From: Leishmania mexicana MHOM/GT/2001/U1103
Taxonomy: Eukaryota > Euglenozoa > Kinetoplastea > Trypanosomatida > Trypanosomatidae
Direction: 5' to 3'
Assembly (NCBI RefSeq): GCF_000234665.1
Contig: NC_018324.1
Coordinates: forward strand, 119,501 to 183,500
DNA length: 64,000 nt
Shown: piece by piece, positions 1 through 64,000 of the stretch
Position numbering within the stretch: the stretch's first letter is position 1
Layout of the letters: every line of letters starts with the position of its first letter
Program-made: the position numbers and the translations under genes
Notes under the pieces: model-generated
What the model saw: only the letters and a program-made list of their open reading frames with translations
Databases searched by the model: none
Told to the model about the DNA's origin: nothing

Positions 1-380
1 TGGAGGTGTTCGCTGCGCAGGACAAGACAGCTGTGGACAATACGGGCGAGTGACGCGACGTCCATGGTCTGTTCGCCCTCAGCGGTCATAGCGGCCTCCA
101 ACACGGCCGAGTAGGGCTGACCTTTGGTCGCGTCGATACGTAGCTGTGAGGCAACGTAGCATACTTTGCTCGCCACGGCGGGCGTGTAGGCGGTCTTCAG
201 GTCATCTAGCACCTCCACCTCGTAGAGCTGCCGCCCGTACCGTAGCAGTTCCACCCGTCGGTCTTGTGCCGTCTGCAGCTGCTGCTGTACCTGCTCTATA
301 GAAGAAACAAACGAGTTCGTGGTGATAGCGCGGGCTACCGCAAGCGCGGCAATGGGCCAGCAGGCGAGACGACGACGCAT
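1..380 (-). CDS. Partial hypothetical protein, N-terminal part, probably mitochondrial
   Basis: An open frame runs from an ATG at 380 off the left edge, 126 codons without a stop; an in-frame stop lies upstream near 480 with no other ATG between. The N-terminus begins M-R-R-R-L followed by an Ala/Leu/Val-rich stretch (residues 4-18), like a mitochondrial presequence or short signal anchor. Residues about 25-50 are Gln/Glu/Arg-rich and probably helical, followed by an alpha-helical-looking region with regularly spaced Ala and Leu. No known family was recognised, and the C-terminal part is outside the window. Orientation agrees with all other genes of the left cluster. That it is a gene is fairly safe; its function is unknown. 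Confidence 0.6.
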   Translation of the reverse strand, partial: MRRRLACWPIAALAVARAITTNSFVSSIEQVQQQLQTAQDRRVELLRYGRQLYEVEVLDDLKTAYTPAVASKVCYVASQLRIDATKGQPYSAVLEAAMTAEGEQTMDVASLARIVHSCLVLRSEHL

Positions 381-2589
381 CCCCACAAAGCGGTGCGGGG
401 TCTCTGGGTGGCGCTGCCGCAGTGTCCTGGTGAACGGGCACCAGCCTCGAATGCAGCACAACAAGATCCAAGCACGTCAGCGCGCAGATTTTGTCACGGG
501 TAGAGGCAAAAGGCCAGCGAAGGAGAGGAGAGGGAGGAACAAAGAAAAGTTCTGCCCTGCCGGGAGGAAGTCGTCTGCGTCTTGCGGTGCAGCTCTGGAG
601 ACTGAGACACGTAGCGCTGCGGAGGGAAAACGATGCGAGGATGCTGTGCTAGCCCGTCTCTCTGTCTTTCGTGCGTGTTGACGACGGTGAGGGAAGGCGA
701 TAGTTGTGTATGCGTACGAGGCCGCTTGGATAGGGGTCCACAATGATGCACCCTTCAATGACCGCTGTCGCGTGGGAGGAGGCGCAGAAGCATGTGCGAA
801 AGGAGCGAAAGAAAAGGAGAGGTAGTGCGGCAAGTGTGTGGAGGTGAAGCGCAGCGCATGTCGCGAAAAGTAACCAAGAAGGATCCCCAAAGAACTGCCT
901 TACGTACTATGTGTGTATGCGTGGGGAAGGGAGGGGATGGGAGGGGGGGTACAGGGCATGAGTAAGATAAGATCGAAAAACAACAGAGGGAAATATGGAG
1001 TGATAGAGGACCAACGTGGGAATGGAGATGTACACGAGTGAGCGAGAGAGGAAGGGCCTTGCCCCACGCATGCTCCCTTCCTCACGACAGGATCGGCAAA
1101 CCCACACACACTGTCCTACCACTCAAGTCGACACACGCACGTCCCCACCCACTCACACACATACCACACCCCTGCCTCACAAAAAATGATGTGCGCGCGG
1201 TGCTATAAATGATAGCAGCGCAACGTGTACCGCCTCACCGCCGCTGCTGTTGCTTCACGCGTAGACGACACGTCAACTGTCACAACGAAGGATGCTTGTC
1301 TCTCGTCTTATATTTTGTTTCGCTCGGTGTTGCTCCTGAATGCTTGCTGGAGGAATCTAGTACATTACACACATGGACGCACACATGCAAACAGGCACGT
1401 GTGACGCTGCGAGTGCCGCGGAGGAGATGTACCTATCAAACGGCAGCCGAAGAAAAGGGTGAGAGGGCCGTGTGTAGCTCGCAGTAGTGGTGGCAATGCC
1501 AATGAGCAATGCTGAGAAGAGGGAGGAAACAAAAACACGCAGCTGCGGCGGATAAATGGTGGGGGAAGCTCCTCTAGTAATGATATGCGTGTGCGTGAAG
1601 AACAAACAAAGACGAAAATGAAGCATGACAGTACTGAGCCAAACACCAGAAAGGGTAGAGACGGAGGGAACAGGGAGGAAGAAGAAAAGGGGGCAGGGGC
1701 AATGCCCGTCAGTCATCCACCAGCGAGCACTTGCGAGGAGGATCGGCCTTCGTGAAGTGAGCGTATGGCAACACAGAGGTTACCAGAGGGGCCAAGTAGG
1801 GAGCCGTGGCGTATACACGTGACACACTCCAACGGGTCTTCACCTTGCTTGTAACCAACGAAAGGAAGATAAAATCGTCACTGTGATCAGCCCTCCGCCT
1901 TCCACCACCCCAGACTGCGTCCCCTAGCGGCTACCCAGGTCAGAGTCCTGCACGATTTGATCTAAAGAAAGTAACGAGAAGGGAGGCAAAAAAAGAATTG
2001 AAGAAGAGCGGAAAGAAAAAGCGCAAACACTGGTGAGCTCCCCTTGAAAGCCCCCGCATCCCTTCCTTCGGTGCCTTCGCGAGCGTGGCACTCCCTTCGC
2101 GCCTCCCCTGTGCACGACTGCAGAGTCAACGTGCTCAAGAACACGAGACGGAGCCGCAGCGCTCTGCCGTCATGGTGCACAGAGGAAAGAAAAGGAGATC
2201 GTATAGAAAAAGGGAAACGAAGAGAGAACGAACGGGGGGTCGGCATCCACCATGAACGACGCAGCCCATGCTTCATCTCCACCGCCAAAGGAGCGCACAA
2301 ACACAAATGGTCCCGCACATCGTCAGACATCCAAACAGACTCATCCTTGTAGTGGTACACGGCATCGTCATGGTGGCCATCACCCCAATGACGGATGCAC
2401 GCAAAGCAAGCAAACAGGGGAAAAGGAAAAGTAAAAAAAACGGCAACACGCGAAAGGGAAAAGTATCTCGCCGGTGATTTCGTCCATTGGCATCAAATGG
2501 TGGCAAAAAGGATACAGGAAAAACCCGCGCAGGATGATGGAACAGCGCCTCACTGAGATGCATCACGCCCCTTCCCCGCGACCCAAGAT
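381..2589. other. Intergenic, no gene seen
   Basis: This should hold the 5' leader of the partial gene and the 3' UTR of the next minus-strand gene. The plus strand is purine-rich (GAAAAGGAGAGG-type runs), which are polypyrimidine tracts for minus-strand trans-splicing, mostly near 500-560 and 770-830. Short ORFs on both strands are low-complexity and overlap each other. Confidence 0.6.
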
Positions 2590-4173
2590 TCACAACAGCC
2601 CCAAATTCTTCATGTACATGCGAGACTCATAGCTGCCATAGCCATCGCTGAGCGAGTCGTCGTTCGACGCGGAGGGCAAACGCGTCCCCCCATCATGCGG
2701 GCGAGCAGCTCGACCAGCCCCACCTGCGGGATCGGGGGCCGCGCGCGGGTCTCCATGGCTAACGCCTGTGCCGCTGTGGGTGGCCCTCACCTCCCGCGAC
2801 CCCTCCACAGCTGTAGTCCCGGTGGCGGCGCGCCCTCGTGCGTCGCCGTGGTTGCTACTCGACGCCATACTGCTGCTCTGCGCAGGTGGCAACGTTCCCT
2901 CCCGGCCAGACGCTGCGAGTGATGCGTCCACGGTGCCACTGGAGGCAGGAGGTGCGCGACTGGCCGTGGCGGTGGATACTGGGACCGCGGCTGCAGCTCG
3001 ACTATGGGATTGACGTGTCGTCGGCTCCGGCGGCATCCGACGGTACGGCGGAACGACGGCGTCGGCTGGCATGTACAGAGGAGACGATCCGTACGGGACC
3101 GCTGCCGCGGTAGGTGGGCTAACGACGGGCGGCTGGCGACTCTGCTGCTGCTGCTGCGATGGCGGCGGCTGTTGTGTGTCGAGTGAGGTTAGGCCGCTCG
3201 ATAATGATGTTTGCGCCGTGCCGCTTGGTACAGATGCGTCCAGCCGTGAGAGTTGCTTAGGGTCACCCCAGTTCGGCCGCGAGGTCGACGTGGGCAGCTT
3301 GCTCATGGTGGCGGACGAGCTCAAAAGAGGGTTCGCACGACGGCCCAGCGCGCTCGTGTGCGAGGAGGTGCGGCTGTGAACCCCCGCACCACTAGCAGAT
3401 TGCAGAGAAGTGTTGTGCGGGTCCCAGGGCTGCGCCATGGCGGACTCGAAGGAGCGGGTCGTGCTCGGTACAGCACTGCCACCGCCCGCCCCGCCAGTCT
3501 GGTGCCTCGTCTGCTCAGATGGCGGGGTACAGGCACGGGAACTCTCCAAAACGCTCGACAAGGGCGGCGCACTCGAGGTAGCATGCTGGTGAAGGCCTTG
3601 TCCGCTGTAGACGCTCGCCGGTGCAGAGCCTGCCTGCGGCCGAGGTGCGTCTCTCGCGCTAAGCGCCGGGGATGACGAGTAGAGCTGCGCGCCTTGAAGT
3701 TGGCCTGCCACGGTGCCGTAGCCCTCCGCCGCGGAGGTGCTACGGGATGGTGGCGGTGCCGCGCTCGCGGTAAGGTTAGAGGTTGCCCCGAAAGCCGTGA
3801 CCGGGCGCGTGTGGCGGGAGAGCCGCTCGAGGGATGCGATGCGATAGTTCACCTGCTGCATCCACTCCGTCATGGTGTTCAGCTGAACCTGGATGGCTTG
3901 CTGCTGGTGGTAGAGCAGCCGAAGCAGCATCCGATCCTCCTTGGTGAAAGCCTCATTCTCTGAAGGAGAGCTTTCTGCCGAAGCAACTCGCGTACCTCCG
4001 CCGCCGCCGGCAATATCGCCCTCTCCGATGCCTGCGCTAAATGTCGACCTACCAGTATACGAAGAGAACATTCCGGGTACGCTGCTAGTGGGCACGGAGT
4101 CCATGTACGGATGTGTCAGTCCACTTCTCGGGTACGCAGGCTCCACGCCGCTGCCCGCACCTCCGGGAATCAT
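2590..4173 (-). CDS. Hypothetical low-complexity protein with short coiled coil
   Basis: A 527-codon frame from the ATG at 4173 (a TTG just before it is not needed). Composition is dominated by Ser, Ala, Pro, Gln, Thr and Gly, with a polyglutamine run (a CTG-repeat tract at 3143-3160 on the plus strand), so most of the chain is probably disordered. One segment at about residues 76-118 has the heptad-like spacing of a coiled coil and is rich in Leu, Gln and Met; it is the best candidate for an ordered oligomerisation or binding site. The C-terminus ends in a distinct Tyr/Ser/Asp-rich tail followed by M-K-N-L-G-L-L, which looks less random than the middle and may be a conserved motif. No family was recognised. 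The frame is long and consistent with cluster direction, so it is very likely coding. Confidence 0.75.
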   Translation of the reverse strand: MIPGGAGSGVEPAYPRSGLTHPYMDSVPTSSVPGMFSSYTGRSTFSAGIGEGDIAGGGGGTRVASAESSPSENEAFTKEDRMLLRLLYHQQQAIQVQLNTMTEWMQQVNYRIASLERLSRHTRPVTAFGATSNLTASAAPPPSRSTSAAEGYGTVAGQLQGAQLYSSSPALSARDAPRPQAGSAPASVYSGQGLHQHATSSAPPLSSVLESSRACTPPSEQTRHQTGGAGGGSAVPSTTRSFESAMAQPWDPHNTSLQSASGAGVHSRTSSHTSALGRRANPLLSSSATMSKLPTSTSRPNWGDPKQLSRLDASVPSGTAQTSLSSGLTSLDTQQPPPSQQQQQSRQPPVVSPPTAAAVPYGSSPLYMPADAVVPPYRRMPPEPTTRQSHSRAAAAVPVSTATASRAPPASSGTVDASLAASGREGTLPPAQSSSMASSSNHGDARGRAATGTTAVEGSREVRATHSGTGVSHGDPRAAPDPAGGAGRAARPHDGGTRLPSASNDDSLSDGYGSYESRMYMKNLGLL

Positions 4174-5950
4174 CAATCGTCCTTGCGCTTTCGATAGCGC
4201 GGCCGCACTTTCGATGTCGTCGTCACCCGATCAAAGTGAAAGCACACGGGAGAAAAGAAAGCACGTGTGCTCGTTCGGGGGTAGGAGGCAGCAGAGATGC
4301 CGGAAACGACACGACGGGCGGATTCCGTTGCGGGGCGGGCACAGGAACTAGGTGGAGAGAGGAAGCCAGATACAGAGAAGCCGTCGCGCTGGCGCACCAA
4401 CGCACACGCACACACACACACACTCACACGAGAGAGAGAAAACACTACCAAACGCCTCGATGTGCAAAAGGGTCTGCTGCTGCTCGCGTATGTCTATATA
4501 TATATGTGTGTGTGTGTGGGTGTACGTCCTGTGTGAGTCCGTAATATAGGCATACACACATACACACAGCAGAAAGCATAGAGAAGGAGAGAGGGAGGGA
4601 GGGGTGTGATGGAGAGAAGGGAGGAGGTAGGGGTGAGGGGATGGCACAAGGGAAAGTTCTAAAGATACAAGAGTTTACCGTACATGTACACGGAGGTGGC
4701 CCGAAAACAGAAACAAGATGAGGCGGAGAACAGAGAGCAGTAAGGGAATGAGCCTGCGTGATGCGCAGTCCAACAAAAGGGAGAGGGGTTGGGTGGGAAC
4801 GTTGTGTTGTCTCCCTTCTCGTGCTACCGCCTGTTTCTGTGCGTGAATGTAGGCGTGATGTATATGCGCGTGTGTGCGTGTGTGCGAAAGCTGGCAGATG
4901 ACGTCTTTGAGAGAGACGCACACAGGCAAAACGCGACCCCGCTGCGAAGTTGCCGCTTTGCTGGCATCAGTACCGTAGAGCGTGGGACACATGCAGGGCA
5001 TTTTGTGCACGGACGGATTTCAAACCGTTCCAACCCCCGATGATACACACGCATGCATACACAGAGTACCACGCACGCGAATGTGTTGCAGAGTCCAGAG
5101 CGGATGAGGACAGAGGAGGAAGGGAAGAAAGTGGTCAAAAGGACGGCATGGCTAGAGCCCGGTGGTGAAACGGGGGGCTCATAAAAAGAAAAGCGGTTGC
5201 AGCAACGCTTCACACGGTGCCCACTGGTGTTGCCACGCATCGATTGCCTCTCTTGTCCGATAACGTTTGGCGTGCAAAGAAGCGTTCCTTCAAATGGCGC
5301 CTTGAGGTGCACGCGAAGCACAGCGCACCTGATGTGACGGTCTGCCGTGCCACTATATGCACCGTCATGTTCCGTGAATAGCGTACTTTCCACTCGCTAC
5401 CAGAGAGCAACTCACATCAAGAGACGGTAGTAGGTTTGAACAAACACCAGCAACGCAGGGGAAGGGAATGCACAGAACAGAGAGGCATGCTCACGTACGT
5501 AGAGACCAGGTGCCGCAGAGATGATCTCAGCGCAACACCTCACATACCCCCCTATGCGTGTGAGGAGGTGAGGAGAGGGTTGGGAGGGCCAAAGGTGAAA
5601 ACGAGGAACGAGTGCACGCTGCAGAACGCAAAGTGACAACGGCAGATCAACCAGCGCCACCGTCTTTTCATTGCTCAGGTGCGCCGATACACACTGGTGC
5701 ACCTGAACGATCGGGATACACAGCGATACACCACGGCCACACACACACTTGGGACATCAGCCGTAACTACATATCTCGTCAAAGCAACGAGAATGCAAGC
5801 CATAGCTACAGATGCCTTACCTCCTTCACCGTCTACACAGCACAAAAACGTTCAAGTCTCAATGGACCCCATCGACCTAAGGGCCCGTCGTGCCCCCCCC
5901 ACACACACCTACTGGCCCCCACCTCCTCCCAGGCGAATCCTCGATTTCCT
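4174..5950. other. Intergenic with CA and TA/TG microsatellites, no gene seen
   Basis: A CA repeat lies at 4402-4428 and a TA tract running into TG repeats at 4495-4519. Plus-strand purine runs at 4566-4660 and 5100-5130 fit minus-strand polypyrimidine tracts. Overlapping ORFs up to 189 codons are Cys/Arg/Thr/His-rich and look random. Confidence 0.6.
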
Positions 5951-7804
5951 CTAGGAGGGCAGTGAGTGTATAAAATCCTTGCTGTTCAGCATCGATGTCG
6001 TGATGAGGGAGACGTGCGCCTCAATCTTGGCGGTGTACGGCTCCGTCGATGGCCCCGTGACGCCGTCGGTGCCCAGCTTACGCGACACCTGCTTGCTGAA
6101 GTTCAGCAGCGTCTCCTGGTTGTTGTCCACGTTGCCTTCGTTGATCTGTGCCAGTAGCATCGCCTCCGAAAAAGTGTAGCCGCCAATGTACACAACGATA
6201 ATGTCTTTGGCGCGCACAAACGGCGCCTGGCCAGCGGGAATAGGGCACCCCGGCACCACCTGCACCGGATACTTCTCCACCGATAGTGTACCGTTGTAGA
6301 CACGGTTAATGATCTTCCTGACGAGTGGTACGTGCTGCGTGAGCACATTCTGCACGTCCTTGCCAAACTGACCAACAGCCTTCGCAACCGTCTTGAGCAT
6401 GTGCCCCGTTGAAGATCGGAATATCTCATGGCACCGCTGGTCCTGTCCAGCATACTCGATAAGGCGGTCGATCAGCTGGACCTTCTCCTGCGGGCATTGA
6501 CGATGCATGAGCTCCTGCTTCAGCTGCATGATGATATTCCCGGTCACCCTCTCGTAGTGCAGATGGTACAGCATCACAATGCGCAGCGCATCGTCGACGT
6601 CCGTCTTGGGATCCTGTACCACCTCCAGCACGAGGCGGCTGTGCTCCGTGACGTTGTTGTTGGAGATGATGTCTTGCTCGAGTACCGAGAGCCTCGTAAG
6701 GTTGCGGCCGTTGATCTCGGCGACCAGCTCACTCGTGATAGCGCAATGTCGGGTCACCTGCACCGACTGCTTGCGCGCCTCAGGGAAGCGGTTCATGAAA
6801 TTTTTGATTTCATCCAAGGAAACGGTGTTGCGGTCAAACTTGTTCATCTCCTTGTACGCCTTCACCATTTCACTCACCGCCACGCAGACCTGGCCCCAAT
6901 CGTCGTAGCGATGCTGTCCAAAAAAGCCGTCCGTCTGCGGCGTGACGACGTGCACGCGATCCTCCGGCTTCGCATCTGGGTCGTCAATGACGACTTCGTT
7001 GCCGCGCTGGAAGCCGATCAGCTCATGAATCATTGCCTCGTAGGTCCAGGGCATCAACAGTGGGGTGATGGGGTCATCCTTGCGGTCCAAGATCACCAGC
7101 ACACTCTCGGTGGCCTTGAGGTCAGGGAATGTGGCGTGAACATTCTTCATGCGAGCAGCCACCTCAACCGCGAGCTTCTCGGAAACCTTGCTGCCCTCGC
7201 GGTACCGAATGACGGCCCGGCGATTCGTCGACAGCAGCATGCTGATGATGCCCTCCGACATGCGCTCGAGCGACTTGGGGTCCCACTGACTGTACGTGAT
7301 GGGGTTCATGAACGGGCTTGGGCCTTTGGACAGCAGCGAGGGCTTCAGCTGCATCAGACACACCCACTCCGTCACGGGAATGGAGTCGATGTACAGCTCC
7401 CCAACGTGCGACACTAGATTAAGCACATCTGCGTTCGCCAAAGACTGCACCAGCGTGGAGTCTAGCATGTAGGTAAAGTAGATGTCATAGGAAGCGAAGT
7501 TGCCCTCCGCCAGCTCCTGATACACAGCTGCCAGCGATGCTGCCGAGGGGCGGCACACAATCACACAGGAGAAGTGTTTCATGGGATAGCGCTCCTGGTT
7601 CGCCAGCATATCAACCAGCACTACGTTATGCTGCAGCAGCTGGTGCTGAGAATAGGCAACAGAGAAGATTTCACGAGTCGCATCATCGCACAGGAGCACC
7701 TTGAGACCCGCCGTGGCGCTAAAAGCTGTGTTCAAGTAGTTCCACGCCTGCTCCAGGCAGTTGCGGCGCCCGCGGTTTACCTTCGAGGAGGATACGGAAG
7801 TCAT
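5951..7804 (-). CDS. VPS45: Sec1/Munc18-family protein, VPS45-like
   Basis: A 617-residue protein from the ATG at 7804; the frame extends upstream only through a GTG. It reads as a full-length SM protein. SM proteins bind syntaxin-type SNAREs and control assembly of the fusion complex; VPS45 acts with a Tlg2/syntaxin-16-type SNARE in trans-Golgi to endosome traffic. The diagnostic central block is present at about residues 235-260: hydrophobic strand, then L-D-R-K-D-D-P-I-T-P-L-L and W-T-Y-x-A-M-I-H-E-L. The N-terminal Rossmann-like domain carries L-L-C-D-D-A-T, and the C-terminal domain has V-V-Y-I-G-G-Y-T-F-S-E-A, matching the VPS45 (I)VGG-x-T-x-x-E signature better than Sly1, Vps33 or Sec1. 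The Gly-rich binding-loop region and length are normal. Confident for SM family, somewhat less for the VPS45 subgroup. Confidence 0.88.
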   Translation of the reverse strand: MTSVSSSKVNRGRRNCLEQAWNYLNTAFSATAGLKVLLCDDATREIFSVAYSQHQLLQHNVVLVDMLANQERYPMKHFSCVIVCRPSAASLAAVYQELAEGNFASYDIYFTYMLDSTLVQSLANADVLNLVSHVGELYIDSIPVTEWVCLMQLKPSLLSKGPSPFMNPITYSQWDPKSLERMSEGIISMLLSTNRRAVIRYREGSKVSEKLAVEVAARMKNVHATFPDLKATESVLVILDRKDDPITPLLMPWTYEAMIHELIGFQRGNEVVIDDPDAKPEDRVHVVTPQTDGFFGQHRYDDWGQVCVAVSEMVKAYKEMNKFDRNTVSLDEIKNFMNRFPEARKQSVQVTRHCAITSELVAEINGRNLTRLSVLEQDIISNNNVTEHSRLVLEVVQDPKTDVDDALRIVMLYHLHYERVTGNIIMQLKQELMHRQCPQEKVQLIDRLIEYAGQDQRCHEIFRSSTGHMLKTVAKAVGQFGKDVQNVLTQHVPLVRKIINRVYNGTLSVEKYPVQVVPGCPIPAGQAPFVRAKDIIVVYIGGYTFSEAMLLAQINEGNVDNNQETLLNFSKQVSRKLGTDGVTGPSTEPYTAKIEAHVSLITTSMLNSKDFIHSLPS

Positions 7805-8639
7805 TTTGTTGCCGTGTCGCACGAGGAGCGGAGAAATGAAGAACGCTTACAGCGCCCCCGCACGGCCGGTGAGCACCGCGCACAAAGGGGTGAAAATGCA
7901 AAAGAGAAGGGGTGGGGAGAAACAGCTGATGTGAAGCCAAGTGTCCCAGCCTCACCACAACCGACACGGCAGCGTAGCTCAAGAGGAACAACGAAAAAAA
8001 ACGGGGGAAAAGGATGGGCAGGCAAATCGAAGACGGGAAATGGCATAGATGACGGCGTGCTGCAGTTCTATCGCAGCCAAGGCCAAAACGTTGAGCAACG
8101 GTCCGATCTCCAGATGAAAGCTACTCGCCAAAGCGCGAACCCTCTCTATCCCTACCTTTTCGGGCAGGCTGCATGTGCACCACGGCTGAAAGGTGCCGGT
8201 CCAGGGTAAGGGGTGGAGAGGTGATAAAGTGGTGGTGTGCAGTGGCAGCGGTGTGTGCTCACGGAGAGAAAACACATATCACGGAGAAGGGAGGGGGACG
8301 GGTAGGCTTGACCGCTGCTGCTGCAGACGCTCGTGACAGAGAAAGAAGGCATGCTCTCTCATGAGCTGCGCATCACGAAATGTCAAACATCGCGTACGGC
8401 GCGTCAAGTGCCGAGCGGCAACCACAGCGCACAGCTCGGTTGACGAGCGTGTGGCATGCTTCCGTGTCGGCTTACCATATTCGTGCCGCTCTGTTACGGT
8501 GATGTCGACACGAATACACGCACACGTGTGTCGAAGGGATGTAGAAAAGAATGATATGGTATTGTACAAGCACTCTGACACACGAGCACACACACACACA
8601 CGCACACAGTGGGAGGAAAGGGATGACTATAGCGCCGCT
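7805..8639. other. Intergenic between DUS2-like and VPS45 genes
   Basis: The stretch from 7805 to about 7930 is probably the VPS45 leader; plus-strand purine-rich sequence near 7895-7920 is a candidate minus-strand polypyrimidine tract. A CA repeat lies at 8585-8606. No gene was seen. Confidence 0.6.
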
Positions 8640-9962
8640 TTAACTGGATGCTTTCGTTGTCGTCTCAACACGGGCACGCTTGTGCGCTTGCTCGCCATCC
8701 TCCTCACTCGCCGCCGCGGTCGCCGCTGCGCGCTTTGGCGTAGACGCCGGCTTCTTCGCGAGCAGCTCCATCGTGTGCGCACACGAGTCTGCCAGCGCCG
8801 TCTCTTCTACAGTCAAGCGGAAGAACTCGTAGCAGTCGGTGTAGCTGCGCAGCTCATGCTGCACCTCCTCCATGAACGGCTTTAGGGCCTTCACCACCGG
8901 AAACGCGCGCGTGAGGTGGTACTTAAAGTTGTTGAAGAGGGTGCGGTAGCGCACCGAGTAGAAAAAGAGCTCTTTCATTATGGCCATCGCGTACTCCTCA
9001 GCGTCCTCCCTCGACTGCGCCTCGCCGTCGTGAGCAACGGAGGAGTCCGGAAGCTCGCTGCATATACGGTGAAAGCAACGCGCGTCCTCCAGGGCGGCGC
9101 GAGCAATCATGGCTGCGTCGAAGCCGTACAGCGCGCACTTTGCCTCCCCGTCTTGACGCGACAAGACGGAGCCGTTCAGAACCAAGCAGATGCCTTCGAA
9201 GGCGGCGTTGGCCCTGCAGATGCGTACCACCTCTGCCGCACGGTCGTACAGCGGAGCCTGCTCAGACCGTTGTTCCGGCGTGCGGGCGTGAATGGTGATG
9301 GCGTGCAGGGCAGGGTTCGCCGGCGTGTGCTGCGCCGCCGTCAGCATCGCTCGCAGCATCCCCACAGTGGCTTCAGCAGTGTCCTTAAGACGTGTCTTGA
9401 GGCTCACGGCGATGCGCTTACCACCCCGTGCATCTACATTCGAGTCGCTGTTCACCGCGTCATGCACGGCCCGCACAATTGCCCCGCCGACCTCCGGCCG
9501 CTTCATCAGTGCGGCGCCGAAGCCGTTGTGCACACTGAACTTTTTAGGGCATCCCATGTTGATGTCGATGCCGTCTATGTCATTGCTGCACACAAGCGCC
9601 GCAGCCGCACCACGGACTGGGTCTGCGACGCCAAGCTGCAGCACAATGCGAGGGGCAGCGATGCGCTCTGCCTTGCGTCCGCCGTCGGTGATGCCGGGAA
9701 GCACAGGCGTACTCAGCACAACAGTACGCTTGTAGGTGTTTTTGAAGGGGTCGTAGGACACGTATTCAGCCATCGGCGTGTCTACTGTGGGGTAGTGCAC
9801 CACCTCGCGCTGGCACATCGCAAGCTTGGCGGCCACCACCTCCTCAGTGAAGACGATATCGGCACCGTGCGCGCCGCATAGGGCGCGAAAGCCAGGGCTG
9901 CACACGCGCACCATCGGCGCCAATATCGTCTTTTGGTAGAGCATTGACTCCTCCACCTTCAT
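8640..9962 (-). CDS. DUS2: tRNA-dihydrouridine synthase, DUS2-like
   Basis: A 440-residue protein from the ATG at 9962; the frame is open further upstream to 10181, but that part is Thr/His/Leu-rich and looks untranslated. It is an FMN-dependent TIM-barrel enzyme reducing uridine to dihydrouridine in the tRNA D-loop. Signatures: L-A-P-M-V-R-V near residue 14 (FMN binding), D-I-N-M-G-C-P-K-K-F containing the catalytic Cys, then G-F-G-A-A-L-M, S-L-K-T-R-L, I-T-I-H-A-R-T, and L-N-G-S-V. The G-C-P-K and G-A-A-L-M spacing matches eukaryotic DUS2 (position 20 enzyme). The C-terminal helical domain is present, but the double-stranded RNA-binding domain of animal DUS2 is not; the tail is instead a Lys/Ala/Glu-rich low-complexity end. 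DUS2 versus another DUS class is an inference from the motif. Confidence 0.88.
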   Translation of the reverse strand: MKVEESMLYQKTILAPMVRVCSPGFRALCGAHGADIVFTEEVVAAKLAMCQREVVHYPTVDTPMAEYVSYDPFKNTYKRTVVLSTPVLPGITDGGRKAERIAAPRIVLQLGVADPVRGAAAALVCSNDIDGIDINMGCPKKFSVHNGFGAALMKRPEVGGAIVRAVHDAVNSDSNVDARGGKRIAVSLKTRLKDTAEATVGMLRAMLTAAQHTPANPALHAITIHARTPEQRSEQAPLYDRAAEVVRICRANAAFEGICLVLNGSVLSRQDGEAKCALYGFDAAMIARAALEDARCFHRICSELPDSSVAHDGEAQSREDAEEYAMAIMKELFFYSVRYRTLFNNFKYHLTRAFPVVKALKPFMEEVQHELRSYTDCYEFFRLTVEETALADSCAHTMELLAKKPASTPKRAAATAAASEEDGEQAHKRARVETTTKASS

Positions 9963-11655
9963 TGCTGAAGCGAGTGTGAGAGGGACGCGGTTAGTAGGAA
10001 TTCCGTTCGACAAATAGCCCACCCGGCCCTCCAGCAAACCTCTGCGCGTCAGGATGGATGCACATGTGATACGTATTTTATGCGTGGGTGTGTGTGTTAG
10101 TAAGAGAGGCAGATGCGCAGTACATCGGTGAAGGGACCAGTACAGGCAACAGGGTGGGGCCACAAGAGGCGCGCCGTGCAAAGGAAGAGAGGCAAATAAC
10201 GAAAAAAAAACGCACCAGCAAAGAGGGAGACAGAAAGGTTAGATTCGACATCAGCAGAAGGCGATGGGTGCAACAGTCTTTCAATTCGACCACCAGAAGC
10301 AAAGAAGCATGCTGCTGGGACCTCGACACCAAGAGAGGATGGCGAGCGGCACCGCAGATTGCACAAGCCTCCTGCCTAAAAAGGAAAAAAGTAAACACTC
10401 CGTTGACACAAACCCGTCGCAAGAACATTAGCCACGACGGATGTGTGTTGAGCTCTGCAGCGGAGGAGCTTGTGCAGACCACCCTGCCAAAGAAGCGCGT
10501 AATGCGCGTGTGTTTGTGTGCGTGGTCTGTTGTGCGCCTCTGGGTGTTTTTGCATACCTACAGTTTGAAAAGACGGACGAAAGAACAAAAAAAACAGCGA
10601 AGAGCACAGACAGACGTCGAGATAAGGCACTAACTTTCTATTTTCCTTATTCTTTTCTTTTTTGAGGTGGTGGACGAGAACGGGGGGAAGGGTGAGTGCG
10701 GCTGCTGCTGAGAACGGTGTGGACAGTCGGGTATCGCAGGCCCTTTCAAGAGGCCTAGGAGCGTAAACACCGCGACAGCGACAATCGCACGCACACACAC
10801 ACACACACGCAAGCACACACAGACAGACAGACAGGCAGGCAGAGAGAGACATGAATCATTGCTAACGGAGGAATAACGAGAAACATAAATCTGTGCGTCC
10901 CCCCTAAAAGGTGTACAAAAGAAAAAAGGAAAGACTACGGGAAAGAAAACAAAGATGCGGATTTGGTGCCAAAGAAACGGAGCGGTATGAGCGGGACATA
11001 ATAGAGAGGAAGGGAGGCTAGAACGTGCGTGCGTGCGTGTGGAAGGGAGCCGATTGGGGAAAGCAGACACAGAAATGGCGGAAGAGCTTTACAACGTCAG
11101 AGTTACATTTTACGCGTCGAACATCCCTTCGCGTTTTTCACTCCTCCCCCCTCCACCACCATCCCTCCCCCTTGACTCCTTCCGTTCCCACGGCCCTGTG
11201 TTTGTTTCCTTCTCCATTCGTTGCCCCTCCCGACGCGTTTGGCCACCTGCTATTACTTCAACGAGCAACAAGGAATCAGCTACGTGCTCCCCTCGTCTGC
11301 CTCCTTGTGTCGACGCACGTATCATCGCCTCCACGTCGGACCAACAAGCGAACAACGAAAACAGCAACGCCAGCAAGAAGCAAAACGGTATTCTTCTGTC
11401 CACCGTTTTCCCCCGAGACTGTGTAGAGCCGCCGCTACCTGTTGCTGCTGTCGTTTCTTGAAAGCGGCCCTACTGTCCACCAAGAGAGCGTGTAAAGGAA
11501 AAGGGCGAGAATGACGTGAACAAGGAGATAGAGACAGCACACCTGCCTATGTAAATCGCACCAACAGCGCCACATACGCATAAGCGCATACACCGACACA
11601 GACACACACACATGCAACATAAGGGACAAGACGGGAAGGGCAGAAGCTATGTGGC
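9963..11655. other. Intergenic, CA/CAGA/GAGA repeat, no gene seen
   Basis: A composite simple repeat lies at 10788-10850 (CA, then CAGA, CAGG, GAGA). Both purine-rich and pyrimidine-rich tracts are present (10925-10960 and 11130-11220). Overlapping ORFs are low-complexity and no product is recognisable. Confidence 0.55.
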
Positions 11656-12333
11656 TTACTCAGCATTGAGGTAGACGCCGAACTCGTGGAAATCGCGGTC
11701 GAACTCAGCCTCGATCTCGGCGAACGTGTAGGCCGGACCCTCATCCGCGGCCGGCTCATCGGTCCAATCAGGGTGCATCACCAGCCACGGGCGGTTGTGG
11801 ACGTAGAACCACTGCTGGCACATGGGGCACTTCGTCTTGCTGTAGCCCTTCATCATCATATAGTAGTTGGACTGCGGCACGTGCGGTGCGCAGTTACCGA
11901 AGCACAGTACAATCTGCTGATCACCTGGGTTGCCAGTGCCCTCCACGCGGATGGGGCGCTCCTCACTACCGATCGGAGGTTCGTACAGGTGGTTTACCGC
12001 CACATACGGCCGATCGTTCCACTCTTCACGATCGTGCTCCTCCAGCATGAGGGTGTCATCGGCCTCGAACAGGTGCCACACGCGCGCCGGCTCCTGCCAG
12101 TACAGGCGGCCAACACCGGTCACCACATCGTCGTACACCGGCAGAGACTGGTCCATAAGCTTGCTCATAATGGGGCTCTTGCGCCAGCTGTCCGGGGGCT
12201 GCTGGAGCTCGTTTAGGTTGTGGGGTTGCACCGAGTAGACCTTGTCCTGGTACGGCATGGGGCCATGTGAGCTGCCACCGCTCATCAGAGCGCGCGACGC
12301 CGCGAAGAGGAAGAGATTAGTCTTGCGAAGCAT
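11656..12333 (-). CDS. Mitochondrial zinc-ribbon protein resembling cytochrome c oxidase subunit 5B
   Basis: A 225-residue protein from the ATG at 12333. The start M-L-R-K-T-N followed by a short hydrophobic stretch is a typical short trypanosomatid mitochondrial presequence; the frame upstream opens only with GTG. The C-terminal half contains a zinc-site pattern at about residues 141-174: C-F-G-N-C, then M-K-G and K-C-P-M-C with an aromatic strand W-F-Y-V after it. In COX5B the order is C-x-C, K-G, C-P-x-C-G followed by a similar strand, so the layout agrees although the first pair is C-x3-C here. NDUFS6-type complex I zinc proteins are an alternative. The N-terminal half is Pro/Trp-rich and was not recognised. 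The likely role is a nuclear-encoded inner-membrane respiratory-complex subunit, by inference. Confidence 0.65.
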   Translation of the reverse strand: MLRKTNLFLFAASRALMSGGSSHGPMPYQDKVYSVQPHNLNELQQPPDSWRKSPIMSKLMDQSLPVYDDVVTGVGRLYWQEPARVWHLFEADDTLMLEEHDREEWNDRPYVAVNHLYEPPIGSEERPIRVEGTGNPGDQQIVLCFGNCAPHVPQSNYYMMMKGYSKTKCPMCQQWFYVHNRPWLVMHPDWTDEPAADEGPAYTFAEIEAEFDRDFHEFGVYLNAE

Positions 12334-14169
12334 CAGGGAGTAGGAGGAGGGGGTCGCACTCACAGTTCCTTAGCGTTCTACTGAAGTTTCGCCTTATCTG
12401 TGCCATCGAGAAAGAGGTAGTGCGTTTTACGCATCAGAGAGTGTGTGACGGTGCATTGCACACCAGTGTGGTATACACGTGAGTTAAGATGGGGTGCGGC
12501 AGAGTACAGAGAGAAGCAGCAGAGCGGAGGTGAATGTCGTTGAGTCTCAAGGCGAGAAATGTCTAGAGGGAGGGAGAAGAGAGATCCCCTGAACCCTGCA
12601 TTGCAACTCGCGCGTATTTATCGCAGGATACACTGAGGAAGTAAGCGGCTCCGCTCCAGTTCACCCGCCATCCACTTGGGCAGGAACGTGCAAACACCAG
12701 AGCGAATAAAACATGTCTCAAAAGTACGGCTTAGGACATGCAGCGATGTTCGAGAGGCTCCACCATTCGCGGAAGATGGTGATGCTGTTTGGTACGAGCA
12801 TTGTCGTTTTACGGAGCAAAAAATTGCTTCACTACCACTCGAGTAAAGGCATGCAGCAGCATCCACCACCAACTAACGTCAAGGAGCCAGGGGGTGAAAC
12901 AGAAGCCAAGAAAGAGAAAGAAACAAAATGTAGTGGAGCTGTATAGGGTGGAACGAAAAAAAGGGAGTCCACAAGAGAAGAAACAAAGGCACACACGGGA
13001 AGGCAAGGCGGCGACCTCCACGCTGGCGTGGAGAAAGCTTGAGAGCCCAACAAAGAGAGAGAGAGAGCAGTAGCCCCTGAAAGCATCGGAGAAAATCGGA
13101 TGGATTGTACAAGAGGAGATGATGCAGAGAGAGGATACTGTGCCCTCTCCCTCCATCTTTTTTATCACTGGCAGTACTGTTGTGTATCGCCTGCACCCTA
13201 CTCCTCCCTTCCTCTTTTACATGCCAAATCATGCTTCCTTCATTATGTGTGTGTGGTGTGAAAGTGTGAGGTCATGTCCCTTTTTTCTTTATTTTACATG
13301 GAGATGATGTCACACTGAGCGTATGCGCATGTATTATAGGAGGTGCGCGCAAATGGCACACACACACACCAAAGAAAGAGGAGGCGAAAAGCACAAGATG
13401 ACGATACACATCGCGCTCTTCACGGCAACGCAAAGAAAAAAAAACGGAACTCGCTGATTGAGAGGGAAAAAAGGGAGGCAGAAGGCAAATAATGACAAGC
13501 CACACCTTAGTAGGCGAAGAAGCAGCTACATAAAAAAAAAGCACACATACACAGACACGTGAATCCTTTTACACCTGCACCCGGACGCAAACGCACCTGC
13601 CAAACGAAAAGGAAAAAAAGCGAAGCGAGTGCCACAAAGCTTCAGGCCTTGGGGTGGTTGGGAGGAAATGGGCTGACGAAAAATAAAACGCGAAGCGCAG
13701 AGGTGGGGGTGGCCTTCCCTTTTCCACCATCCCCCCTCCAGTGAACACAAGAGCAGCCCTCTCTTGAAAACAGATACATATACATAACTAGCAAACTGAC
13801 CTCATCACTAGGACCTGCATGGCAGCTAGCCGCCAGTGGCGTTCCGCAGACAGCTAGCCGTCAGCACTGGAACGCTTCCTTCCACACCGCTGATACGCGC
13901 GAGGAAACACAAAGAGTGAGGCACTACAAGAGAAGCGTTTGAGCACATGTGGCGTGGAAGAAAGAAAACGAGGAGAAGATGTTTAAAAGCTCGAGGCGGC
14001 AGTGTAGCGCCCCTTCCTGGACAAAACATGCTATTCTATTCCATCTGTGCTTGCGACGAGACATTCATGAGATGGGGTGAGGGACCACGACAAGGGCGGA
14101 GGAGCGTGTGCACCTGGAAGTAGGAGAGGGACGGAAGGGGCGGGAGCACACGCATACTAGCAGATGCAG
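12334..14169. other. Intergenic, no gene seen
   Basis: The stretch is purine-rich on the plus strand at 12900-13080 and 13370-13520, consistent with minus-strand processing signals. ORFs of up to 119 codons are Phe/Ser/Cys-rich translations of these tracts and are not convincing. Confidence 0.6.
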
Positions 14170-15216
14170 TTAGGCTCTCCCCATGGCCTGCAGCATGCCT
14201 ACGCTTGTCGTGTTGTCGTTTAGAACGCGGCCACCACCACCACCACCACCCATGCCGCCTCCACCGCCACGGCTACTGAATCTGTCGCTGCGGCCGCTGA
14301 AACTGTCTCGTCCCGAAGGCGGAGTCGGACGCCCTACAGGACGCCCCATTCTCGGCGCGGGGATGCCGCCGCCCTCCTTTGCCCTTGCCGCACGGCCGCC
14401 AGTCGCGATGCCCTGCTTGATCGTCTCATTCTGCTTCGCCATAAGTGGCGGAATTCGTTTAGTGGACGCCGAGAACCGGGCTGACATCCCAGCCCCATCC
14501 CCGTAGCCGGAAGATGTCGCGCCGAAGAGACCACCGCGTGCAAGTCCCCTCGATGTGCTGTAAGAAGGCGCAGCAGGACCAGTGCCCCACATGTTCTGTG
14601 CCTCCGCATCTGCCCGCCTGGCGCTGCGGATGGCCGTGATAAACTCCTCATGCTGCTGACGCCAATTCGTCTGCGGGGCCGGAGCGGGGGTGTATCGACT
14701 TGTGGTGTTCGCCGTGCCCAGTTTCTTCGTTCGGCCTCTCCGAGCCCCACTTGGGGCACCGAAGGTGCCACCAGCGTAGGCGTCGTCCCCCTCGCTGCCT
14801 GCACACCGCTGCTTGCTACTGTCAAAGACCCTGCGCTTTTGGTCGCCTTTGCAGACGCTCTCGTGGTAGGCGATGCGGTCAAAGTTGAAAGTACGGCCAC
14901 ATTTCGAGCATGGGTGCAGATTCATGTTCTCCGGCTCGACACTTTCCGGTGGCATGCTCTGCATCTTCAGGGAGCGGATAGCTGACATGCCAGGGCCGCG
15001 GGGTTGGTCGGCGAAGGCAATGCCGGAGGAACCACCATTTCTTTCCTTGGCACCCGGCTTGCCATGGAGCGGTGGCATGACTGGTCGCGGTCCTTGCGGA
15101 TTCAGTTGCCATCGCTTGATGGCTTTCTCAAAGCACTGCGGAATGTGAATGTTGATTGAGGCCGATCCGAAGCCCTTGCCGCATAGCTGGCACGTAATAA
15201 ACTGCGGACGGGGCAT
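14170..15216 (-). CDS. C2HC zinc-finger protein, ZC2HC1-like
   Basis: A 348-residue protein from the ATG at 15216. It carries two C-x2-C-x11-H-x3-C fingers: C9, C12, H24, C28 and C103, C106, H118, C122. Both have the aromatic/hydrophobic pattern (C-G-K-G-F and C-G-R-T-F) of the zf-C2HC (FAM164/ZC2HC1) family, small zinc modules found in eukaryotic, often flagellar or cytoskeletal, proteins. After the second finger come an Arg/Lys-rich region, a helix-like stretch with Q-Q-H-E-E-F around residues 188-200, and a Gly/Arg-rich C-terminus including a long glycine run near residues 318-331 and R-G-G-type motifs that could be arginine-methylated. Zinc binding is well supported; the cellular role is unknown. 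A flagellar or microtubule link would be by analogy only. Confidence 0.8.
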   Translation of the reverse strand: MPRPQFITCQLCGKGFGSASINIHIPQCFEKAIKRWQLNPQGPRPVMPPLHGKPGAKERNGGSSGIAFADQPRGPGMSAIRSLKMQSMPPESVEPENMNLHPCSKCGRTFNFDRIAYHESVCKGDQKRRVFDSSKQRCAGSEGDDAYAGGTFGAPSGARRGRTKKLGTANTTSRYTPAPAPQTNWRQQHEEFITAIRSARRADAEAQNMWGTGPAAPSYSTSRGLARGGLFGATSSGYGDGAGMSARFSASTKRIPPLMAKQNETIKQGIATGGRAARAKEGGGIPAPRMGRPVGRPTPPSGRDSFSGRSDRFSSRGGGGGMGGGGGGGRVLNDNTTSVGMLQAMGRA

Positions 15217-16528
15217 CCTGACGTACTCCTCAAGCGCTAAACCTGTTGATTTCTTCGTGATCTTTTTGTGCCTTTGTACGTCAGCAGGACACTATTCGTG
15301 TAAGAGAGGCAGCAGGAGCACCGGAGAGACGCCAACGGGAAGAGGTGTGTGGAGGAAACAGAGGAGAAGGGGGATGCAAAACAAAAATGGAGAGAGTCGT
15401 CAGCGTAGCTTTCCTGCGTGACGCAGGCGGTGAGGCTTTCATTGAAGCTCACAGCTAGTTCATTTTCCTTGTGTCACGGCTGCACACATTCCCATTCATC
15501 CAATGGCACTCTGGTAGCGGTTCGTACGCATTCAACACCGCACACACGCGCTCGAGTCGGGGAAAAAGCCGCTCTGTGTCTCACGGCATTGCATGCACTG
15601 TACATGTCAGCAGCACACGGAAAAGAGACCAACAGCAAAACTAGCAGACCCTTCTCCCACTCAAATATATAGATATACACGTCTGTGCGGTGTCTAAATT
15701 AGTACAAAGGCCGTCACGCTTCGACGCCGTTCACGAAGAAAACCAAAGAGCTTTACCCGTGCGCACCCTTCACTGGATGGAAGGTTGCTTCAGCGTGCCT
15801 CCCTTTTTTTGTTTCCGACTTCCCTAAAGCCCATACGCTGCTCTCATGTGCCTGTGTACGTGTGCGTGCCCCTCCAGTCCTCTGCAACTCGTGTCCTCCA
15901 CGACCGCATCAAAGGGAAAACGAGGGAAGGGGGGGTGTACAGAGAGCAGGAAAAGAAAATCGGTAATGCGTGTGCCGCGTGCAGAACACTAGGGCCTCAC
16001 ACGCACAGCGCAAGAGAGCGGAGCAGTAGCGGAGAGAGTGAAAGGTTGAAACAAAGGCTGTCACGCACAGGAAGGATACACCCTCCCACCCCCTCATGCC
16101 TGCTCGACAACGGTCACCAACGTCCACGATCAAACGTGCACAACGCTCCGCGACAGGCAGGTGGACAGGGCAGTAGGCAATGAACCCACACAAGTCCATC
16201 AACGTCAAAGATACAAAAGAGGTTGAGAAAAAGAAAAACGGAAAGGCTTAGACACGCCCCAACCACGCAGAGTCCACTAGAAGTACACCACTTGTAAAAC
16301 TACAAACGCGACGAAGGAAAGAACCACACCCTTCTTGCCTATCCGCAGGCAACAGGGCAAAAGACAGATCGCGCAAGAGACATCCGGATTGATACGGGTT
16401 CGATTTCAAGCACCGGCACCGCAGAGATCGTCCGCGATACTTAAACAGAGAGAAAGACGCGACGCCGGGGTCAACAACAACGTATTGGTAACAGTACCCA
16501 TCGGTCCCGTCACCTCTCCGCGGTTCGC
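15217..16528. other. Intergenic, no gene seen
   Basis: The 5' leader of the C2HC gene and the 3' UTR of the TPR-DnaJ gene are expected here. A short TATA-type tract lies near 15665-15677. A tRNA B-box-like string occurs near 16396 but is not part of a foldable tRNA. Confidence 0.55.
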
Positions 16529-18061
16529 TCAAAAGAAGCCCGGACCGCCGCGGGGGCGACGGCGACCATTGCCTGCGCTTTCAAAGGCACCTGGGAAGCT
16601 GTTCGTCTGGAAGCCACCGCCGCCAAACATCATGTTCATCACAGTGACAATATCCTCCTGGCTCGCGCCGCCGCCAAAGCCGCTTGGCATGTTGGCCCCC
16701 TCCACGTCATTGTCCATCTGACCTGAGTCATACATGCGCTTCTTCTTTGGATCAGACAGGACGCCAAAGGCCTCACCAATCTCCTTGAACTGCGTCTCCG
16801 CATGCGACTTCTCCTCTTCGCTTGCGTGCGCCCACTTGTCTGGGTGCCACTGCAAACACGCTTTCTTGTAAGCCCGCTTGATAGCATCTTGGTTGGACTC
16901 GTGCTGAGGCAGACCGAGTATTTTGTAGTAGTCCTTGCGCTTCGCACGCTTGGCGCGCGCCTTCAGCTGGCGCAGCTCCGCTACAAACTGGTTATCCTCC
17001 TCGGCGGCCTGCTGCATGTCCCGCACCGCCTCATCGAAGTTCTCCAGCTGCTCTTGAATGCGGCTACGACGAGCGTAGATTTTCGCAGAAGTGGCGCCGT
17101 TGCTGATGGCGTAGTCGCAGTCGAGGAGAGCGCCTTTGTAGTCGTTCAAGTCCATCTTCGCCGCTGCCCGGTTGCTGCGCAGCGTAGCATTCATGCGGGC
17201 GTTGGTCGGGTCGCACTCGACCGCCTGCGTGTACTCGTCCACGGCCACCTTGGCGTTCTTGTTCTTGAAGGCGACATTGCCGGCGTCTTTGTGTGACTCA
17301 ACAGCACGGATTCGCTTGAGCAAGATACGCGCCTTGGTGTTGTCGGGGTCCATCTGCAGCGTCTCTCGCAAAATATTCTGCGCGCTGGAGAAGCCCTCCT
17401 GACCGCGGTAGTATAGCACCAGTGCACGCAGATAGAGGTAGTAAGGGTCAGAGCTGTGCGTGTACGCGAAGGGGGAGAGAACTCTGGATGCCTCATCCGG
17501 CGATGAGGGCGCGTGCGCCTCTGCGTAGAGAAACGCCAGTGTCGAAGAGCCGGGAAAGTCGCGATACGGGCCGGCGAGTGTGCGGCTCGCCTCTGCAAAA
17601 CAGCCGGTCTCTATCAGCTGCCGCCCGCGTGGCACAACTCTGCTGGCCTGCTCCGCACCATTCAACAACTCCCTGAGGTGCTTCATGTCCTGTGGCGTGG
17701 CCTTTGGCGACGTCGACATGGCCTTCAGACCTGCCTTCAGCGCCTCCGAGGCGCGGTCAAACAAGCCTAGATTACATAATGCGCTGTGCAACCGCGAATA
17801 CGCCTTCGCAAATGTTCTATCCATCGTCACCGCCTTCTCCGCATCGTGAGCGGCTTCTTGGTACTGCCCCCTCTTCAAGTATGCCGCACTGCGGTTCGAG
17901 TAGAGCACCGGTTCATCTGGATGGGCCTCGATGGCGGCGCTATAGTGCTGAATCGCCTCTGCAAATGCGTTCGACTTGAACGCCTGATTGCCCTGCTCCT
18001 TCAGGGTCTCCCAGTTGCCCTTGCCGCTAGAACTTGCGGCGGGCGCTTCGTCCTGTGTCAT
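16529..18061 (-). CDS. TPR and J-domain co-chaperone, DNAJC7/TPR2-like
   Basis: A 510-residue protein from the ATG at 18061 (M-T-Q-D-E-A); the open frame upstream to 18145 reads as hydrophobic untranslated sequence. The N-terminal two thirds are tetratricopeptide repeats: a first array begins at about residue 17 (G-N-x-A-F-K, N-R-S-A-A-Y-L-K-R-G, A-x-x-D-A-E-K-A), and a second begins with G-N-V-A-F-K and N-R-A-A-A-K. A J-domain follows at about 377-442 with the invariant H-P-D at about 406-408 (W-H-P-D-K). The tail is Gly/Phe-rich with R-R-R-P-R-G-G-P. Order and length fit the DNAJC7 (TPR2) class, cytosolic co-chaperones that bind HSP70 and HSP90 through TPRs and stimulate HSP70 ATPase through the J-domain. 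Confident for architecture; orthology with animal DNAJC7 is an inference. Confidence 0.9.
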   Translation of the reverse strand: MTQDEAPAASSSGKGNWETLKEQGNQAFKSNAFAEAIQHYSAAIEAHPDEPVLYSNRSAAYLKRGQYQEAAHDAEKAVTMDRTFAKAYSRLHSALCNLGLFDRASEALKAGLKAMSTSPKATPQDMKHLRELLNGAEQASRVVPRGRQLIETGCFAEASRTLAGPYRDFPGSSTLAFLYAEAHAPSSPDEASRVLSPFAYTHSSDPYYLYLRALVLYYRGQEGFSSAQNILRETLQMDPDNTKARILLKRIRAVESHKDAGNVAFKNKNAKVAVDEYTQAVECDPTNARMNATLRSNRAAAKMDLNDYKGALLDCDYAISNGATSAKIYARRSRIQEQLENFDEAVRDMQQAAEEDNQFVAELRQLKARAKRAKRKDYYKILGLPQHESNQDAIKRAYKKACLQWHPDKWAHASEEEKSHAETQFKEIGEAFGVLSDPKKKRMYDSGQMDNDVEGANMPSGFGGGASQEDIVTVMNMMFGGGGFQTNSFPGAFESAGNGRRRPRGGPGFF

Positions 18062-21000
18062 GGAGATTCGCAAAGTACACACACACAGACAAAGGGAAAG
18101 GAAAGAAACACGCTCAGCAGCAGCAGCAGTACCGTTCCACAGCAAGACAAAAATGCGGAGAAGGGGGGAGAGGGATGAATGGCAGAAAACAACGAAAGAT
18201 TACGGAGATGATAATAGCACAGGAGAGTGAGGGGGGGGTTGCCACAACCAAGCGACGCCTGAAAGAGCCCAGCAAGGGAAAGCAAGGGAAAGAAGGCAGA
18301 CGGAGACGCGCAGGAGTACAACAGAGCGAAAAGAATGGGAGGGAGATGAAACAGCAAAGCACAAGGTTGAGGATAGGAAGAGGATGCAAAACGATCACCT
18401 CTCAGTTTTCTGATGGTGGTTGCTCAAATGAGGCACGCCACCGAAGAAGGAGCTCAGAAAGCGCTAGTGTATGGTTGGAATCTTCTTCCCAGTGATGTGG
18501 GAGATGAAAACGCACCGATGTAGGGCGCAACGTCGTCAGAGAGAGGAAATGTGCAGGAGGAGGGAAGGCAGTGAAAAGAAGGGAGGTAGTGAGGGGAGGA
18601 GGAGTTGTCGAAGAGTCTGAACAAGCTGTCTCTCACAACCCCCACATCCCTGTGCACGTGAAGCGCGTCCGCTCACCGTGGCTGGTCGCTCGGCGCGCCA
18701 TACACCGATACGTGTGTGCTTTACTGGCAACGAAGGTGCAAAGGCACCTCCTATAGGCGCACGATTCGTGATGTGGCCGCCACCATCATGGGCGTGCTGG
18801 GCATCAGCGCAAGCATACGGATCCCTTGGTGACTTTCTTGCTTTCCCTTTACTAAAATGCGGCGTTTGTCATCCAGCTCCATATGACAGCAGTGAAGCCT
18901 CGCTGAAATACACACATGCACCGAAGACACAAGAGCGAGAGTGATATACAACCAAGAAGCAGCATAGTGAGTAAGGCAGCAATAGAAACTGAAGCGCATT
19001 TGAAAACAAAAGAGTGGCAAAGAGGAAGAAAACATACAAAACGGAACAAAGGGAGGTGGAGAGTGGGATGTACATGGCTGCGGTGGTCCACACGCACGCA
19101 TAGATACGCGAAGGCGAGAGACGCAGACAAAGACTGCGGCGTGGCGACACACACACACGCAGTACATGCGGAAATCTAAAGGGAAAACAACAGAAGAAAT
19201 CATAGTAACGGCACTTTTGTTTATTTTTTTACAAACAGAGCGAAAAACGACCAACACAGCAACAGTAGAAAAGAAAGCAAAACAAGAGGAGAAATAAACC
19301 GAGAGGAGAGCGAACACACCGGAGACCACAGCAGCAGACGGGTACGTCTCAACTCATGTTTTCCTTTGTTGTCAACATTCCAGGTTTGCGGGAGGAGGAG
19401 GAGGTGTATAACCGAATATGAATGCTGCTGAAAAGGAGGGAAACGAGAGACGACGATGCGCGGAGTTACATCGGAGTCCAAGCACCGCATCTGAAAGACA
19501 AACGATGCCGTCGCAGAATGTGGGTGGACAAACATTTGAACAAAAAAGCGGAAGGAAAAGGGGGAGAGGGACCTTTTGACATGGCCTCTAACATGATGCC
19601 GGTGTGTTCTGTAGTTGCCGTTGTGCTGGTGGTGGTGGTGGTTGCGCGAGTCTTCCTTCTGTTTGTCTCCTCCATAAACCCCAGGATGGCGTCGCCGGCA
19701 AGGAAGCCGTGGAGAGACAAGAAAAGGAAAGCGAAACAAAGCCGTGTGGACTGCGCGGGGGCCCCGCAACTGCCTGTAACCGTTCTCCCGCTAATCTGTC
19801 CCTCCCTTGTTGAGTACAACGGGGCACAAGTGCATCGCTTTCTGATTTCACCTTTCCCCTCTATTCCGCCTCGTTCCCCATCCTGCATACGAACACGAAG
19901 CAATATGGCGGAAAAGATTGACCGTTTCTTTCGGAACCAGATCCCGAAAGTACTACTGCACCCACACGCACGCATGCACGCACACATGTAGGAAGACTCC
20001 AAACGCCTAAGTAAAGAAAATGGCTGGCATGATATATCGTTAGCGTCTGTGTACCTTGTAGCAATCCCATCTTATTTCCTGAAGTATGTGCACGGAATGA
20101 CCTAAAGAAAAAAAGAGCACTTCACCTCTTCAGCGCCGTCAGCACCAAGGCTACATCCTACCTCTCCCGCCCTCAGCCAACACACACACACTCGATGGAG
20201 CACAGCAGAGGTAGTGGAGCGTCACGAAATCTCCTTTTCCGTCACACTCATACAGTAGCACTACAGCAAACACACACACAGAGGAGCGGGAGAAAGCGAG
20301 CAAACGCGCCAACGTGTCAGTTTTCTGGTCAGCAACGTCAAACAAGAAAGGGAAAGACAACAATCGACCAGCGAGAAAATAATTGAAAGAAAAAGCCAAC
20401 ACACAGAGACAGACACACACAGTAACACTTACACAGAGAAGGGGAGAAAAAGCTAGGACACACGCAAACAAGAAGCTATATAAGAGGGGCTTTTAACTGC
20501 GGAAAGCAACGAGAGAGGGGAAGTGGGAAAACAATAAAACACACTAGACGACATCCGAGCGTCGAAAGGGGAGAAAAAAGAGAGAAACTGATAAGTGTGA
20601 GTGTGTGAATACTGTTTAACCACTTCAGCCATATCACAAAGAAATGGGTGGAGGTGCGGTGGACTCTCTTACATCCTTTGATGTGCATATTTCTATGGCT
20701 TTGGGGGGGATTTGCTGTGAAGTTTTAAAGGCGCCGCTGTCCTGATCAACGTCCATGTGCCGTGACTTCCCCTCCCCAACCCTTACCTCAGCCCTCCCCC
20801 ACCTTGCCACATTTGCGAGTTGGAGCAACGGCGAAAGCCTCACCGCTGCAGTGACCTCACCCTCCTTGCAGCAGCTCCCGAGAGCACCACACTTCTCTCA
20901 TCCCACTCGGAGCTTCTATTCTCTAGAAATCTCTCCCGGAACCGTTGCTCCCATGCAACATGTTTGGCAGCTGAATCGGGAAAATGAGGAAAGAGACGTT

Positions 21001-21508
21001 CTTGCGTTGTGCGTGCGTGTGTGCGTGTGCGGGGAGGGGGCAAACAGGATCCATCACACCCCGAGGAAGTGGCGAACAAACCCGTACGCCAATCGAAAAG
21101 CGCAGTGTTTCGTCTGAGAGAGGGAAAGGGGGACTGAATGATGGTTGCCAGGTAAGAAGTACCTCTAGGAAACAAACAAGCGAGTGAGCAGAGGTACAAC
21201 TTTAAAAATGAGAGGTGCAAGTCGTGATTCGTCGAGGACGGAGAAGAAGAGGAGGAGAGAGTCCAAGCGAGGAAGCCCATCCGAAAAAAGAAAAAACAAC
21301 AACAGAAAGAAGCCTCCTCCGAAGCCAACACACAAAAAAAGAGGCACTCACATCTGCACGTGAGGAACAAGAATAAACGGGCGTGGCGGAGACAGACACA
21401 CACGCGCGAGGATCAAACAAAGAAGAAAACAAAATCACCACACCCTTCGCTGTCGTCTGGCGTGACCGCCCTGGCTCGCCACGTACGCGCAGGGGGCGGG
21501 CAGCGGGT
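18062..21508. other. Long intergenic stretch (3.4 kb), no convincing gene
   Basis: This is one of the three longest gene-free stretches. It is purine-rich on the plus strand in blocks (18220-18380, 18960-19050, 19240-19310, 20330-20480, 21230-21330), as expected for minus-strand pyrimidine tracts, and has CA-rich runs near 19150 and 20160-20285. Minus-strand ORFs at 19221-19769 and 19466-20002 overlap each other and encode low-complexity sequence. Confidence 0.55.
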
Positions 21509-23776
21509 CTAGGCGGTGTCACCGCGGGACAGCACCGACTTCGACACCGCAGACGATGGAAGGAACAGCATCTCGCGCAGCATATCGTTGCGCGTCGCCG
21601 CGATCACATCTCGACACCAGTCGTTCACTGCGAACGAGATACCGAACGTAAGGCTGCTCACCGTGAAAGAGAAGGGCATCTTGCGGTAGAGGAGGGCCAC
21701 CGTTTTAGGGCTTTTGAGCAGCGATTGCACGGAGCTAGTGCCCAGCTGCGCGTACACGACACGCTCCGCCTGGCGATTACGCTTCATGACGTTCAGTGGG
21801 TACGTTATCACAGAGCCGGCCAGCCCCGACGTCGCGCCAGCGGCCATATACTGCAAAAAGGTATGGCATCCAAACCGCTCCTTCAAATAGTCATACAAGG
21901 CAAATCCGATGCCGCCGAGAACGCCCACGCCCATCATGGAAAGGTAGCAGCCTTTCCACAGTGAACCGATGCCGTGACGTCGGGCCATGGCGCGCAGCAG
22001 CCAGAAATATGACTGAAAGCTGGGAACGGCGTTCACGGCGACACGCGTGCGCAGAAGATCGAGTGGGTACACGATCGTCGTCCCAAGCGACGCGGCGGCA
22101 GCGCCGGCGGCAAAGTTGGTGTACGGTGTGGCCACGTGCGAGTACATTAGCCGCTCCGCCAACAACTGAAACATATCGAAGAAGCAGTACGTTAAGGCAC
22201 CGTACGGTACCACACGCAACATCGTGACGTGCCCCGACGTCCACATGTTCGGACTCTGCTTGACGACTTGGTACAGCAGCTGCGCTCCCTTCTTTGCCGA
22301 GGTTTTCTCGGTCATGCCCACCTGATACAGGATTTTCAGCCGGTCAAAGGGCAAGGAAAAGAACTTGGCCGTGGCGGCAGCCACCCCGCCGCAGAGGAAT
22401 GCCTCCGGCAGCGTCACAATGTTGTGGCGCGACGAGTACACGACCGTTGTCTCGTAGTAGTTGCGCGTGCGTCGCTTTACAAGATCATTCACAGTGAAGC
22501 TCGTCGCGGTGGCGATGGGACCTTTGATCCAGTTCATGGCAAGGCCTTTGTAGAGTCCCTGGCGAATCCCTTCCTCCCGATACACCGTTCGTAATGCGTC
22601 GATGACACTCAAGTAGCGTCGTGGGGTGACTTGCATGCGCCGCCGCACAATATCAAGCGGGTATGTCGCCGACTGCGCGAGCAACCCTGCAAATCCGCCA
22701 GCTACCAGTCGCTGATACGTTGGGATGTCCTTGTCAGACTTCAGGTTGGAAACCTTTACAATGTAGTGCTTAAGTGTCTCAAAGCATGCAAAGCTACAGC
22801 CCGCGTAGGGGACAATGCCCACAAGCGTAGGGAAAAGGCCGCCGTAGAGGGAGAGAACACCTTGCTTAGATGTGGCTTCTTTGAAAGCGGTGCTATAGCT
22901 AGGAAAGCGCCGCTTGCCCGAGCTGCTACGCGCTGCAAATCGGGCACGCATGAGGTCTAGTGGGTAGGTACAAGTAGTCGAAGTGGCCCCTGCCAACGAG
23001 CCGCTAATGAAACGCAGCGTCACCGCCCGCGCCTCGTCGGGCGAGCCGTCTGGATTGCTGCGACTGAACATGAAGCGCAGCTTGCTGTGGTAGAAGTCGA
23101 AGGAAGCATAGGTGATAGCCGCGTATGGAACGACACGGAGCATCGTCGCGCCATTGCCGATCCACAAACCCGTTATGCCAAACTTTCGCACCGTCTCCGC
23201 GCCGAGGTAGAGAGCCTCACGCAGGCTAAAGTAACGTGCCGACTCCACCTGGAAAATGATCTTGACACGGTCACCGGGCGCGATGACAGTCTTGCTCACA
23301 GCGCCAGCGATACCGCCGGCGGCGAAACTCTCAATGAACCGAATTACCTCCTTGGTGAGTGAGTGCGGCGCGTTTGTATTACTTGTGCCTTCGTACCCGT
23401 GCTTCACGACGAGGACACTGTACTCGCCGGAGCGGTCGAAATCCAAAAGCTCCTCACCCAGGGAAGAGAAGGCGTGACGATTCTCGTGGCAGAAGAGCGA
23501 CCACTGAGGCTCCGTGAGGCCGCCGACGCCGTCTGTGTCGTATCGGAGAACAAGAGCACGCAGCTCAGGGACAGAGAGGCTGCAGAAAGGGGTCACCTTC
23601 TCCAGAATGGTGTGCAGTGGAACTACGAGAATTTCCTCCTGCGAGCTAGATGCAGAGGGGTCATCAGCGGTATCCGACATCACGCGACTAGATGAGGCAT
23701 TCGAGGGTGACGCGAGCGAGCTAGCAGTTGCTTCAGCAGCAGGCGCCGAAAGGGACGATGAGGTCATCGACAGCAT
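21509..23776 (-). CDS. Tandem (six-repeat) mitochondrial carrier family protein with degenerate EF-hands
   Basis: A 755-residue protein from the ATG at 23776 (a second ATG three codons in is possible). It contains six mitochondrial-carrier repeats, twice the usual three: signature prolines at residues 167 (P-G-D-R-V-K), 272 (P-L-D-L-M-R), 373 (P-L-D-I-V-R), 476 (P-F-D-R-L-K), 571 (P-L-D-L-L-R) and 660 (P-L-N-V-M-K). The sixth has Asn in place of the salt-bridge Asp. Both halves share T-M-L-R-V-V-P-Y (211-218 and 518-525) and D-R-x-K-I-x-x-Q-V, so the two units look like tandem duplicates. Before the carriers lie two EF-hand-like loops, D80-Q91 and D112-V123, each lacking the position-12 Glu. 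EF-hands fused to a carrier recall the SCaMC/aralar group. Probably an inner-mitochondrial-membrane transporter; substrate unknown. The frame is uninterrupted, so it is one fused gene. Confidence 0.9.
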   Translation of the reverse strand: MLSMTSSSLSAPAAEATASSLASPSNASSSRVMSDTADDPSASSSQEEILVVPLHTILEKVTPFCSLSVPELRALVLRYDTDGVGGLTEPQWSLFCHENRHAFSSLGEELLDFDRSGEYSVLVVKHGYEGTSNTNAPHSLTKEVIRFIESFAAGGIAGAVSKTVIAPGDRVKIIFQVESARYFSLREALYLGAETVRKFGITGLWIGNGATMLRVVPYAAITYASFDFYHSKLRFMFSRSNPDGSPDEARAVTLRFISGSLAGATSTTCTYPLDLMRARFAARSSSGKRRFPSYSTAFKEATSKQGVLSLYGGLFPTLVGIVPYAGCSFACFETLKHYIVKVSNLKSDKDIPTYQRLVAGGFAGLLAQSATYPLDIVRRRMQVTPRRYLSVIDALRTVYREEGIRQGLYKGLAMNWIKGPIATATSFTVNDLVKRRTRNYYETTVVYSSRHNIVTLPEAFLCGGVAAATAKFFSLPFDRLKILYQVGMTEKTSAKKGAQLLYQVVKQSPNMWTSGHVTMLRVVPYGALTYCFFDMFQLLAERLMYSHVATPYTNFAAGAAAASLGTTIVYPLDLLRTRVAVNAVPSFQSYFWLLRAMARRHGIGSLWKGCYLSMMGVGVLGGIGFALYDYLKERFGCHTFLQYMAAGATSGLAGSVITYPLNVMKRNRQAERVVYAQLGTSSVQSLLKSPKTVALLYRKMPFSFTVSSLTFGISFAVNDWCRDVIAATRNDMLREMLFLPSSAVSKSVLSRGDTA

Positions 23777-24519
23777 GAGCGTGCGCTCCTCGAACTGGCA
23801 GAGGGCACAACTTTACAAAACGCGTGGAGGAAGCGGAGAAGAGTCAAACTCGCTCTCTACCACCTCTAGAACAAGAGCCAAGATGCACGACAGAGGGGAA
23901 GAAAGGAGTAAGAAGCCAAACAAATAAGGTAGAAAAGGAAGCTGGGCAAGCGTAAGAGTATGAGGACAGACACAACAAAAATATAGCGTTGAGGCGGACA
24001 ATTCAAGAACAAAAAAAAAATACTCCGCACGCGATGCCTACGCTTGTCAATATTAATGACTTGAATATGCAACGTGGGTGTGTGACCTGTGCGATCTAGC
24101 CGTACACCGCTGCGAAATTAATAAAACGAAGCACGAGATACTCACAGACAGGAAAAGGGGAAAGGCAGAGGGGAAGAGAGGATGTCGTGAAGGCAGAGGA
24201 GGTGATCAGTAGGGAGGATAGGTATCGACACACGCGCGAGTCGCGAAATTGTGTGTCGTCCCCAAGAAGTCATCGACCTGACAGAAGGCGCCACGGAGAC
24301 GCTGTGGTGCCTTGACGAGAAATCCTCGCAAAGTGGAAACTGCTGAAGCGAAAGACGGTGGCTGCAATTCTGCGCGGAGCTTTCAGAAAGCTGTACATCA
24401 AATCCAACGCTCCCAAGGGAGGATGCCGGAGGTTCCAAGAAAGAAAAAAGCTGTCCAATTTCACGATGCACCAACAGATGGTGCGCCGGAGCACAAGTGA
24501 AGCAATCTGTTCCTCTACC
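23777..24519. other. Intergenic, no gene seen
   Basis: Plus-strand purine runs at 23890-23930 and 24150-24180 are candidate polypyrimidine tracts for minus-strand mRNAs, the first fitting the carrier gene leader. No coding signal was seen. Confidence 0.6.
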
Positions 24520-25854
24520 TCAGTGCAGACGCTCGAGGCTATCCATGTAAGCGTCTAGTTCCGACTTTATGGCGCCATATTCACGCTTGTAGTCCCATGC
24601 ACCAAGTTCATACAGACGCAGCTTATCGGCTGTGGCAGCAAGCTCACGGCGTGTGGCAGCCAGTTCGCTTCTTGCTACTTTCAAGTCCTGCTGAGTCCCA
24701 CGGTCCAGCTCTAGCAGGTCAACATTGTCCAGCATGTTTTTCTTCCAGCACGATTGCAGATTTTCAACGTAAGCTTTGATTTCCAGCAGCGACGGCATAT
24801 GTGCCACACCAGGAGCAAACGGTTTCGTATTGTTTGATGGACGACTCTCGCGGCGAACTAGAATCTCTGGAGCACGCGCGCTGATCCTCCGCGTCAGCTG
24901 AGAAACCGCTCGTGCCGCATACTCCGGGTCCTCGGATGACTGCTTTCCTGCACCCCCAAGCATCGGCACGATGCCACGCTCTATGGGCGGCAATACTACA
25001 GGGCAGTACGGCTCAAACGGCGCAACAATGAGTTGCGTTGACGGGTCGTAAAATGTCTCAAGGAAGTTGATCTGCGGAATACGGGACATCAGCTCACCGC
25101 AGAAGAGCGAAGCAAAGTGAAGTGTATATTCATCACTTTCACTAAACGGAAAAAAAGCATGCTCTCTTCGCTCCACGTGAATTGTTGCGATAGGCTCGCC
25201 ATGTCCGCCTTCAGAGAGGAGCGTGTGAACTGGAAATATCAGAACGGCGCTCTTTCTCCCAACTTCGTCGACGTTGCGGTTCAACGCAATGGAGCTGCCG
25301 AGAACCTCAGCATCTGCGCTGCCAAGGCATCTATGATGAACCTGTAGAGGTGGAAACCCCAACTTTCTAGACACGTTTGCTATCGAAAACATATCACCAC
25401 CCCGCTTCACAAAAATATGGCCGTGGGAAGCACGAAGCAGACGCGTGGTTCCCTCCAGTAGGTTGTAAAGCGCGCAGCATACCGACTGCGAGATCTCCGA
25501 AGATACGAACACCTTTGAATCTCCTGTTTTCTTAGATGTAGCAGAGGCAGTGCGACACTCTCGTATCTGCTTCCGCGTCGCCGCCAAAGATGTGAGAGAC
25601 TTTGACAGCTGCAACTTGGAGAGGCCTTGTCTACTCCCGCCTCCATTGCCCTCGATGCCGTCACCGTTCCGTGAAAAAGGAGACAGAACTGGGCCGGATT
25701 GTGATTGCTGATCAATATGAGACAACTCCCCTGCTGCCACGCGCAGGCGCTTTATAAGCGGAGCCAGCTCATCCGCGCGCAAGCTTCCATTTGCTGCGAG
25801 TAGCCGATCAATTATATTTGCCACCAGGCAAATTTCCTCCTTAATATTCTCCAT
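24520..25854 (-). CDS. Hypothetical protein with GAF-like domain and C-terminal coiled coil
   Basis: A 444-residue protein from the ATG at 25854. Residues about 1-50 form a predicted helical Leu/Ile/Ala-rich segment. Residues about 115-260 have the layout of a GAF domain: a helix with A-L-Y-N-L-L-E-G-T-T-R-L, strand H-I-F-V-K-R, variable loop, strand S-A-V-L-I-F-P-V-H, then P-I-A-T-I-H-V-E-R and a final helix beginning F-S-E-S-D-E-Y-T-L-H. This is read from pattern, not from a search. Residues about 360-444 are strongly heptad-like (repeated S-E-L-A-A-T-R-R-E-L-A-A-T), a coiled coil. GAF domains bind small ligands or act as dimer platforms. Codons are noticeably less GC-rich than in distal genes, as for its neighbours near the strand switch. 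Confidence 0.72.
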   Translation of the reverse strand: MENIKEEICLVANIIDRLLAANGSLRADELAPLIKRLRVAAGELSHIDQQSQSGPVLSPFSRNGDGIEGNGGGSRQGLSKLQLSKSLTSLAATRKQIRECRTASATSKKTGDSKVFVSSEISQSVCCALYNLLEGTTRLLRASHGHIFVKRGGDMFSIANVSRKLGFPPLQVHHRCLGSADAEVLGSSIALNRNVDEVGRKSAVLIFPVHTLLSEGGHGEPIATIHVERREHAFFPFSESDEYTLHFASLFCGELMSRIPQINFLETFYDPSTQLIVAPFEPYCPVVLPPIERGIVPMLGGAGKQSSEDPEYAARAVSQLTRRISARAPEILVRRESRPSNNTKPFAPGVAHMPSLLEIKAYVENLQSCWKKNMLDNVDLLELDRGTQQDLKVARSELAATRRELAATADKLRLYELGAWDYKREYGAIKSELDAYMDSLERLH

Positions 25855-26789
25855 CTCACTGTATCTTTGTTTCTGTGCGGAGCTCGTCAGGAAGAGTGAA
25901 TGCCCCTACTATGCAGCCGCTGAGCAGCGTTGAGAGTGCTTCTTTTTTTTTTGCGGCGCTTTGCAAGCAAAAAGAAACAAAACGTGAGGTTTGAAGTAAG
26001 ACGAGTTTCTTTTTAGTGGCACGCGTCATGCACTGTGTCCCCTGATAGACAGCTTCAGCAACATTTTTTCTCGTTTTTACTGCTTGGGTTCATAGCCCCT
26101 TTGTTGGCTTTCTTGCAAAGCGGAAAGAGAGTAACGATATTGTTGTCAACGTCTTGGTTGAAGCCTGAATAAGTGCGCATCTGGTGTCTTCATAAATGAG
26201 TAGGAGACACTGGCAATCATCACCGCAGACAACTACTGCTACATAGATTGGAAGTTGCCACTTCATGTAAAGCAAAACAGCTTGACTACAACAAACTCCG
26301 GCGGCTCGTGAGCATTTCTGACAAGAAACCTCGCCCATCAACGAAAACGGGAATATGGATACACAGACTTCTTTGTTCACATCCCTTGCAACGTAAAGAA
26401 AAGGTCTCGAATCACATTGCCGTGACAAAATGGTGATGCGCGCTGCCTCCTATCAACTAAACTCTCTACTTGTACTCCCATGGAGGAAAAGACTAGTGAT
26501 ATAACGCGAGTGAGAACAAGAAAGGGGGAAAACCCACACTCACAGAACACAGGGCCAAGATAGAGAGCACTCGCTGTGCTGAGCTCATGCATGAACATAT
26601 ATATATATACATATATGAAGTGGCCGAGGAAAAGAAAGCTTCATATCTTCAAGCCATCAAGCAAAACATAGCACTGAAAACAAAACAGGAAAACGCAATT
26701 AGCGATTTCGCACAAAACCACACAACAGCGCAACACCAAAGGCAACAAAAGGTTGAAAAAAGTTGTTCAGCCAAGCAGGGCAATATGAT
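25855..26789. other. Intergenic with AT dinucleotide repeat
   Basis: An AT dinucleotide tract lies at 26597-26616. The stretch is AT-richer than most other gaps. It holds the leader of the GAF-like gene and the 3' UTR of the PP2C gene; no coding signal was seen. Confidence 0.6.
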
Positions 26790-27686
26790 TTAACGCTTGA
26801 AAAATGGCGGTTTGAATTCAACCACGATAATAGTCATGTTGTCGGTACCGGCCTTCACCGAGTTCGATTGGGCAAGGCAGCGATCAAGAACCTGCTCACA
26901 GACAAGACTAATATCTACCGCAACAGAGTGCCCGTTCTTGTCGATGTCGCTGTTTTGGATCAGCGTTTTCACCAGGTCGCAGCATTCTTCATTGGACAGC
27001 ACATCCCATATGCCATCGCATCCCATTACAATGAACTCATCGTCACTTCGTGACGGTGTTACCGTGATATCGGGACAGGCAGTGACGGCCTGATCCATCC
27101 AACTCTTCGCAGCGCAAGATTTGAAGTCGACATCACCCAAGGCCCGACTGACAGCCAGCGTCATGTTGACCCGACCGTTTTCTACATGGCACCCAGCAGC
27201 AACAATTCTCGCCTCCTCGGCAGGGACCGAGGGCTTGTGGTCTACACTGAGGGGGACAACCTTGCCGCCGCGATATAGCACGGCGCGGCTATCGCCGGCG
27301 TTTGCGCAAACAATTTTCTGATCGGCCAAATAAACACAGTTTGCCGTGGTGCCGCTGGACACAAACTTCTTGCAAATTTGCTTGTCGACTTCTTGGAAAG
27401 AAACCTCAAACGCCTTCGCGATGTCATCCTTGTATATAGCAATGTTCTTGAGTAACTCATCCAGCATGTGTGCCCTACAGTAGCGTGACGCTTCATCTGA
27501 TTGATGCCCGTCAAAAACGCCGAAGAAAGCCTGGTCTTTGTTACCATTTAGATTCAACTGAGCTACGTGAGCGTCCTCCATCGACTTTCTCCACCCCTGC
27601 ATACTGCAGCACCCCACTCGCAGGTGTGACGTCTCGAACACAGTCGAGAATTTTTGAGTCTCCGGCTTCGCGAGCATATCACCCAT
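26790..27686 (-). CDS. Protein phosphatase 2C, PPM1A-like
   Basis: A 298-residue Mg/Mn-dependent Ser/Thr phosphatase from the ATG at 27686; the frame extends upstream only from TTG. The N-terminus M-G-D-M-L-A-K-P resembles that of animal PPM1A/B, which is N-myristoylated, supporting this start. PP2C motifs in order: S-M-Q-G-W-R-K-S-M-E-D-A-H (about 29-41), F-G-V-F-D-G-H, S-G-T-T-A, A-N-A-G-D-S-R-A-V, V-S-R-A-L-G-D, G-C-D-G-I-W-D-V and D-N-M-T near the C-terminus. The metal-binding Asp residues of D-G-H, D-G-I and D-N are all present. After F-D-G-H the usual small Gly pair is Q-S. Without regulatory extensions, it should act as a free monomer, soluble or membrane-tethered if acylated. Confidence 0.93.
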   Translation of the reverse strand: MGDMLAKPETQKFSTVFETSHLRVGCCSMQGWRKSMEDAHVAQLNLNGNKDQAFFGVFDGHQSDEASRYCRAHMLDELLKNIAIYKDDIAKAFEVSFQEVDKQICKKFVSSGTTANCVYLADQKIVCANAGDSRAVLYRGGKVVPLSVDHKPSVPAEEARIVAAGCHVENGRVNMTLAVSRALGDVDFKSCAAKSWMDQAVTACPDITVTPSRSDDEFIVMGCDGIWDVLSNEECCDLVKTLIQNSDIDKNGHSVAVDISLVCEQVLDRCLAQSNSVKAGTDNMTIIVVEFKPPFFKR

Positions 27687-28273
27687 TTTTTGATTTCGGC
27701 GAGGAGCGAGTACTGATTGTGTCAAGGTTGCGTGTCAGGTGGATATACAACAAGTGACACACACCCACCTATACTTGCAAGTGTGAACAGGTTCATATAT
27801 AAAGGGGTGGTAGCAAAGAGAGCAAGAGCGAGACAGCAAGTAAGAGAGGATATACAGATATATATAACGTGGAAAGCACATCCGAAGAAACGAAAAGAAA
27901 GAGGCCACACAGCGCAGGACGGACTGGTAGGAAATTCGTGCTTTTTGACCAATACAGTTTTTTCTCTTTTTTTTACAGTCGAATCTAGCCGAAAGTCTCA
28001 CTCAGGATAAAAAAGGCGAATCAGGGTTCACCACCCGACATTCACAGCGACACAGTCCTCCAGATGGCAGCAGCTACAGCAGCACTACCACGAGAGGCGA
28101 AAGCGAAAATAAACAAAAAGCGACTCACTGCCTCCATAATTCAGCATGTCTCTGTTGCCGAGCAAGAAACCTATACCACTCAATAAGCATAACGGTAAAC
28201 ACCCTACAGGCAGGCGCTTGCTTGGAAAGATTCAGTGAGCAATACCAGAATAAAAGCAGTCGAAGAATCTTTA
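27687..28273. other. Intergenic between SmD3 and PP2C genes
   Basis: Purine-rich plus-strand sequence at 27810-27905 (AAAGAGAGCAAGAGCGAG-type) is the best candidate for the PP2C polypyrimidine tract on the minus strand. No gene was seen. Confidence 0.6.
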
Positions 28274-28699
28274 TCAGCGCAATTTTCTGCGCAGCTGCTT
28301 GCTCTTGTCATTCTTGGGTTGTGCCTTCTTTGTGCGAACCGGTCGTGGGACGGACACGACTGGTCGGAGGACAGGTGCGTGCTTTAGCGACTTCTTGAGT
28401 TCCTGTTGTACCGAATCTCGGCGCCACTGCAGAGAGGGCGCAGCCTTCATCTCTGGAGGCAGTAAAACGATTCGGATTTTCGAGCCACGAACAGTAACTC
28501 GCTCGTAAAACCCGTAAGTGGAATCTTTTGCCTGGTGCCGAACATCAACCAGCTCAATATTTCCTCGTGAAACGTCGAAAGCTGCCAGTGTTCCTTTGTA
28601 CAGATCACCGTCAACGGTTTCCACCGTCACCCTCGAGTTTAGGGCCTCAAAAACTAAAGAAGAAGGAATATCCTTCTTGGCGTTTGAAGTGTCTGCCAT
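28274..28699 (-). CDS. SMD3: Small nuclear ribonucleoprotein SmD3
   Basis: A 141-residue protein from the ATG at 28699. It has a complete Sm fold: Sm1 at about residues 15-55 with V-D-G-D-L-Y-K-G-T-L and a D-x-x-R-G-N-I-E-L ending, and Sm2 at about 67-80 with V-R-G-S-K-I-R-I-V-L-L-P. The R-G-S-K-I-R core followed by L-P-P-E-M-K is diagnostic of SmD3 within the heptameric ring that coats U1, U2, U4 and U5 snRNAs; in trypanosomatids these serve trans-splicing of every mRNA. The C-terminal tail is Lys/Arg/Pro-rich rather than a clean R-G repeat. It is the first gene left of the divergent switch. On the minus strand a pyrimidine-rich stretch precedes AGs at about 28726 and 28701, giving a very short leader. 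Confidence 0.93.
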   Translation of the reverse strand: MADTSNAKKDIPSSLVFEALNSRVTVETVDGDLYKGTLAAFDVSRGNIELVDVRHQAKDSTYGFYERVTVRGSKIRIVLLPPEMKAAPSLQWRRDSVQQELKKSLKHAPVLRPVVSVPRPVRTKKAQPKNDKSKQLRRKLR

Positions 28700-29261
28700 T
28701 CTGGCAGCGGTGAACCGGCGGATTTCTTGGGAATCGGACAGATACAGAGAAAATTGCGAAGCAGAAAAAAGTGTTCAGCATACGAAGTGTGAGGAAAATT
28801 GCGTCCCCTGGCATCTGCAATACCGCATTTTTGAGGCAATCGACTTCTTCGTCCAAAGGCTGAAGGAGAGACAGAAGGCTGCTACCTAAAGCAGTGACTG
28901 CCTCGCTGCTGAGAGTTGTCCCATGCATGCTCTGAAAGAGTCATGTGCACGTTGCAGAATCTTGTCAGTCAGATTTTTTTTCTTTCCGTTTGAGGGTAGT
29001 AGTCTCCGCCTACCACTCTGCACCACCGTTTGCACACTGAACCCTCATGGCTCTATTCTGGATTACGTGGAACCGCCACAAAGTTGATAGAGGAGCAGCA
29101 GGTCACCACATACGCGAGGGCTATGCAAAGGCGAAAGGGCTCCTTTTTTATGCCGCGGCGAAGAGGCAAAGGCGATTAAAACAATGGCAAAGCAACCGCT
29201 GCACAGCCCTCGCCAACAGAAACAGACGCATGCAGGCGCCTTGGGGGAACAAGCGCCCTAA

Positions 29262-29318
29262 GGGGGGGGGGATGACAGATCGGCCAAGGTCGCACCACGA
29301 AGAGTCGAGGGGGGGGGG
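29262..29318 (+). repeat. Pair of 10-nt poly-G tracts in the strand-switch region
   Basis: Exact runs of ten G lie at 29262-29271 and 29309-29318, with a shorter run of five G at 29243-29247. The two tracts start 47 bases apart. Confidence 0.9.
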
Positions 29319-29669
29319 CAGTAGTTTGGATGAGGGTGTGATAACGAGCGCTCCGAGAAAAGAGATAAGACCTCAGTGACCTTGCCGCAAACAGTCTTCC
29401 CTGTGCTTGCAGAGCGCGGGCTTTGCCTTTCCGCTCTCGGGCAGCCCATCCCTTGCTCATTCTCCCCCATCACTCGCGACAATGGATCGTGCCTTTCTGG
29501 CAAACAACGAAAGCCCACTTATAAGAGGTTTCGCCTTCTGAGCCGCTCAAAAGCATCAGAATCACTGGTCCTACTTCCACAGAGGACTGCCTGTTGAATT
29601 TCAACGGAGCAAGAGTCGTTGCAGTGCATGCCACCTCTGCTTACCTGTTTCCCAGAAACGTGTCAACCC

Positions 29670-29735
29670 CCCTGCTTTTCTCTCGTCTTTCCTTCGCGCC
29701 TTTGGGTCAAATGCACTTGCGCACAACACGTCTAG
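29670..29735 (+). promoter_or_regulatory. Probable spliced-leader acceptor for the first plus-strand gene
   Basis: A pyrimidine-rich tract (29670-29705) is followed by the AG at 29734-29735. The leader from 29736 contains no ATG before 29800. Confidence 0.6.
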
Positions 29736-29799
29736 CAAAAAGTCACTACGAGGTAAGAAAAAGGGATAAATTTGCCTGGACGGTGCTGGCTGCCTGAGA

Positions 29800-30432
29800 A
29801 TGAGCTTCTTTGACGTCTCAGCAATCTCTTCGGAGAGCAGCAGTCAGTCGGACAATAGCAGCAAGGTGGATGACCGGATCAAACTCACGTACGCTGAAAC
29901 AGTGGTTTCTTTGGCAACTGCTGTTGGCCTCGTGATCATTGTTTTGCTGGATCTTCTTTATCGAAGCACCTCCCGTCATGCAATGCTTCTCAGAGTTCAA
30001 CGCGAAACGCGTTTTGACGGCGCGTATATTCTTGGTAAACCGGAAGGAAACCGTGCGCGAATCATTTTGGAAAACGGGTTGAAGACACACGAGTTTCGTA
30101 TTCGCCACCCTCCTCAGTACTCACGAGTGGTGCCAGCTGTCGTCTCGGATTCGCGCGACGCAAAGCAGGACTGTGTTGAGATGCTTAGCAAAGTACGTTC
30201 AATACTATCTAAGTCGTACGGAAGATGCGCGGAATTGATGTCCATGCGCTGCTGCCTTGCCTGTGTCACAGGCGCTCTTCCAGGTGAGCAGTCGGAGCGG
30301 TTTCTTCGAATATATGAAAGGGTCATGTTTTGCTCACACCGGGTGAACGGAGACGAGAAGCTTGTCACATCAGATGATATACGCTACATGCATGCCTTTT
30401 ACTATAATAATGTACTCAAAGTTCTGCAATGA
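29800..30432 (+). CDS. Hypothetical protein with one transmembrane segment
   Basis: A 210-residue protein from the ATG at 29800, the first gene of the rightward unit. The N-terminus is Ser/Asp-rich and acidic; one hydrophobic segment of about 20 residues (about 34-54, rich in Val, Leu, Ile) is a likely signal-anchor, followed by R-S-T-S-R-H. The remainder is a soluble domain with many Arg and Cys residues, including M-R-C-C-L-A-C near residue 150. No family was identified; a weak resemblance in layout (one N-terminal TM, then a helical domain) to the C1orf43/NICE-3 family was considered but cannot be supported by eye. Codons are less GC-rich than in genes further right. Confidence 0.75.
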   Translation: MSFFDVSAISSESSSQSDNSSKVDDRIKLTYAETVVSLATAVGLVIIVLLDLLYRSTSRHAMLLRVQRETRFDGAYILGKPEGNRARIILENGLKTHEFRIRHPPQYSRVVPAVVSDSRDAKQDCVEMLSKVRSILSKSYGRCAELMSMRCCLACVTGALPGEQSERFLRIYERVMFCSHRVNGDEKLVTSDDIRYMHAFYYNNVLKVLQ

Positions 30433-31133
30433 TCGAAGTGCGCATCTGCTTTTTCAGTTCGATTACATTGTCCTTTTCGTTGTTGCTCCTTTCCGTCTTT
30501 TTTTTGCTGTCTGTTTGTCAAGCGCTGCTGTTAGGGAAACAGCCGGATGAAGTGACTCACCGCTATCTTCTTACAAACTAAAAGTGACTTCTACAAAAAA
30601 GCGGAAAAGTGCATAGAGTACAGTCACTGTCGATGTTTCTCTACCTACAAAATTCATCTGCATACTTTGGTGTATGTGATTCACATTTTCTGGACGCAAG
30701 CAGAGAAAGAAAACGTGAAGTGGGTCTAACTGTAAGAGCGAGCAAGCGTTTATCTGCGGTACAGCGATAGGGTCTCCTTTTGCGACAAGGTCCTCACACT
30801 CTCGTGTGTGATGTTCTAAGTCTGTAGCGGGCGTGAGAGCTAGACACGGATAGGCACGAGAAAAAGCCCAGTGCCGCGGTTGGATTACTGTGAACCTGCA
30901 GTGATGGTGGTGCACACTATGGGCTTTATTCCCGTTCACAATTTAAGACAGCACTTCTCATCTGCTAATTGCCAAGTTTCCACTTTTATATATGCCTCTT
31001 TTCCCAATTTCCACCCTTTTTTCTGGAAGAGCGAACTACTGATATTCGGCATAGAACAAAAAACACTGTTTACTACTCAATTATTCACGAGGAAAAACAA
31101 CATTATTACGGGGACAAAAAAGACAAAAAAGCA
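30433..31133. other. Intergenic, ubiquilin 5' leader
   Basis: The segment 30433-30560 is T-rich 3' UTR sequence. The ubiquilin acceptor is at its right end. No gene was seen. Confidence 0.6.
30994..31029 (+). promoter_or_regulatory. Probable spliced-leader acceptor for ubiquilin
   Basis: A pyrimidine-rich run from 30994 ends in the AG at 31028-31029. The first ATG downstream is 31134, so an in-frame ATG at 30969 would lie outside the mature mRNA. Confidence 0.65.
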
Positions 31134-32087
31134 ATGGCAGTCACTATTAAACTTGCGAATGGCAATCAACATACAGTTGAGGTGCCAGATTTCAGCATCA
31201 CAGTTGCAGAGTTTAAAAAGCAAATAGCGGAAACGCTAGAAATCCCAGCCAGTGAGCAGCGAATCATTATGCGAGGAAAAGTGTTGAAGGATGATGGTGT
31301 GCTTTCAGCAATTGGCATGGAGGACGGAAACGTTATACACGTCGTGCGGAGCAAGAAGAGTGCAGCTGTGCCCTCAACGACGAATGCTTCAAGCACCCTG
31401 GCTGCCAGCGATCCTACTTCGTCGCCGAATGTACAGCCGTCCACTACCACACCCGCCCAACCTGCACCGGCGCCGGCTGCTGCAAATCCATACGCAGCTC
31501 TGATGAGCAACTTTGGTTTACCGCAAACACAGCAGCCTGTTGCCGGTGCTGCTGGGTTTCCTGCCGCTGGGAACCCTTTTGCAAGCATGGGTACGGGAAT
31601 GGGCATGGGGAGTGCAATGGGGGGAGGTGTCAACCCCACACCACAGCAGGCTATGGAACTGATGCAGAATCCGATGATGCAGCAAATGATGCAACATGCA
31701 CTCAGCAACCCCCAGTTTATGCAGTACATTATGCAAAACTCTCCCCAGCTGGCGGGCCTGCCACAGGACCAACAACAAGCTATTATTGAAATGATGCGAA
31801 ATCCTTACATGATGCAGCAGGCAATGGCAATGATGGGAAGCTTAGGAGGTGCTGGCGGTGTGCCACCGGCAACTTCGCAGGCTGCTTCGACTCCAGCCCT
31901 AGGAGCTGGTTTCAACCCTGCAATGTTTGCACCTCCTGTTCCAGAAGGTAATCCACGGGAGGTTTATCGCGAGCAACTGCAGCTGCTGCGAGATATGGGT
32001 TTTCCCAATGAGGAAGCGAACATTGCTGCTCTTCAGCAGGCTCAGGGCAATGTTCAGTTCGCATTGGAGCGGCTTCTTGGTGCATGA
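31134..32087 (+). CDS. Ubiquilin / DSK2-type UBL-UBA shuttle protein
   Basis: A 317-residue protein starting at the first ATG after a clear acceptor. Domains: an N-terminal ubiquitin-like domain at residues 1-72 (M-A-V-T-I-K-L, then R-I-I-M-R-G-K-V-L-K-D-D), a Ser/Thr/Pro/Ala-rich linker, an STI1-type Met/Gln/Asn/Pro-rich region at about 168-230 (A-M-E-L-M-Q-N-P-M-M-Q-Q-M-M and repeats of N-P-x-x-M), and a C-terminal UBA domain at about 276-316 (L-R-D-M-G-F-x-x-E-E-A-N-I-A-A-L, then G-N-V-Q-F-A-L-E-R-L-L). This is the architecture of ubiquilin/DSK2, which carries polyubiquitinated clients to the proteasome; the UBL binds proteasome receptors and the UBA binds ubiquitin chains. It is shorter than animal ubiquilins and has one main STI1 block. 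Function is inferred from the family. Confidence 0.93.
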   Translation: MAVTIKLANGNQHTVEVPDFSITVAEFKKQIAETLEIPASEQRIIMRGKVLKDDGVLSAIGMEDGNVIHVVRSKKSAAVPSTTNASSTLAASDPTSSPNVQPSTTTPAQPAPAPAAANPYAALMSNFGLPQTQQPVAGAAGFPAAGNPFASMGTGMGMGSAMGGGVNPTPQQAMELMQNPMMQQMMQHALSNPQFMQYIMQNSPQLAGLPQDQQQAIIEMMRNPYMMQQAMAMMGSLGGAGGVPPATSQAASTPALGAGFNPAMFAPPVPEGNPREVYREQLQLLRDMGFPNEEANIAALQQAQGNVQFALERLLGA

Positions 32088-32841
32088 TATAGTGTGCTTT
32101 GCTTCGACTTACTTCTTCCCCCTATTCTTACTCGTGCTTTCGATCTTCAGAACTGATCGTGGGAAGGGGAAGCCCTTGTGCTTTACGAGGTAAGAGTACG
32201 TTTCTTGGTGCTGGTGGGCCGATTTTAGTGAGTTTACAGTACTGAGGATACTCTATGAACCCAAACACTAGTCAAAAAGACGGTGGCTGTAACTGGCAGC
32301 AGCGATTTGGCAGGGGTGCTGCTCGTGCGAGTGACAGTAAAGCAAAGGTAGAGGATGCCGTTTTGCTGGATTTAAACGCCAAGCACAAGAAGCGAGCAAG
32401 TGCATGCTATCAGATACTTCTAAATGAAAGTCAGCTACTCTCCTCTTTTTTTGGCATCATCTTTTTTTCTCCTCTGTTCCTCATCTTGTTTCCTTCCGAT
32501 CAGAAGTGATAACGCTTCATAGTGAAGGCGTGCATTTGCCAAGTGTGAAACTTTTTTTTCGACTCACGATCTAGAACTTGTCGGAAAAAAAAAGTAGCAT
32601 TTAAAAAAGCATACACACACTTACACAAATATCTTTTTCTTTTCCCCTTTAGCGTCTCTGCTGTTGCACGTTTCTGGCCCTTTCTCCGTGCTACAACACA
32701 CACACACACAGATGCCAAAGCACTAGCTTCTGGTGCCTGATTTTTTGTTGTTTGTAAGGAGAGGAGACGAAGGAATTCCTTTCTTTTTTGAAGGTTTCGG
32801 AGCTTTTGCTTTGAACAAAGTTTCTCCCTGCAACATTTCAA
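32088..32841. other. Intergenic, CRK3 5' leader
   Basis: T-rich tracts at 32440-32490 and 32780-32790 precede candidate acceptors; the AG at 32792-32793 is the most plausible for CRK3. An 84-codon ORF at 32255-32509 ends in a Phe/Leu-rich tail made by the T-rich tract and is not called. Confidence 0.6.
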
Positions 32842-33777
32842 ATGTCTTCGTTTGGCCGTGTGACCGCCCGCAGCGGCGACGCTGGGACCCGTGACAGTCT
32901 TGACCGGTACAATCGCTTGGATGTTTTGGGAGAGGGAACGTACGGCGTTGTGTATCGTGCGGTCGACAAAATCACTGGACAGTACGTTGCTCTCAAGAAA
33001 GTGCGACTCGATCGCACTGAGGAGGGTATTCCGCAGACTGCGCTGCGCGAGGTGTCAATTCTGCAAGAGTTCGACCACCCCAACATTGTGAACTTGCTTG
33101 ATGTCATTTGCTCGGACGGGAAGCTCTACCTTGTCTTCGAGTATGTGGAGGCGGACCTGAAAAAGGCGATTGAAAAGCAAGAGGGCGGCTACTCTGGAAT
33201 GGATCTGAAGCGGCTTATTTATCAGCTTTTAGACGGCCTTTACTTTTGCCACCGCCATCGCATCATCCACCGTGATCTGAAGCCAGCCAACATCCTCCTG
33301 ACATCAGGGAACGTCCTTAAATTGGCTGATTTCGGTCTCGCCCGTGCGTTTCAAGTGCCCATGCACACCTACACGCACGAGGTGGTTACGCTGTGGTACC
33401 GTGCCCCTGAGATCCTCCTCGGTGAGAAGCACTACACTCCTGCTGTGGATATGTGGAGTGTCGGCTGCATTTTCGCCGAGCTAGCACGCCGAAAGGTTCT
33501 TTTCCGCGGCGATAGCGAAATCGGGCAGTTGTTTGAGATTTTTCAAGTGTTGGGGACTCCGACGGACACCGAGGGGTCCTGGCCTGGTGTGTCGCGGCTT
33601 CCTGATTACCGCGACGTATTTCCCAAGTGGACCGCAAAGCGGCTGGGGCAGGTACTACCAGAACTTCATCCAGACGCTATTGATCTTCTCTCCAAGATGC
33701 TCAAGTACGATCCACGGGAGCGCATATCAGCCAAGGAGGCCCTACAGCACCCGTGGTTCAGCGACCTTCGTTGGTAG
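32842..33777 (+). CDS. CRK3: Cdc2-related kinase CRK3
   Basis: A 311-residue cyclin-dependent kinase that matches my memory of Leishmania CRK3. A short N-terminal extension (about 20 residues) precedes the catalytic domain. Motifs: Gly loop G30-E-G-T-Y-G35 with the Thr/Tyr pair targeted by Wee1-type inhibition, ATP-binding K52 (A-L-K-K-V), cyclin-binding helix P-Q-T-A-L-R-E at 64-70 in place of PSTAIRE, H-R-D-L-K-P-A-N, D-F-G, and an activation segment with T-H-E-V-V-T-L-W-Y-R-A-P-E containing the activating Thr. CRK3 pairs with mitotic and other cyclins and is essential for G2/M in trypanosomatids (known for the family). All catalytic residues are intact; it is expected to be active. It lies 754 bp after ubiquilin in the same polycistron. 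Confidence 0.96.
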   Translation: MSSFGRVTARSGDAGTRDSLDRYNRLDVLGEGTYGVVYRAVDKITGQYVALKKVRLDRTEEGIPQTALREVSILQEFDHPNIVNLLDVICSDGKLYLVFEYVEADLKKAIEKQEGGYSGMDLKRLIYQLLDGLYFCHRHRIIHRDLKPANILLTSGNVLKLADFGLARAFQVPMHTYTHEVVTLWYRAPEILLGEKHYTPAVDMWSVGCIFAELARRKVLFRGDSEIGQLFEIFQVLGTPTDTEGSWPGVSRLPDYRDVFPKWTAKRLGQVLPELHPDAIDLLSKMLKYDPRERISAKEALQHPWFSDLRW

Positions 33778-34527
33778 AGTGGAAAAGGCATGACTGAATA
33801 CAGCCTTCTGACGCGTTGAACGATGGAGGATTTGTTTTTCTGAGGGTGCTTTGTTAAGGAAGCTTCTCCTTGCCTTTGTTGACTCTTACTTAGACTTGAT
33901 GTTTTCAGTTTTTCCTGTTCTGATTCTCCACGCTTTAGATCTTTCTCCTACACATGCATACATACACTTTTTCCCTCGCTCTTCCACAGCGACATTGCCA
34001 TCGTGCCCCCTGTCTTTTCCACTATCTGGGTTTGTTTCAGTTGCGAAACAGATTTGGACATGCCTTTTTTTCCTTTCTAGCTCAGATCTTCGTCCCTTAC
34101 TTGTACTATGAACCTCCGCAAAAAGATGCCTAGTATGCAGCAACTTTACATACAGATCGGGTTTCTCGTAGAACATGTGACCTCTTTCGCTGCTTTTTTT
34201 GCCTTCGAGTACAGACGCCAGCTTCTTTCTCATAAAGGCATGGGCTGACTCTGGGTGTGCGTGCTGGGGAGGAAATGGGAGCTTACACACAGACTTTGAC
34301 AGCTGCCGTCGTCTCTATGATAGACGAAGGCAGCACTAGAAAAGAATGCAATCCGACGACGCGCTACTTGGACTTCCACTTTCAATGCTTTGCAAATAGA
34401 TATCTTTGCTTATTATTCCCCTTTTCTCTCGCACCTGTCGTTTCGCCACAGCTGTGTCGAAACTCTTGGTTTTACACGCACATTTTTGCTGCTGCCCTTG
34501 CGTTTTCTGCTGGCCATTAGTTCCAAT
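33778..34527. other. Intergenic, T-rich, no gene seen
   Basis: The stretch contains CRK3 3' UTR and several pyrimidine-rich blocks (33960-34080, 34410-34450). Acceptors for the next gene are likely AG at 34450-34451 or 34519-34520; neither leader contains an ATG before 34528. Confidence 0.6.
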
Positions 34528-35274
34528 ATGGCGGCGGCCAGCTATGATCGCGACGCTGCTGTGAAGGTGGCAGAAGAAAACTACAGTCTCCGGAAGAGGC
34601 TTGCACGGGTGGAGTGGGAGGAGGAGAAGCAGAGGCGGGCGGCGGAGTATGAGTCTCGCTTTGAGGGGGCTGTGGACACAAGCGCCAACGATAGGATGCG
34701 GAGCCGGAACAGCGCGCTCCAGGATGAAATTGCAGGACTGGAGAGCCAGCTGAAGGAGCTGCAGATGATCAATGTCACCGACCTGCAGCACGAGTACACT
34801 CGTCTAGACAACCGCCGTGCATATCTCCTGAACGAAATTGCCGGCCTCCGACGCATTCTTGCCAATCAGAGCAAAGAGGTGAAGCGTGCCACCCGGAGCG
34901 TCAACAGTCAACACGAACTCCGCCGCCACAACAACGAGCAGCATGCTTCACTAATCGAGGATATCCAAATGTTCAGAAAGAAGAGGGAGTCACTAGCCGA
35001 AGAAACCCAACACCTGATCGCAAAGGAGCGCCAGCTAATGTCAGAACTGGAGACGCTTCCCACGCCAGGGGAAGATCAGGAGGTCGTGGCTAGCCGCCTA
35101 AGGGAGGATAACGAGAACAAGGACCACACGATTGCGCAACTGGAGGCGACCCTAAAAGAGAAGCAGCTGAAGGCAGGCGCCAAACTCGCTGAGGCGAACT
35201 CTGCCCTTGACATTCAGCACCTGCGAGAGGAATACGTCCGGCTGAACGACCAGCTGAAGCACAGCAAGCAGTAA
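34528..35274 (+). CDS. Coiled-coil protein, function unknown
   Basis: A 248-residue protein from the ATG at 34528, the first after two candidate acceptors. The in-frame sequence before it (from 34390) is Phe/Leu/Ser-rich and corresponds to the pyrimidine tract. Nearly the whole chain is charged and heptad-like, with several coiled-coil segments: residues about 15-55 (E-E-N-Y-S-L-R-K-R-L), 65-115 (S-A-L-Q-D-E-I-A-G-L), and 120-240 with repeated E-x-x-x-L patterns. There is no transmembrane segment or enzymatic motif. A structural or adaptor role (cytoskeleton, flagellum or trafficking) is possible but not shown. Coding status is well supported by length, start context and composition. Confidence 0.8.
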   Translation: MAAASYDRDAAVKVAEENYSLRKRLARVEWEEEKQRRAAEYESRFEGAVDTSANDRMRSRNSALQDEIAGLESQLKELQMINVTDLQHEYTRLDNRRAYLLNEIAGLRRILANQSKEVKRATRSVNSQHELRRHNNEQHASLIEDIQMFRKKRESLAEETQHLIAKERQLMSELETLPTPGEDQEVVASRLREDNENKDHTIAQLEATLKEKQLKAGAKLAEANSALDIQHLREEYVRLNDQLKHSKQ

Positions 35275-36143
35275 TGCTCGGTACGCCGATGGGTGGCGGA
35301 GCTGACCAACCTTCGCACACCAAATCGGACTGCAGTTTCTCGTTCTGCCATGGTGATTTTTTTTTTCGTCTTTTTTTGTGTCACGCGCGGGTGGCGGTAC
35401 AAGACGTACTTCGCGCGCTGTGTCTCTGCCGACTGCTTTGTAGAGGTTGTTGTTCTCGACGCCCCTCTCTTTTGACGTGCGGGGCTGGCACGAGTGTGTG
35501 TTGCTGCAGAGTATGTACTATACCTCTTGACCCTCCTTTTTTATTTTCTCGTTCTTGATTGCGAAGCTTCTGGTGACGAGCCCTGCACTCGTCGTGTGTT
35601 TCGTGACACGGATGCTCCGTGAGTGACATGTACATGTAGTTTAGGACGGCATTGCTCAGGGTGCAGCAACAAAACAAAGACAAATATAAAACAAGGATGG
35701 CTTTGCCACAGCGACAGACGGTCGAAGTGTGTAGGAAGCACAACTCTGCGGAGATAATGGGCTCCGTTGGAGGTACGAAAACAAACAAAACATCTAACGC
35801 TATCCTGTGCGCACCGAGAAAAGACTGTGCTTCCTCTCAGAAAAACATGTAAACGACACTGAGATGAAGCAGTACAAGGCACGACGACACCCGGCAACTT
35901 TCATGTTATTCCATTTATTCGATGAAATCCTCCCGCGATGGCTGACTTTTTCGCTTTGATGTGCATCTGTTTCGTGGTTGCTCTCCCGCTTCGGGTGGTG
36001 TCGTCCGCACTCCGTTATCGGGACTTCATATGCAGCGTACTTACATACTTTTTTCTCACCTGCGGTTCTTCTCCGCGTCCTTTCGCAGGAGAGCGCGCAA
36101 GGGCTTTTTGTTCTCTAATTCTGCACCTTACCGTGGCAGGACA
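35275..36143. other. Intergenic before mitochondrial EF-G
   Basis: T-rich sequence at 35355-35380 and 35535-35560 fits 3' UTR and processing signals; 35690-35900 is mixed. No gene was seen. Confidence 0.6.
36048..36088 (+). promoter_or_regulatory. Probable spliced-leader acceptor for mitochondrial EF-G
   Basis: A long pyrimidine tract ends in C-G-C-A-G with AG at 36087-36088. The first ATG afterwards is 36144, deciding the start over the in-frame upstream ATG. Confidence 0.7.
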
Positions 36144-38384
36144 ATGCGCAGAAGCGGCCTGGCCTACATGCTGCGCCGCAGCGTCCCGCTCCTCGCAACG
36201 CCCGCTTTCCTAGAGAATGTGAAGCGCATGCGCAACATTGGTATCAGCGCCCACATTGATAGCGGCAAAACGACCCTGAGTGAGCGCGTTCTCTTCTACT
36301 CCGGCCGCATCGGAAAGATCCACGAGGTGAAGGGCGGCACCGAGGTCGGCGCCACAATGGACTCCATGGAGCTTGAGAAAGAGCGTGGCATCACTATTCG
36401 CTCCGCCGCGACGCAGTGCCGCTGGAAGAATAGCACCATCAATATAATCGACACACCTGGCCACGTCGACTTCACCATCGAAGTGGAGCGCGCCCTTCGC
36501 GTGCTTGACGGTGCTATCTTGCTCATGTGCGCCGTTGGCGGTGTGCAGAGCCAGACGCTGACGGTGGATCGCCAGATGAAGCGGTACGGGGTACCGCGCA
36601 TCTGCTTCATAAACAAGCTCGATCGCGACAACGCGAACCCACAGCGGGCAGTAAAGCAAGCGCAGGAGCGTCTGGGCATCAACGCCGTCTTCATCCAGCT
36701 GAACATGGGTACTGCACAGGATTTCGAAGGCGTCGTCGACCTCATCGAGGAGAAGGCGGTCTACTTTGATGGCCCTTTTGGTGAGACCATCCGCTACGAA
36801 CCGGTGCCGAGCTACATCAAGGAGGACGTGGTTGCCGCCCGCAAGGAGCTCGTGAGCCGCCTAGCAGAGTGCGATGAGGAGATGGAGCTCATCTTTCTTA
36901 ATGACCAAGAGCCCACAGTCGAGCAGATCCATGCTGCCATTCGCCGCGCTACCATCGCCAACAAGTTTGTGCCGGTGATGGTCGGCTCGGCGTACCGGAA
37001 CAAGGGCGTGCAGCTGCTCCTGGACGCGGTGGAGCGCTACCTGCCGTCGCCAGTGGAGCGCCACAACTCCGGCTATCAGGTGAAGCGTGTGAAGGACGAG
37101 GACGGCAACGTGTCGAACGTGAAGGAAGGCGAGGTGGCGTTGATGACGGATGACGAGAAGCCGCTGGTGGCCCTTGTTTTCAAGATCGAGGAAACAAAGA
37201 AGTCGGGGCTGTCCAACTACGTGCGGGTGTACCAGGGGAAGATGCGCAAAGAACACCTGATGAATATCCGCACCGGCAAGAACTTCTTGCCGCCGAGGCT
37301 TGTGCGCATGCACGCGGACAGCGCCGAGGTTGTGGACGAGGTGCGCGCTGGCGACATTTGCGCCATTCAGGGTGAGGTGGATGCGTCCTCGGGGGATACC
37401 CTCATGAAGTCCGGACCGCAGTCTGGCTCGCAGCTCTTCTCGTGCGAGGACATGTACGTCCCGCCGCGCGTCATCTCTGCCTCACTCAAGACGAAGGATG
37501 ACAAGCAGCAGTCCAGAGTGCGGGAGCGTATGCTCGCCTTCATGCGAGAAGACCCCACCTTTGTGTACTATCGCAACTCGGAGACGAACGAGGACATCGT
37601 GGAGGGCATGGGTGAGCTGCACCTCGATATTTACGTGGAGCGGCTGAAGCGGGAGTACGGACTGCACGTGGAGCTCGGCAAGCCAACGGTCAACTACCGC
37701 GAGATTATCACGGAGCGGCAGGAGTTCGACTTTGTCTTCAAGCGGCAAAGCGGCGGTGCGGGCCAGTGGGCGCATCTAAAGGGCTTTGTCGAGCCGCTGC
37801 CGATCGATATGTCGGTCGAGAAGGGAGTCAAGAACAAAGCGACGACGCGCTGCTCGAACGGTGACATCCGTGAGTCGCTGCAGAAGACGGTGGTGAAGCA
37901 CCTGGAGCGCAAAATTTTTGTAAAGGGCGAACTGATGCACGCACCTGTCTGGGGCGTGCACTTTCACTTGAATGGTGGCGCCATGCACGAGGTGGACTCG
38001 AACGATCAGGCCTTCAAGAACGCGACCCAGGAACTGTGGGAAACCATGCTACCGAAGCTAAAGCCGACGCTTGTGGAGCCGTTCATGGATGTGGAGATGA
38101 CAGTCCCTGCGGCGAACATGACTGATGTGGCGACCGAGTTCTCGAAGCGAGAGGGCGTGGTGACTGAAACCGCCGTAGATGGCCCTGATGCCGTTATCCG
38201 CGGGGAGACGGCTCTGGACACCATGTTCGGCTTTATCTCCGACCTGCGACGACTCACGAAGGGCCAGGGCGACTTCAGCATGCAGTTTAAGGAATATCGG
38301 CCGATGCAGCAGTACAAGGCCCAAATGCGAATGGATGAGCGCAACAGCGATATCGGGCGCAAGCTGTTCAAGCTTTCAGACTAG
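36144..38384 (+). CDS. Mitochondrial translation elongation factor G (EF-G1 type)
   Basis: A 746-residue protein from the ATG at 36144. The N-terminus M-R-R-S-G-L-A-Y-M-L-R-R-S is a mitochondrial presequence. GTPase motifs: G1 A-H-I-D-S-G-K-T-T (about 32-40), switch I with R-G-I-T-I-R-S-A-A, G3 D-T-P-G-H-V-D-F, and G4 N-K-L-D-R. Domain II and domains III-V follow, with E-G-M-G-E-L-H-L-D-I, G-G-A-G-Q-W-A and the C-terminal F-S-M-Q-F-K-E-Y-R-P-M. The A-H-I-D-S-G-K motif and length match mitochondrial EF-G1 (GFM1), which translocates the mitochondrial ribosome, rather than the recycling factor EF-G2, although that split is by motif only. Codon usage is strongly GC-rich (41 of 60 bases G+C at 37021-37080). 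Confidence 0.94.
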   Translation: MRRSGLAYMLRRSVPLLATPAFLENVKRMRNIGISAHIDSGKTTLSERVLFYSGRIGKIHEVKGGTEVGATMDSMELEKERGITIRSAATQCRWKNSTINIIDTPGHVDFTIEVERALRVLDGAILLMCAVGGVQSQTLTVDRQMKRYGVPRICFINKLDRDNANPQRAVKQAQERLGINAVFIQLNMGTAQDFEGVVDLIEEKAVYFDGPFGETIRYEPVPSYIKEDVVAARKELVSRLAECDEEMELIFLNDQEPTVEQIHAAIRRATIANKFVPVMVGSAYRNKGVQLLLDAVERYLPSPVERHNSGYQVKRVKDEDGNVSNVKEGEVALMTDDEKPLVALVFKIEETKKSGLSNYVRVYQGKMRKEHLMNIRTGKNFLPPRLVRMHADSAEVVDEVRAGDICAIQGEVDASSGDTLMKSGPQSGSQLFSCEDMYVPPRVISASLKTKDDKQQSRVRERMLAFMREDPTFVYYRNSETNEDIVEGMGELHLDIYVERLKREYGLHVELGKPTVNYREIITERQEFDFVFKRQSGGAGQWAHLKGFVEPLPIDMSVEKGVKNKATTRCSNGDIRESLQKTVVKHLERKIFVKGELMHAPVWGVHFHLNGGAMHEVDSNDQAFKNATQELWETMLPKLKPTLVEPFMDVEMTVPAANMTDVATEFSKREGVVTETAVDGPDAVIRGETALDTMFGFISDLRRLTKGQGDFSMQFKEYRPMQQYKAQMRMDERNSDIGRKLFKLSD

Positions 38385-41300
38385 GGTGCTCCCTCCACCC
38401 CATTCCCACTGGGAGGCTCACCGGGGGCACATTCAAAGATACGGCTTTTTCGTACCTCCTTCTCGTTTCTTGTGGAATAGCGCACAGACACGCTCTTTGA
38501 TTCACTGGCGTTACCTTTGTTTCCGTTTTTGTGCTGCCGATGGCTTGTGTTGTGTCTATTTTGCCGTTGTGTTCGTGCACACGCCTAGATAGTGGTGCAC
38601 GCACACCTCTTCACAGTAGCCTCTCTCTCGTTGGTTCCCTTGAGAACGAAAACAAAACGAAGAAGCGTGTTAGTGTCGTAGGGGAACGCATGGTGGACGG
38701 AAGAGCGAAGCGCTCTGCTTGCGCACGTCCGTATGTGTACGTGTGCTTGTTCGGTAGCTAGGGGTGACGCTAGCTGACAGCTGTGTGCGCATCTACGACA
38801 TGTTTTCACCACGCAGATATGTTGGTGTTTTACAGATTTTTTTTTGTTTTCTCCTTTGTGTGTCTCCAGTGACCCGAACTTAACTAACGAAGACGGAAAA
38901 GAAAGACACCGAACAAAAACCGGTACGACAAGCCTTGATGCTTGATGGGAGCCACAAAACAGAACGAAAGGAGAAGAGCAGACAAACAAAATAGAATTGA
39001 ACGCCGTGGCACACGCACGCTGACAGAGGCACGTGGCTGCATACGTTCACATAGCATTCTGAGGCAGCGGCCTCGACTGTCGGCAAGAGTGTGGATTTAG
39101 ATGGCGAAACACCTTCGTATGGAAGACGGCGCATGGCCCCACGAAGTAAGTGAGCGAGCCAGTCGACAGTATAAAGCGGCCTATGCTGAGGATGGGACCG
39201 AGTGTTGACGTGGGGACCCCTCCACGAGCACCCATCACGTTTTCCCTACTGGCCTGCACGTCGAGCAATCCTTCCACACCGCCAATCACCCATACAAGCC
39301 CAAACACACATGCAGGACTACGCCAGGATTGCTGGGCTTCTCTCATGACCTTCTTCTTGCTTTATATGCCTCGCTGTTTTCTCTTTTGTTCCTTTGGTCT
39401 CTTCACCTGCTGATACACATTTGAACGCGTACGTGTGACGGCTGTGACGGCACACACACACAAACACACACACACACACACAAATGATTGCGGCCCTTGC
39501 GTCAACGTTTTGAGCCGCGAATAATGTATAGTTGCCCTAAGGGTGGCCGTGCAGACTTTTTTTTTGTGTGGCGCGCCCCCTTCCCCACCGCTACCGCCAC
39601 CGCCACCGCCACCGCGCCCCGCTTTTCCAAGGAGAAACTGCCCCCCTCCCCCTCTTCTCCTCCAAGACAACAACTCCAACAAAAAAGTCGGAAAGCGGAA
39701 AGAGAAGACTGTCAATACACCCACGAAGGGATATACAGGGAGGGAGAGGGACGGCAAGCGTATCTGCTTACCTTGCTGTGTGTGCCGGCCTGAAGCGGGC
39801 GGACGGAGAGATTCAGGATTTCAATGAGACAAAACAGCAAAAAAATAAGACACAGTTCACTTTCAGCTGCACACCGCCTGCTCCTTCTGCGCTGCGTTGA
39901 TCTGTGAACACCGCCATCATTTTTTTGTTTTCGGCACATTTTCCCCCTCGTTCCTTCTTTTTGTCTTCGCTCTTCACCTGCTCTCAGCATATAGGGACCG
40001 CGCGTTTTCGTGATTTCCTCGCACGAACGACAAACCAAATATATATATGTATATATATAAACTTGCCAGGCTCCGTCTTTCAGCGTCTCCTTCGATCTCC
40101 ACCGTTTACTGTGTTGAGGTTGCTTTCGACCTGGCCGCTCTTTTTCCTTCCTCCGTATCTCGCAGTGGTGGCGCCCTCTTTTGATCGCTTTTGTTTTGTG
40201 ACCCCTCCTCCTCCTCTTCCTCCTCACTGCCCCCGTCCGTGTGTACTTTCTTTGTTGTTGGGTTTCAGTCGTCTCTCCCCCCTCCCTCCTCCTGCTCCTT
40301 TCCGCTCTCGCTGTTTTTCTTTTTTTCTGAGGTCATCCCTTTGATTCACGCTGCCGCGAACGACAGAGGCTCCTCAGGAAGTGCTCGAAGAGACGAACGC
40401 TTTAGGCCGCAGCTGCAGAAGGTACATACGTGTTTGGGTGTTTTTTATTTTCATTTTTTTTTTGGTTGCTTTCTCTCTTTCATTCACCTTCACGTGTCTG
40501 ACGCTCTCTCTCGCCCGCGTGTGCGTTTTCTTTTCCTTCTCACTCTTTCTGCTTTCCTGTTGCTGTATTCTGTCACTGTCACGATTGTTCATCGCGAGGT
40601 CGAAACCCACCGTCGACAAGTTGTCTCACTTCTTCTGTTTCTCCCGCCCACGGAAAAGCAGCGAAGCTAAACAACGAAGCATAGCTCCGTTCACGTCTCT
40701 ATATAGACATTTATGCTTCCCTTTGTGCGGTTGGTTTCTTCGGTGCTCTCTCCTTTTCTGTGTTGTTGTGGGGTTTGTGCGGGTGTTCTTCTCTGGTACA
40801 TGCCTCTCCACCGTGTGCGTACGCGTTTTGTGCTGTTGCGTCGCCTACACGTGTTCCTCCTGCTCTTTTTTTTTCGCTCTCCTTGCCTTTCGTTTTGTTC
40901 CCTGTTGATATTATACCCCCTGAAGGAATATATATGTAAACGAGGAGAGGCATACCCGCGCACCCAAAGAGCGAGAGGCAGCACTTCCAAAGTCAATCCT
41001 AATCCACCATCTTCCGTCACAACGAAAAGGAAAAAAAAAGAAAACAAGAAAGAGAGGTCCTCCTCGTCTTCCTAGCTCCGTCGTCTACCTTTTCTTCCTC
41101 TTGTTGCAGCTACATATACAGCAAATACCCCCACACAAACACGTACACAGACATACACACACAGGCCAGCGATACGTCTTGTTCGTGTTTCCTGAGAGTC
41201 TTTTTGTTTGTGCGTTATCATTTGTGAAATTCTTTTTCTCCCCCGTTTTTCTTCGTTTCTCCCTCGCGGTTGCGCCTCCCTCTGTGTGCGTGTCTATCAC

Positions 41301-41692
41301 TGCCCTACCTTCCCTTGCTGAAGAAAATAAAGCGAACGAACAGTGAAAGGCCGTGTAGACCGGTCCTTCTCTTGCGGCACTGCCAACACGTGGGGGTAGG
41401 CATTTGTTTGGGATATGTTGGGCGTTCGTGTGTTGTGCGCAGTTTTACAGGTATGCGTATGAGTGGCAGACTCACTACTCCACCCTTTTAGCGTAACCTT
41501 TTTCTTTCTCGTATATTCTCTTTCGCGGGTTCGCTCTCGAGCGAGAAACCGCGCAAACTGCTCAGGGCAGCAAAAAGAAAAAGAAGTAAGCTTGCGCATC
41601 TGCCAGCGCTGGGGTGTTGACTGTTTGCATTCTACGCTATAGGAGGAGTAGGTAACGCCGGTTCGCTGAACGCCACAAGCTCTCTGTTCTCG
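38385..41692. other. Long intergenic stretch (3.3 kb), simple repeats, no gene seen
   Basis: A CA repeat lies at 39451-39482, a CCACCG-type hexamer repeat at 39585-39614, and a TA tract at 40039-40060. From 39900 to 41330 the sequence is dominated by T/C-rich runs (coding-strand pyrimidine tracts). Overlapping ORFs in this part are Phe/Ser/Cys/Leu-rich translations of those runs. The right end is the leader of the WD40 gene. Confidence 0.6.
39451..39482 (+). repeat. CA dinucleotide microsatellite
   Basis: CA repeats with a single AAA interruption, followed about 100 bases on by a CCACCG-type hexamer repeat (39585-39614). Confidence 0.9.
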
Positions 41693-43387
41693 ATGGGGTG
41701 CGGATCCTCTTCTCACGTTCACGACCGACGCGCTTACCACGGAGTGGCGGTGCGGACTCACTCGTGCAGTGCCGGTGCCGAAAGTTCGGTTCGTAGTTCG
41801 GCACATGGGTCTTTTGAGCGCATGGATCGACGCCAGCACAGTAAGACCGCTGGCAGAGACTCGAATGGAAACTTTCATTTTGACATGAATGAGGTTCTTC
41901 AGCGGGAAATGCGACGTTGCCGCTTGCAGGAGTGGCACCACAACGCTACCGGTACTGGTGGCGCGAGCCAGGCGCACCGGGGCCCCCATCGAATGCCTCG
42001 GCACGACTACCTCACGGACTTCGGCACACATCATGTGGCCATGGTGGACGAGTTGTCTCGCTGCGTGGCGTCTGTCAGCAACAAAAGTTTTGAGTGCTTC
42101 TCAACTTCCGTTTCCGGAACTCCGCTGAACTCGTTGACGACGAGCTGTAGCGCCGTCCACGTGAACCACCCAAGTGCTTACTGCGATTTGCAGACTCCGC
42201 TGTGCCTCTCTGAAGGATCTCTGACCCGTGCCTCAGTTATCGACCTTGGTGGGCGGCCCTCGCGCTCTTTCCTGCAGGGTATCTCGCCTTGCCCCGCAAC
42301 GCCTTGTAACAAAGCGCGTCGGTTTCAGAGCTACTCACTACATCCCTGCAATTGTGGCTATGCTCACCGTGCAAAGTTGGTGCTCTTCGCGGTCCAGGCT
42401 GACATCCTGCTTTCTTGCTCCACGAAGGACCGCCACATGACTGCGTACCACATCTCCCTCGGCGTGGAGGTGGGCCGGCTGGTGGGCCACGATGATCTGA
42501 TTCTTGGCGGAGCAGTGAACCTGGACGACACGCTGGTGGCCACTACGTCGCGCGACTGCACCGCCATCTTGTGGGATCTGCCGTTGTGTAAGCAGCGTCG
42601 CTCTCTGACTCACCCGCAGCTCGTGCACACCTGCCGCTTTTCTTCATCAGGTACCGAGCTAGCCACGGCGTGTGCAGATGGGCTGTGCCGAATCTGGACT
42701 TGGTCCTCCTCCGCCATAGTCAACATACTTGTGCCTTCCGACACCGGCTTCAACGACGCTCTCAGTTCTCTTGCCTACTCCCTCGGTGACAAGGTACTTC
42801 TGGCTGGGGGCTCGGGGCGCAACGTGTACGTGTGGGATTGCGAGAGCTTCAGTGCACCGGGTGCTGCTTTCCAGCAGCACCGAAGTGCCGTGCTGACTGT
42901 CGACGCCTCCCGCACTCATCAGGACATCGTAATGACGGCGGAGGAGGCAACACTGCTCGTGTGGAACTGCGCGACGCTGGGGGTGCTACAGCGAATCGAC
43001 ATCAGCTTCTGCTACGCTCAGTCGCCCTGGCCACGGGGCGGGACCCTGACAGCATCAGAGGTGTCTATGAAGCGGATCACCTTTCCGCATGAGTTGTACT
43101 GGACTGCAGCGCGACTGATGGACTCGCGCTTTGGTCTCGTGTTGGTGGCGGCTACCAGCGACAAGTGCCTTTACCTCTTCGACCTCGTCGCTACACACAC
43201 AAGACGTTCCGCCGACGACATCCAGACCCAACCCACTGGCGCCGTGCTACAAGTGCAGCCAAACGCTGTATCAGAGATGCTGTCGCTCTCTCTTCGATCC
43301 TCCGTAAGCAGCATCGACAGCGGATCGCCAAGCCGCGTTGTGTTCGGTGACACCTGCGGCAATCGATACATTTTGGATTTGAGTTGA
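41693..43387 (+). CDS. WD40-repeat protein with N-terminal dual-acylation motif
   Basis: A 564-residue protein from the ATG at 41693. It begins M-G-C-G-S-S-S-H: Gly2 with Ser6 fits N-myristoylation and Cys3 fits palmitoylation, so membrane (often flagellar or pellicular) attachment is likely in trypanosomatids. Residues about 10-215 are Ser/His/Arg-rich with Cys and look partly disordered. Residues about 225-460 contain WD40-like repeats: S-C-S-T-K-D-R-H, then V-G-H-D-D-L with T-S-R-D-C-T-A-I-L-W-D, then F-S-S-S-G-T-E-L-A-T-A-C-A-D-G-L-C-R-I-W-T-W, A-G-G-S-G-R-N-V-Y-V-W-D, and E-A-T-L-L-V-W-N. A beta-propeller of perhaps six or seven blades is inferred. The last 100 residues continue with strands ending in F-G-D-T-C-G-N-R-Y-I-L-D. 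No specific orthologue was recognised. Confidence 0.85.
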   Translation: MGCGSSSHVHDRRAYHGVAVRTHSCSAGAESSVRSSAHGSFERMDRRQHSKTAGRDSNGNFHFDMNEVLQREMRRCRLQEWHHNATGTGGASQAHRGPHRMPRHDYLTDFGTHHVAMVDELSRCVASVSNKSFECFSTSVSGTPLNSLTTSCSAVHVNHPSAYCDLQTPLCLSEGSLTRASVIDLGGRPSRSFLQGISPCPATPCNKARRFQSYSLHPCNCGYAHRAKLVLFAVQADILLSCSTKDRHMTAYHISLGVEVGRLVGHDDLILGGAVNLDDTLVATTSRDCTAILWDLPLCKQRRSLTHPQLVHTCRFSSSGTELATACADGLCRIWTWSSSAIVNILVPSDTGFNDALSSLAYSLGDKVLLAGGSGRNVYVWDCESFSAPGAAFQQHRSAVLTVDASRTHQDIVMTAEEATLLVWNCATLGVLQRIDISFCYAQSPWPRGGTLTASEVSMKRITFPHELYWTAARLMDSRFGLVLVAATSDKCLYLFDLVATHTRRSADDIQTQPTGAVLQVQPNAVSEMLSLSLRSSVSSIDSGSPSRVVFGDTCGNRYILDLS

Positions 43388-46300
43388 GAGACCGTTGCAG
43401 CTTCTTGTATTCTCCGGGAGTGGAGGGTTGGCGTGCTCACAAGCGCTGAGCCGTGTTTTTCCCCCTTTTTTCGTTTGTACACGTGTGCGCATCCGTTCAT
43501 TGTGTTCTTGACTGCTGAGCTTTATGCATTTGTTTGTTTATGTGAGTCGGTCTGTCTCCACTGATTGGACGTTGCGTCCCCGATGCGGCACCCTCGGCAC
43601 CTGCATACCCCCCTCTCTTCGAACGAAGGACAGGATTCAAACGAAGACTTTTGTTCTTATTTTGCTTCTCTCTTCCTCCCACAGTTTTGTGCCGCATGCG
43701 TTCAGAGGCCCCCGCATGAGGAGAAAAAAAAGTAGACTACGAGAGTTGCGTGTGTGATGAAGTAGTTTGTGAATGACTGTGTATGTGCCGTGGTGTATTG
43801 GCGCGCAAGCATTGGACTCATGTGGTAGACTGTTCCGCATTGCATCACGTGCGATAGCCGATCGAGCCATCATCCCGTCTCACTTGCAGTCGAGGAAGAG
43901 TGCTGACATGGTTTCTGCCTTTTGTTCTCCTTCACCGCGCCAGTGCGTGGGCGAGAAGGCGACTAAGGGTCTGCTGCAGTCCGAACATCGGATAGGCGAT
44001 ACACACCGACCAGCGAACAGAAAACAACTCTCTCCTTTGCACTTCTCTCGTGTTTTTCATTTTTTTTCCTCCTGGGGGGGTGTTGACGGGGACGGGAAGC
44101 GCGCATGCGACGGCAAACGAATCGATTCCGTTTTTTTCTGTTTTCCGTGCGATTCCAACAAAGAGACGCCTGTTCGCTCTCACCATCAAATGCAAATTTT
44201 TTTTATCACTCGTGCGCCTCTGTGTGCGCCTCTCTCTTCTTTTTCGTGTTTTTTTTTATCTGTTTTTTTCCCTTTTGGCCGACATCCCCTGCGTGTTGTT
44301 GTCCGCTCACATGTTTATATATATATATATATATACTGTGTGTCTTTCTCTCTATGTGTGTGTGTGTGTACCCTTCACCCTTTTCCCTTTTCTTTTCCTT
44401 ACCGTCGTGCTTGGTTGAGGCTCGCTCTCGCCCTCTCGGCGCATGTCTTTTGCTTTTTCCTGCGCTTCTTCTGTTTGCTCACGTTCATGTTTCCAAAGCG
44501 GACCATCTCTCTCATTGTTGTTGTTGAACGCCGGGCTTTGACGCTAAAACGGTGGCGCTCTTTGTCAGCGTTGCTGGTTTAGCGTAAGTGGACGCAAAAC
44601 ACCCTTCCGCAGAGGCACTCGCCTACGCTGGTGTGTACAGATGCATCTATGCCTCTGCCTATGTGCACGTTACGTGACTGTCCTGTTTTAACATGCCTTT
44701 TTTTCTTTGACGCCTTTTGTGCTCCTGTATGTGTATGCGAGTCAGTACAGATGAAGGGCTTGGGATCATTTTGGGGTTACTACGCCAAGAGATGTAAAGT
44801 CTGGCTCTACACTTCGACCTACGCCCCCCTTTTCCACCGCTCTACCTGCTCTCACACATTCGCGAGCACATCATCCTATGTCTTGATCGGCATCTTCGCT
44901 GTTGTCGCTGATGCGTCGTTCTCAACTTACGCCCATGTCTCTCTCTCTTTCTCGGTCAAGTCTATACTCTTGCAGCGCTCTCTGCTCACGTGCGCCACTG
45001 CTTCTTGTTTTCTTTGAAGCCCTTCTGTGTTTCACACGTGTAAAGATTGATGAGGAGTTTAGTGTGTGTCTGTCGCTCTCTTTTTCTTGTCCATGATGTC
45101 TGTCGTGCTCTCGAGTGTATGTATGTGTGTGTGCCGCCCGCGCATGTGCAGCGGCTATTTTCCCTGTTCGTCTTCTTGCTGGTTATTTTTTATTGGTGAA
45201 GGAAGAAAATGGCCGTCTTTTGTGTGTGTGTGTGCTTGTAAGCCTTTTAGTGCGTTGTTGTACTCGCTCTTGCTCTCTTTGGACTTATCATGTTCGCTCT
45301 CCTTCCTGGCTTTCTATGTTCCCGTGCTCACGAAGATGTGCTGCTGGTGCGGAGGAGATGCGGAAGCAGTGATTCAGTTGACAGGAGCGCCGAATTCGAC
45401 AAGGGAAAACAAACACGGACTCAGGTGGACAGAAACCGAAGAAGAAGATGATGCGAAGAAATAAAAGAGTCGACTTGTCTGCTTTACCTCAAACAAAACA
45501 AACGAGAGATAAAAATACTAATTAAAGGGTGAACACCACTTTTCTTTAGCTCGGCTTGTGGTGATTATCATCCTTGGGTTTCAGGCATGGTGGAGTAATG
45601 CATACGTACAGGATGCATGTGCGTGTCTCTACATCCACCTTTTCTTTGTTCGCATGCCCTCTTTTAGCGCTCTTTCTCGTGGCTCCACCGCAATTTGAGT
45701 ATCTTTCTCCTCTCCTGTGCGTCATATTTCTGTCCACCAATGAATGCGTGTGTGTATGTGCGTCATCCTTGATACGCCTCCTCCCTGCTCTCGCTCCACT
45801 TCTTCCTTCTCTCTTGATACATGACCAAGGAGAGAGAGTGGGAGGCGGTGCAAAATGCGGAAGCGAGAGAAGCACCACACCCTGACCTTTTTCTTTTTGT
45901 TTTTCTCTGCTGTGTTTTCTGTGTAGCGCTTACTTTATCACGTGTTGTCTAGGGCGCAGCATTTGTGCTGCGCTCAAAAAAACAAACAAACAAAAATTCG
46001 TTTTTTTTTCCCTTTATGCGCTCTCTTTCCTCACGTGTGCGGTCTTCTTTGTGGTGGTGTCGTCGCTTTCATCATCTTCGCTCTGGCGTCTTCGCCGACG
46101 CACGTCTTTACGTTCTGTTTTGTTTCCTGTGTCGCCGCCGATTTCACTGTGCCGGGGGTTTCGAAGGAAAGTAGTCGAGAGAGCGCGCGTGGTGCATGGG
46201 GCTTACGCAGGCACGCATTTGCACCAACTGTGTGCAGGTGGCGGAGACCGTTGATTTCCTTTTCTCCCCTCTCTTCTCTCTGCGCCACCCCCGCCTTTTC

Positions 46301-47852
46301 TTTGGCTTCTCAAGCGGAAGTGGTACGATTTGCCTCTTGGTGCACAAGATGGTGTATCGTACAAGCCGCCCAAACCGGCGTTCGGATGGTCGTGAGGTGC
46401 TTCGTGGTCCGCAGTCTCCACTGCGAAGAAAAGAAAAAGGCAGAGCATAAGAAGCGAGTAGAAGGGCAAATGACCCCCCCCAAACGGACATGAAACACAC
46501 ACGCACAAATCATGTACTTTCGGATCTTTTTTTTCGTTTCCATGGCTATATACGTATGTGCGTCAACCACCCTTATGTGGTCCCGTAACCAGAGTGAAAG
46601 CAGAATGAAATTCGTAGCGGAGACCTGATGGAGGCGATGGACGTCACGAGGCGAGCCGAAGCTACGTGCGCGTGTGTAGAGTAATCTCTGCTCGTCATCT
46701 TTGTAGCCTCACTTTTCGGTGCGCTTCTCCCTGTTGTCTTGTCGCCTGCGGCTCGGAGTATTCGCCTACTGATGGTGCGGTAGAGCAGAACGCGCTCTGC
46801 CAACCTTGTCACATTCAACTCGTCCCATGTGCTTTCGTAGACGAGCGGACTCTCAAGATCTTGCGTACGCTCCTCTACACACGCGTCTTTTCGACGCCGC
46901 TCGTTGGTACAGCCGCAAAAGAATGCCTCATAAGAGAATCTGTGTGCTTTACTCGCGTTCTCCTTTCTCTATCTGTGTGTTTTTCTGCCATGCCACCCAC
47001 AGATACACATCCACTCACCTAGATGGGTATACATCGCTGTTGTTGCGGCCTCTGCCGACCTCTTTCTTGTCACTTCATCACTGAAGCAGCAAGCACGCGC
47101 GCCGTCCTCCTCCCCTTTTATCTGCATTCCCTCGCGCACCAGGACGCCAACTTTCACCATCTTTCTCGAGACACAATCTCGCTCTCTGTTTTTTTTTTTT
47201 GTTTCGTTCTTTGACTGAGGCAAAGACGTTTCTCTAACACTTTCGCTATCGCTGACGCTCCTTGTTCCTACTGCTGATTCGTCGATTCCGTACCTTTTCC
47301 GCCGGGGGGGGGGTGTGGGGGCGGCACCAGCCTTCCGATGGTGACTTTTTCGTTTTTTTTCTCACCTACTTCGGCGCGTGTCTGCTTGTGTGCGTGTGTG
47401 TGTGGTGCTTGTGCAGGGGAAACCTGCACACCCCGTGGGTACCAGCAGCAGGCCTCCTTTTTGTATTGAGGCGCACGCACGGGAGCAGGACGGTACAGGG
47501 GAATAGACGTGCAACTACAATATCGTTCGCTTCCCGCTCCCCTCCCTCAGCGTGACTCGATTGGAACTTCATCCAGTCGTTGGTGTCCCCGTATTAAACC
47601 TTTTCTTGTCTGTCTCCGGCTCCTGTGTAGGTACCCGGTTCGTATGCGTATGCTTGTTGTGCTAATCCTCCCGTTTTCTTCTCTTTTGGTTGGTGCGCGT
47701 GTGCGAGTGTCTTGCAGCAGAGTGCAGCTGTCGTGCTCGTAGTAGAGGCGGCCCTGCCCTCTTTTTCGCATACCGCTGTTCTGCCTTTACGTGCAGTGAC
47801 GTTGCCTTACAAAAAGCGCACAGGCACGCGCGCAAAGGACGTTTCATTCACC
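43388..47852. other. Longest intergenic stretch (4.5 kb), no convincing gene
   Basis: Mostly T/C-rich sequence with a TA tract at 44316-44335, a TG run after it, and a 10-G run at about 47303-47312. Open frames (for example 43773-44582 and 45942-46493) have the Phe/Ser/Cys/Leu bias of translated pyrimidine tracts and no recognisable domain. It presumably holds a long 3' UTR of the WD40 gene and the leader of the next; an unannotated non-coding RNA cannot be excluded by eye. Confidence 0.5.
44316..44335 (+). repeat. TA dinucleotide microsatellite
   Basis: An uninterrupted TA run, followed by TG repeats at about 44357-44370. Confidence 0.85.
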
Positions 47853-49112
47853 ATGGGGGCAACGCCTCTTACCTTTGATGATGCGAAAGTTGGCATGCGC
47901 GTCCAGGATTACTGGGGCTGCTGCGGCACGCTACGTTGGATGGGGAAGCTCGAGAATGACAATTCGCCTAACAAGGAAACAGGCAAGTTCTTCGGTATCG
48001 AGTACAACGACGAGAGTGACAATCCGCTGCGCAGCAATGGCACCTGGAACGGCCGCAAGTACTTTGAGTGCGGGCCGCGTAAAGGCCTTCTTGTGAAGGT
48101 AGGCCAGGTTTACGCTGAGATCAACACCGAGCGGGTGGCGATGCTTCGGGAGCGCTTTGGGGATCGCGTCGCGACGTGGCACGACTTTGAGCTGGTGAAG
48201 TTCTGCATTGCGCAGCGGTTCGATATGGAAAAGGTCTATGAGATGCTAGAAAGGCATCTGCAGTGGCGCGAGAGATTCCAGCCGTGCGCCGACGAGTACT
48301 TCCCTCAGGCGATTCGTGAGGATTATCCGTGCGGCTACACAGGCACTACCGACTACGACGAGAACCTCATTTACTGCGAGCGTCCCGGCAATGCCGGTCG
48401 CTGCCACGCCTCCGAGTTTGTGCGCAAGCACACGCTGCCGGTAATTGCGCGGTGGCACGCGTGTGTGATCGAAATGGGCATTGCGCGCATGCGCCCCACG
48501 AACTACCGCTCCAAGCGAGTATGCTGCATTGTGGATCTGTTGGACGTAAAAGCCATGCCGCGTTCGATGATTGGCTTTGCGCAGACGCTGGCAGCGGTGA
48601 AGCAGGACAACTACCCTGAGAACCTAGGGCGCATCTTTATAGTGAACTGCCCCACGCTTTTCTGCTTTGCCTGGAAGCTGCTGAAGATCTTTATCGACGA
48701 ACGCACCAATAAAAAGATTAATTTCTGCGCTCCAAACAAGGCGGTGGAAGCGATGTTAGCGGTGATGCGGAAGGAGGACATACCGAACTTCTGCGGCGGG
48801 CCCAGCAACAAGTGGATGGAAACGGCCAACGGCATCATCGGCTCGACGAACCCGAAAATGGTGTACAAAGACGAGGACTACAACCTGCCCAAGATGACGG
48901 GCGAAGAGTTGAATGAGATGCAGTTGCGAGCTGATAGCGAGAGCCCCCTCAGGAGCCTTCGCGGAGGTGAAGCGCCGACGACCACGCGCTCGATCGGGCC
49001 CGCCACGGTGCCCGCGAGCTTCACACCCACCAGTAGCCCCAAACTGCCTGTGGAGCCGAAGACCACCTCTAAGGCGCAGAGCAGCAGTGATGCGGCGAGC
49101 GACAATAAGTGA
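47853..49112 (+). CDS. CAP-Gly + CRAL-TRIO (Sec14-like) domain protein
   Basis: A 419-residue protein from the ATG at 47853, the first after candidate acceptors AG 47716-47717 and 47795-47796. N-terminal CAP-Gly domain at about residues 10-90: V-G-M-R-V-Q, G-T-L-R-W-M-G, F-F-G-I-E-Y-N-D, then N-G-T-W-N-G-R-K-Y-F-E-C-G-P-R-K-G-L-L-V. The usual G-K-N-D-G tail-binding signature is replaced by R-S-N-G, so EEY/F-tail binding may be altered. CRAL-TRIO lipid-binding domain at about 100-310: an N-terminal helical part (L-V-K-F-C-I-A-Q-R-F-D-M-E-K-V) then V-C-C-I-V-D-L-L-D-V and Y-P-E-N-L-G-R-I-F-I-V-N-C-P-T-L-F, typical of Sec14. The C-terminus is Ser/Thr/Pro-rich. Such a protein could link a phosphoinositide-type lipid carrier to microtubules; that is inference from the domain pair. 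Confidence 0.88.
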   Translation: MGATPLTFDDAKVGMRVQDYWGCCGTLRWMGKLENDNSPNKETGKFFGIEYNDESDNPLRSNGTWNGRKYFECGPRKGLLVKVGQVYAEINTERVAMLRERFGDRVATWHDFELVKFCIAQRFDMEKVYEMLERHLQWRERFQPCADEYFPQAIREDYPCGYTGTTDYDENLIYCERPGNAGRCHASEFVRKHTLPVIARWHACVIEMGIARMRPTNYRSKRVCCIVDLLDVKAMPRSMIGFAQTLAAVKQDNYPENLGRIFIVNCPTLFCFAWKLLKIFIDERTNKKINFCAPNKAVEAMLAVMRKEDIPNFCGGPSNKWMETANGIIGSTNPKMVYKDEDYNLPKMTGEELNEMQLRADSESPLRSLRGGEAPTTTRSIGPATVPASFTPTSSPKLPVEPKTTSKAQSSSDAASDNK

Positions 49113-51597
49113 AAAAAACGGGTTATCGAAGTGAGCTATGGATGCCTGTGTGTTGGAGGCCTTCGTGGGAGGATCTGCATGAGCACGGCCCGATGAGTGA
49201 GGTGGGAGGACACTGTGCATATCGTTGTGCTTGCTGTGGGTCGTCGTGCATCTCTCCCGAAAAGGGAGCGATTGGAGTTGAATGTGGAAAGGGTGCGCTG
49301 CAGCAGGGGCATTGTAAGGGAGGGATATGGACTTGCTCGTTGACAAAGTTGTGGCGCTGCGGTGTGCATGTTTGGGTGTTGTGCGTCATCTCCGCATGCG
49401 CTTGTGTTCCCGCCGTTCGCTCGCAGGCGATAGTGGCAGCGCCGCCAACGCGACAGGTGACCAAGGCGCAAATTCTCGCACTCATGATTATGTGTGTCTT
49501 CGCCTCTTTGCTTTGCTTTGCCTTGCTTTCGCCTTTTTTCTGTTGTTCGCAGGGTTCGCTCTCAGCGGCCACCGAGGGCATAAATGGTGCAATGAACCAA
49601 GGTGACCCCTCTCTGTCCATGAGTGTCTCTCGTTCTCCGTGTTTCTTTTATTATTATTATTTCTTGTGCGTGTGTATGCTCGCCCTTCTCGGTGCGCATC
49701 TTTCGAGGGACCGTTCAACTTGTGTGTATGTTTCTCTCCCCTTCTTTCTCTTTCACACACGCACACACACACATGCACACTTTTATGTGTTCGCTTGTTG
49801 ATGGCGTGCGAGCGTGTTCGTGATCGTCTTTTGTGTTTATCCGCGCATGAGGTTGTGGATGTATTGTGCTCCATCTTGCCCTTGCTTCTTTTTTTTTTTG
49901 TGCCGTGCTACTCTCTATCCAGTAATCAATGGTGAGACTCATCAGTGTGCGAGTGGCGCCATCTTCGACTGCGCCTGCTGTCACTTCTGCACGCGCAGTG
50001 CCGGCGGTGCAACAGTCGTGGACTGCGTTATGGACTCCTTTTCCGTTTTTTTTTGTGGCTTTTCATGGCGATGTTGATGTGCACTTGGGCTCCGTTTTTC
50101 TTTTTTTCGTCGCGTCCAGTGTCCCTGCTTGTCGAGCTCTCTGCTGCTCCTGCTGCTTATCGCGCAGCCTCCCCCAGCTCTCCTTCTCTTTCCAAATGTT
50201 CCCTCATACCTTCTTCTCTTGACTGCTGACAAGAAACCTCTTGGTTTCTTTCACGCATGCTTTGCGTCCTTCTTCGTCACACTCGTCCTAGTTCGTGCCT
50301 GTGCCGGTGTGCGCGTGCCAACGTTTTCGTTAAGCTTGTATAGCACGGTAACTCGACTGAGCTAGTGGGGCAGCAGTTCGGTCTTCCATAGTGCGCCTGC
50401 GGCAGCGATGCAGCAGTATGTGCCACAGTCCAGCGACCGAGGCAACAAGCAATGCACATGTGCGTGTGTACGAGCTGTATCGCGTCGCGTGGCTAAAAGG
50501 GCGGGGTGGGGGACTTGGCAGAAGGAATATGAGTGAAGATGTGTGCCAATGCTTCGCGCCCACTGCGTGTTCATTTGCTGTCTTGACCTCCCCATTTTTT
50601 GCTGGGCGGTTTTTTCTTTTCGCCACTCCCCACGTGCTTTCTCACACACCCATGTCTCTCTCTCTTTCTGTGCAGTTTTTTTTTTTTAGTCCCTCGCGGG
50701 CACGCATTTGGTGTCTGTGTGCCGCTTGTGCGCGTTTTCCAAGGCGGAGATGGTGCTGATATCTCCCAACAGGCACGGTAGCAACAGCAGAAACCAATGG
50801 TAGAAGAAACACACACACACGCACACACACAAGAAAAAAAACAACGAAGAAACACGTGCGCACACACATGTAACCAAATACGACATAATGGTGTACCAAT
50901 GTGACGGGGGAAGAAAAAAAAGCAACGTAACCTGCACACCGGAGATGGCATTGCGCCACAGTATCCGGTACAAAGGCTGCTAACGGTGAATGGTCGAAGA
51001 GGACACAAGCACCTACCCAACTTGTAACTCTCTCTCGCGTGCGTTATGTAGCTGATAGGATCACCGGAGGAAAGGGAAGGGTTGTATCGGTGGGTGCTTA
51101 GTATGGCAGCGCACGCTGATGTTGACACTTGCAGTGCACCCTCGTATCTTTAAAGCGCTGCGAGCCACCCTCCTCACTTTTTCGCTGCCTCCCTCGTCCT
51201 CGTCTGTGTATGCACTTCTCATGTCTCGTCTCACACCGCCCTCTCCTCCACTTCCCCGTTGCTCAGGACTCTCCATTACATTGCAAGCACAGTCACTACA
51301 CAAGTACATCTCTGTTCTTGTTTTTCCTCCGTTCCCCTTGTTCCTCGTTGGACACGTGACGGTGCTCCGCGTGCTTTCACAGTTGGTGGTCTCTCCCGCT
51401 CTCTTGTCTTTTTTGTTTGTACTGCGCGTCAGTGTGGAAGCGAGCATCTTTCCTCCTGCGTACGAAGGCGCTAGCTTAAGCCGCACCACCCCTTTCGTCG
51501 CGTCAGCTCTTTAGCCTATTTAACTTCTCTACCTCTCCCCGACGTCTGCTCCTTTTCTTCGTTCTGGATAGCGTTCGGGGGAACGAAAGGCGCCAAG
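49113..51597. other. Intergenic, pyrimidine-rich, no gene seen
   Basis: A TTA-type run lies at 49649-49662, CA-rich runs at 49757-49772 and 50808-50830, and T-rich blocks near 49885-49900 and 50670-50690. ORFs here look like translated simple sequence. The right end carries the eIF4E acceptor. Confidence 0.6.
51523..51571 (+). promoter_or_regulatory. Probable spliced-leader acceptor for eIF4E gene
   Basis: A strong pyrimidine tract ends before the AG at 51570-51571, leaving a 26-nt leader without an ATG before 51598. Confidence 0.65.
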
Positions 51598-52242
51598 ATG
51601 TCGGCCACACACGCACTGCGCGACAAGTGGTTTGTTAGCTTTCTGCCGCTGCTGACGGCGGACATGGTAAATACAGACTACAAGGGCAACTGGCAATTAG
51701 CGGCACAGGAGCGAACTCAGAAGCTCGACTGGATTACGTCGGTAGAGGAGCTCTGGTCTACAATGAACTCGCTCCCCAAGGTGCATCAACTAGGAATGGG
51801 GAGCACGCTCATATTTGCGCGCAACAACAAAGAGCCGCCGAGCTACGAGGCGTACCCGAACGGCTCTCGTATAATGATTAATCTCCTGAAGCCGCCGACG
51901 ACAGATGCCGGTCTCGAGTTGGTGCTGGCTGTTGTGATGGGTGAGACGGCAGCGGAGAAGGCGAGTGATGGGAAACCCGTGTGCGATGTGCTGCGCATTG
52001 CTGCTCGCCCCAGCCGCGAGCACTCGGAGCAGATTCGTGTGGAGGTGTGGCTTAGCGACTCGACCCGCTCCCATGCCGTCGCTGAGTTTCTCGCAGAGGC
52101 AATGAAGGAAAAAGGCTTAGCTGCCAACTCGTATAATATCGCGGAGGCCAGCTTTGACGCTGCAGCTCCCAGTAAAGATAAGAAGGTGCTGACCGCCTCC
52201 ACGATGCTGAGTCCTTCATCGCCGCCCATGGTGAAGGATTAG
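51598..52242 (+). CDS. EIF4E5: Translation initiation factor 4E, IF4E-5 type
   Basis: A 214-residue eIF4E-fold protein from the ATG at 51598. Recognisable eIF4E landmarks: N-W-Q near residue 31 (cap-stacking Trp, like human W56), the dorsal helix S-V-E-E-L-W-S-T-M-N-S-L-P (about 47-59), S-T-L-I-F-A-R-N-N-K-E-P-P, and V-E-V-W-L-S-D (like human W166). The second cap-stacking Trp (human W102 in M-W-E-D) appears as Tyr in P-S-Y-E-A, with the neighbouring Glu kept; this is an alignment by eye. Trypanosomatids carry six eIF4E isoforms with different cap4 binding; chromosomal neighbourhood as I remember it points to IF4E-5, so isoform assignment rests on context rather than on sequence identity. The tail is Ala/Ser/Lys-rich. 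Confidence 0.85.
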   Translation: MSATHALRDKWFVSFLPLLTADMVNTDYKGNWQLAAQERTQKLDWITSVEELWSTMNSLPKVHQLGMGSTLIFARNNKEPPSYEAYPNGSRIMINLLKPPTTDAGLELVLAVVMGETAAEKASDGKPVCDVLRIAARPSREHSEQIRVEVWLSDSTRSHAVAEFLAEAMKEKGLAANSYNIAEASFDAAAPSKDKKVLTASTMLSPSSPPMVKD

Positions 52243-52490
52243 CCGCCCAGATCATGCGCGAGTCGCTGCAAATGTCGTGTTTCTCCGATTCTATCCTTCA
52301 CTAACCGGCTTCCGCGGCACATTTCGTCTGCTCGACGCGTCTGTGCGTGCGACGCGTGGGGGCCGCACCGTTGCAGAACGGATGAGAGCCACCTTATTGA
52401 GAGGGGAGAGGAGAGTGGATGGTGAGGCGGGCCTTGTGCACACACGCGTGTCTCGAGTAAACAAGGAGTCGACGACGAGCGGGTAAGCAA

Positions 52491-52517
52491 GGGGGGGGGG
52501 CGGAAACTAATCACGCA

Positions 52518-52552
<35 letters not shown>
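52491..52552 (+). repeat. Poly-G tract followed by AC microsatellite
   Basis: Ten G at 52491-52500, then AC repeated 17 times at 52519-52552. This is the longest simple repeat in the window. Confidence 0.92.
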
Positions 52553-52559
<7 letters not shown>

Positions 52560-54380
52560 AAAGACTAGGAAAAGTGCGCATGCACGCAAAGGCAAGCAGA
52601 GCCGACTTATCCTTGCGCTCGTTTTCCATCTTATAAAGTGACACAATGAAGAGAACAGAGCCAGCAGGAGGAGAGAGACGCGCGATACGGCCACGCAGCA
52701 TCAATGGCAGAGGACGTGCTACCGTGCGGCTTGCGTGTCTGTCAGCTGCACACAGACGGTGTGTATGGGTGTGCACAGCGCCGAAAAAGAAAGAGAATTC
52801 AAGGGCACTTGGTGAGTGGACAGAGGAGTCAAAGACAAACGCGTGGCTCACTGGGGGAGGAGAGTGTCAGTGGGAGGCTCGCACGAGGCTAGCAGCACAA
52901 GTACACAGACTCTTTTAGTAGCGTTTTTGTCTTCCTAGCTCTCTATCGGGCGATTGCTTTCACTTCACAGCTGCTCCCACGTTTGTCTTTCCCTTTTTTG
53001 TGGCGGGTGCTGCTGTCTTGCCTTTTCCTCCCTCTTTAGTGCCTTATTCTACATGTGTGTACGCTTCCTGAGGGACAGTGGCATGCCGTGTGCTCATTTC
53101 TCTGCCTGTTCGGTGCACGTATGAGTGCTAGGCGGGAGTGTGTGTGTGTGTGCTTGGTTGCACGACTATGTGACGGCCTTCATGGATGCCGTTCCACACT
53201 ATCTTTCTTCGTTTTGTTTCTCTCTTCATATTTATGTAACGGAGCTCACTTCTCTTTTTTTCCACCTGCACGCGACTCTCTCTCTCTCTGGCTCACTGGC
53301 CTTCGCTGTCCTGCTCACTGCCGAGGACTCTCCTCCCGCTCTCAGCATCCCTGTGCGATTCTCCCCTCTCCCTCCCTCCCTCTCTGTGTGCTTCATCTTC
53401 CGACCACGTACTCCTTTTCTTTGTGTGTTTTACTTCTCTCTTCTTCTTTTTCTTCGCTTGTTGCCTTCGCCCACACCCCTTTTCTATTTTTTTCTCCCGT
53501 GTACGTGCGCGTGTAGCGGTGTGCCCCTGTCCCTTCTTGTCGACCCGTAAAGATCTACTCCACGCGACACAGACGCACACGTACACGCAACACCCTCATA
53601 CGCACGCACAGTCCAGAGGTCAGCGCGTTGCTCTCTTCACTTCCCCACAAACAAAAAAAGCAATAAAAACACGAAGAAGAGAGAGACGATAAAAAGAAAT
53701 CAAAGACCCCTGTCTCACGTGATGCTCCTTTCATTTCTCAGCTAATCCATGCAAGCAAGCCCCCTCCTCTCCCCACTTCGAAAGGAGCAGTGCGAACCCA
53801 ATTAGAGCAGTAACCTGTGGTGTTCCTACGGCAGGCAATAATTTCAGAGAGGGAGCCCGAGAAGTGCGATGGCACACAATCCTCTCCCCTTTCACGTGTT
53901 CACCTCTCATTCCCCCCCCCTTATGCATCCGGGGTGCACGGCAGTCTTTGCGCACCGTCGTCTGTATTCTGTTACCCCAATACATTAGCTCACCACGCGA
54001 TGGAGGACTGGGAGGCTTGTGTATGGTTGCCCCCCGTTTTCGTGCATGCGATCTGGGAGAGAGAAGAGAAAGAAAGTAGCATCTGTGCCACCGTGTTCTT
54101 GGTGCTCACCGCGTCCCTCTCGCACTCGGTTGCGCGGATTACGAAGTAGCAGTGCGTTCGTTTTCCCAGTCGCCAACGACCAGGACCGCGCTTTGCGCTA
54201 CAGCTCGTTTCGGGCTCGACGCGCGGTCTCCGAGCATTGCGCATGTAGACCATCTCCCCTTTTCACACTAACCCTCTCTACTTTCCACGTCGCGCTTCTC
54301 TTCTACTTTTCATCTACGCGTGTCTTGTCGCTGTGTGCGACTGCTGTTTAAACACAACGATGATCGCGTCAACCAATATG

Positions 54381-54405
54381 CCGCTCCCGCCTCTCTTTCA
54401 TGCAG
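54381..54405 (+). promoter_or_regulatory. Probable spliced-leader acceptor for ubiquitin-like-eS31 gene
   Basis: A pyrimidine-rich run ends in T-G-C-A-G (AG 54404-54405). The first ATG after it is 54422, which excludes the in-frame upstream ATG at 54320. Confidence 0.75.
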
Positions 54406-54421
54406 AGAAGAGAAGGAAGAC

Positions 54422-54880
54422 ATGCAGATCTTCGTCAAGAACGCCGCCGGCCGCTCGGTGGCTGTGCGCGTGTCCGCCGAGGACACCGTCGCCTCCCTCA
54501 AGGCTCAGGCCAACGTGACGCAGGGCAACCTCTTCTTCGCGGGCATGTGCCTCGCCGAGGAGGAGACGCTCGCCGCTTACGGTCTGTCCAAGGAGTCCAC
54601 CGTCGACGTGGTCATCCCGGTGGAGGGTGGTAAGGGCAAGAAGAAGAAGAAGCGCATCTTCACGAAGCCGAAGAAGCCGACGCACCGCCACAAGCTGGAG
54701 AAGATGCGCGCGCTCAAGTACTTCAAGGTGACAGAGAACGACGACGGCTCCTACAAAGTGGAGCGTACGCGCCAGGACTGCCCGCACCCCCAGTGCGGCG
54801 CCGGCGTGTACATGGCCCAGCACAAGGACCGTCAGTACTGCGGCAAGTGCCACCTCACCTACAAGGCGGAGAGCAAGTAA
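54422..54880 (+). CDS. Ubiquitin-like / ribosomal protein eS31 (S27a) fusion
   Basis: A 152-residue fusion from the ATG at 54422, 17 codon-less bases after a clear acceptor. The N-terminal ~70 residues are ubiquitin-like (M-Q-I-F-V-K at the start, F-F-A-G in the centre, [12 protein letters not shown] near the end) and finish in G-G before the Lys-rich linker G-K-G-K-K-K-K-K-R. The C-terminal ~80 residues are eS31 with a zinc ribbon: C-P-H-P-Q-C-G and C-G-K-C. The processed S27a part is a small-subunit protein at the beak. By eye alignment, the ubiquitin part lacks K48 (Met), has Pro and Glu where ubiquitin has R72 and R74, and has Phe for I44, so it is unlikely to be conjugated as ubiquitin. 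It more resembles the FUBI-type domain. Confidence 0.92.
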
Positions 54881-55907
54881 AGCTGATGCGCAGTGCATGA
54901 GCCGGCGCACCCACGCGTGCATGCATGCGTGTCAGGCGGCATCCTTCTCTTTTTCTTTAGTTTCTTTTCTTTTTTGAAACTTTAGCTGTGTTCTGTAGTG
55001 GCGCACGCCACTCGTACTTTTTTCAACAACAAAGAACAGAGGAGATGCACTCGTTGCGTTATCGGCCAGCTGCAGGTGGAAAGGGCAGGGATAGTGAGAA
55101 TGTGAAGGGGCTTGTGGAGGGAGAAGGTAGTCGTTTGCGCGTGCGAAGCGCACCTGCGATCTCCCCCTCTTCTCTGTTCTCTACTGCCTCCTCGTCTCCC
55201 CCCGCTGTTCGGCGCTGTTTCGCTGCTGTGCACGCTGTGGAACAGTGACGCACGACGGCGGCAAGGGTTGTCTCACCCACTCCACCGGCAAGATGCAGCG
55301 AACGCGCGTTGGCATGTCAAAGCCATGCGAGAGGAAGGACAGGCCAGGTGGAAGAGGGTGTGTGTGCGCGCTCCCTCCCCTTGCTCTGACTTCGCCCTTT
55401 ACGTCTCACGTGCGACCGCGCCACGCTCAATCCCATGTGTGTCTATCTTGATCGTTACTTCCAACGCGGCATGGCAAGTGCTACAGAAGTAAAAACGGCA
55501 GTGTGCGTGACGCGTCATCTCTTGCATCTCCCCACTCTCCTCTGCGCTCTTGCTGTCTCCCTCTCTGTGTGTGTGTCTGTGTGCAGCTAGGAGCGACAAC
55601 GCATCGGCAGCCAAGAGCTGCGCGCCGCACCAGCACACCCTTTCCCACACACAAGTGAATCGCCAGCAGTACACCCTCCGCTCATTCGACCTCCACAGAC
55701 ATACATATCCGCCTCCGCACCGATTTCCAAGGTCGACGCTTCTCCATCGACTTCCTCTCTCCTTGTGCTCTCTTCACATCGGCTGGAGCATATAAACACA
55801 GACGTACACGTACGCAAGCATACATCTCGTTCGACATCCTTTTCGCGCAGTTCGGCCTCTCTCTGTAGCTGTTTCGACTATATCCCCGCCTCTCCCATCC
55901 CCTTGCA
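54881..55907. other. Intergenic before J-domain gene
   Basis: T-rich 3' UTR sequence follows the stop (54930-54980). Candidate acceptors for the next gene are AG 55849-55850 and 55867-55868, each after pyrimidine tracts; no ATG follows before 55908. No gene was seen. Confidence 0.6.
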
Positions 55908-56828
55908 ATGGGGCTCTCTGACCTTGACGAGGACGAACCGGTGCCTCGCTTGCCTCGGCCAGCAGTCTTGATTTCACAGCCACCGCCACCACCACCACAA
56001 CCCGTCATCACGACCGGCTCCGCCACTACCACACCCGTCTCCCTCATGACGAAATTCAATCAAAACAGCACCAGCAGTAACGCATCCGTGCTGGACGACT
56101 TGTTCAGCAGCATCAACGCCAGCGCCCCTTCCAGTGCCGCTGGCGCCAGTGCGCCATTCATGTATTTCTCGTCCACCGGCTCGGCCACCAAGAATGTTAC
56201 GCCTACAGCCGCTGCTGCCACCGCTTCAAGCGTGCTGAATGACCTTTTCTCAGGCCCAGATGTGGCGTCATCTGAAAGGAGCGACAAATACGGCAGCGCG
56301 GGTGAGACGCACGCCATGATTTACGTGGACGGCAACAGCGGTCGGGTAGAGGATGGTGTTAACAATCTGTTTGACCTTTCGAGGCCAGTGAAGAAAGACA
56401 AGTACAACAATGCGGAGAGTCTCCTTGAGGCCTTTGAACGGCAAGGCAAGAAGAGCGGCAGTGGCGGCGGCCGCCCTGACGAGCGCGAAACACTCGCCAA
56501 CCTGACGCGCAACAAGGATGACAATAAAGTCCGAGCTCGCTTACTGCCGCTCATGAATTACTACGACGTCCTCGGCGTCGCCCCAACGGCGTCTGAGGAG
56601 GAGATCAAGCGCAGCTACAAGAAGAAAGCGCTGCAGCTGCACCCTGACCGCGCCGGTCGCGATCAGACGCAGGAGGAGGCAGAACTGTTCAAGGTAATCA
56701 CCAAAGCCAATGAGGTACTTACAGACGCGGAGCAGCGCCGCATGTACGACGCAAGTCTTGCCAGTGGTGCTGTGCAGCCAGCTATGGCCCCGTCGGCAGC
56801 AGACTGGTGGAGTCACATGCAGAGCTGA
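55908..56828 (+). CDS. J-domain protein with long low-complexity N-terminus
   Basis: A 306-residue protein from the ATG at 55908. Residues about 1-130 are Ser/Thr/Pro/Ala-rich with a short polyproline run (about 25-32). Two similar motifs, S-V-L-D-D-L-F-S and S-V-L-N-D-L-F-S, plus N-N-L-F-D-L, recall L-x-x-L-F acidic-hydrophobic short linear motifs used by clathrin adaptors and partners. A J-domain sits at about 217-285: N-Y-Y-D-V-L-G-V, I-K-R-S-Y-K-K-K-A-L-Q-L-H-P-D-R, and L-T-D-A-E-Q-R-R-M-Y-D; the invariant H-P-D is intact. With a C-terminal J-domain and D-L-F motifs, an auxilin-like clathrin-uncoating role is conceivable but only inferred; a generic HSP70 co-chaperone is the safe call. 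Confidence 0.85.
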   Translation: MGLSDLDEDEPVPRLPRPAVLISQPPPPPPQPVITTGSATTTPVSLMTKFNQNSTSSNASVLDDLFSSINASAPSSAAGASAPFMYFSSTGSATKNVTPTAAAATASSVLNDLFSGPDVASSERSDKYGSAGETHAMIYVDGNSGRVEDGVNNLFDLSRPVKKDKYNNAESLLEAFERQGKKSGSGGGRPDERETLANLTRNKDDNKVRARLLPLMNYYDVLGVAPTASEEEIKRSYKKKALQLHPDRAGRDQTQEEAELFKVITKANEVLTDAEQRRMYDASLASGAVQPAMAPSAADWWSHMQS

Positions 56829-57099
56829 TCTGCCACTGTGCACTGCGCTACGTATCAACGAGGCTGCGTCGCGTTTGGCTCTTGCACCGCTGTCTTTGTA
56901 CGGCGTTTGGATTACGATTGCCAACACGGTTTTTCTGCTCCAGCACGCTCTTTTTCTCGATATAAGCGTTTATTGCAAAGCACCTCTGTTCGTGCGCGTC
57001 GGCAGCGAGGTGATAGGACTTTTGTTTTCTGGAGCGCATCGGTGTGAGTGTTGGATATGGGGCTGGACTCACCACTGTACGCTTTTTTTTACTTGAGTT

Positions 57100-57790
57100 C
57101 GGGGCTTGTGCTAGATGCATCCGACGCGGCGCTGTGCCCTGTGTGCGACGCGCGGTTCTCGGATCGCTCGTGGCTCGAAGCGGCCCGCATTTCGCGCTGT
57201 GATGTTGCACGCGATGGTGCGGCTGCGCACGTCTCACTCGCGCCGCATGGGCTTCCCCCGTCGGGTGCGTGTGGCTGTCCCCTGCGCCCCTTCGGGACGG
57301 CAGGGCAGGCGGTGTTTGTGCGGTGGCGCGTGGTTGTCGGCGTGCCCCTTCCACTTGCCCCGCACACGCGCTCCTGTCAGGTGCGCGCGGATTGAGGTGG
57401 TGATGAGGCGCCCCTGCCGGCACCGACTCGTAGCCGCGCCGGCGCCTGTCGCGGCACATGCGTGGCCAAGTCGCACCGGCACGCCCCTCTCTCCCCTCCC
57501 GTGGCATCGACGGGAAATGGCAGGTGAAGGCAGCGAGCCCCCCTCTCCCTCCCCCCACACAGTGCATGCGTGCGACGTGCGCGGCCTCTCCTCCATCCGG
57601 CCGGGCGGGTGCGATGAGGCACGGGTGCCGGAGGCAGGACGAGAGCGCCGCGAACGGCACTGCGGAGCCCTCCCGGCTGCGGCGTGAAGGGTGCCCGCAC
57701 CGCCTTGTGGGATGCGGCGGCAGGGCGCTGCGTCCTAGAGGGCCCGGATGTAGCCGCTGCGCCACAGGAGGCGGGTGCGCATACCTTTTC
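57100..57790. mobile_element. GC-rich block, candidate degenerate SIDER-type retroposon
   Basis: Composition jumps sharply: 46 of 60 bases are G or C at 57601-57660 against 23 of 60 at 58021-58080. The block is non-coding, lies in a 3' UTR and has the size and base content of Leishmania SIDER retroposons (short extinct retroposons of about 0.5 kb in 3' UTRs that can affect mRNA stability). This is an inference from context; no terminal repeat, target-site duplication or A-tail could be defined by eye. Confidence 0.4.
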
Positions 57791-58948
57791 TGACTTTTTT
57801 GGTGGTTGAGCGGACGCGGTGCAAGGAAACGGTCTGAGCATGATTTGGTTGGCGAGACACAAATGCTCCCCCGGCGTGAATGATCTGTGTCTCTGACATC
57901 GCATGGACATCCTTCTCCCTCCAAGAAGCCCTCTCCCTTCTGTGACAGTGGTGTGGCTTTCATGGCCGTGGAACTCTGTTTTTCTCGTGTTCTCACTCGA
58001 GGGTGGCTGACAGCGTTTTTCCGTTTTTCATTCGTTTTCTTCTTGCTCTTTTCTGTGTCGATGTGTAGACGGTATATCTTGTGCACGTGATGTTGTGCGA
58101 CCTTCGGCCGCTGTTTCTCTCCTTCTCTTTTTCGTCACCTGTGTGCTTGACTGCGGGTGAGCGTGTGACCCGTTCCTCTATCGAGTGTCTCTGTACATGC
58201 AGGACATAATCTGGGTCTCTGCGTGTATCACGCGCGCTTCATTGTGCTTCTCTGTCTTAAGTTGCCGCGCCTGTGCTGCGGAAGCGTGGTCATTCCCCGC
58301 CCCCTCTGCCGAGACAGCGACTCTGCTGGCCATCGCTATCAGCACATCTCCAAGGACACACGCAAACAAATGGCAAAGGCATACGAAGACACGACTTCAC
58401 TGCTGCCAGCTCCCCCATCAAGAGAAACGGTGGTCTCTCTCTCTGTAAGTCTCCAAACGAGGTTCCCTGCGCAAAGCAGGAAGGCCAGAGACCTGGGACG
58501 CGGCGAGGAAGTGAGGGGCGTGCTCGGCGCACGCACTCCAGTAGACCGTCTCCTCTCTTATCAGGTGATGTCATGCTGCTTTCCCCGTCTGCCTTGCGCA
58601 AAATGAAGAGCCCAAGTGCCGGTACGCTACGAACTTGGGCTGACTCTCATGATGCATGGTTTTCTGAGCCAGTCGCGCCGTGGCGTGGCTGCTGTTTGGC
58701 GGCGTAATCCCTTCGATGCGTCTTTTAGCGATGGGAGCAGGTGCCTGCATGCATGTGTGCATCTCTCTCCGTGTCTCATCTCGCCTCTCCCCTCCAATGT
58801 ACCTTCCCCTCTCCACTGTGCCTGATACGGTTTTGTCTCCTCCCACCCTCCTCGGGTACAACACACAGAGGCCATTGCGAGGTTACGAACTTGCAGGTCG
58901 ATTTATTCTTACCACACTGTTTTTTGCCATCACTTCTGGTGGTTTCAT

Positions 58949-58980
58949 CTACGCCGCCTTTTCGTTTTGCAATACCGCAG
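58949..58980 (+). promoter_or_regulatory. Probable spliced-leader acceptor for ATP synthase epsilon
   Basis: A pyrimidine-rich run ends in C-C-G-C-A-G (AG 58979-58980). The ATG at 58997 follows after 16 nt. Confidence 0.7.
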
Positions 58981-58996
58981 TAGCCTTTCGCCACTG

Positions 58997-59218
58997 ATGT
59001 TCCGCCGCTCCCTCATAGCCCTCAACTGGCGTGACCAGGGCATCAGCTACGTCAAGTACCTTAATGTAACCACCGAAGCGCTCCACATGGCCACCAAGGA
59101 GAAGGTGCGCGCCAAGTACTCGCGCTTCTCCGCTCCCAACTATGTTGCGGTGAAGAACGACGGCACTGGCGTGATGGAGGAGGTGAAGAAGGTGCCTGCC
59201 TTCACGAAGGACTACTAG
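58997..59218 (+). CDS. Mitochondrial F1-ATP synthase subunit epsilon
   Basis: A 73-residue protein from the ATG at 58997, the first after a clear acceptor; upstream in-frame sequence is untranslated. It starts M-F-R-R-S-L-I-A-L-N and has the eukaryotic F1-epsilon signature W-R-D-Q-G-I-S-Y-V-K-Y, equivalent to W-R-x-A-G-L-S-Y-I-x-Y in animals and fungi, followed by a helix with many Lys and Ala (M-A-T-K-E-K-V-R-A-K). This small subunit binds the gamma/delta central stalk in the mitochondrial matrix. It is slightly longer than the ~50-residue mammalian form because of a C-terminal extension. The overlapping minus-strand ORF is a shadow. Confidence 0.9.
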   Translation: MFRRSLIALNWRDQGISYVKYLNVTTEALHMATKEKVRAKYSRFSAPNYVAVKNDGTGVMEEVKKVPAFTKDY

Positions 59219-59658
59219 GCATGGCTCGCGAGGAACCCAGATCCATACAGGACACACGCACTCACAGACGAAAAGCCTTTAAAGCAGGCACGCAACGCGA
59301 CGCAGTCCCAGACGCGACGTAGGAGTGAGCGACGACTGCCGTTTACCAAGGCGACGCTGATTGCTCGACGAGGGCTGTGCCATGCCGCGATCTTTTTTTA
59401 TCGCGCTTTCTGTGTGCGTGTTGTGCATGCGTGTGCCTGGGGTGATTCTTTACTCCGGGGATGGCCGTCTCAGCGCGTCGAAATAGGGTGGTTGTAGTAA
59501 GTTGAAACAAAAGAAGGGGACGAGCACCTCACCGAGTCCCGGTAGGAAGCAAACCGAGCTGTAACGTATGAACAACAGACGCAACTAGAAGGCGCTTGGG
59601 CCACATACACCGTAAATGCCGTAAAGGCGCGCGTGCCCTTGGCGACAGAGCATCTACA

Positions 59659-59680
59659 CCCACCGGCTCGAACCGGTGGG
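59659..59680 (+). repeat. Perfect 8-bp inverted repeat (hairpin) running into a G-tract
   Basis: CCCACCGG (59659-59666), a 6-nt loop CTCGAA, then CCGGTGGG (59673-59680) form an exact stem; the G-run continues to 59688. The loop resembles a tRNA T-loop, but no tRNA can be folded around it. Confidence 0.85.
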
Positions 59681-60792
59681 GGGGGGGGAGACTCTGCGTC
59701 ATCTTTTTTTTCGCGTCAACACAAGATAGTGGCGTGAATGTGCGCGTGCGCCAAGCGAGGGAGGGGAGGGAGGGGGGAGGGCGTAAGAGAAAGTGCACCC
59801 CTCGGTAGATGCGACCTCCATGCTCAGCATGCGCAGAGAGAGAGGTACAAGGGTATGCTGGAAGATTTGCCATCACGTGTCTTCTTACGCGCTTTCTTTG
59901 AAGAGCAGAGTAGTTCTTCGGGCGTGGCATTCTCGCTCGAAGTCAAGCTCATCTTTACGTGCTATCCTTTTTCTCGTTGCTTCCTCTTTTCCTGATCTTT
60001 ACTGCTGCGCTTACATCACCTCTCTCTCTCTCATCCGTGTGCTCTTCATTGCGCATCATAGTGTCGTCTCTTGCACCCGCACGCATTCCTCTTCACCACC
60101 CCACCGCCCGCTCTTGCACATAGCGAGGCCTGCAGAGTAGGAGCACTGCGCTCAGTGACAGTGCGGACGGTCTGAGAGGCCATTCATAAAAAAAAACGCT
60201 GCAATAGCGGCGAAGTCCACACCGCGTGGCCTGTTCAGCCCTCGGATGGAGGCACGCACGCAACCCTTCTGCTAATTGTTGCGCGCTCTTCTCCTGTGTC
60301 GTGTCCTGTCGGTCGTGGGCTTTATCGTCATTCTTCAAGTCGCTCTCGCTGTAATCGTTGGCTGTGTGGGAGGGGTGGCGCTAGTGCGCGTCTCCGCAAG
60401 ACCAGTCTTGCTCGTCAAGCCAGCGCTGGATATCGCCGGACACCTTCGTCTCCCTCTCTCCCCGCAGACTGTACGCCGCAACGGCGCACGAAAAGACACC
60501 AACCGCACCAGGAGGAAGACGCGCTTGGACGTTTTCGTTGCTCCGCCTTCTCTCGCTTTGTTTTTCTTGTCTTCATCGCCTTTTTCTATCGCGCGTTCCC
60601 ACATCGGGCCTCAGCCGACCACAACAGTCCCCTCCCTTCTCCTCGCGTTTGCATTACCGCCACGGCAACTGAAGCATCGCTGCTTTCACTTGTGTTGTTC
60701 TTGTGTGCGCGTGCGTGTGCGCTTCTCGCTCCCTGCCACTTTTTTCTTCCTCCCCCAGCTCGTACGCGTGCGCGCAGGTGACAGCCGGGGGG

Positions 60793-60840
60793 TCTCGCCT
60801 TTCCCGCCTCCCTTTTTTTTGCACTGCGCTGTACTTGCAG
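60793..60840 (+). promoter_or_regulatory. Probable spliced-leader acceptor for DUF3592-like gene
   Basis: A long pyrimidine tract with a run of T is followed by C-T-T-G-C-A-G (AG 60839-60840). The first ATG afterwards is 60885. Confidence 0.7.
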
Positions 60841-60884
60841 TGACACTCGCGTGGCTTGCGCACGACGAAGGCATTGAGGAAAAA

Positions 60885-61451
60885 ATGCCGTGGTATCTCA
60901 GTACCTTCCGGGTAGGTTTCTGCGCCATTTACGCGTACTTTGGGTATGTGCAGGTTCGCTGGCTGCTGGAGACCGAGGACCGCTATCGTCGCTCGAGCAC
61001 ATGGAAGCCCGCCGTCGGGACTATCTTCGACCACAAGGTGGTTATGACCCGCGGCGGCTCGAGCTACGTGCAGTATAAGTTCAATGTTGATGGTGTCGAA
61101 TACATCGGCGACCGCTTCCGCAGCGGCGGCATTCACAAGGAGGAGATGGTGTCGAACCCAACCCTGCTCGGTGCCGGCACGCAGCTGGTCGTCTATTACA
61201 ACCCCGCTGACCCCTCCGAGAGCGCCATCAAGCTGCAAGCAGACCGCGGCGCGGAGTCGGTGTTCGTCATCGGCTCACTCCTTTCGTTCCTCATCGCCTT
61301 TCGAGCGGTGCGCTGCGAGACCATCTTGCCGAACATGTTCTACCGCTTTCTGGGAGTGAACCGGCGCGTTGGCGGGATTTCAGGGCTTCGACAAGCTCGC
61401 CCGCACGCGAAGCAGCGCATGAAATACGGCAAACACTCCGGGAGCCTGTAG
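60885..61451 (+). CDS. DUF3592-like membrane protein
   Basis: A 188-residue protein from the ATG at 60885, the first after a clear acceptor. A first hydrophobic segment spans about residues 7-26 and a second about 123-138, so one or two TM segments are likely. Between them lies a beta-rich domain with the DUF3592 pattern: V-G-T-I-F-D, a strand Y-V-Q-Y-K-F-N-V-D-G-V-E-Y-I-G-D, L-G-A-G-T-Q-L-V-V-Y-Y-N-P-A-D-P-S-E-S. These match the V-x-G, Y-x-Y-x-V-x-G-x-x-Y-x-G and Y-Y-N-P-x-D-P landmarks of that domain as I know them. The C-terminal ~45 residues are basic (R-V-G-G-I-S, K-Q-R-M-K-Y-G-K-H). Cellular role unknown. Confidence 0.75.
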   Translation: MPWYLSTFRVGFCAIYAYFGYVQVRWLLETEDRYRRSSTWKPAVGTIFDHKVVMTRGGSSYVQYKFNVDGVEYIGDRFRSGGIHKEEMVSNPTLLGAGTQLVVYYNPADPSESAIKLQADRGAESVFVIGSLLSFLIAFRAVRCETILPNMFYRFLGVNRRVGGISGLRQARPHAKQRMKYGKHSGSL

Positions 61452-62306
61452 TGGTGATCAGAGGCGAAAGGTACTTGCCGTGCTGCAGCTGAAAGTTGAT
61501 GGTCACATTCTTCACCGAAATGACTACCGCGACGCTCGTGTCGAAGCTGACGCACCATTACACCCGCTGATGAAGCAGCGGGACCTGTGCGCGCCCGTCT
61601 GCGCAGCAGTCCGCTGCTGCGGTGCGTGGCCGCGAAGGGTGGCCGTGCGTTGCCATGCGTTGAGTGTTGTACGTGTCATGTTTCCCTCTCTCTGCGAGTA
61701 CCTAGCTGGTGTGCGTGGCAGCGACCTCACGAGCATAGCGGATGAACTCGCCACTACCACCTCTCTACTGGATAGTCGCGGGGAGGCTGTACACGCCGTG
61801 CGCGCCTGCATGATTCTTGCCCCCGTTCCTCTCTCCACATTCCGTTTCTCTCTCCTTGGCATGTAACGCACGTTGGCCGCACAACGAATGACTAAACACG
61901 ACGATGCCCGACAATGCTCTACCTCAACGACACCACCTGCACGCCACTGTCGCCACCGTCTCCGCACCTACGAAAAGGCAGGAAGAATATGTCACGGAGC
62001 GAAGGCGACAGCGGAGAGATCAGCCAGCAGACTTTCTTTCTCATACACGCTTGATTTCTGGCCCTCCGTAGCACCACCACGGTCGCCACGTCCCCAACCT
62101 GCTCGAAGTGCGGCAGTGAGTGCAGCAGAAGGGGAGGCTCCCCGTTTAGAAGGCGGCGGACGAGTGCGCATGCGCAGGTCTGCACGCAGAGCCGAGTACT
62201 TCTTCTCTGCTGCTTGTGTGCCTGTTGAGGCCTTTCTTTCAGAGAAGCAGAGAGCTGCCGTGACGGATACAGACGCGCACCAACTCTACATTAGTGAGCT
62301 AGGGCA
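61452..62306. other. Intergenic before RNase H2A, no gene seen
   Basis: Mixed composition. It holds the DUF3592-like 3' UTR and the RNase H2A leader. Overlapping ORFs of up to 147 codons are not recognisable. Confidence 0.55.
62201..62242 (+). promoter_or_regulatory. Probable spliced-leader acceptor for RNase H2A
   Basis: A pyrimidine tract ends in T-T-T-C-A-G (AG 62241-62242). No ATG occurs before 62307, giving a 64-nt leader. Confidence 0.65.
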
Positions 62307-63257
62307 ATGACGGATACGCCATCTGCTCGCCGTGCGCGGCCGTCGGCGCGACTCAGCGGGACGAAGCGCCAGCGCGAGTCGCTCATCGAGTTCAGTGTGC
62401 AGGATATCATGGAGTCGCTTGGTGTGAGTGCGGATTACTTGGTATTAGGCATCGATGAGGCAGGTCGAGGTTCCGTCATTGGCCCCATGGTCTACACCGG
62501 CGCTGTCATTTCGCTGGGTGAGCACGACGAACTTGTGCGGCTGTGCCACGTGGCAGACAGGAAAATGCCCAATGTGCGACCCCGGCTCGCCTCCCTGCAG
62601 AAGCTGCGCCAGCTCAAGACGTTCCGCTCCTTCACTGTGTTCGTCTCTTCCGAGGAAATCTCGAACACCATGGCAGGCCACAACGGCCGCAACTTGAATG
62701 CGCTGAGCCACGAGACAGCCATTCAAATTATCTCCGAGGCAACGCTGGCCTCCGCCGGCAAGCTCTGCGCAGCATACGTAGACACTGTCGGTCCACCTGG
62801 GACGTACCAGGCGCGCCTGGCTGGCCGTTTTCCTCATTTGCGTGTAACCGTTGCAAAGAAGGCCGAATCCAAGTTCCCAATCGTGTCCGCGGCGTCTGTC
62901 GTTGCCAAGACGGCGCGAGATGCCGCCATCGAGGCGCTCGGCGAGAACATAGGCAGCGGGTATCTCATTGATCCTCGCACCATGGCGTGGCTGCGGTCGC
63001 CCGTGCATCGCTGTTTTGCTTTCTCACATGCCTACGACTCTGTGCGGCAGTCGTGGGGGCCTGTCGTGCAGCTTGCCAACGACTCGGCGGTGTGCGTGCC
63101 CGTGGTGTTTGAGCAGGATCCTGAGGAGGCGAGCCAGCAAGGGGGCGGTGGCGACAACCGGCAGCAGAATCTGAGCATCGCGAAGCCCCCACCGAAGCGG
63201 CACACGGTGTACACTCACTTTCTGAAACTCAGGTACCCAACCAACTTGGTGGAGTAG
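62307..63257 (+). CDS. Ribonuclease H2 subunit A
   Basis: A 316-residue protein from the ATG at 62307. Type-2 RNase H core: G-I-D-E-A-G-R-G-S-V-I-G-P-M-V-Y (about 48-63) with the Asp/Glu pair, V-D-T-V-G-P-P-G-T-Y-Q-A-R-L with the third acidic residue, and K-A-E-S-K-F-P-I-V-S-A-A-S-V-V-A-K-T-A-R-D with the fourth. These match human RNASEH2A motif for motif, including the Tyr that senses the RNA-DNA junction (in G-T-Y-Q-A-R-L). It cleaves RNA of RNA-DNA hybrids and single ribonucleotides in DNA. The N-terminus is Arg-rich (R-R-A-R-P-S-A-R-L-S), which could be a nuclear or mitochondrial targeting signal. The C-terminus after residue 260 is Gln/Gly-rich and lineage-specific. Confidence 0.95.
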   Translation: MTDTPSARRARPSARLSGTKRQRESLIEFSVQDIMESLGVSADYLVLGIDEAGRGSVIGPMVYTGAVISLGEHDELVRLCHVADRKMPNVRPRLASLQKLRQLKTFRSFTVFVSSEEISNTMAGHNGRNLNALSHETAIQIISEATLASAGKLCAAYVDTVGPPGTYQARLAGRFPHLRVTVAKKAESKFPIVSAASVVAKTARDAAIEALGENIGSGYLIDPRTMAWLRSPVHRCFAFSHAYDSVRQSWGPVVQLANDSAVCVPVVFEQDPEEASQQGGGGDNRQQNLSIAKPPPKRHTVYTHFLKLRYPTNLVE

Positions 63258-64000
63258 GCAGTAGGCGGCACGCAGAGTTGCCACCACTTCGCTCTACTTC
63301 CTCTCGATGTGTGCTCTACAGGCCCACACCACGCACTGGCCTGCACGGGTGCAAAGTATGAGCACCATCTTCAGTGGAGACATCTGTTCAATACGTAGCC
63401 GCACACGCACATACTCCATAGATGTGCTTTGGTATTATAGACGCTATTGTCGTGCCTTTCTTGGGAGAGCTCCTACCCAGTGACATGCATCGACGCGTAC
63501 GCATCGCGCACCTCCCCCGCAGCGGCGGTTGCGCGTGTGGGAGGATGAGCAGAGTGGTTATGATCCTCTCGCGCTTCGGTGGCTTGTTCGTCTTTCTCCC
63601 TGGCTTGCTTGCGTGTGTCCTGGAGGGCAAATGGCAGGCGAGGAGAAGGGGGGCTGTTGCGTGGTTCAACGACAGCCACACGCGGGGGAGTCCATTCGTG
63701 ACTCCTCCTTCTATTGTCGCGGCGATGGTGTACGCTCTCTTTTTCTTTTACTTGCTGCGGAGGTGGATCGGTGCCGACTGCTGGATGGATGCGCGTGCGC
63801 TCTGAAAGATCAACTCCACACACACACACAGACACATACGCACATGCCAGTACTTTCCCACGACGCACAACGAACCCCTTGGCCTCTGCTCCCGCATTTC
63901 TCAAGCTGCTCACAGACACGGTGTCAAGATGATCAAGCACCGTTGCTATTCGTGTTGTCTTTTGTTTGGTTGTCTCCTTCACTTGCCAGTTGCCTGAGTT
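63258..64000. other. Intergenic to right edge, no gene called
   Basis: 3' UTR of RNase H2A and probably leader sequence of the next gene beyond the window. A 127-codon plus-strand ORF at 63422-63805 with two hydrophobic stretches is not called because it has no recognisable domain and lacks a clear acceptor. A CA-rich tract lies at about 63815-63830. Confidence 0.5.

What the first reader, a model, noticed from the sequence alone, without database searches (positions are those of the whole stretch)
21509..23776. Tandemly duplicated mitochondrial carrier: six carrier repeats in one polypeptide
Carriers of this family normally have three repeats (~300 residues). Here six repeats occur in one uninterrupted frame, with both halves sharing T-M-L-R-V-V-P-Y at a 307-residue offset. 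A covalent double carrier bears on the debated question of whether these transporters work as monomers or dimers.
Basis: partly seen in the sequence, partly recalled or inferred. Interest (0 to 1): 0.75.

Follow-up and report, generated by a model that had tools for sequence, protein, structure and literature searches.

The report
Two unlike mitochondrial carriers in one
A Leishmania gene encodes two mitochondrial transporters joined in one chain; related proteins in distant single-celled organisms suggest that the two halves are an old, unequal pair that also occurs joined in the opposite order, so a long argument about whether such transporters work singly or in pairs could be tested on it.

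Summary
In detail: ORF 21509-23776 (minus) encodes 755 residues with six PF00153 repeats, each above the Pfam cut-off, and TMLRVVPY at 211 and 518. It is not a recent tandem duplication: 122 of 130 homologues examined have six repeats, including named trypanosomatids, a euglenid and a dinoflagellate. Both halves belong near SLC25A42 (coenzyme A carriers) but are two old types. Half A keeps the signature motifs and contact points in 51 of 51 kinetoplastid proteins; half B lacks the third signature acid (51 of 51) and, in kinetoplastids, basic contact point III (50 of 51). In 122 of 123 proteins exactly one half keeps that acid. The order is A-B in kinetoplastids and euglenids, B-A in dinoflagellates and (name recalled) diplonemids. 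A tree joins B halves of both orders (97/97), and grouping halves by position is rejected (AU p 0.026, 0.007). Best reading: a single-chain unequal pair, A carrying a coenzyme A-type nucleotide, B in Leishmania a non-transporting partner. Against: three-repeat proteins of both types fall inside the clade, and function is untested. Ten open-access searches listed no description.

The parts
21509..23776 (-). whole coding sequence, 755 aa, six-repeat (double) mitochondrial carrier
23471..23638 (-). N-terminal domain, residues 47-102; possible degenerate EF-hand pair
23075..23341 (-). repeat 1 (half A), residues 146-234
22754..23020 (-). repeat 2 (half A), residues 253-341
22463..22726 (-). repeat 3 (half A), residues 351-438
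22403..22474 (-). linker between the halves, 24 residues (435-458) by the repeat profile built here; it overlaps the Pfam ends of repeats 3 and 4 by a few residues. Both ends on the same membrane side by the six-helix topology (inferred)
22160..22411 (-). repeat 4 (half B), residues 456-539
21869..22129 (-). repeat 5 (half B), residues 550-636
21602..21862 (-). repeat 6 (half B), residues 639-725
23135..23137 (-). R214, contact point I of half A (aligned with an arginine of the ADP/ATP carriers 1okc and 6gci)
22652..22654 (-). D375, acid of the third signature motif of half A (51 of 51 kinetoplastid A halves)
22523..22525 (-). K418, contact point III of half A (51 of 51)
22214..22216 (-). R521, contact point I of half B, retained
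21791..21793 (-). N662, where half B has lost the third signature acid
21659..21661 (-). V706, where half B has lost the basic residue of contact point III
23866..23908 (-). candidate trans-splice acceptor: 17-nt pyrimidine tract and following AG upstream of the ATG (inferred, no transcript data; shorter tracts of 12-13 nt also occur inside the ORF)

Best explanation
A single-chain, unequal carrier pair. One frame gives a protein with two complete six-helix carrier domains in the same orientation, joined by a short linker. Half A (residues about 146-438) is an intact SLC25A42-type carrier and most likely moves coenzyme A or a related adenine nucleotide across the mitochondrial inner membrane. 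Half B (about 456-725) is an old sister carrier whose matrix gate lacks one of its three acids; in kinetoplastids it has also lost contact point III, so here it is most likely a non-transporting partner that positions, stabilises or regulates half A. Shown: architecture, asymmetry, conservation, phylogeny, both orders. Inferred: one mRNA, substrate, location, orientation, and the role of B.
Against: No transport, localisation or interaction data. The model does not establish how the halves contact each other (pTM 0.65 for the whole). Outside kinetoplastids half B keeps a basic contact point III in 72 of 72, so B may well transport there. In a wider tree 24 of 37 three-repeat proteins fall inside the clade of double-carrier halves (support 85, not starred), 22 beside A halves and two (P0165, P0222) beside B halves; unless these are fragments (19 of the 24 come from contigs under 3.5 kb), fusion is not obligatory for either type. 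In kinetoplastids half B evolves faster (mean pairwise identity 45.5% against 63.3%) and has also lost residues of the first and second gate motifs in a minority, which fits loosening constraint too.
Confidence: 0.6

Rival explanations
1. Two independent working carriers in one chain: the fusion simply doubles capacity, or pairs two substrates moved independently, as the two carrier domains of the dimeric aspartate/glutamate carrier do.
For: Outside kinetoplastids both halves keep a basic contact point III (72 of 72 in each half). In the only confirmed SLC25 dimers the carrier domains transport independently (PMC12410006, passages).
Against: In 50 of 51 kinetoplastid proteins, Leishmania's among them, half B lacks a basic contact point III, and none of the 51 keeps the third signature acid in B. 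The asymmetry is present in 122 of 123 proteins, which independent copies would not need.
Confidence: 0.2
2. Half B in kinetoplastids is a decaying passenger with no role, left over from an ancestral double carrier.
For: Half B evolves faster: 11 invariant columns against 73 in half A over 50 proteins; several gate residues lost.
Against: All 51 proteins of the set have six repeats (though the set was chosen among six-repeat proteins); the predicted fold is retained; first signature proline 49 of 51, contact point I arginine 50 of 51 and last cytoplasmic-network aspartate 51 of 51 are kept.
Confidence: 0.15
3. No functional pairing: two single-gene paralogues A and B that lay side by side were fused by chance, once as A-B and once as B-A, or a tandem copy of the double gene was cut out of register.
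For: 24 of 37 three-repeat proteins in a wider tree fall inside the clade, 22 beside A halves and two beside B halves.
Against: Chance fusion does not explain why the same two types are joined in both orders and retained across such distances; 19 of those 24 entries come from contigs under 3.5 kb and may be fragments of doubles.
Confidence: 0.1
4. Assembly or gene-model artefact joining two neighbouring carrier genes.
For: Tandem carrier genes may occur in this genome (two loci with identical repeat scores on C19).
Against: One uninterrupted frame on genomic DNA with no intron needed; same fusion in 122 of 130 homologues, including transcriptome entries; halves only 30% identical.
Confidence: 0.01

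Closest known systems
SLC25A42 mitochondrial coenzyme A carriers (three repeats)
   Same: Half A shares its neighbourhood, the R / G-I (or G-V) / K contact points, MNW-KGP in helix 6 and PYAG in helix 4.
   Different: Three repeats there, six here; no half B; loss of the third signature acid is rare there (H in 2 of 94 three-repeat proteins, both of type B).
ADP/ATP carrier (SLC25A4 group; 6gci, 1okc)
   Same: Fold of each half.
   Different: Roughly 24-32% identity for half A and 20-25% for half B; three-repeat protein held to be monomeric.
Aspartate/glutamate carriers SLC25A12/A13 (the only confirmed SLC25 dimers; PMC12410006 and PMC7458400, passages)
   Same: Two carrier domains held together; an extra N-terminal domain with EF-hands.
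   Different: There the pair is formed through the N-terminal regulatory domains of two chains; here two unlike domains lie in one chain.
Carrier-type chains in Tetrahymena complex IV (7w5z, 8b6h)
   Same: Carrier folds found within a larger assembly; structural matches of both halves.
   Different: Separate three-repeat-sized chains; only a precedent for a structural role of a carrier fold (that role is recalled, not read).

Membership tests
SLC25 mitochondrial carrier family | PF00153 repeats of about 100 residues in sets of three | tested here: met
   Six repeats as two sets of three
SLC25 mitochondrial carrier family | Protein of three repeats, about 300 residues | tested here: not met
   Six repeats, 755 residues; so the whole chain is a variant architecture, each half by itself fits
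SLC25 mitochondrial carrier family | PX[DE]XX[KR] on all three odd helices: half A | tested here: met
   P, D and K/R in 51 of 51 for all three motifs
SLC25 mitochondrial carrier family | PX[DE]XX[KR] on all three odd helices: half B | tested here: not met
   Third acid lost in 51 of 51 kinetoplastid proteins
SLC25 mitochondrial carrier family | Six-helix carrier fold | tested here: met
SLC25 mitochondrial carrier family | Transport across the mitochondrial inner membrane | not testable with these tools
   Needs localisation and transport assays
SLC25A42 (coenzyme A carrier) | Closest relationship to SLC25A42 sequences | tested here: met
   Names of listed hits of half A; own-genome comparison; trees set the halves beside SLC25A42-type three-repeat proteins
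SLC25A42 (coenzyme A carrier) | Contact points R, G-I/V, K with PYAG and KGP: half A | tested here: met
   R, G-I and K in 51 of 51; equivalence checked against 1okc and 6gci
SLC25A42 (coenzyme A carrier) | Contact points R, G-I/V, K with PYAG and KGP: half B | tested here: not met
   Leishmania half B has V for K and VLGG for PYAG
SLC25A42 (coenzyme A carrier) | Transports coenzyme A | not testable with these tools
   No assay available
Calcium-regulated carriers (ATP-Mg/Pi, aspartate/glutamate) | N-terminal EF-hand domain | tested here: inconclusive

The most novel reading that the evidence does not exclude
Obligate pairing of SLC25 carrier domains: an old A/B pair, joined in either order in different eukaryotic lineages, in which one domain transports and the other is a gate-weakened partner that controls it. 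That would be a working heterodimer in a family held to act as monomers, with the kinetoplastid B half reduced to a pure regulator.
Probability: 0.35. Interest if true: 0.85.

Novelty: new variant of a known kind. Interest (0 to 1): 0.62.

Why it matters
A 2025 review argues that SLC25 carriers act as monomers and that there is no selective advantage in forming dimers (PMC12410006, passages). Here two unlike carrier domains are found in one chain in trypanosomatids, euglenids and dinoflagellates (and, by recalled names, diplonemids), in both orders. Since each half can be mutated separately within one chain of fixed 1:1 stoichiometry, whether carrier domains influence each other becomes directly testable. 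It is also the best candidate coenzyme A carrier of this genome, as none of the 24 other carriers scored comes near it in likeness to SLC25A42.

Tried and rejected
Recent tandem duplication in this genome: rejected; homologues with the same layout reach far beyond Leishmania and the halves are 30% identical. Halves from unrelated carriers: rejected. Halves grouped by position (all N, all C, or kinetoplastid + euglenid + diplonemid N halves): rejected by AU test, p 0.026, 0.007 and 0.007; the test assumes that the group was named before the tree was seen, which holds for the first two only. Assembly artefact: rejected.

Led nowhere: a scan of IMG/VR with P0086 gave two pattern matches and no relative. 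NCBIfam gave no family. tRNA and tandem-repeat scans of the window were empty. Ten paper searches showed no title or abstract start about six-repeat carriers. The phrase hits that could have meant it were opened as passages: three papers speak of carriers with two PF00153 repeats instead of three (PMC7664626, PMC12482593, PMC9512666), and PMC7924939 showed no passage. The library lacks most subscription papers; the T. brucei carrier inventory of 2009 (recalled) could not be read.

Limits of my own handling: the labels 'kin' (51 proteins), 'dip', 'dino' and 'green' in scripts are mine, from likeness and trees. Named by a source: Leishmania, Porcisia, Leptomonas, Strigomonas, Trypanosoma, Eutreptiella, Amphidinium, Cladocopium (six repeats), Kryptoperidinium, Effrenium, Prorocentrum (not exactly six by my count). 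Recalled from name prefixes: Rhynchopus (Rhum), Euglena gracilis (EG), two prokinetoplastids (PhM_4, PhF_6). 'green' (P0085, P0086) is a guess; their taxon is unknown. One search listed 120 of 305 hits, so the spread is under-sampled, and the 123 proteins are not independent. In the main tree only two kinetoplastid B halves were used, to avoid long branches; nine more were added, where the defining column was not removed. In one search the B type was scored with a loose residue list, so that fast-changing kinetoplastid B halves count as B. The eight of 130 proteins without exactly six repeats were left out of counts: seven have four or five, and P0122 counts seven because an EF-hand pair splits a repeat. 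Three split repeats were merged (P0052, P0098, P0106). The repeat profile was trained on the same proteins it then counted. P0029 was left out.

Full report
WHAT IS THERE. The frame 21509-23776 (minus) is open from ATG to stop and encodes 755 residues. PF00153 matches six times, 319 bits in total, and a six-frame search of the whole genome places six repeats in this one frame, each over the curated cut-off (31.6 to 85.6 bits against 22.3). TMLRVVPY is at residues 211 and 518. The halves are 30% identical over 265 residues, with an alignment score of 284 against a maximum of 60 in 200 shuffles. The closest protein is 95% identical and comes from Leishmania infantum; contigs of 3.34 and 1.67 Mb numbered 20 and 8 suggest L. 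mexicana (recalled karyotype, not tested). Of the 30 other carrier places I fetched 28: 24 show three repeats, two show two and two show one. The two not fetched (C19 at 56 kb, C77) have three matches each. So this is the only six-repeat carrier seen in the genome.

HOW WIDESPREAD. Two searches gave 130 homologues (120 listed of 305, ten more). With a repeat profile built here, 122 of 130 have six repeats; the other eight have four, five or seven. As a check, the profile gives exactly three in 97 of the 118 new proteins that brought (96 before split repeats were merged), so it does not simply invent six; it was, however, trained on these same proteins. Named six-repeat sources are Leishmania, Porcisia, Leptomonas, Strigomonas, nine Trypanosoma species, the euglenid Eutreptiella and the dinoflagellates Cladocopium and, by taxid, Amphidinium. 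Kryptoperidinium (P0122) has the same layout with an EF-hand pair inserted. Several entries are transcriptome-derived by name, which supports one mRNA.

TWO UNLIKE HALVES. An alignment of 123 six-repeat proteins split into halves, with 94 three-repeat proteins, gives a consistent asymmetry. In the 51 proteins I class as kinetoplastid, the N half keeps all three PX[DE]XX[KR] motifs and contact points R, G-I and K in 51 of 51. The C half lacks the third acid in 51 of 51 (N 32, S 10, K 5, H 4) and a basic contact point III in 50 of 51 (P0039 has R). It keeps the first signature proline in 49, contact point I arginine in 50 and the last cytoplasmic-network aspartate in 51; other gate residues are lost in a minority (for instance the first acid in 3, the second in 2 of 51). 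Residue equivalence to the ADP/ATP carrier was read from the 1okc and 6gci alignments of half A. [quoted passage not shown] So the Leishmania C half should have a weaker matrix gate and a disabled substrate site (inference). Over 50 proteins of the set half A is 63.3% and half B 45.5% identical on average (A higher in 1202 of 1225 pairs), and 73 against 11 columns are invariant. Outside kinetoplastids half B keeps a basic contact point III in 72 of 72, so the loss there is of the third acid only.

TWO ORDERS. Over all 123 proteins exactly one half keeps the third signature acid in 122; P0118 keeps it in both. In 51 kinetoplastid proteins and five others (P0043, P0048, P0053, P0058, P0062) it is the N half; in 66 it is the C half. 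In a subset of 24 A and 24 B halves, two more positions separate the types completely (window residues 168 and 415) and two almost (165, 414); at 168 the G/A of half A is itself unlike most three-repeat proteins, which have L. Scoring three markers, the order is A-B in 56 and B-A in 67 of 123; 63 of the 72 non-kinetoplastid proteins show all three markers in both halves. A tree of 60 rows with the defining column removed joins all 24 B halves, N-terminal and C-terminal alike, with support 97/97, and separates the double-carrier halves from seven SLC25A42-type three-repeat proteins at 98/95. Holding all N halves together is rejected at p 0.026, all C halves at 0.007, and kinetoplastid, euglenid and diplonemid N halves at 0.007. 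With nine further kinetoplastid C halves and three outgroup carriers the 33 B halves are one side of a branch at 100/97.7 (the defining column was kept there). The A halves are not one supported clade; A is the part that stayed like the three-repeat carriers, and deep branches among A halves are unresolved.

A RESULT AGAINST A NEAT STORY. With more three-repeat proteins in the tree, 24 of 37 fall inside the clade of double-carrier halves (support 85): 22 beside A halves and two, P0165 and P0222, beside B halves. 19 of these 24 come from contigs under 3.5 kb and may be fragments, but P0165 and P0222 start with Met and look complete in length (335 and 330 aa). So I read the whole as one old A/B pair whose order was permuted, or two fusions of the same two partner genes; the data do not decide between these, and separate A and B genes are not excluded.

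FUNCTION. The informative names among the 120 of 1996 hits of half A that were listed are nearly all SLC25A42 or solute carrier family 25 member 42 (one, P0244, is called ADP,ATP carrier), and half A is by far the best SLC25A42 match among this genome's carriers (595; the next of 24 scored 305; half B 290). I commit to half A as the coenzyme A or related nucleotide carrier (about 0.7, inference) and half B in kinetoplastids as a non-transporting partner (about 0.65, inference). That a carrier fold can sit in a larger assembly has a precedent in the carrier chains of Tetrahymena complex IV, which appear among the matches.

WHAT IS KNOWN. The 2025 SLC25 review names the aspartate/glutamate carriers as the only confirmed dimers, with independent carrier domains (PMC12410006, passages; PMC7458400, passage). 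The Diplonema mitochondrial proteome paper lists two SLC25A42-class proteins, and in the passages seen says nothing of six repeats (PMC12699882). The Rhabdomonas paper counts 75 carriers, again without it in the passages seen (PMC8219788). A T. brucei carrier paper describes the family as having three repeats (PMC4422618, passages). Ten searches showed no title or abstract start describing six-repeat carriers; most subscription papers are not in that library, so this is no proof of novelty.

VERDICT. Confirmed observation, larger than stated: a new variant of a known kind, interesting because of the conserved asymmetry and the two orders rather than because of the six repeats alone.

Noticed in passing
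P0122 (Kryptoperidinium foliaceum), residues 300-352: A carrier of the same layout with an EF-hand pair (PF13499, E 4e-10) inserted inside the third repeat of its N-terminal, B-like half: possible calcium control of half B.
   Followed up: partly
P0165 (335 aa) and P0222 (330 aa): Three-repeat proteins with B-type residues that fall inside the B clade; either true single B carriers or pieces of double carriers.
   Followed up: partly
P0056 (1278 aa): An unusually long six-repeat protein; among the non-kinetoplastid doubles the distance between the halves reaches 512 residues in one protein.
   Followed up: no
G000:C19:50746-51612 and 56275-57141: Two loci with identical carrier-repeat scores about 5.5 kb apart; the one fetched (L009) is the next-best SLC25A42 match in the genome and may be an ADP/ATP carrier (not tested).
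   Followed up: no
window 27726-30968: Likely divergent strand switch: of nine neighbouring ORFs scanned, the eight with a Pfam hit lie on the minus strand below and on the plus strand above this stretch; possibly a start region of two polycistronic units (inference).
   Followed up: no
window 35961-38384, 32842-33777, 62307-63257: Neighbouring genes by Pfam: elongation factor G type, a protein kinase (cyclin-dependent-like by eye only), and a ribonuclease HII-family protein (PF01351).
   Followed up: no
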